Part shown: positions 1 through 22,398 of the stretch, piece after piece
Position numbering within the stretch: the first letter of the stretch is position 1
How the letters are laid out: each line of letters opens with the position of its first letter
IMG/VR virus record: IMGVR_UViG_3300047667_000140
Span: 1 to 22,398 of that record
DNA: 22,398 nt
Source of the DNA: a virus
Strand: one strand, 5' to 3'
Notes under the pieces: generated by a model
Seen by the model: only the letters and a program-made list of their open reading frames with translations
Told to the model about the DNA's origin: nothing
The model's database searches: none
Made by a program: the position numbers and the translations under genes

Positions 1-970
1 GATCTAGTGCTACTGCATAATTTTCATCAGGAGTAGGCTTTCCAAACCAACGTGTTTGCCCCATATTTAATATAGGAGTAGTTGATTCCATTGATGCTAA
101 CTTAATACTATTAATTAATGTTTCGTCGAATACAAGGAATTCACAGCCATACTCACGACGGAACTTTTCTTCACCAATTCGACCAATTTCGTTACGCTTC
201 CATTCTTCGTCTCTATCTGGATGCTCGTCCCAACTACAGGTAAATCCATGAAATCCGTTTGAGCCGATGTTGCCTTCGTTACCGTGTGCATCAAACTTGT
301 TTTGCGATTCTTTCCAGATAATAGCAAATGTATCTTCATCACTGTTTGGTGTACTTGTAATAATAGCGCGGCCACCTGTTGCTAGTGTAGGCGATATTGA
401 TGTCCAAAATTCTTCTGCAATGTTTGGATTAACAAATGCAAACTCGTCACAGTATAGTAATGATATGGACATACCACGTCCTGTATTACCTGTTGTGGTA
501 GCACTAACAATACGAGAACCGTTTTCAAATTCCATACTACCTTTGTTGTAGTTTGTAACACCTGCACGTATATGGTCTGGACAACTTTCGTATACATACC
601 TAATACGTTGCATAATTTCTTGTGCGCCTGTGTACTTGTGTGCGGCAATTAGAATAGTTTGATCTGCAAAAAACATTGCATACCAAGCAAGGTATATTGC
701 GGCAGTAGTAGTCTTTCCTGTTTGTCTTGGTAACATGTTAACATTAAATCTATGATCGTGATAAGATTTAAGTAGTCGTGTTTGGTACTCAAATGGATCA
801 AACAATAGTTTACCTTTTACAGGATGCTGAATAAAAGAAAACTTTCTAGCAAAGTGCATGTATCCGTTAACAGGATCCATACATTTCATTAAGTCTTCAA
901 CTTGTGCATCCGTAAATGTTTCTGTTTTATTCGCCTTCTTGATTAAGACGCCGTCTAATGATGTACTCAT
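1..970 (-). CDS. 17: Terminase large subunit gp17 (partial, 3' end beyond the window)
   Basis: This is the ATPase/nuclease motor that packages DNA into the prohead. The frame stays open from ATG at 970 to the left edge (323 codons). Visible ATPase motifs are Walker A PRQTGKTT at residues 81-88, Walker B LLYCDEF at 171-177 with D175 and E176, and the coupling motif STP at 206-208. The last visible residues, YAVALD, look like the first metal-binding Asp motif of the nuclease domain, so most of that domain is missing. From memory of T4 gp17, its Walker A lies near residue 161, so this N-terminus is about 80 residues shorter. The gene follows a strong terminator and has a late-type motif directly before its ATG, with no clear Shine-Dalgarno. 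Identification is firm. Confidence 0.95.
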   Translation of the reverse strand, partial: MSTSLDGVLIKKANKTETFTDAQVEDLMKCMDPVNGYMHFARKFSFIQHPVKGKLLFDPFEYQTRLLKSYHDHRFNVNMLPRQTGKTTTAAIYLAWYAMFFADQTILIAAHKYTGAQEIMQRIRYVYESCPDHIRAGVTNYNKGSMEFENGSRIVSATTTGNTGRGMSISLLYCDEFAFVNPNIAEEFWTSISPTLATGGRAIITSTPNSDEDTFAIIWKESQNKFDAHGNEGNIGSNGFHGFTCSWDEHPDRDEEWKRNEIGRIGEEKFRREYGCEFLVFDETLINSIKLASMESTTPILNMGQTRWFGKPTPDENYAVALD

Positions 971-983
971 ACTACTATTTACT
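971..983 (-). promoter_or_regulatory. Candidate T4-like late promoter for gp17
   Basis: On the minus strand AGTAAATA (983-976) resembles the T4 late box TATAAATA and is followed by only five bases before the gp17 ATG. A terminator lies just upstream, so gp17 needs its own promoter. With T4 spacing the transcript would start at or next to the A of the ATG. The first two bases of the box deviate from consensus. Confidence 0.5.
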
Positions 984-1010
984 CAAAAAAATAGAGCCCG
1001 GAGGCTCTAT
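984..1010 (-). terminator. Rho-independent terminator with UUCG-class loop
   Basis: Bases 991-998 (atagagcc) and 1003-1010 (ggctctat) pair perfectly over 8 bp around a 4-base loop. On the minus-strand RNA the loop reads C(UCCG)G, a UNCG-type stable tetraloop, followed by about seven U (984-991). It ends the transcript of the 128-residue gene immediately before the gp17 promoter. Confidence 0.85.
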
Positions 1011-1036
1011 TGAAATAATACTACTATTTGTAATTG

Positions 1037-1423
1037 TTATGTTGCTGTTAGTGTTGCGGCCGCTGTTACTAGTGACCCACTAGTGTCAATTGTATTTGGT
1101 CCAACTGCTGTTACTGTGCTAGTTGGATAGTTTGCCGCTTTACCAATTAGTCTAATACGTGCTTGTAAATCACCAGCAGTTGCATTTGAATCACATACCA
1201 CAGTCATTATACCACTGTTGTCATTAGTAACCATATAAATTAATGGATTAATTTCTTTACAAATTTGCTCTACTGTTTCATCTAATGCATCATCTTCTGC
1301 TCTTAGATCAACTGCTGTACCGTTTGCAATTTTAACTATAATTTTAAATGCAGTTGCGCCTTGGCTAAAAACTGTTGCGGCAACTGATAGCCCCGAACCG
1401 TGTACTCTTGTTTGACCAGCCAT
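1037..1423 (-). CDS. Hypothetical protein, probable virion component (128 aa)
   Basis: I do not recognise this small protein. It is Thr/Ala/Val-rich with no cysteine cluster apart from two single Cys. It has no signal peptide or membrane helix, and its composition suggests beta structure. The N-terminus has the form MAGQTRVHGSGLSVAATV and the tail is a Thr/Ala-rich run. Its ATG overlaps the TAA of the preceding gene by one base (TAATG), and AGGAG lies inside that gene, so the two are translationally coupled. It is last in a gp16-to-128-aa run of packaging and virion genes and is followed by a strong terminator. A structural role is inferred from position only. Confidence 0.8.
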   Translation of the reverse strand: MAGQTRVHGSGLSVAATVFSQGATAFKIIVKIANGTAVDLRAEDDALDETVEQICKEINPLIYMVTNDNSGIMTVVCDSNATAGDLQARIRLIGKAANYPTSTVTAVGPNTIDTSGSLVTAAATLTAT

Positions 1424-2307
1424 TAGTTATTCTCCTCAGCGTTATCTTTAATGTCTTGCTTAACCTCAGCATAGTCTGCGCCGGGGTATTTCTTCTCAAA
1501 TTCTGCTTTGCTCATGCCTTCTTCGCAATCCTGCATCATGGCTTTTACACTGCCTTCTTTAACAATAGATTCGCCTGTGTACTCTTTGTATAATGTAGAA
1601 AGCTCTTCTTTAATCTTACTTGCCAGTGCCATTGGATTGTCTCCACCTGCTACTGGTGCATGTGATTTCTTAGATTTGTTAAGATCTGTGCCGCCTCTAA
1701 TTACGTCACTTACATCACCGTACTGCTCATCTGGTGCGTTAGCATAGTCTTCAGTTTCTTCGCCAGTAACTTTATCACCTAATGCTCCGCCGATTGCCGC
1801 GCCTGCTACTTTTGGAGCCATTTTACCTGCAATGCCACCTAATGCTCCGCCGATTGCCGCGCCAGCTGGGCCAGCCAAACTTCCTAGTGCCGCACCTGCT
1901 TTTGCACCCATAGCACCTGTTGCAGTCGAAGCTACTCCGCCTGTTGCTGTATCCAGTGCGTCTGCACCCGCCGCTCCTGCGGCACCGCCTGCTAGTGTTC
2001 CTAGTACGCCTGCTTGTAGATCTTGGTCACCTGGTACATTGTCTTGTCCTGGAATACCCGGATCATCATTTGCACCGTCTACGGTTGCTCTAAATTTTTC
2101 AATGTCTGCTCTTGGATTAAGTGAATGCATTGCATCTACTGGCTTTGCGTCCATGCCAGCGTTACGCATCATTGCCATAAGCTGACCAACTTGTCCTGCG
2201 TCATCTGCTGTCATTGAGATGTTCATTGATGCAGATTCTGTTAGTTCTTGTTTTTTGCTAGGTGCGTCAATAGCATCCATTTTAGCAATCATGTCTTTAA
2301 TGTTCAT
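1423..2307 (-). CDS. Gly/Ala-rich protein with glycine-zipper core, probable virion protein (294 aa)
   Basis: The function is unknown. The N-terminal 25 residues are helical (MNIKDMIAKMDAID...) and end in LTE-S at 22-25. That fits the L-x-E cleavage preference of T4-type prohead proteases, so removal in the head is possible but unproven. Residues about 100-180 are a Gly/Ala-rich glycine-zipper stretch in which GAAIGGALG occurs twice, encoded by a perfect 28-nt DNA repeat. The C-terminal 100 residues are charged and helical. Start and stop overlap both neighbours (TAATG on each side), so it is co-translated with them. Glycine zippers often associate with or cross membranes, which could fit an internal head or ejected protein. 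This is inference. Confidence 0.8.
   Translation of the reverse strand: MNIKDMIAKMDAIDAPSKKQELTESASMNISMTADDAGQVGQLMAMMRNAGMDAKPVDAMHSLNPRADIEKFRATVDGANDDPGIPGQDNVPGDQDLQAGVLGTLAGGAAGAAGADALDTATGGVASTATGAMGAKAGAALGSLAGPAGAAIGGALGGIAGKMAPKVAGAAIGGALGDKVTGEETEDYANAPDEQYGDVSDVIRGGTDLNKSKKSHAPVAGGDNPMALASKIKEELSTLYKEYTGESIVKEGSVKAMMQDCEEGMSKAEFEKKYPGADYAEVKQDIKDNAEENN
1776..1863 (-). repeat. Perfect 28-nt direct repeat, period 60 nt, within the glycine-zipper gene
   Basis: Bases 1776-1803 and 1836-1863 are identical (cacctaatgctccgccgatt followed by gccgcgcc). They are offset by exactly 60 nt (20 codons) and encode the same GAAIGGALG block. Identity at the nucleotide level, including wobble positions, points to a recent internal duplication or gene conversion. 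Confidence 0.9.
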
Positions 2308-2861
2308 TATTTACTCCCTACTGGTGAAACAGTATTTTCTTTATCAGTAATGTCTTTACCTTCGCCAGGCTTAACATCTTGTATTGGATCAGCTCTTCCT
2401 GAGCGTGTACTTTCAAGTTCTTTTAGTAGTTCCATAACTCTATTTGAACCTACTTGTTCTTGAGCATTTGGATCGCCGCCCATGTCTTCTGTTTCTAGTT
2501 TACTAACATATGGCGTTTCATCGTCAATTTCTTGATATGCGATTCTTGGATCATTCTTTGTTCTTACAATAACCATTGCTCTATCTAAAGTGCAACACAT
2601 TGACAAATATTCCGATAGTACTTCTGGCGTACTTGGATAGTTTAATCCCGCTTCCCAGTAAGTAACTTCGCAATTTTGTAGTTGTGGAAAATCTAGTGGT
2701 TTTTCTTGTATTGGGGTTTTCTTTCCTGCACCAAGAGAGTTTACACTGAATTTTTGTAGTGCAGTTTCCATGGTATCTTCAAAGCCCTCAGGTAACTCGC
2801 CTGCTACGCCAATTGAAAATTCATATACTTTTTTTGCTTCTGTTAGATATTTGTTAAACAT
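2307..2861 (-). CDS. Hypothetical virion-associated protein of marine T4-like phages (184 aa)
   Basis: This is an acidic soluble protein with no membrane segment. The N-terminal half has the pattern GELPEGFEDTMETALQKF, then TPIQEKPLDFPQL and LNYPSTPEVLSEYL. I associate these with a conserved structural-module family of T4-like cyanophages, recalled rather than searched. The C-terminal 50 residues are hydrophilic and probably disordered. A late box (GATAAATA at 2890-2883) and AAGGA precede the ATG. It starts the three-gene TAATG-coupled run that lies between gp16 and gp17, genes that are adjacent in T4. The role is probably in the head or packaging, but unassigned. Confidence 0.8.
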   Translation of the reverse strand: MFNKYLTEAKKVYEFSIGVAGELPEGFEDTMETALQKFSVNSLGAGKKTPIQEKPLDFPQLQNCEVTYWEAGLNYPSTPEVLSEYLSMCCTLDRAMVIVRTKNDPRIAYQEIDDETPYVSKLETEDMGGDPNAQEQVGSNRVMELLKELESTRSGRADPIQDVKPGEGKDITDKENTVSPVGSK

Positions 2862-2881
2862 AATGATCCGTCCTTATAAAA

Positions 2882-3373
2882 TTATTTATCCATATTCTTT
2901 AGTTTTTCAAGTAAACTGTTCCGATCTGTTACAATATACCCTTCACCATTAAGTACATCACCCTCACCTGGAGCCTTGCCATCCTTGTCCATTTTTTCTT
3001 TTTTGAGCTGTAAGTCAATCATTTTTAGTTTTTTATCTAGCTTTGCTACCTTAGCATCCAAACTAGTCTTCAACATTCCGCCTGCAACTTCAAAAACTCT
3101 GCCGCTATAACGACTTTCAACATTCATTCCTAGATCCATTAGATCATCATATGCATCCATAGCCTTTTGTGCAATTTCATTTAGCTCTTTATCAGCCATT
3201 TCGCCAAGGCCTTTTACAGCTGGTAATGCACCTGCAATTTTGTCAAACTCTGCAATGTCTCTAAGAGTTTCATTCTGGAGTTCAATTACTTCTTTTTTGT
3301 CTTTTTTCTTATCTTCCTTGATAATGTCTTTACTATCAGGCAAGTCTAGGAGTTCTTCTAATTTCTTTGTCAT
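2882..3373 (-). CDS. 16: Terminase small subunit gp16
   Basis: This is the DNA-recognition and regulatory ring partner of gp17. The protein is 163 aa, close to T4 gp16. The layout matches: a short LEELLDLPD N-terminus, a highly charged Lys-rich linker (residues 17-30), and a long helical core including RYSGRVFEVAGGMLKTSLDA (107-126), then KLDKKLKMIDLQLK. The core parallels the T4 gp16 central coiled-coil segment that has the pattern SPRHMEVFATLMGQM. It is preceded by a late box at 3407-3400 and a GAGAG Shine-Dalgarno. It follows gp4 directly. The family call comes from architecture and pattern rather than high identity. Confidence 0.75.
   Translation of the reverse strand: MTKKLEELLDLPDSKDIIKEDKKKDKKEVIELQNETLRDIAEFDKIAGALPAVKGLGEMADKELNEIAQKAMDAYDDLMDLGMNVESRYSGRVFEVAGGMLKTSLDAKVAKLDKKLKMIDLQLKKEKMDKDGKAPGEGDVLNGEGYIVTDRNSLLEKLKNMDK
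2883..2890 (-). promoter_or_regulatory. T4-like late promoter box GATAAATA (184-aa gene)
   Basis: Minus-strand GATAAATA differs from T4 TATAAATA at one base. It lies 21 bases before the 184-aa gene ATG with AAGGA between. The gp16 stop codon is inside the box (GAT AAA TAA). Confidence 0.65.
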
Positions 3374-3399
3374 TATACTCTCACATTAACTGCTACTAT

Positions 3400-3407
3400 T
3401 ATTTATC
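3400..3407 (-). promoter_or_regulatory. T4-like late promoter box GATAAATA (gp16)
   Basis: Minus-strand GATAAATA lies 26 bases before the gp16 ATG. The gp4 stop codon is embedded in it (CGA TAA ATA), in a different frame from the gp16 stop that sits in the next downstream box. Confidence 0.65.
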
Positions 3408-3840
3408 GTTTTCCTTGATGGAACATGTCCTTTTCTGTAATAACTCTAAAACTAATGCCTTTAGACTTACAGTATGCCCTTGCGGCTTCCCATTTGGCGG
3501 CATTTAAAATAGCGTGTGCTTGATTGTGTTTTGATTTACCAGCATTTTCCATAGTAGTTTGGTTATCAGGTTTTACTTCTATAAGCTCAACCATATTTTT
3601 ACCTTTTTTAGTTTTATATTGTATGAAAAAGTCAGGTACGTAAATAGTGTGACGTCCTGTTAATGGATTTCTATAAGGAATTTTTACTGCTTCACTGGCC
3701 CATGCTTGTATAGCAGGATTTTCATCACAAAATTTCATAAAATGAAACTCCCAACTACTACGATAAGTTGGTGATTTTTTGCCTACGTATTTTTCTGCAT
3801 GTTTAGGAGTAAATTTACCGGATGCATATTTGCGTGCCAT
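3403..3840 (-). CDS. 4: Head completion nuclease-like protein gp4 (gp50/4)
   Basis: In T4, gp4 acts at head completion after DNA packaging, before tail joining. This 145-aa protein carries the family hallmarks: YRSSWEFHFMKFCDENP at residues 26-42, WASEAVKIPYR, a VPDFF block and IEVKP. These form the TnsA-like/PD-(D/E)xK nuclease signature, with E31, D70, E88 and K90 as the likely catalytic set. All are present, so it is probably active. The basic N-terminus (MARKYASGKFTPKHAEKYVG) also matches the family. Its ATG is three bases after the TAA of the upstream 121-aa gene. No strong Shine-Dalgarno is seen apart from GGGG, which suggests coupling. Identification is confident. Confidence 0.9.
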   Translation of the reverse strand: MARKYASGKFTPKHAEKYVGKKSPTYRSSWEFHFMKFCDENPAIQAWASEAVKIPYRNPLTGRHTIYVPDFFIQYKTKKGKNMVELIEVKPDNQTTMENAGKSKHNQAHAILNAAKWEAARAYCKSKGISFRVITEKDMFHQGKR

Positions 3841-3843
3841 GGG

Positions 3844-4209
3844 TTACCCCATTATGTTTCTTGATTCTACTGCACTAGCTGTGTTATCGACTCTAAATCC
3901 CATAGTGCTAATTTTCTCTCTATTAAAATTAATAACAGAAGCAACAGCATAACTTAGCTGTAGTTTTTCTAATCCTTTAAGAGTATCTAATAATTCAAAT
4001 ACTTTTATGTTATCAATTTTTGCTTGTTGTAATAATACTGCTCCAGTTGACTGTGCGGCACTAGTACCAAACCCTTTTGATTCTAAAAAACCAATTACAG
4101 CATCAACTTCGTTACTAGGATAAGCTAATTGCTTTTGATAGTACGTGTTGAAATAGCGTTTAACATCTTCTTCTTTGTTAGAGATCGACTTTGGTAAATT
4201 TAATGACAT
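3844..4209 (-). CDS. Conserved hypothetical protein of the tail/head module (121 aa)
   Basis: This small soluble helical protein has the pattern VKRYFNTYYQKQLAYPSNEVDAV cut into helices, then GAVLLQQAKIDN and a C-terminal NFNREKISTMGFR. I believe similar proteins are common beside structural genes in T4-like cyanophages, but I cannot name a function. The start is the ATG at 4209 (MSLNLPK), preceded by AAGGAGAATAAT. The frame can be extended to a GTG at 4227, but that would lie inside the upstream gene and include the Shine-Dalgarno. The start is one base after the TAA of the upstream tube-fold gene, so translation is coupled. Confidence 0.85.
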   Translation of the reverse strand: MSLNLPKSISNKEEDVKRYFNTYYQKQLAYPSNEVDAVIGFLESKGFGTSAAQSTGAVLLQQAKIDNIKVFELLDTLKGLEKLQLSYAVASVINFNREKISTMGFRVDNTASAVESRNIMG

Positions 4210-4210
4210 A

Positions 4211-5398
4211 TTATTCTCCTTCTCCACCCATTACATTTGGCCCACTAAACGCATTTTGTACGGCATTAGTAGCCTTACTAAAGACTGCACCTACTCCGCC
4301 ATTTTGTTGTACATAGTTTGATGCACCTACTACAACTGCCGCAGATGCCAGTGTAGAAATATCACCGCCGCTACCGCCTTTAGGAAATGCTATGCCTGCT
4401 ACACCACTGGTATCAATGCCAGCTGATTGTCCAATTTGTCCTATTGCGCTTCCAATTAATTCTTGCCCAATACCACTTCGTGTTAGCCCGCCTGCGTTTC
4501 TAAATACGTTTGCGGCTTGTAGTACAGTCCCAAAGTTTGCTGTGCCACTTGTAATTTGTCCCAGTACTCCCATGCCGCCGGCAAGTACTCCGCTACCGCC
4601 TAGTAATGCTGATGCACCACCGCCTGCTAATGAAATAGGACTTGGTGTTTTATCATAATGCTCTTCTGCAAATCCCTTAGGACCATTTACTCCAATTGGG
4701 CCTCTGCTCATATGCACAGTTTCGTAATCTAAAGTCATTTGACTTTGCACTAAGTCACTTGCACTATGATCCATTGTGTCATGTTGCCAAGAACTTATCA
4801 TAGGATTAATTAGTGTAAATGAAGTATAAGTTTTTCTGGCTAGTTGGCTAATAGTAATACTAGTAAAAAACGGCTTATAACTATCATTATCAAGTCCGTA
4901 TCTATACTGGGCACCGTTGATAGAATTTCCTCTATCAAATTGAATGTTTGTTGGTTCAATAGCACCAGCAGGCCCAACACTAGCATAGTTGCCATCTCTA
5001 TAGTAATACCTATAGTATGCTTCCCACATTGCTGTAGTAACACCAAAGTTATCATCGTGAAAACTAATATTAACTGGTTGATAATCAATACGTTTTTGTA
5101 CAACACGCTTTCTGTTGTATTGATGTTTTATGTCTGTTTGAATATTATATGCAGGTAACTGCGCTGTCTTAACAAGCATATTAAGTTCATTCATATGCTT
5201 TTGTCTAAGTTGCGGAATTACTGCTGTTACATCTGGATTAATATTAAAGGTAACGTGGTAAAGAAACTTTACTTTAGGTGTTAGTCTGTGACTATCGTCA
5301 ACAAACATACGTGCGGCATGTTGAAAGTCGCCCAGTGTACCTTTAGGGTTTAACGCACCCGATGCTAAATTGTCTAAAAAACCGTTTAAGAAGCTCAT
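4211..5398 (-). CDS. Tail-tube-fold virion protein, possibly a baseplate tube initiator (gp54/gp48-like)
   Basis: The protein is 395 aa. The N-terminal 230 residues look like a T4-type tube subunit: KVKFLYHVTFNINPDV near residue 42, a lysine-rich segment ending in a LPAYNIQTD-type strand, then ISFHDDNFGVTTAMWEAYYR and INPMISSW. The rest (about 265-395) is Gly/Ala/Ser-rich and probably forms an extended or membrane-friendly tail not present in gp19. T4 gp19, gp48 and gp54 share the tube fold, so a tube-initiator or accessory tube role is plausible, but I cannot choose between them. The ATG at 5398 directly follows a late-type box and has no clear Shine-Dalgarno. A terminator separates it from gp19. 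Confidence 0.65.
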   Translation of the reverse strand: MSFLNGFLDNLASGALNPKGTLGDFQHAARMFVDDSHRLTPKVKFLYHVTFNINPDVTAVIPQLRQKHMNELNMLVKTAQLPAYNIQTDIKHQYNRKRVVQKRIDYQPVNISFHDDNFGVTTAMWEAYYRYYYRDGNYASVGPAGAIEPTNIQFDRGNSINGAQYRYGLDNDSYKPFFTSITISQLARKTYTSFTLINPMISSWQHDTMDHSASDLVQSQMTLDYETVHMSRGPIGVNGPKGFAEEHYDKTPSPISLAGGGASALLGGSGVLAGGMGVLGQITSGTANFGTVLQAANVFRNAGGLTRSGIGQELIGSAIGQIGQSAGIDTSGVAGIAFPKGGSGGDISTLASAAVVVGASNYVQQNGGVGAVFSKATNAVQNAFSGPNVMGGEGE

Positions 5399-5411
5399 AC
5401 TAATATTTAGC
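5399..5411 (-). promoter_or_regulatory. Candidate late promoter giving a leaderless transcript
   Basis: Minus-strand GCTAAATA (5411-5404) is followed by TTAGT and then the ATG. It is the only late-like box between the upstream terminator and the gene. T4 spacing places the transcript start on the ATG itself. Confidence 0.5.
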
Positions 5412-5444
5412 CTTTTCTGTTAACTACGTAGATAATTAGATCAT

Positions 5445-5468
5445 AAAAAAAGGGACAATTAAGCCCCT
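5445..5468 (-). terminator. Rho-independent terminator after gp19
   Basis: On the minus strand AGGGGC (5468-5463), a TTAATT loop and GTCCCT (5456-5451) form a 6-bp stem including one G-U pair, followed by a seven-base T run (5451-5445). The G-U pair makes it work better on the minus-strand RNA. It lies 23 bases past the gp19 stop. Confidence 0.75.
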
Positions 5469-5490
5469 CAATTTAATAATATTAGTCGCT

Positions 5491-6120
5491 TTAGATTGCG
5501 CCGCCACCTGTAATAGCTGTGTTGATTGTTCTACCAACTGCTGTACCAATGCCAGTACCCTGTGGGCTCTGGATTGCGTTATCATAACGGATTGTTAGTG
5601 CCACTGTAACTACATCTGATGTAGCATAGTTAAGTGAATTATAGTTAGTGCTTTCTAAATAACATCCGTATAGTTCAAATGTTTCTAGTACACTAGCTGT
5701 ATTTGCTCCGTTGCCGCCGTCTAAAATTTCAATACGTGTAACAAACTTGTAGTCTGCGCCACTTGCCGCACTTGACTGCTCAAAGAAGTCAAACTGTTTC
5801 TGAAGCTGTTCACCAACAAGTTTTTGTACATTGTTACTAACATCTTCACGTAAGTTAAGCGTAATTGGTTCCCAAGTGTGTTTACCTGCTAAGAATACTT
5901 TGGAGTTGTAAATATCAACTGTCATCTGATCAAAACTAACGCTAGGGCGTGTTACATCCATAACTTGTTTAGTTAGTTCAGTTGACGGACTTGATACACC
6001 AAAGTTTTCCAAAGATACTCTAAAACGGTATTGTAATTTTGGCATTAACAAGCCCTGATTAGATGCACTTGCGTTGCTATCTAAAGGTACTGTTAATTTT
6101 GAAAGTGTTGAAATTGCCAT
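5491..6120 (-). CDS. 19: Tail tube protein gp19
   Basis: This is the subunit of the inner tail tube through which DNA is ejected. The protein is 209 aa, somewhat longer than T4 gp19 (163 aa from memory). Family features: an N-terminal LMPKLQYRFRVSLENFGV strand, LTKQVMDVTRPSVSFDQMT, a YNSKVFLAGKHTWEPITLNL segment, and a late ATSDVVTVALTIRYDNAIQ strand. It lies directly downstream of the sheath gene as in T4, with its own late box (GATAAATA, 6147-6140) and AGGAG nine bases before the ATG. Hairpins flank it on both sides, so it forms a single-gene transcription unit suited to high expression. Confidence 0.9.
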   Translation of the reverse strand: MAISTLSKLTVPLDSNASASNQGLLMPKLQYRFRVSLENFGVSSPSTELTKQVMDVTRPSVSFDQMTVDIYNSKVFLAGKHTWEPITLNLREDVSNNVQKLVGEQLQKQFDFFEQSSAASGADYKFVTRIEILDGGNGANTASVLETFELYGCYLESTNYNSLNYATSDVVTVALTIRYDNAIQSPQGTGIGTAVGRTINTAITGGGAI

Positions 6121-6139
6121 TCTGTTCTCCTGTTACATT

Positions 6140-6147
6140 TATTTATC
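6140..6147 (-). promoter_or_regulatory. T4-like late promoter box GATAAATA (gp19)
   Basis: Minus-strand GATAAATA lies 19 bases before the gp19 ATG. It is followed by the leader AATGTAACAGGAGAACAG, which closely resembles the gp18 leader. Confidence 0.75.
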
Positions 6148-6151
6148 AAAT

Positions 6152-6179
6152 AATAGGCTCCATTTTTCAGGAGCCTATT
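6152..6179 (-). terminator. Hairpin after the sheath gene (terminator or processing site)
   Basis: aataggctcc (6152-6161) and ggagcctatt (6170-6179) pair perfectly over 10 bp around an 8-base loop, eight bases past the gp18 stop. There is no long U run after it, so it may be a weak terminator or a 3'-end stabiliser rather than a classical terminator. Confidence 0.65.
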
Positions 6180-6187
6180 TCAGTGAA

Positions 6188-9100
6188 TTATAATCCTGAA
6201 ATCTCGCCAGTGTTCTTAAGTCTTAGCGGTATGTAAATAAATTCTACTGCTTTAACTGGTTCAATAGCAATATCTAAGTAAAGCTCGTTTCTATCAATTC
6301 TACTAGGAGTATTGTTACTTTCGTCACATACTACTAAGAAGTCATATAACGCTCTTTGACCTACTAATTCCAACATTAAACTATCTGCTTGTGCTTTGAT
6401 CTCGTCACGTGTAATCTTATCGTTCGGCTCAAAGATGTAAGGCTTAGCAAGTTTGTTAAGTTGACTACGCAAGTAGATAACCAAACGTGCTACGTTAATA
6501 CGATCCAAAGAACTTGCATTTTTTGCACGAGTCTTTTGACCAAAGTTAACAAGACCTGCGCCTGTTAAGAACGTAATTGGGTTAATACTTTGTGAGTAAA
6601 GCGTATCACGCTGTCCTTCATTAAGTGATATTGACTTAAATTCGCCTTCTGCAGTAATGTATCCTGCGGCACTTGCGTTAGTAATTCCGCCACGTCTTGT
6701 TCCTGCTGGAGCAAACCATGGAAAGCTAACTTGATCGCTTAGTGCTAATGTTCTTAGGATACCATGACTTGGTGGAACAACAACGTTGTTACCTGCATTA
6801 TCACTTGTAAACAAGCTCGGATAAAATACACCCAAGTACTCGTCTCTTGTTGTTAATCCATTGTCGTTATCTTCAACAGCTAGTGCTACGTTTGAGCCCC
6901 AGTTGTTTAGTGTAGTTGCATCACTCTTAAGTCTCATTGGACTATCACCAACAACAAATGCTGTTAAGCCTCTATCGTTATTAAGCGCAACCATTTCACC
7001 AATTAGTTCTGGATATCCTGGTGTTGCCATTACGTTAAATAGTCTTGATTCGTCATCTCTAATTTCTTGGTTACTATTAACCATTGCTTGTAGAGCTTGT
7101 ATAACTACTTTACGCTGTGCTTTACGTCCAAAGCTACCTGCTCCGTCTGTTTGGTTAGCTGATTCAGTAACCCAACGATGTGGATAATAAGCAGTTTGAA
7201 GTACATCACCTTGACGAACGTTTTTAGCAGTTACGTCTACGTAGTTACGTGTAAATTTCTTAACGTTAAATCCGCTTCTGCGTAAATTAAACAACAACAT
7301 ACCTTTTGGATATAGTGCTGGATCCGGCGCATCAGTGTCTAAGAAGTCACTAACTAATAGCTCTGCAATAGTACCTGTTGGTGCTACTGTTGCTGTTCCG
7401 CCACTTGTACCGTAACGTGCATCTGCAAACAAAATACCATCTTCAGTAGTTTGATCACCTTCATCAAGTGCAATCCACTTTTGAAGATCTGCGTTATACT
7501 TGTTAACTTGTGGATAGTTTTCTAAATCTGCTGTACTAACCCAAATGTCACCAGTTACTAGTGCAGATGATCCATCTTGCTGTGTAGTAGGCTCAGTTGC
7601 TGAAACAATTGGTCCTAGCGCATCGGCTGATGAATAAACACCTTGATAGCCTTTCCACGTAGTACCGTTGTGTACCATAATATCACACTCATCAACAATT
7701 GAATTGTACCATAGTGCGCCGTCTGCTGTTAGTGCTGTTGGAGCATTTGTGCCTGCTGTTTGTGTTAAGATTTTCCAATTTGAAGCATGGAAGTCATATA
7801 CACCATCGCCTGTTGGAGCCGCATATAAGTTTGCAGTTCCTGCCTTTGTTGCATAGTTATATGCCGCAAATCCAATTAATCCTAAAGCACCGTTTGTGTC
7901 TTTAATATGAATTTCACCACCGTCGTTATGTGAAACAACAAGTCTGTTACTTGCGTCTACACTTGCAACAATGTTTACAAATCCTGCCGCGTTAATTGAG
8001 TTTGCAAACAAGTCTGCATCGCTTGCCGCGCCTGTTGCTGTAACACTTAATGCTTTGCCACCTGACATAGTTGCTACGCCAGTAGTACTTTCTGCCATGG
8101 TAAAGCCATATGACTGACTGTTTAGTTGTGTTGCAACTGCGCTCGAAGTAATTTGCATTGCACTTGAACTATTTCTTGCAAAAATTGTAAAATCAAGTTC
8201 TTCATTTTCTGCTTCAGTAGTATGTGCTTGTACATAAAGCTGTCCTAGTGCAAGATTTAATCCGCCTTTTGCTTTATCTAAATTAAATACTGCTTCTTGG
8301 TGTGTCTTGTAAACTGGTGCTGGTTTAAGTTCCCACAATTTAGTTGTTGCGTTAAACGCTTTAACTTTCATTTGTACACCTAAGTTAGCATCAGTTGTTT
8401 TAAACCAAACACTTCCTGAAGGTCTTGACTTTGTATCAGCTACTTTAAATCCTGGAACATTTGTATGCGGAGCAATTTCTAATGCTGGAGCATAGTATGT
8501 ACCTGCTGTAATTCCTAAGTCAGCTAATAGTGTGCCTGAAGCGCCTGCTGTAATAGCAATCGCACCATCGTCATCAGTTGAACCATCTGTAGTTGATGAA
8601 CCATCACTGTAAACATACAATTTCCCGTCAACAACTGCTGATGTTACGCCTGTAATGCCTGCGGCATCAATTGCTGTTTCCATTGCCGCAACGTTTACGC
8701 CACTAATAGTAACAGTAGTTCCGTTAATAACAACAGTTTGTCCAGTTGTTAGTACTGGATTACTTGCAGTAGCACTAACTGTTGGCCAACTATTGACCCA
8801 TGCCGCTGTACCTACTTTGACCCATGTGCCTGCACTATTTTTGTAGTATACTTTATTAGTAGTAGTTGTAGTTACTACTGCATAATTGCCTACTGCGCCT
8901 ACTGCGCCCTTAGGAGCACCTGTGTTAACATCGCCTACTAAGTTTGTTTTTGACGTAATAACAATTGGAGTCTTGTTTGTGAATGACTGTCCACCAGTGA
9001 CAGTAACAGCATTGCTGTTCCATTCAAAAATTCCGTATTTTGTTTGAGCTGTGTCAAACCAATATGTTCCGTTTGCTGGGTTTGCCGCTGGAGCACTTGC

Positions 9101-9466
9101 ACTTGGCATAAGTTGACTTAAATCAATGTCTGCCCTTACAACAAACGCTCTGTTGCTTACACCCAAATATGAGTATGCCGCTTGTAGTCCGTATTCGTTA
9201 AGCTCACCGCCATTTACTGGGTTATTGCTTGCATCTGTTTGGAAGTATGGGTCTCCAAATGTGTCTGCTAAATCTCTCTGTGAAGTAATTAAAAAAGGAA
9301 CTCCTGCGTTCGCTTTTGTTGTACCTCGTGCTGTCCCTGTTCCTGCCGCGTTTGCCTTATCTTGCTGAGAGGCAACGAACAGCATTGGGGTTGTACCTGG
9401 TTCTGCTGGTGTGTAAAAACTTTCGTCGATTACGCTTACTTGTACACCTGGTGATATTAATGCCAT
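6188..9466 (-). CDS. 18: Contractile tail sheath protein gp18, with large insertion
   Basis: This is the contractile sheath subunit. It is 1092 aa against 659 in T4 (from memory). The N-terminus (MALISPGVQVSVIDES, residues 1-110) and C-terminus (about 700-1092) are the conserved sheath core. They include GYPELIGEMVALNNDRGL at 817-834, FPWFAPAGTRRGG near 915, INPITFLTGAGLVNFGQKT near 961 and ELYLDIAIEPVKAVEFI near 1061. Residues about 115-690 are an insertion made of short beta modules with paired aromatic residues (for example 132-150, 350-380, 582-606, 638-666). It also holds two copies of a flagellin-IN-like domain (about 262-320 and 488-533). The insertion probably decorates the sheath surface. 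The upstream late box is a perfect TATAAATA, and AGGAG precedes the ATG. Confidence 0.92.
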   Translation of the reverse strand: MALISPGVQVSVIDESFYTPAEPGTTPMLFVASQQDKANAAGTGTARGTTKANAGVPFLITSQRDLADTFGDPYFQTDASNNPVNGGELNEYGLQAAYSYLGVSNRAFVVRADIDLSQLMPSASAPAANPANGTYWFDTAQTKYGIFEWNSNAVTVTGGQSFTNKTPIVITSKTNLVGDVNTGAPKGAVGAVGNYAVVTTTTTNKVYYKNSAGTWVKVGTAAWVNSWPTVSATASNPVLTTGQTVVINGTTVTISGVNVAAMETAIDAAGITGVTSAVVDGKLYVYSDGSSTTDGSTDDDGAIAITAGASGTLLADLGITAGTYYAPALEIAPHTNVPGFKVADTKSRPSGSVWFKTTDANLGVQMKVKAFNATTKLWELKPAPVYKTHQEAVFNLDKAKGGLNLALGQLYVQAHTTEAENEELDFTIFARNSSSAMQITSSAVATQLNSQSYGFTMAESTTGVATMSGGKALSVTATGAASDADLFANSINAAGFVNIVASVDASNRLVVSHNDGGEIHIKDTNGALGLIGFAAYNYATKAGTANLYAAPTGDGVYDFHASNWKILTQTAGTNAPTALTADGALWYNSIVDECDIMVHNGTTWKGYQGVYSSADALGPIVSATEPTTQQDGSSALVTGDIWVSTADLENYPQVNKYNADLQKWIALDEGDQTTEDGILFADARYGTSGGTATVAPTGTIAELLVSDFLDTDAPDPALYPKGMLLFNLRRSGFNVKKFTRNYVDVTAKNVRQGDVLQTAYYPHRWVTESANQTDGAGSFGRKAQRKVVIQALQAMVNSNQEIRDDESRLFNVMATPGYPELIGEMVALNNDRGLTAFVVGDSPMRLKSDATTLNNWGSNVALAVEDNDNGLTTRDEYLGVFYPSLFTSDNAGNNVVVPPSHGILRTLALSDQVSFPWFAPAGTRRGGITNASAAGYITAEGEFKSISLNEGQRDTLYSQSINPITFLTGAGLVNFGQKTRAKNASSLDRINVARLVIYLRSQLNKLAKPYIFEPNDKITRDEIKAQADSLMLELVGQRALYDFLVVCDESNNTPSRIDRNELYLDIAIEPVKAVEFIYIPLRLKNTGEISGL

Positions 9467-9498
9467 TTAAGTTCTCCTGTTATAACAACTGTTAAAAG

Positions 9499-9506
9499 TA
9501 TTTATA
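9499..9506 (-). promoter_or_regulatory. Consensus T4 late promoter TATAAATA (gp18)
   Basis: The minus strand carries the exact T4 late consensus TATAAATA 32 bases before the sheath ATG. The leader contains AACAGGAGAAC. It is the best late-promoter match in the window, as expected for an abundant structural protein. Confidence 0.85.
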
Positions 9507-9561
9507 TGATTTGTCTAAAACCATACGTCATAACACCTAATAAAAGGGGGCATAAAGAGTA

Positions 9562-9569
9562 GGTAAATA
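9562..9569 (+). promoter_or_regulatory. Possible late box GGTAAATA before the HNH-like gene
   Basis: GGTAAATA ends four bases before the ATG. T4 spacing would place the transcript start within one base of the ATG. It is a weak match and could be chance in A+T-rich DNA. Confidence 0.3.
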
Positions 9570-9573
9570 CAAT

Positions 9574-9912
9574 ATGAGACCTTTATGCGAATGCGGATAC
9601 CGCCCAGCGGCAATAAACTACAAAAAAGACAATAGAACATTCTATCGCAAGCAATGTGAAACATGCTTGCACCATGGAGAGAAGAAGTGGGGAATACCTA
9701 AATGGCATCAAGCAGGGTATCGACAAAAAGATACATGTGAACGGTGTAGTTTTAATAGTCCGTATGTTGAGCAATTTAATGTGTATCATATAGATGGGAA
9801 TCTAAACAATACACTGCCAAGTAATTTAAAAACTGTTTGTGCTAATTGCCAGCGTGTTATGCAGAAGCTAGGCGTAAAGTGGAAGCAAGGCGACCTTGTA
9901 CCTGACTTTTAA
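9574..9912 (+). CDS. Small zinc-finger/HNH-like protein (112 aa)
   Basis: This small Cys-rich protein starts MRPLCECGYRPAAINYK. Cys pairs occur at C5/C7, C29/C32, C52/C55 and C89/C92, enough for two zinc ribbons. The segment FNVYHIDGNLNNTLPSNLKT followed by VCANCQ resembles an HNH or endonuclease VII finger. However, only one His is present where HNH enzymes usually have HH or DH, and the final His is Gln. Nuclease activity is therefore doubtful and a DNA- or RNA-binding role is possible. Similar proteins are, from memory, widespread in T4-like cyanophages. It lies alone on the plus strand between gp18 and the dNMP kinase, and its last 56 bases overlap the kinase gene tail to tail. Confidence 0.85.
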   Translation: MRPLCECGYRPAAINYKKDNRTFYRKQCETCLHHGEKKWGIPKWHQAGYRQKDTCERCSFNSPYVEQFNVYHIDGNLNNTLPSNLKTVCANCQRVMQKLGVKWKQGDLVPDF

Positions 9913-10468
9913 GATCGTCAATAGTGCCTTCGTTGTAAATATTAAAATCAAACGGTATATTTGCCCAGCGCCATTCACTAGGATGGGCGTCTGTTGGTTC
10001 AATACCCAAGTCTTGATATTGTCTAAACCATACAGGATCTGGGCCACGTTTTACACACCAAACTTTGCCGTCTAGTCCTTTAATTACGTGTGCTTCATTC
10101 TCAAATCTAACATCAGGAATAACAAAGTTTGTATCTGGGTTATCAATAACTGTCTTCTTTACAAAGCTAACCCATATTCCATCGTAAAAGCCATTGCGCA
10201 TACAATCGGTACCAAACTCTTGAAGTACTAATCTAGGAGTAATTTTGCGGCCAGTTTCTTGAGTCCAAAAAGTATCTTCTTGTTCTCGCCAATAACGACT
10301 ATCAGCAGTATCGCCTTCTAACATTTCTCGCGGCCAATCGAACATTACGCTAACTGCGTCTTTAAGTTTATCTGCAAATGAAATCTTTTTAAAGCCGTGT
10401 TCGTCAACTAGAACGTCTGCTACTGTACCTTTACCGCAACCAATTAACCCACAAACACCAATAATCAT
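9857..10468 (-). CDS. 1: Deoxynucleoside monophosphate kinase (T4 gp1-like)
   Basis: This enzyme phosphorylates dNMPs for phage DNA synthesis. The 203-aa P-loop protein has Walker A GLIGCGKGT at residues 7-15, FADKLKDAVS at 31-40, and IPDVRFENEA at 117-126, which matches the DVRF block of gp1-type dNMP kinases. T4 gp1 is about 241 aa, so this is a short form. The ATG at 10468 has AGGAG eight bases upstream. A GTG three codons earlier is rejected because it lies in that leader. Unlike its structural neighbours it has a host-like sigma70 promoter (TTGACA, 17 bp, TATACT), consistent with early expression. Its 3' end overlaps the HNH-like gene by 56 bases. Confidence 0.88.
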   Translation of the reverse strand: MIIGVCGLIGCGKGTVADVLVDEHGFKKISFADKLKDAVSVMFDWPREMLEGDTADSRYWREQEDTFWTQETGRKITPRLVLQEFGTDCMRNGFYDGIWVSFVKKTVIDNPDTNFVIPDVRFENEAHVIKGLDGKVWCVKRGPDPVWFRQYQDLGIEPTDAHPSEWRWANIPFDFNIYNEGTIDDLKSQVQGRLASTLRLASA

Positions 10469-10492
10469 ATAATACACTCCTAAGTATTATTA

Positions 10493-10521
10493 AGTATACT
10501 ATAAAATTTAGGTGTTGTCAA
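10493..10521 (-). promoter_or_regulatory. Sigma70-type promoter for the dNMP kinase
   Basis: On the minus strand TTGACA (10521-10516) and TATACT (10498-10493) are separated by exactly 17 bp. The -35 is perfect and the -10 matches five of six. It lies between the stop of the 82-aa gene and the kinase Shine-Dalgarno, suggesting early transcription by unmodified host polymerase. Confidence 0.8.
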
Positions 10522-10528
10522 CCGTTAA

Positions 10529-10777
10529 TTAATCGAAATGTCCGCCTTTTACAGCAACATGTTTTATTTCTTCTATTAGGAGTTGTTCTTGACGTTCTGC
10601 GTATGCTTCTTCAAACCCTTCTTCGTGGATATAACTTTCATTATTTCCCCAAGCACGTTTAAAGTATGAGTTGTAAGTTTTTTCAACGTCATCATCGGAC
10701 CAGCTAATGTCAATTAGTGTGCCTTTGATTATCCAGTTAAGTCGGTTAGCTTGTTTACGAACGTACGGTGAACACAT
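10529..10777 (-). CDS. Hypothetical small acidic protein (82 aa)
   Basis: I do not recognise this protein. It begins MCSPYVRKQANRLNWIIKGT, has a short SWSDDDVEKTYNSYFKRAW helix-like stretch, and ends in an acidic helix (EERQ/EEIKH type) and KGGHFD. It has no signal peptide, membrane helix or metal motif. The ATG has AAGGAGAAG upstream and a late-type box (TGTAAATA) before that, which supports a real, late-expressed gene. It lies between gp13 and the dNMP kinase, whose sigma70 promoter begins just past its stop codon. Confidence 0.75.
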   Translation of the reverse strand: MCSPYVRKQANRLNWIIKGTLIDISWSDDDVEKTYNSYFKRAWGNNESYIHEEGFEEAYAERQEQLLIEEIKHVAVKGGHFD

Positions 10778-10797
10778 GAGCTTCTCCTTGTTACAAT

Positions 10798-10805
10798 GTA
10801 TTTAC
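10798..10805 (-). promoter_or_regulatory. Late-type box TGTAAATA (82-aa gene)
   Basis: Minus-strand TGTAAATA lies 20 bases before the ATG and is followed by CATTGTAACAAGGAGAAG, close to the gp18 and gp19 leaders. It matches T4 TATAAATA at seven of eight positions. Confidence 0.55.
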
Positions 10806-10840
10806 AAAATAACAAAATGTTGGCGCTAACGTTGGATCAA

Positions 10841-11602
10841 TTAGCCTATCATAAATCCGTAGCCTTGACCACCGGATATTTGCATTGATACTTCAGTTTC
10901 TAATTTGTCTAATTCCATCTGCGCTTCTGCTTTAAGCGCATCACCGTTAAGACTCGAACCGCCTTGTGGTCCTGCAATAGTAGCAAATTTAGACCTTGCT
11001 TCGCCTAACATATACTTACATTTAGCAAGTGTATAATCTTTAATCCATTGCACTGCCATGTAATCGTCTAACAGCTCAAAATCTGGTCTGTGATTGTAGC
11101 AGTAAAGAAGTAATTCTTCTTCAGCTCTTGGTCTTTGTAAGATAGTTAATTTCTTTTGTGATCTATTCCAAGCAAACTCAATGAAACTACCAAACATACG
11201 TCCTACTAATTCTTGATATCCAGCAAATGCATTGTATGTTGCTAGGCCGCCCATGTTTGAACTAGCAAGTAGATACGTGTTTGTGTAAGCCATGTTGAAC
11301 GGTTCAAATAATGTTCCGCCATCGCCGCCACCGGAGCGTGATCCAATACTTCTACGGAAAATTTGACGCACTTCTTGTACTTCATTAGGAAGTATATATG
11401 CGTTTTGGTCCATTACTGTAGGCATAAAAATATATGATTCTTCAACTGAGTTATCACTACGTTGCCTAAACCTTGTTAGTGCAGTGTTAAGTGCAGTTTC
11501 ATAATGAATCGGGTCTAGTTCAACATCAACCATTCCGCCACCAAGCATTGCTTCAACGTATTTGTAAACTTCTTGTTTTTTTGTATCTAAATTTTCAGAC
11601 AT
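10841..11602 (-). CDS. 13: Neck protein gp13 (head-tail connector)
   Basis: In T4, gp13 with gp14 forms the neck that closes the filled head and accepts the tail. This 253-aa protein shows the family pattern: an early VELDPIHYETALNTALTRFR stretch, a strand pair ending NAYILPNEVQEVRQIFR, and a mid-region YNAFAGYQELVGRMFG. The C-terminal signature is GGSSLNGDALKAEAQMELDK, ending in a GFMIG-type tail, as in T4 gp13. The start is the ATG at 11602 (MSENLDTKK), with GGAG eight bases upstream. A GTG at 11632 in frame is rejected because it overlaps the promoter and Shine-Dalgarno. The gene is divergent from gp14, unlike the co-directional 13-14-15 order of T4. Confidence 0.82.
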   Translation of the reverse strand: MSENLDTKKQEVYKYVEAMLGGGMVDVELDPIHYETALNTALTRFRQRSDNSVEESYIFMPTVMDQNAYILPNEVQEVRQIFRRSIGSRSGGGDGGTLFEPFNMAYTNTYLLASSNMGGLATYNAFAGYQELVGRMFGSFIEFAWNRSQKKLTILQRPRAEEELLLYCYNHRPDFELLDDYMAVQWIKDYTLAKCKYMLGEARSKFATIAGPQGGSSLNGDALKAEAQMELDKLETEVSMQISGGQGYGFMIG

Positions 11603-11617
11603 GTCATGTTCTCCGAT

Positions 11618-11647
11618 ATAGTATTTATGCACAACGATAAATACTAT
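11618..11647. promoter_or_regulatory. Back-to-back divergent late promoters in an 11-bp inverted repeat
   Basis: ATAGTATTTAT (11618-11628) and ATAAATACTAT (11637-11647) are perfect inverted copies separated by 8 bases. Each arm contains a late box: CATAAATA on the minus strand (11629-11622) for gp13 and GATAAATA on the plus strand (11636-11643) for gp14. The boxes point outward. Confidence 0.8.
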
Positions 11648-11651
11648 TACA

Positions 11652-12809
11652 ATGCCAAAACTTAGCTTATATAAACCCGAGAGAGGGAAAGACTACTCAT
11701 TCTTAGACAAAAGTATTACCGAGATGTTTACAATCGGTGGTACAGATGTTTTTGTTCATAAGTATCTTGGCCCTAAAAATCCTAGTGAAGCAGACGCAAC
11801 TGCTGACCAGCCTCGTTATGATGCTGTAAAAGAAACTAATATACAAGATATGTTGTTCCTTGAAAACAGGGATAGAAAATACGACCCAGACATTTACACG
11901 ATGCGTGGAATTTATAGCGTATCAGATGTAGACTTTGACATGAGTCAGTTTGGATTATTCTTACAAAATGATATTATATTCATGACAATCCCAATTAATT
12001 ATAGTGTTAAGACACTAGGGCGTAAGATCATGTCTGGTGATGTCATCGAGTTGCCTCACTTAAAAGACGAATATGCGGCAAATGATTTTAGCGTAGCACT
12101 TAAACGGTACTACGTAGTAGAAGATGTGAATAGAGCAAGCGAAGGATTTTCGCATACTTGGTATCCACACTTGTACAGAGTTAAAATGAAGCAGATTGTT
12201 GACAGTCAAGAGTTCAAAGAGATACTTGATTTACCTGCTGAAGAGGGAAGTACACAAACGTTACGTGATGTGCTTAGTACATACGACAAAGAAATGCAAA
12301 TTAATGATGCTATTCTTGAGCAAGCAGAAGCAGATGCTCCTAAGGCAGGATTTGATACTAGTCATTTGTACACATTACAGGTTGATGACGAAGGTGTTCC
12401 AGAACTAGTTACAACCGACATTACTACACTTGATGCTAGTACAGAAAACGAATTAGCAGATCGAGTCAATCAAACTCCTGAAAGAGAAGGTTATACAGGT
12501 TACTTAATTGGTGACGGCATTGCTCCAAACGGTGAAGCGTTTGGCAGTGGTCTTAGCTTTCCACTTAGTCAAGTTAAAGGTGATTACTTCTTAAGAGTAG
12601 ATATGATGCCGAACAGACTATTTAGATATGACGGACAACGTTGGGTTAAGATGGAAGATAATGTACGTATGACATTGACTAACACTACTGCTAAAGATAC
12701 ACAGCGTACAGGATTTATTAATAATACAAAAACTTCAACTATTGGCGGCGAAACAGTTGTCGAAAGACAAGGACTTGGATCCGCACTTAGACCAAAGGCA
12801 GATAACTAA
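11652..12809 (+). CDS. 14: Neck protein gp14, extended C-terminus
   Basis: This is the partner of gp13 in the T4-type neck. The N-terminal 190 residues fit gp14: ITEMFTIGGTDVFVHKYLG (22-40), DMLFLENRDRKYDP, an FGLFLQNDIIFMTIP strand pair, GDVIELPHLKD (129-139) and YYVVEDVNRASEGF, followed by the WYPHLYRVKMKQI strand. Residues 195-385 are extra compared with T4 gp14 (256 aa from memory). They include an aromatic beta module, GDYFLRVDMM to GQRWVKMED (310-336), like those in the sheath insertion. The ATG lies nine bases after a late box and has no Shine-Dalgarno. It opens the long plus-strand operon, and its TAA overlaps the gp15 ATG (TAATG). Confidence 0.8.
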   Translation: MPKLSLYKPERGKDYSFLDKSITEMFTIGGTDVFVHKYLGPKNPSEADATADQPRYDAVKETNIQDMLFLENRDRKYDPDIYTMRGIYSVSDVDFDMSQFGLFLQNDIIFMTIPINYSVKTLGRKIMSGDVIELPHLKDEYAANDFSVALKRYYVVEDVNRASEGFSHTWYPHLYRVKMKQIVDSQEFKEILDLPAEEGSTQTLRDVLSTYDKEMQINDAILEQAEADAPKAGFDTSHLYTLQVDDEGVPELVTTDITTLDASTENELADRVNQTPEREGYTGYLIGDGIAPNGEAFGSGLSFPLSQVKGDYFLRVDMMPNRLFRYDGQRWVKMEDNVRMTLTNTTAKDTQRTGFINNTKTSTIGGETVVERQGLGSALRPKADN

Positions 12810-14314
12810 TGCAACATTTTTATGATGGTCAGATTAGGCGCTATGTTACACAGTTAGTGAGACTGTTTAGTAACTTTTCTTACAAAGACGGTGACGGGAA
12901 AATAGTTCGTGTTCCAGTAACCTACGGTGACATTACTCGACAAGTTGGGCATATCATTAGAGATAATAGTGAGAACAAAATACCAAGTGCTCCGCGTATG
13001 GGCGTGTATATTACTGGATTAGAACAAGACAGAACACGCACAAGTGACAGTTCGTTTGTTAGTAAAGTTAATATACGTGAACGTGCATACGATACTGACG
13101 GAGCAGAATACTTAAACACACAAGGCAAAAATTACACTGTAGAACGTATAATGCCTAGTCCGTATAACCTACAAATTAATGTTGATGTTTGGTCAACTAA
13201 TACTGATCAAAAATTACAAATTATGGAACAAATATTAATGTTGTTTAATCCTAGTTTGGAAATACAAACAACAGATAATTATGTTGACTGGAGTAGTTTA
13301 ACCAGTGTTGAATTGTCTAGTTTAAGTTTTAGTAATAGATCTATTCCAATTGGGACAGAGTCTGAAATTGATATTGCACAACTTGGATTTACTACACCAA
13401 TATACATTAACCTTCCTGCTAAAGTTAAAAAGCTAGGCGTTATTACAAATGTTATAATGAGTATATTTGACGAGTCAAACGGAACAATCGACTTAGGATT
13501 AAGTACTCCTGAATTACTTGCATACAGCGATACTGAACAAGAGCGTCCGGCAATGAATAAACAAACTACTAGAGCAGAACGACAGGGTAATAACGTACAA
13601 GTAGGTATGACTACATTTAAAGATTACGAAATTGTTGTGTTAAATAATATAGCACAAATTATAGATAAGGGTATTGCAGGCTCTGTACAGTGGAGTAAAA
13701 TTATTGATGTACAACCCGGCGAATACAAAGCTGGATTATCACAGCTACAATTACAACGTAAGTTATTAACCGGCGAAAATACTAGTATTAGTGTTAATGG
13801 TGCTATAACAATTAACCCATTAGACGAAACACAACTTATTATTGCGTGGGATGACGACACTATACCAACCAACTCATCGTTAAATTCACCCAGTGGCAGA
13901 AATAATACAGGATCAGTAGACTTTATTATTAATCCTGCCAAATACAATCCAACTACTGCAAAAGCCGCAGGGTTAAGACTGTTATTATTAGGGTCAATTA
14001 ACACTAGTAGTAACGTTGGTGGACTAATGGACTTTGGTCAGGATCCAAGTGATGGTAGTTCTAAGGACCCATATGATGGTCCAGATGCCTGGAAAAATAC
14101 AGACAATTCAGATTTCGTTGCTAATGAAAATGACGTTATAGAATGGGACGGCGCACAATGGCATGTAGTGTTTGATGCTAGTGCAGACGTTGGTACAACC
14201 ACAAAATATCTAACAAATCTTAACACAGGTGTTCAGTATAGATGGACTGGCACAGAATGGATATTATCGTTCGAAGGCGAATACCGAAAAGGGACCTGGC
14301 GCCTGTCACTCTAA
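12809..14314 (+). CDS. 15: Tail sheath stabilizer/completion protein gp15, extended
   Basis: In T4, gp15 caps the finished tail and joins it to the neck. The start FYDGQIRRYVTQLVRLFSNF and the RVPVTYGD block (residues 35-41) closely follow T4 gp15. So do SAPRMGVYITGLEQDR near 60-75, YTVERIMPSPYNLQINVDVW (109-128) and QILMLFNPSLEIQTTDNY (141-158). At 501 aa it is nearly twice T4 gp15. Residues about 240-400 are an added beta-rich region. The last 75 residues hold two aromatic modules (W446/W451 and W479/W484) like those in gp18 and gp14. It is coupled to gp14 by TAATG, and the NUDIX gene follows after 13 bases. Confidence 0.85.
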   Translation: MQHFYDGQIRRYVTQLVRLFSNFSYKDGDGKIVRVPVTYGDITRQVGHIIRDNSENKIPSAPRMGVYITGLEQDRTRTSDSSFVSKVNIRERAYDTDGAEYLNTQGKNYTVERIMPSPYNLQINVDVWSTNTDQKLQIMEQILMLFNPSLEIQTTDNYVDWSSLTSVELSSLSFSNRSIPIGTESEIDIAQLGFTTPIYINLPAKVKKLGVITNVIMSIFDESNGTIDLGLSTPELLAYSDTEQERPAMNKQTTRAERQGNNVQVGMTTFKDYEIVVLNNIAQIIDKGIAGSVQWSKIIDVQPGEYKAGLSQLQLQRKLLTGENTSISVNGAITINPLDETQLIIAWDDDTIPTNSSLNSPSGRNNTGSVDFIINPAKYNPTTAKAAGLRLLLLGSINTSSNVGGLMDFGQDPSDGSSKDPYDGPDAWKNTDNSDFVANENDVIEWDGAQWHVVFDASADVGTTTKYLTNLNTGVQYRWTGTEWILSFEGEYRKGTWRLSL

Positions 14315-14327
14315 AATAAGTACTTGC

Positions 14328-14786
14328 ATGACTCAAGAAATAATTTGTAGTGGTGCATTGTTTTATTCCCTTAAAACAAAAAGATTCTTACTCTTACATC
14401 GCACCCAAAGTAAACAGAAGCACGTATGGGGACTTGTTGGTGGAACTAATGGCAAGGATGAATTGCCGTGGCCTGCACTTGAAAGAGAAATACAAGAAGA
14501 AATTGGTGGCATTCCTAATATAACAAAAACAATTCCTTTAGAAACATTTATAAGCACTGATGAAAAGTTTAGCTTTCATACGTATCTTGTAATAATTCAA
14601 GAAGAATTTATCCCAGAATTAAATTATGAACATGATGGATATGCATGGGTATCTTTTGGAAGATGGCCAAAGCCCTTGCACATGGGATTACGTAACACGC
14701 TCCAAAGTAAAACTAATCAAACAAAATTTGAAACAGTTTTTAATCTAATAGACTATCTAGGACAGGAAAATAATGAAGGAAATTAA
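14328..14786 (+). CDS. NUDIX hydrolase
   Basis: NUDIX enzymes hydrolyse nucleoside diphosphates linked to another group (NDP-sugars, oxidised dNTPs, capped RNA, cofactors). The 152-aa protein carries an almost complete NUDIX box: G39, five residues, E45, seven residues, then REIQEEIGG at 53-61. The metal-binding Glu residues (E54, E57, E58) are intact. The substrate cannot be read from the sequence. Beside sugar-nucleotide genes an NDP-sugar is possible, as is RNA decapping or house-cleaning. The start is the ATG at 14328. A longer frame from a GTG at 14229 lies inside gp15 and is rejected. No Shine-Dalgarno is seen, so reinitiation after gp15 is likely. The 3' end overlaps the first halogenase by 14 bases. 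Confidence 0.85.
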   Translation: MTQEIICSGALFYSLKTKRFLLLHRTQSKQKHVWGLVGGTNGKDELPWPALEREIQEEIGGIPNITKTIPLETFISTDEKFSFHTYLVIIQEEFIPELNYEHDGYAWVSFGRWPKPLHMGLRNTLQSKTNQTKFETVFNLIDYLGQENNEGN

Positions 14787-16278
14787 AAATATTACCATCG
14801 TCGGTGGCGGTACGGCGGCATGGCTAGCGGCCGCATATATTTCACGCAACATGTGGGACATTAGTCTAACAGTTATTGATAAAGAAGCAGGCAATCCTAT
14901 TGGTGTTGGCGAAGCTACTGTATTAACGTTCCCTGCATTTTTAAGAGATTGCGGCATTGATTTATCTGATTGGTTTCAAGCTGTTGACGGCACTTATAAG
15001 TCTGGGATTGATTTCCCAGGGTGGAAAAATCCTAAAGGATCTATATACCATCCGTTTTATTTAAATAGATCGTATCAAGAACACAACTGCACACAGTATG
15101 ATGTATGGGCACAAAAACAAAGTGTAGACTTTAAGAAATCATCATTACCAACATTTGACGTAGCAATGGATAACAAAGTTGATATATGGGCATCGTTTTC
15201 TGCGTTAGCATATCATATCGATGCTGGTAAGTTAGTGAAACAATTAGCAAAACACTGTGGACAACATCTTACTTTAATTAAAAGTGACGTAGTTGACGTT
15301 AACAGAAACGACCAAGGTGATGTTGTAAGTTTAGGATTAAAAAACGGCACAACACATACTTCAGATTTTTATATTGATTGTACAGGTTTTGCATCAGTAC
15401 TAAAAAAGCCAAAGCGTGTAGAATTATTGGGCAACGGTAGACTGTTTACTAACACTGCTGTTGCAGGACATATTCCGTACGAAGATAAAGACGCCGAATG
15501 CACTCCTTATGTAAGTTGTCCTGCGGTTGATCATGGATGGATTTGGAAGATACCAACGCAAACAAGAATTGGTAGCGGTATGGTGTTTAATAAAGATATT
15601 ACTGACATCGAAACAGCAAAACAATATTTTTGTGATCACTGGAACGGAAGAATTAAGCCTGAAGATTTAAAAGTTATTGACTGGCAACCATACTACAGTG
15701 AAAACTTCTGGGAGGGAAATGTTGTATCACTAGGCCTAAGTGGTGGATTTATTGAGCCTTTAGAAAGTACTGGCATTGCTAGTATGACTACTGGTGTTTA
15801 TAAATTAGTACAACGTATTCCCCAATATGCCTATACTCAAACAGATATTGATTCATACAATAAAGAAATGGCACATTGGTATGGTGATGCTGTTGACTTT
15901 GTTAACAGTCATTATGCTGACACAAAATGGGATACTCCTTTTTGGAATTATGTAAAAGACACACACGTCAAGTCAGACAAGCATAATTTCTATCAAAGAT
16001 GGCTTAAAGATCCTAGTAGAAAATTTTACACAAACGTCGATTCAATGACATTGTTCCATGCACCCAATTGGCATCTTTGGTTAATACAAATGGGATATCC
16101 TGTTAATAAAGATATATTAAATTTAAATGCGTTACAACTCAATGATATAAATCTAGACTTTGCTCGCCATGAAAAGATCCGTGGCATTACAAGTTTGTCT
16201 CATGCGGATGCTATTGAGTCTACTAATTTAGGGTGCGATTGGGTTGCTCGAACAGAATCAAGAAATCAAGGAATATAA
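14773..16278 (+). CDS. Flavin-dependent halogenase 1 (tryptophan-halogenase family)
   Basis: These enzymes use FADH2, O2 and halide to make hypohalous acid and halogenate a substrate through an active-site lysine. The 501-aa protein has all hallmarks: GGGTAAW at residues 11-17, GVGEAT at 44-49 for FAD, the lysine in GTYKSGIDF (K76, matching K79 of PrnA/RebH), the monooxygenase-blocking WxWxIP motif WIWKIP at 256-261, and EPLESTGI with E331-S332 matching the catalytic Glu-Ser. It is therefore predicted active. The substrate is unknown. The related phage enzyme VirX1 (cyanophage Syn10) shows that viral halogenases can be functional. No flavin reductase is in the window, so host FADH2 is needed. 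Its ATG is inside the NUDIX gene, with AGGA upstream. Confidence 0.92.
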   Translation: MKEIKNITIVGGGTAAWLAAAYISRNMWDISLTVIDKEAGNPIGVGEATVLTFPAFLRDCGIDLSDWFQAVDGTYKSGIDFPGWKNPKGSIYHPFYLNRSYQEHNCTQYDVWAQKQSVDFKKSSLPTFDVAMDNKVDIWASFSALAYHIDAGKLVKQLAKHCGQHLTLIKSDVVDVNRNDQGDVVSLGLKNGTTHTSDFYIDCTGFASVLKKPKRVELLGNGRLFTNTAVAGHIPYEDKDAECTPYVSCPAVDHGWIWKIPTQTRIGSGMVFNKDITDIETAKQYFCDHWNGRIKPEDLKVIDWQPYYSENFWEGNVVSLGLSGGFIEPLESTGIASMTTGVYKLVQRIPQYAYTQTDIDSYNKEMAHWYGDAVDFVNSHYADTKWDTPFWNYVKDTHVKSDKHNFYQRWLKDPSRKFYTNVDSMTLFHAPNWHLWLIQMGYPVNKDILNLNALQLNDINLDFARHEKIRGITSLSHADAIESTNLGCDWVARTESRNQGI

Positions 16279-16279
16279 T

Positions 16280-17761
16280 ATGAAAATAGTTATTGTTGGT
16301 GGCGGAACTGCTGGATGGTTAGCCGCACTTATGATTAGTAAAATTAGGCCAGAACATACAGTAACATGTATTGAAAGTTCTAAGATTGGTATCATTGGTG
16401 CCGGAGAAGGTAGTACAGGCGCACTAACAAACATTATTCAAAATGTAATGTGGGACTTTGGAATTGATGAACAAGACTTTATTAAAGAGTGCGATGCAAC
16501 AATTAAATTAGGCATTAAGCACATCGGCTGGGGGCCTGATATTAATAAATCATACTACGGTCCGATTGATGGTACTCCAACTGGTGGACAAGAAGCCGAC
16601 ATTATGTTTCAACATGCATTAGGGTGCAGAGACCAAGAGTTACTTCACCTTTCAACAGACTTAGGTTATAAAATACATCATAATAAAAATAGTTTTGTTG
16701 AACACGAAGGTAATCATGCATATCATTTTGATGCGCACAAAGTAGGAAAATATTTTAAAAAAGTCTGCACAGACGTAAAACACATTGACAGCGAAGTAAA
16801 AGATGTTATAATAGATAGTGAGCAGGGCTGGATTACTAGCTTAAACCTTACTAACGGACAGACAGTAAGTGGTGATATGTTTATTGATGCTAGTGGATTT
16901 AATCGAGTGTTAATGAATGCAGTAGGCGGCAAATGGAAAAGTTATAAAGAACAGTTGCCAGTTAATAGTGCATTGCCATTTATATTACCCTACGAAGAAG
17001 ATGAAATTATTCAACCAGTAACTAACGCATGGGCACAAAATAACGGCTGGTGTTGGAATATTCCTACACTTAACAGACGAGGATGTGGTTACGTATTCAG
17101 TGATGAGTTTGTAACGGCCGACCAAGCACATGCCGAACTTGAAGAAACTATTGGTAAGAAGGTTGATCCAATAAGGCTTATTAAATTTGATAGTGGCAGA
17201 CAAGAAAAGTTATGGATTAAGAATGTATTATCTATTGGACTTAGTGCGGCTTTTTCAGAGCCATTAGAAGCAACTAGTATTCATACTACTATATTTCAAT
17301 TGAGCAATTTTATATTTTCGGCATTAGGCCAAGGAAGAGAAGACACATGTGATGAACATGCAGTTGCTATGTATAATGATTTAAATGCACATATGTATGA
17401 CGGGTTAAGAGACTTTTTAGTAGCTCACTATACGTGTGGCCGTAAAGATACAGAGTTTTGGAAGTACATTAATAGCGGCGCAACTAGTACAGATTTTGTA
17501 AGGTCAATTCACGAAGTTTGTAAAACACGAGTACCTAACTATACATTATTTCCGAGAATCGAAGGTAACGCAGGATGGCCACTGTGGAGTTTTGTTTTAG
17601 CAGGAACCGGAAAACTAACAGACATAGTTGCTCAACAAGAATTAAAATTTAATAACAATGTACAAATTAGTGACAATGCGTATTCGTATAACATACAACA
17701 GTATCATATGAATAGTGAAAATTTACTAGACAATACACAGTATATAAAAGGTATGCAATAA
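16280..17761 (+). CDS. Flavin-dependent halogenase 2 (tryptophan-halogenase family)
   Basis: This is a diverged paralogue of the preceding gene, 493 aa. FAD motifs are GGGTAGW (7-13) and GAGEGST (40-46). The latter replaces the usual GEAT with GEGS. The active-site lysine is in ATIKLGIKHIGW (K76), at the same ordinal position as in halogenase 1. WCWNIP at 257-262 keeps the WxWxIP motif. EPLEATSI keeps the catalytic Glu (E330), but the next residue is Ala331 rather than the conserved Ser. It is probably active but may differ in halide or substrate choice. The start is the ATG at 16280 with AAGGA upstream. An in-frame upstream start inside halogenase 1 is rejected. It begins one base after the previous stop and overlaps hldE by one base. 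Confidence 0.9.
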   Translation: MKIVIVGGGTAGWLAALMISKIRPEHTVTCIESSKIGIIGAGEGSTGALTNIIQNVMWDFGIDEQDFIKECDATIKLGIKHIGWGPDINKSYYGPIDGTPTGGQEADIMFQHALGCRDQELLHLSTDLGYKIHHNKNSFVEHEGNHAYHFDAHKVGKYFKKVCTDVKHIDSEVKDVIIDSEQGWITSLNLTNGQTVSGDMFIDASGFNRVLMNAVGGKWKSYKEQLPVNSALPFILPYEEDEIIQPVTNAWAQNNGWCWNIPTLNRRGCGYVFSDEFVTADQAHAELEETIGKKVDPIRLIKFDSGRQEKLWIKNVLSIGLSAAFSEPLEATSIHTTIFQLSNFIFSALGQGREDTCDEHAVAMYNDLNAHMYDGLRDFLVAHYTCGRKDTEFWKYINSGATSTDFVRSIHEVCKTRVPNYTLFPRIEGNAGWPLWSFVLAGTGKLTDIVAQQELKFNNNVQISDNAYSYNIQQYHMNSENLLDNTQYIKGMQ

Positions 17762-18906
17762 TGAAAGTATTAGTTATTGGCGATGTAATAATCGACAAAT
17801 ATATCTATGGCACTTCACAACGTTTAAGCCCCGAAGCGCCTGTACCTATTGTTAAACACTTACATGAAGTTGAAACACTTGGCGGTGCAGGACTTGTTTA
17901 CAAAAACTTAAAGAGCTTAGGCGTCGACGTGACACTATTTGAAACTGAACAGCCTAGTAGCATTAAAACTAGAGTAATTTGTGACGGACACTATGTTACA
18001 CGCATTGACGATGATAAACATGCAGACAGTACACTAGTATTAGAAACTATAGAGTTACAGGACTTTTCAGAATACGAGTATGTGATATTAAGTGATTATA
18101 ATAAAGGTGTGTTAGACGAGTCACTTGAAATTATCAAGCACATTAACAGATTTAATTGTAAAATAATTGTAGATCCTAAAGAACATGCTAAACATTATAA
18201 AGATGCGTGGTTAATAAAACCTAATCATAGTGAGTTTACTAAGTTTGGATTTACAAGCTGGCAGGGTAATATCATTACAACTAATGCAGGCAATAATGTA
18301 GTTGCCACAATAGATAATGTAGATTACGATATTCCAGTTGAGGATGTAGAAGTGTCAGATGTTACAGGTGCAGGAGATTGTTTCTTGGCCGCATTTGTAT
18401 ACGGATTAACAAAGCAATACAATCATAAGCATTGTTTAGAACTTGCCGTTAGGGGTTCTAGAGAAGCAGTTAAACATGTAGGCACACACTTGCTTACAGT
18501 AACCGATATTGAGGATAGCATTGTGTTTACTAATGGAGTATTTGATATACTACACATAGGGCATTTAAAGCTTCTTAGCCATGCTAAAACACTAGGTAAT
18601 CGCCTAGTAGTGGGCATTAACAGCGATTCCAGTGTTAAGCGATTAAAAGGTGATTTAAGACCCATTAACGATCAGCACACCCGCAAGGAAAGCCTATTAA
18701 TGCTTGGTTTTGTAGACGAGGTGATAGTGTTTGAAGAAGACACTCCGTTGGAAGCAATTACCAAATTAGAGCCAAGTATTATAGTAAAAGGCGGTGACTA
18801 TACAGTAGAGACCGTAGTAGGAAACGAGTTAGCCAACGTGGTTATATTTCCTATACTAGAAGGACATAGCACAACTTTAATAGTTGACACACTAAACAAA
18901 AGATAG
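17761..18906 (+). CDS. hldE: HldE-like bifunctional heptose-7-phosphate kinase / heptose-1-phosphate adenylyltransferase
   Basis: HldE makes ADP-D,D-heptose, the core-LPS heptose donor precursor, in two steps. Residues 1-245 are a PfkB-type sugar kinase: GDVIIDKYIYGTSQRLSPEA at 7-26, LGGAG at 40-44, LSDYNKGVL, and DVTGAGD at 200-206 with catalytic D206. Residues 254-381 are a nucleotidyltransferase with FTNGVFDILHIGH (HxGH at 265-268), NSDSSVKRLKGD, VKGGDY and EGHSTT. It is 381 aa against 477 in E. coli. The kinase loses roughly 25 residues after the first GG motif and more before the GAGD loop, and the linker is shorter. Signature residues remain, so both activities are plausible. The exact sugar is inferred. 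The ATG overlaps the halogenase 2 stop (TAATG), with AAAGG upstream. Confidence 0.88.
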   Translation: MKVLVIGDVIIDKYIYGTSQRLSPEAPVPIVKHLHEVETLGGAGLVYKNLKSLGVDVTLFETEQPSSIKTRVICDGHYVTRIDDDKHADSTLVLETIELQDFSEYEYVILSDYNKGVLDESLEIIKHINRFNCKIIVDPKEHAKHYKDAWLIKPNHSEFTKFGFTSWQGNIITTNAGNNVVATIDNVDYDIPVEDVEVSDVTGAGDCFLAAFVYGLTKQYNHKHCLELAVRGSREAVKHVGTHLLTVTDIEDSIVFTNGVFDILHIGHLKLLSHAKTLGNRLVVGINSDSSVKRLKGDLRPINDQHTRKESLLMLGFVDEVIVFEEDTPLEAITKLEPSIIVKGGDYTVETVVGNELANVVIFPILEGHSTTLIVDTLNKR

Positions 18907-18912
18907 TATAAT
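18884..18912 (+). promoter_or_regulatory. Perfect-consensus sigma70 promoter before hldD
   Basis: TTGACA (18884-18889), a 17-bp spacer and TATAAT (18907-18912) match the bacterial housekeeping consensus at every position. The -35 is inside the end of hldE and the -10 follows its stop codon directly. Transcription would begin about seven bases later, just before AAAGAGGTGAGA and the hldD ATG. Confidence 0.85.
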
Positions 18913-18929
18913 ATATAAAAGAGGTGAGA

Positions 18930-19757
18930 ATGAAAGTATTAGTTACAGGATATAAAGGATTTATTGGGAGTTATATTTCCAATTACCTAACAGAACAAGG
19001 TCACGAAGTTGAAGGTTATGACTGGGTAGAAAACGTTGTACCGCATGTTGAAGGGTATGATTGGGTTGTGCATTGTGGTGCAATTTCAGATACTACCGAA
19101 CGTGATGTAGAAAAAGTGTGGCAACACAATTATGAATTTACATTAAGATTGTTACAAATTTGTGACCACTTTGGAACAAATATCCAAATAGCAAGTACAG
19201 CCGCAGTGTATGGTAACATGACAGAGTTTAATGAATCTAGTGCAGTGTATCCACAAACACCGTATGCATGGAGTAAGTTTTTAGTTGACAAGTTCCTAAA
19301 TGATAACGGCTACGATAGCTTTAGTATGAATGTACAAACTTTTAGATATTTTAATGTGTACGGACCCGGTGAAGGACACAAAGGCGATCAAATGAGTCTA
19401 GTTAGTAAGTTTCAAAAACAGGCTTCGCAAGATGGTGTAATTAAATTGTTTGAAGACAGCGACAAGTATTTTAGAGATTGTATTTGTGTACACGATATTG
19501 CAGTAATACAAGAAAAGCTAATGCACACAGACGAAGCTGGCTTATTTAATATGGGCACTAACAAAGCGCCAAGTGTAGAAGAAGTTGCTAGAACAATAGC
19601 TAAAAAGTATGATGCAAAAATTGAATACATTCCGATGCCAGATAAGTTAAAATCACAATACCAAGAATACACTTGTGCTGACAATGCTAAGTTACACAAT
19701 GCTGTACCGATTAGACATTGGATGACTGTAGAGGAGTATATTAATGCAACCGACTAG
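18930..19757 (+). CDS. hldD: HldD-like ADP-heptose 6-epimerase (NAD(P)-dependent SDR)
   Basis: HldD epimerises ADP-D-glycero-D-manno-heptose to the L-glycero form. The 275-aa extended SDR has TGYKGFIG (GxxGxxG, 7-13), STAAVYG (89-95), YxxxK at Y112/K116, and FRYFNVYGPGEGHKG at 138-152 with K151. Y112 and K151 correspond to the catalytic Tyr140/Lys178 pair of E. coli HldD. It also has KLFEDSDKYFRDCICVHD, and IEYIPMPDKLKSQYQEYT at 231-248, very close to E. coli HldD. It is about 35 residues shorter, mainly in the region after the first helix. The ATG at 18930 follows a strong GAGGTGA Shine-Dalgarno. A GTG two codons earlier lies within it and is rejected. A sigma70 promoter precedes the gene, and the cupin gene overlaps its end by 14 bases. 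Confidence 0.9.
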   Translation: MKVLVTGYKGFIGSYISNYLTEQGHEVEGYDWVENVVPHVEGYDWVVHCGAISDTTERDVEKVWQHNYEFTLRLLQICDHFGTNIQIASTAAVYGNMTEFNESSAVYPQTPYAWSKFLVDKFLNDNGYDSFSMNVQTFRYFNVYGPGEGHKGDQMSLVSKFQKQASQDGVIKLFEDSDKYFRDCICVHDIAVIQEKLMHTDEAGLFNMGTNKAPSVEEVARTIAKKYDAKIEYIPMPDKLKSQYQEYTCADNAKLHNAVPIRHWMTVEEYINATD

Positions 19758-20148
19758 ACTAGAAGGTAAGGTAGATAAAGGCTGGGGTTACGAATTAATT
19801 TGGGCCACTAACGAAAAATACTGTGGAAAGATTATGGTGTTTAATCGAGTAGGCGCTAAGTTTAGTATGCACTTCCATAGAGAAAAAGACGAGTCTTGGT
19901 TTGTAAACAATGGCAGATTCTTACTTAATTATATTGACACTGATACTGCCGAGTACAAAAGTCAAGAACTTGTAGAAGGTTCAGTATGGCACAATCCGCC
20001 ATTAATGCCGCATCAGTTAGTATGTATGGAAGCTGGAAGTAGTATTACTGAAGTAAGCACTCCTGATAGTGTAGAAGATAATTATCGCATTGGTCCAGGT
20101 GATAGCCAAAAGATAAAGCCAGCAATGGAAATTATAGATCAAGAATAG
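19744..20148 (+). CDS. Cupin, similar to the type II mannose-6-phosphate isomerase domain
   Basis: This 134-aa single-domain cupin has a KGWGYELIW start like the PWG-type start of ManC/AlgA isomerase domains. Cupin motif 1 is FSMHFHREKDESWFVNNG, fitting H-x-H-x4-E-x6-G with two His and one Glu metal ligands. Motif 2 contains PLMPHQL with the final His. It closes with EVSTPDSVEDNYRIGPGD, similar to the EV-T-x-D end of isomerase cupins. It probably binds a metal and a sugar phosphate or nucleotide sugar. Isomerase is the most likely activity, but epimerase or non-enzymatic binding cannot be excluded. The ATG has GAGGAG seven bases upstream, inside hldD. It is the last gene of the operon. Confidence 0.82.
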   Translation: MQPTRLEGKVDKGWGYELIWATNEKYCGKIMVFNRVGAKFSMHFHREKDESWFVNNGRFLLNYIDTDTAEYKSQELVEGSVWHNPPLMPHQLVCMEAGSSITEVSTPDSVEDNYRIGPGDSQKIKPAMEIIDQE

Positions 20149-20166
20149 ATTTAAATTTAAGTCAAT

Positions 20167-20196
20167 AAAAAAGGAGCAATTACTGCTCCTTTTTTT
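20167..20196. terminator. Bidirectional rho-independent terminator
   Basis: ggagca (20173-20178), loop attac, tgctcc (20184-20189), flanked by six A on the left and seven T on the right. The flanks extend the stem and give a U run on either strand. It separates the plus-strand operon from the convergent structural gene. Confidence 0.92.
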
Positions 20197-20215
20197 GTGG
20201 GTGATTACAGTACTG

Positions 20216-22398
20216 TTAAGCCTGCGCTTCACCCCATTTAATAATAATGTTAGCATCCAATGCTTCACCAGTCGTCTTATAAACGTTTAGTGCTAGTACG
20301 TCAGGACCATTTGGGAAAGTACCTCTACCACCTAGTGTAGTATTTGTAAGTTCTTTCAACTGTCCTAGATCTAGTGTTGCACGTTCACCCGGTGTCGCAA
20401 TAAATGAGAACACAGTTTCTCCTGGCTGTGCAAATGGTGGTTGACTAAACTCAAAGTTAAATAAATCACCTGATGACAATGTACCATTATAGGAGTTGTT
20501 AAACGTAACCTTATAGTATTCAATACCGCCACTGCCTTGATTACCAAACAATAAAGGTCCTTCAATATTTGAAACACTTGACGAAGCTGGAAAAGTAATA
20601 TCACTTTGGTTAGTTGGAGCACCAGCTGAATTGCCTAATGCTGTACCGCCTTTGGCTCCTGCCGCGTCCCAAACACTCTTAGTAAAGAGAGCAAATGCTG
20701 AGTTAACAGTATCGCCGCCCTTTTGGAATGATTGTGAAGCACCGTTACCACTGTTAGCGTTTGGATTGCTTGAGAAGTAAACTAAGTATCTACCATAAAC
20801 AGTTTGGTCAATAATCTGCTGGATTGTAGTTCCTGCAGGGAAAAAGTCACCACCGCCTGCGCCATCAGCAATTTGATCACCTGCTGTTAAGTTAGCTGTT
20901 TCCCAGCTATCTTGAGCAAAGTAGCCATAACTTCTGTTTGTTCTAAAGTTCCACCATGGCATTAATTGTGCTGTAGTTGTAACCTGGGCCATAACTGCCG
21001 CTGTTGTATATGTTGCTGAATCACCACTGTTCCAGTTAACACTACCACCGGAAGCAACCTGTGCAAAACTAGGTTGTCCACCTTGTGCAAGTCCTGCTAG
21101 TCCTGTCCAACCAATGTCACCTGGGTTAAGTGGATAGTTCTGTGGGTTAAGCACACCTTCAATAACAATACCACCTCTAATTGGTGTATCGTCAGCGGCC
21201 GTACCATCTGATGTGATTTCTAAGCCTTGCATAAGCAACTGAGCTCTGTTTAGTAGCTCTCTATCACCTAAGTCGCCAACAATAGCATTACTAACACTAG
21301 GTGCTAGTCTTAATAAGAACGCTGTTTGTTTTGTTGTACTAACACTTAGTCCTGTTTCTGTGTATGAGAAAATATAACCACGGTCATCATCAAAGCCGCC
21401 ATCTGTAATAAACGCACTACCCCAGTGACTAATCAACGGTGTAATAGTATTACTAATTAAAATAACACCTGTTCTTGCAATGTGTGAAGTTGCAGGCCCT
21501 GCATTATACTGTCTAGTAGCACCAGCTTGGAAGTTTGTAAGTGTTGTTCCTCTAGTAACGTTTGTAAGATTTTTGTTAACATGGTCAATAGATGTATAAC
21601 TAATTAACTCGTTATCAATGTAGACTGTTCCTGCATCTGGAAAGAATTTAGATTCAACTACTGGAATAATTGTTTCACTAGCTGTAATATCTGTGCGTAA
21701 TGCGGAGTTAGATCCTTCGTTAGTAACTTCATAACGCACTGGTAAGTTACCTGAACGCATAAATGCTTCTGTGTTTACGTTTGAGTTACGCATTCTGTGA
21801 CAGAATACAAAGTTACCATCTGCACCACGTAGCATCCAGTCAATAAAGCCTGCACCATACCAACTGTATTGAATACCAATCATCTGCATGTATCTAACAT
21901 CCATATTGTATCCACTTGGTCCTGTGCCGTCTAACCTATCTAAGTTCCACTCTTCTTGCAGAACTTTTTTATCTGTAATTAAATTAACCTTTGCCGCTAG
22001 TACGCTATTAACACCTCTATAATCTGGTGTTACAGTCATCTGTGTTTGTGAATCAACGTTCGAAACAACGTGTGTCATTCCTTTGATAACAATTCTATCA
22101 CCAGCTTTTAACTGATCTCTAAATCGTGTATTGTTTCCTATCATCAAGTTACTATCTGTATTAATTGCTACAGTTCCTGCAACTTGTTTTGTACTTGTAC
22201 GCTGTGCTACACTAACGTTTGATCCATCAAACTCCCAATAAATTCCGTTTTGATCATCAAATACACCTGAACGCACTGTTGCGCCATGCCATCCAACAAC
22301 GGTCATCTGTGCCGCAAATCCTAAGATTGCAGTAGTAGCGCCTAGTCGTCTAGTTGAAAGACATCTTAAACTTCTTTCATCTATAATTTGTGTAATTA
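20216..22398 (-). CDS. Large virion structural protein, C-terminal part (5' end beyond the window)
   Basis: The frame runs from the stop at 20216 to the right edge with no interruption. The ATG at 22306 is internal, because 30 further in-frame codons (including IIDERSLRCLSTRRLG) precede it. The visible 726 residues are beta-rich, Gly/Ser/Thr-rich and have no transmembrane helix. A GTVAINTDSNLMIGNNTRF to GDRIVIKGM segment is a module common in phage tail and fibre proteins. WNLDRLDGTGPSGYN and the following YSWYGAGFIDWMLRG block recall very large structural proteins of T4-like cyanophages (memory, not searched). A tail, baseplate or fibre location is likely. It converges on the cupin gene across a shared terminator. 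Confidence 0.75.
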   Translation of the reverse strand, partial: ITQIIDERSLRCLSTRRLGATTAILGFAAQMTVVGWHGATVRSGVFDDQNGIYWEFDGSNVSVAQRTSTKQVAGTVAINTDSNLMIGNNTRFRDQLKAGDRIVIKGMTHVVSNVDSQTQMTVTPDYRGVNSVLAAKVNLITDKKVLQEEWNLDRLDGTGPSGYNMDVRYMQMIGIQYSWYGAGFIDWMLRGADGNFVFCHRMRNSNVNTEAFMRSGNLPVRYEVTNEGSNSALRTDITASETIIPVVESKFFPDAGTVYIDNELISYTSIDHVNKNLTNVTRGTTLTNFQAGATRQYNAGPATSHIARTGVILISNTITPLISHWGSAFITDGGFDDDRGYIFSYTETGLSVSTTKQTAFLLRLAPSVSNAIVGDLGDRELLNRAQLLMQGLEITSDGTAADDTPIRGGIVIEGVLNPQNYPLNPGDIGWTGLAGLAQGGQPSFAQVASGGSVNWNSGDSATYTTAAVMAQVTTTAQLMPWWNFRTNRSYGYFAQDSWETANLTAGDQIADGAGGGDFFPAGTTIQQIIDQTVYGRYLVYFSSNPNANSGNGASQSFQKGGDTVNSAFALFTKSVWDAAGAKGGTALGNSAGAPTNQSDITFPASSSVSNIEGPLLFGNQGSGGIEYYKVTFNNSYNGTLSSGDLFNFEFSQPPFAQPGETVFSFIATPGERATLDLGQLKELTNTTLGGRGTFPNGPDVLALNVYKTTGEALDANIIIKWGEAQA

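Follow-up and report, generated by a model that had tools for sequence, protein, structure and literature searches.

A candidate ADP-heptose cargo slot with exchanged halogenases behind the neck genes of a marine jumbo-phage group

In a marine jumbo-phage group, we propose, cargo is carried in a slot that opens after the gp15-NUDIX end of the neck operon and closes at a convergent fibre-type gene; this cargo would usually encode a route to ADP-heptose, tailored in one clade by exchanged halogenases, for a surface glycan. Taken as a whole, with the enzymatic activities, the role of the cupin, the product and its destination all predicted, this account has in our judgment about an even chance of being correct. 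In the window, by which we mean the entire 22,398-nt stretch of viral DNA analysed, six intact ORFs, all on the + strand, lie behind gp14-gp15. Open reading frames and profile matches confirm the families and spacing described in an earlier, sequence-only reading, with 13 nt between gp15 and NUDIX and overlaps or gaps of 14, 1, 1, 23 and 14 nt between the successive cassette genes. The locus comprises the following parts:

11652..12809, + strand: gp14-like neck protein, first gene of the operon, backbone (phrog_11591, E 4e-89)
12809..14314, + strand: gp15-like tail sheath stabiliser, backbone (PF16724, E 1e-25)
14328..14786, + strand: NUDIX hydrolase, backbone (PF00293, E 9e-12)
14773..16278, + strand: Hal1, flavin-dependent halogenase-like (PF04820, E 5e-88; Lys76, Glu328)
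16280..17761, + strand: Hal2, flavin-dependent halogenase-like, ATG start (PF04820, E 2e-94; Lys76, Glu327)
17761..18906, + strand: HldE-like bifunctional kinase/adenylyltransferase with a compact kinase domain (CTP_transf_like, E 2e-17; PfkB, E 7e-15)
18930..19757, + strand: HldD-like ADP-heptose 6-epimerase, ATG start (Epimerase, E 8e-29)
19744..20148, + strand: metal-type cupin (H43, H45, E50, H90), proposed sugar-phosphate isomerase (phrog_7851, E 6e-35)
11622..11643, bidirectional: late-type promoter, ATAAATA on both strands, in the gp13/gp14 intergenic region (motif position analysis)
18884..18912, + strand: perfect sigma70-type promoter, TTGACA-17-TATAAT, 5' of HldD (motif scan)
20167..20196, bidirectional: terminator-like hairpin between the cupin and the convergent fibre-type gene (by eye; not listed in the sequence scan)

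The array is not a chance arrangement, as it recurs in many loci and its genes show dN well below dS. Synteny is strongly conserved, against the rare co-occurrence that the earlier reading had named as its refutation: beside the cupin, HldE is present in 78 and HldD in all 79 of the 79 cupin-selected loci. The view of the six genes as one system held in part. The usual cargo core is HldE-HldD-cupin, and this core is conserved; the six-gene cassette as a unit was rejected, since NUDIX stays when the rest is absent and the halogenases come and go. Because the NUDIX gene is retained even in gp14-selected loci where the slot behind it is otherwise empty, we assign it to the backbone and not to the cargo; its Nudix box was read by eye, and its listed ORF begins at GTG 14229, the ATG at 14328 being the start chosen earlier. 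Among the 55 closed gp14-selected slots, HldE occurs in 39 and the halogenase pair in 16, which makes the halogenases optional cargo. Empty, partial and variant slots exist, and where HldE is present, order and co-occurrence are near-fixed.

The closest relatives of gp14 among the matches listed (30 of 60) are the jumbo phages Phosso, Atu_ph07 and PA5oct, and with no cyanophage among those 30 we rejected a cyanophage origin of the window. Relatives of gp14 were sampled as the best 80 of 334 in one search and the best 80 of at least 591 in another. The cargo resembles cyanophage cargo, although the backbone is not cyanophage-like.

By family, Hal1 and Hal2 are flavin-dependent halogenases, with predicted halogenating activity. 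They score 296 and 318 bits against PF04820 (cut-off 21), and in each a Lys and a Glu align with the catalytic positions of PrnA. VirX1 (6qgm) is among the solved relatives of both proteins and nearest to neither. The Lys/Glu pair is kept in all 92 unique phage halogenases of at least 380 aa. In the gp14 tree the halogenase pair marks one clade, within which it is swapped between near-identical phages as an allele block: between the window and locus L016, the two halogenases are 69% and 78% identical, whereas the other genes compared are 97-99.9% identical. Such exchange suggests selection for variety by something that encounters the product. The full core accompanies the halogenases in all 29 complete halogenase-bearing slots of one locus set; in other phages halogenases occur with no heptose genes nearby (S-RIM44, HTVC008M), and in one locus (L344) they stand beside a degraded cupin.

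Synthesis of an activated heptose, as suggested earlier, is the best pathway reading of the gene set. The HldE-like protein contains both PfkB kinase and cytidylyltransferase-like domains, and the kinase GAGD and adenylyltransferase HxGH motifs are invariant in 21 of 21 aligned rows. Its scores lie under the NCBIfam equivalog cut-offs (264.8 vs 521 bits for PRK11316, 170.6 vs 345 and 155.3 vs 181.5), as does that of the HldD-like protein for TIGR02197 (214 vs 274.6 bits), and we therefore use only the names HldE-like and HldD-like. The best solved relative of the latter is HldD itself (1eq2, E 5e-40), and its GHKG segment, in which the Lys presumably has a role in HldD, aligns with that of the E. 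coli enzyme. With the halogenase Lys/Glu pairs and the Nudix box, these motifs bear out the earlier remark that hallmark residues are retained.

The cupin matches the PHROG family given above and has no Pfam match at 1e-3. In loci with HldE, its metal ligands read HHEH in 135 of 137 ORFs (87 of 88 unique sequences), the exception being an HLEH change in one contig (L108/L211). Leaving L305 aside, all seven slots that lack HldE but retain a cupin show degraded ligands; six of these slots were placed in the gp14 tree, at two or three separate positions. L305 combines an intact cupin with HldD-like and GmhB-like genes and no recognised HldE. Every one of the 137 cupin ORFs from HldE-bearing loci retains Glu50. 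The active site of cysteine dioxygenase lacks the cupin Glu, and this retention would speak against the PHROG label 'cysteine dioxygenase'. That cysteine dioxygenase is not named among the 50 rows shown in either of two lists of cupin relatives carries no evidential weight. Fold matches of the predicted structure (mean pLDDT 75.6) are spread over KdgF, oxalate decarboxylase, archaeal phosphoglucose isomerase, D-lyxose isomerase and non-enzymatic cupins, that is, over many kinds of cupin and not isomerases specifically.

As a cupin, the protein does not have the SIS fold of GmhA; it is a candidate that may work like GmhA without belonging to its family, and SIS_2 (GmhA) gave no match in the eight phage contigs searched, all of them possibly fragments. 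A HAD phosphatase lies in the operon in 35 of the 79 cupin-selected loci (GmhB type in 30, GC306 type in 5), one type replacing the other in the same gene company. With a phosphatase supplied in many loci, the cupin would be left as the candidate for the first step, that of GmhA. The GC306 protein, annotated as 'phosphoheptose isomerase' in cyanophages, weakly matches a HAD phosphatase model, which would make the cupin the isomerase candidate there too.

Records titled as cellular (L152-L154, L161, L183) place the cupin beside an HldE-type kinase and adenylyltransferase; the cellular cupins most closely related to it (L148, L149) are solitary genes at a distance from heptose genes, and the other cellular loci mostly have no HldE next to the cupin. 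With the genomes of 31 of 39 cupin loci searched, phyletic complementarity between cupin and GmhA across mixed genomes is suggestive and confounded: GmhA is missing from 16 of 26 genomes in the cupin set vs 17 of 107 in the control (p 8e-6), the HldE threshold being looser in the cupin set (1e-20) than in the control (1e-40). Within one sample the figures are 2/3 vs 17/107 (p 0.08). In the family of Marinoscillum, GmhA is absent from 32 of 60 genomes regardless, and the cupin occurs in 1 of 118 sampled genomes.

Further enzymes are encoded elsewhere in relatives. In the relative G001, a GmhB-like gene (g198), syntenic in G009, belongs to a second cluster some 9 kb further along, and 2OG oxygenases, a carbamoyltransferase and a third halogenase are encoded about 9-16 kb downstream; the window has no HAD phosphatase, 2OG oxygenase or carbamoyltransferase gene. 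In the 34 kb of G005, which has no halogenases, GmhB and the third halogenase are both missing. A 262-kb relative encodes carbamoyltransferases, five radical SAM matches, an ATP-grasp protein, an aminotransferase, an ABC transporter and glycosyltransferases of families 25 and 8. No clear heptosyltransferase was found, with weak GT9 matches below the cut-off in 2 of 8 records, from one homologous gene. The '2OG' labels in our tallies were assigned partly by eye; Pfam supports three of the five tested proteins outside G001 (L146 7303-7995, L079 16243-16818 and L098) and not the other two (L146 5890-6498 and L079 15560-16243). A by-eye 'HNH' label had no Pfam match.

All 62 loci that cover both gene starts (some of which share contigs) have ATAAATA on each strand of the gp13/gp14 intergenic region. 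Co-transcription with the neck genes, as the sequence-only reading had it, agrees with this late-type promoter ahead of gp14; however, HldD has its own sigma70-type promoter, perfect in the window and close to consensus in 19 of the 44 loci that have both genes, so that the array is not simply one late transcript and its timing may not be purely late. The T4 late octamer TATAAATA was tried and discarded (1 exact match in the window vs 2.7 expected), ATAAATA with position analysis being informative; in G001, ATAAATA is less frequent than in simulations (67 copies vs 99-139), and 37 of these 67 copies fall no more than 60 nt from a called start. Of 46 full-length Hal2 loci, two, on a single contig, have the perfect sigma70 site that lies inside Hal2 in the window (16785-16812), and this site is not treated as part of the system.

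In the route we propose, the cupin, replacing GmhA, would isomerise sedoheptulose-7-phosphate to heptose-7-phosphate, after which the HldE-like kinase, a GmhB-type phosphatase, the HldE-like adenylyltransferase and the HldD-like epimerase would lead to ADP-heptose. The phosphatase would come from the operon itself in many relatives and from the second cluster in the closer relatives G001 and G009. Heading the cargo in one clade, the halogenase pair may act as a tailoring module with the third halogenase, 2OG oxygenases and carbamoyltransferase of G001, and the product is most likely destined for a glycan or glycoconjugate at the surface of the virion or of the infected cell, with synthesis mainly in late infection. 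A stricter version, in which the route from sedoheptulose 7-phosphate to ADP-heptose is self-contained, the cupin is a new non-orthologous isomerase and halogenase allele blocks vary a halogenated, heptose-bearing virion surface, strikes us as doubtful.

It is unlikely, in our estimate, that the same heptose core instead feeds a diffusible halogenated sugar-amino acid small molecule, one of two readings offered for cyanophages in a passage of Iyer et al. (PMC7824862). The tryptophan-halogenase family membership of Hal1 and Hal2 points that way, as do the carbamoyltransferase, radical SAM, ATP-grasp, aminotransferase and ABC transporter genes of the 262-kb relative; yet that phage also encodes glycosyltransferases of families 25 and 8, and the heptose core is found in more slots than the halogenases, which means that heptose must have a use by itself. 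We likewise give a low probability to a sugar that alters the host envelope to block superinfection, with the halogenases as independent cargo of the same slot. Halogenases apart from heptose genes (S-RIM44, HTVC008M) or beside a degraded cupin (L344) fit that idea, a standing proposal for cyanophage LPS gene clusters in the portion of the literature covered, whereas the full core in all 29 complete halogenase-bearing slots does not, and a late-type promoter would be late for exclusion, though the HldD promoter could act early. Least probable, and improbable outright, is a recombination hot spot whose metabolic genes are only loosely related and share no function. The empty, partial and variant slots count in its favour, as does the g15-g18 region, known to be hypervariable in cyanophages; near-fixed order and co-occurrence with HldE, the low dN, the interchange of HAD phosphatase types in the same company and the degradation of cupin ligands where HldE is missing (intact with HldE, bar the one HLEH contig) all argue against it.

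Nucleotide-heptose is otherwise tied to bacterial envelopes. Were our preferred account of a tailored ADP-heptose cargo true, a widespread group of ocean jumbo phages would make its own nucleotide-heptose and vary its chemistry by halogenase swaps, the cupin labelled 'cysteine dioxygenase' in PHROGs and in cyanophage records would gain a concrete assignment, and a HAD phosphatase would stand behind the cyanophage label 'phosphoheptose isomerase'.

The combination, earlier thought undescribed, has a precedent in print, and by its gene content the system appears to be a variant of cargo already known from cyanophages. A passage of Iyer et al. 2021 (PMC7824862) presents a halogenase-plus-sugar cluster in S-SSM6a/S-SSM7, with a halogenase, HldE-type kinase and adenylyltransferase, HAD phosphatase, cupin, HldD-like epimerase, 2OG oxygenases and carbamoyltransferases; the window shares the core given there, namely halogenase, sugar kinase/nucleotidyltransferase, epimerase and cupin together. 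In S-SSM7, the halogenase, split HldE, cupin and HldD-like epimerase adjoin gp13-gp14-gp15, just upstream. The two differ in backbone, in gene order, in HldE (split in S-SSM7, fused in the window), in the halogenases (one beside the sugar genes vs a co-located pair), in the epimerase, which is on the other strand in S-SSM7, and in position, upstream of gp13 vs downstream of gp15. The P-SSM2-type LPS set (T4-GC 304, 305, 307 and 308), as given in a section of PMC3037559, likewise unites HldE parts, cupin and epimerase in P-SSM2, S-SM2 and S-SSM7; unlike in the window, the P-SSM2 stretch has no halogenase and is set between tail fibre genes. In the relevant passage of PMC2984593, the hyperplastic g15-g18 region of cyanomyoviruses also carries variable metabolic cargo just after gp15, a position called unique to cyanophages there, whereas the window places such cargo in a non-cyanophage jumbo group.

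The six-gene array that follows gp14 and gp15 is real and conserved, and of more interest than a chance array. An ORF listing of the window, a virus record of 22,398 bases, reproduces the strand and spacing first described for the six ORFs, the gene names of the sequence-only reading agree with family profile scans, and these scans identify the flanking genes as T4-type neck and tail genes. Relatives were obtained from an IMG/VR gp14 search (334 relatives, best 80 taken) and a Hal1 search (43 relatives). gp15 is matched in 106 of the 114 fetched loci (L009-L122), 34 of which extend to the convergent fibre-type gene that closes the slot, the cargo site behind the gp15-NUDIX end of the neck operon. 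The proposed synteny across marine viral relatives is borne out by a near-constant gene set in these 34 complete loci (27 distinct DNA stretches): NUDIX, HldE, HldD and cupin are present in all 34, with 27 showing the order NUDIX-Hal-Hal-HldE-HldD-cupin, 2 carrying three halogenases and 5 carrying none. The 17 loci with gp15 and without NUDIX stop inside or just past gp15. In one three-halogenase locus, a DoxX-family membrane protein gene lies between HldE and HldD (L113:15679-16089).

All samples, including the gp14 and cupin sets that follow, are biased to near relatives, and in several cases loci share a contig or a population. A fairer sample comprised 152 gp14-selected loci, 80 from the first gp14 search and 72 new from a wider one (at least 600 stretches, at least 591 confirmed, best 80 taken), excluding L108 and L110, which the wider gp14 and Hal1 searches shared. 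A match to the window's fibre-type gene is reached in 42 of these loci (38 distinct gp14 genes), of which 39 have HldE, 16 a halogenase pair and 11 an in-slot GmhB; L305, L324 and L346 are without HldE. Another 13 slots, closed by a different convergent ORF, are all without HldE, which is present in 39/55 closed slots. Eight of the 55 are empty behind NUDIX, and NUDIX is the only gene in slots L316, L331, L341, L347, L322, L329 and L339. HldE-less slots L297, L298, L302, L340 and L291 hold the cupin and a small ORF, with a 2OG-like gene too in L291, and L344 has one halogenase, the cupin and the small ORF. NUDIX, which had been counted as part of the metabolic cassette, is therefore backbone, and the slot behind it is variable. 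A cupin search (at least 599 stretches, at least 574 confirmed, best 80 taken) yielded 79 newly fetched loci, with HldD in all 79 and HldE in 78, the exception (L229) being truncated by the contig edge. Thirty of them carry a GmhB-type gene, and 5, whose sugar genes are oriented against NUDIX, carry a different HAD phosphatase of GC306 type; halogenases occur in 19, and halogenase and in-slot GmhB together in none.

The window was considered as a cyanophage and this was rejected: no cyanophage is among the 30 gp14 matches listed of 60 records, and the best of those listed (34–37% identical) are Sinorhizobium phage Phosso, Agrobacterium phage Atu_ph07 and the PA5oct group. Because of these gp14 matches, we place the backbone in a group of jumbo phages that are not cyanophages. 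The best annotated matches of the halogenases are cyanophage proteins, from S-SSM6a/S-SSM7 for Hal1 (40%) and at 36–38% for Hal2, and a comparable halogenase-plus-sugar cluster has been described in cyanophages (Iyer et al. 2021, PMC7824862). Passages of Sullivan et al. 2010 (PMC3037559) report co-occurrence of T4-GC 304, 305, 307 and 308 in three cyanophages, and part of a review (PMC2984593) calls the g15-g18 variable region unique to cyanophages. Excerpts of other papers report that 76% of one group of marine jumbo phages have LPS biosynthesis proteins (PMC9123017) and that marine viral metabolic genes include LPS genes, rfaE among them (PMC10653327). Among the open-licence papers listed by literature searches, none describes the arrangement outside cyanophages in its title or opening abstract lines, and passage searches of PMC9123017, PMC12619734 and PMC13282480 gave no mention of halogenase or heptose. 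The array, as characterized from its genes, is a variant, itself new, of an already known phage gene set.

Elsewhere in the backbone, a small plus-strand ORF (window 9574-9912; no Pfam match at 0.01) overlaps the dNMP kinase gene at its end, with 54–100% conservation in the compared loci. Some 170–245 extra bases, not present in the window, separate gp14 from gp15 in L022, L031, L033, L036, L037 and others.

Both halogenases align to PrnA through the catalytic Lys and Glu, which are kept in 92/92 unique phage halogenases of at least 380 aa. Compared with locus L016, the window is 97–99.9% identical in nucleotides across sheath, dNMP kinase, gp13, gp14, gp15, NUDIX, HldE, HldD, cupin and fibre-type gene, against 69.3% in Hal1 and 77.9% in Hal2 (dS 1.46 and 0.96; other genes at most 0.12), with identity falling near 14,650 and returning near 17,650. 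In L010, Hal1 is replaced (74.6%), gp15 is 99.9% identical and the first Hal2 codons, where the contig stops, are identical. These alignments clearly show an exchange of halogenase alleles. Wherever change is measurable, dN is well under dS, the top ratio (~0.5) coming from HldE when compared with the longer L059 form. HldE-like genes at this position (window 17761-18906, L059, L058, L100) are compact (381–387 aa) or longer (416–431 aa), and their two domains apparently recombine separately.

ADP-heptose is made from sedoheptulose 7-phosphate by the isomerase GmhA, the kinase of HldE, the phosphatase GmhB, the adenylyltransferase of HldE and the epimerase HldD. The window encodes kinase and adenylyltransferase as one protein, the epimerase and the cupin. 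In the 262-kb relative G001, ~9–16 kb downstream on the other strand, a second cluster holds a GmhB-like phosphatase (133 bits against PRK08942, under its cut-off of 178), a third halogenase, 2OG oxygenases (two above cut-off, one below) and a carbamoyltransferase, an order also found in relative G009. Halogenase-free relative G005 keeps the carbamoyltransferase, with neither GmhB nor third halogenase within its 34 kb. In L146/L147, a GmhB-like gene comes after the cupin within the operon; these contigs, titled Neomarinimicrobiota MAGs, carry phage neck genes with the heptose operon (L146:1696-8991) and are therefore phage DNA binned with a bacterial genome. A profile search of 8 phage contigs gave no SIS_2 match. 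Cyanophage GC306, annotated 'phosphoheptose isomerase' in P-SSM2 and S-SSM7 (L005:8113-8457, L003:12545-12880), has weak matches of 35 and 26 bits, far under the cut-off of 162, to a HAD phosphatase model of capsule biosynthesis (EcbF/BcbF), and matched no isomerase model in NCBIfam. By elimination, the cupin is the isomerase candidate, which would be a new and testable role.

G001 also has a second large metabolic region (L133-L135, ~213–244 kb) with five radical SAM hits, B12-binding, DegT aminotransferase, carbamoyltransferase, ABC transporter parts, ATP-grasp and nitroreductase, and, mixed among replication and recombination genes (L126-L128, ~72–104 kb), glycan-type genes encoding GT25, GT8, FkbM methyltransferase, sulfotransferase and a mannose-6-phosphate isomerase-like cupin.

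The cupin metal site, with four ligands (HHEH), served as an independent test of the isomerase candidacy. HHEH is found in 135/137 cupin ORFs of HldE-bearing loci (87/88 unique sequences), the single exception being HLEH in one contig fetched twice; an unrelated cupin in L127 has HHNH. The ligands are lost in 7 cupins of HldE-less slots (L291, L297, L298, L302, L324, L340, L344). Three other matches have HHEH without HldE in the same locus: the truncated L229; L141, a 20-kb piece of G009 with HldE in the next piece; and L305, truly without recognised HldE, yet with HldD-like and GmhB-like genes. A small ORF of 83–87 aa follows the degraded cupin at L297:5543-5794, L298:4139-4390, L302:5223-5474, L340:3212-3475, L344:14628-14891 and L291:4270-4530; together the two may serve a new function that needs no metal. 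In a quick gp14 tree (85 rows, some from one contig; slot states of L297, L298, L302, L316, L331, L340, L341, L344, L346 and L347 entered by hand), halogenase pairs or triplets form one clade (25 rows, SH-aLRT 91), the L344 halogenase lies outside it, and HldE-less slots are scattered over several places. Degraded-cupin slots form three groups (L324 and L344; L297, L298 and L302; L340), two of them on an unresolved fork and hence representing two or three events; long branches make the positions of L008, L247, L347 and L346 unsure.

Among records titled cellular genomes, L152-L154, L161 and L183 have the cupin beside an HldE-type kinase and adenylyltransferase, though several of these records are short metagenome-bin contigs that could be viral; the closest cellular cupins (L148, L149) and most others have no such neighbours. 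GmhA is absent from 16/26 HldE-bearing cupin genomes vs 17/107 of a control sample, a confounded comparison, and, inside that sample, from 2/3 cupin genomes (p 0.08). L148 (titled Rickettsiales) and L149 (Marinoscillum pacificum isolate) have identical gene order across the fetched stretch, so the Rickettsiales MAG label looks wrong.

Expression signals include, at the operon end, one feature read by eye from the sequence:
20167-20196: hairpin with A and T runs
Five of the window's 6 ATAAATA sites lie 15–39 nt upstream of virion- or packaging-type gene starts; the sixth is 26 nt upstream of gp13 if the start is ATG 11602, and is not assigned under the longer GTG start. The gp13/gp14 gap has ATAAATA on both strands in 62/62 loci. 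A perfect sigma70-type promoter is predicted ahead of HldD in the window; the region has 2 perfect sites vs 0.01 per approximate shuffle, and 19/44 loci with both genes have a near-consensus site at HldD. G001 has 7 perfect sites vs 0–1 in ten simulations, 6 of them within 100 nt of a called start and none at its HldD. Because of these sigma70-type promoter data, part of the gene set may also be read early.
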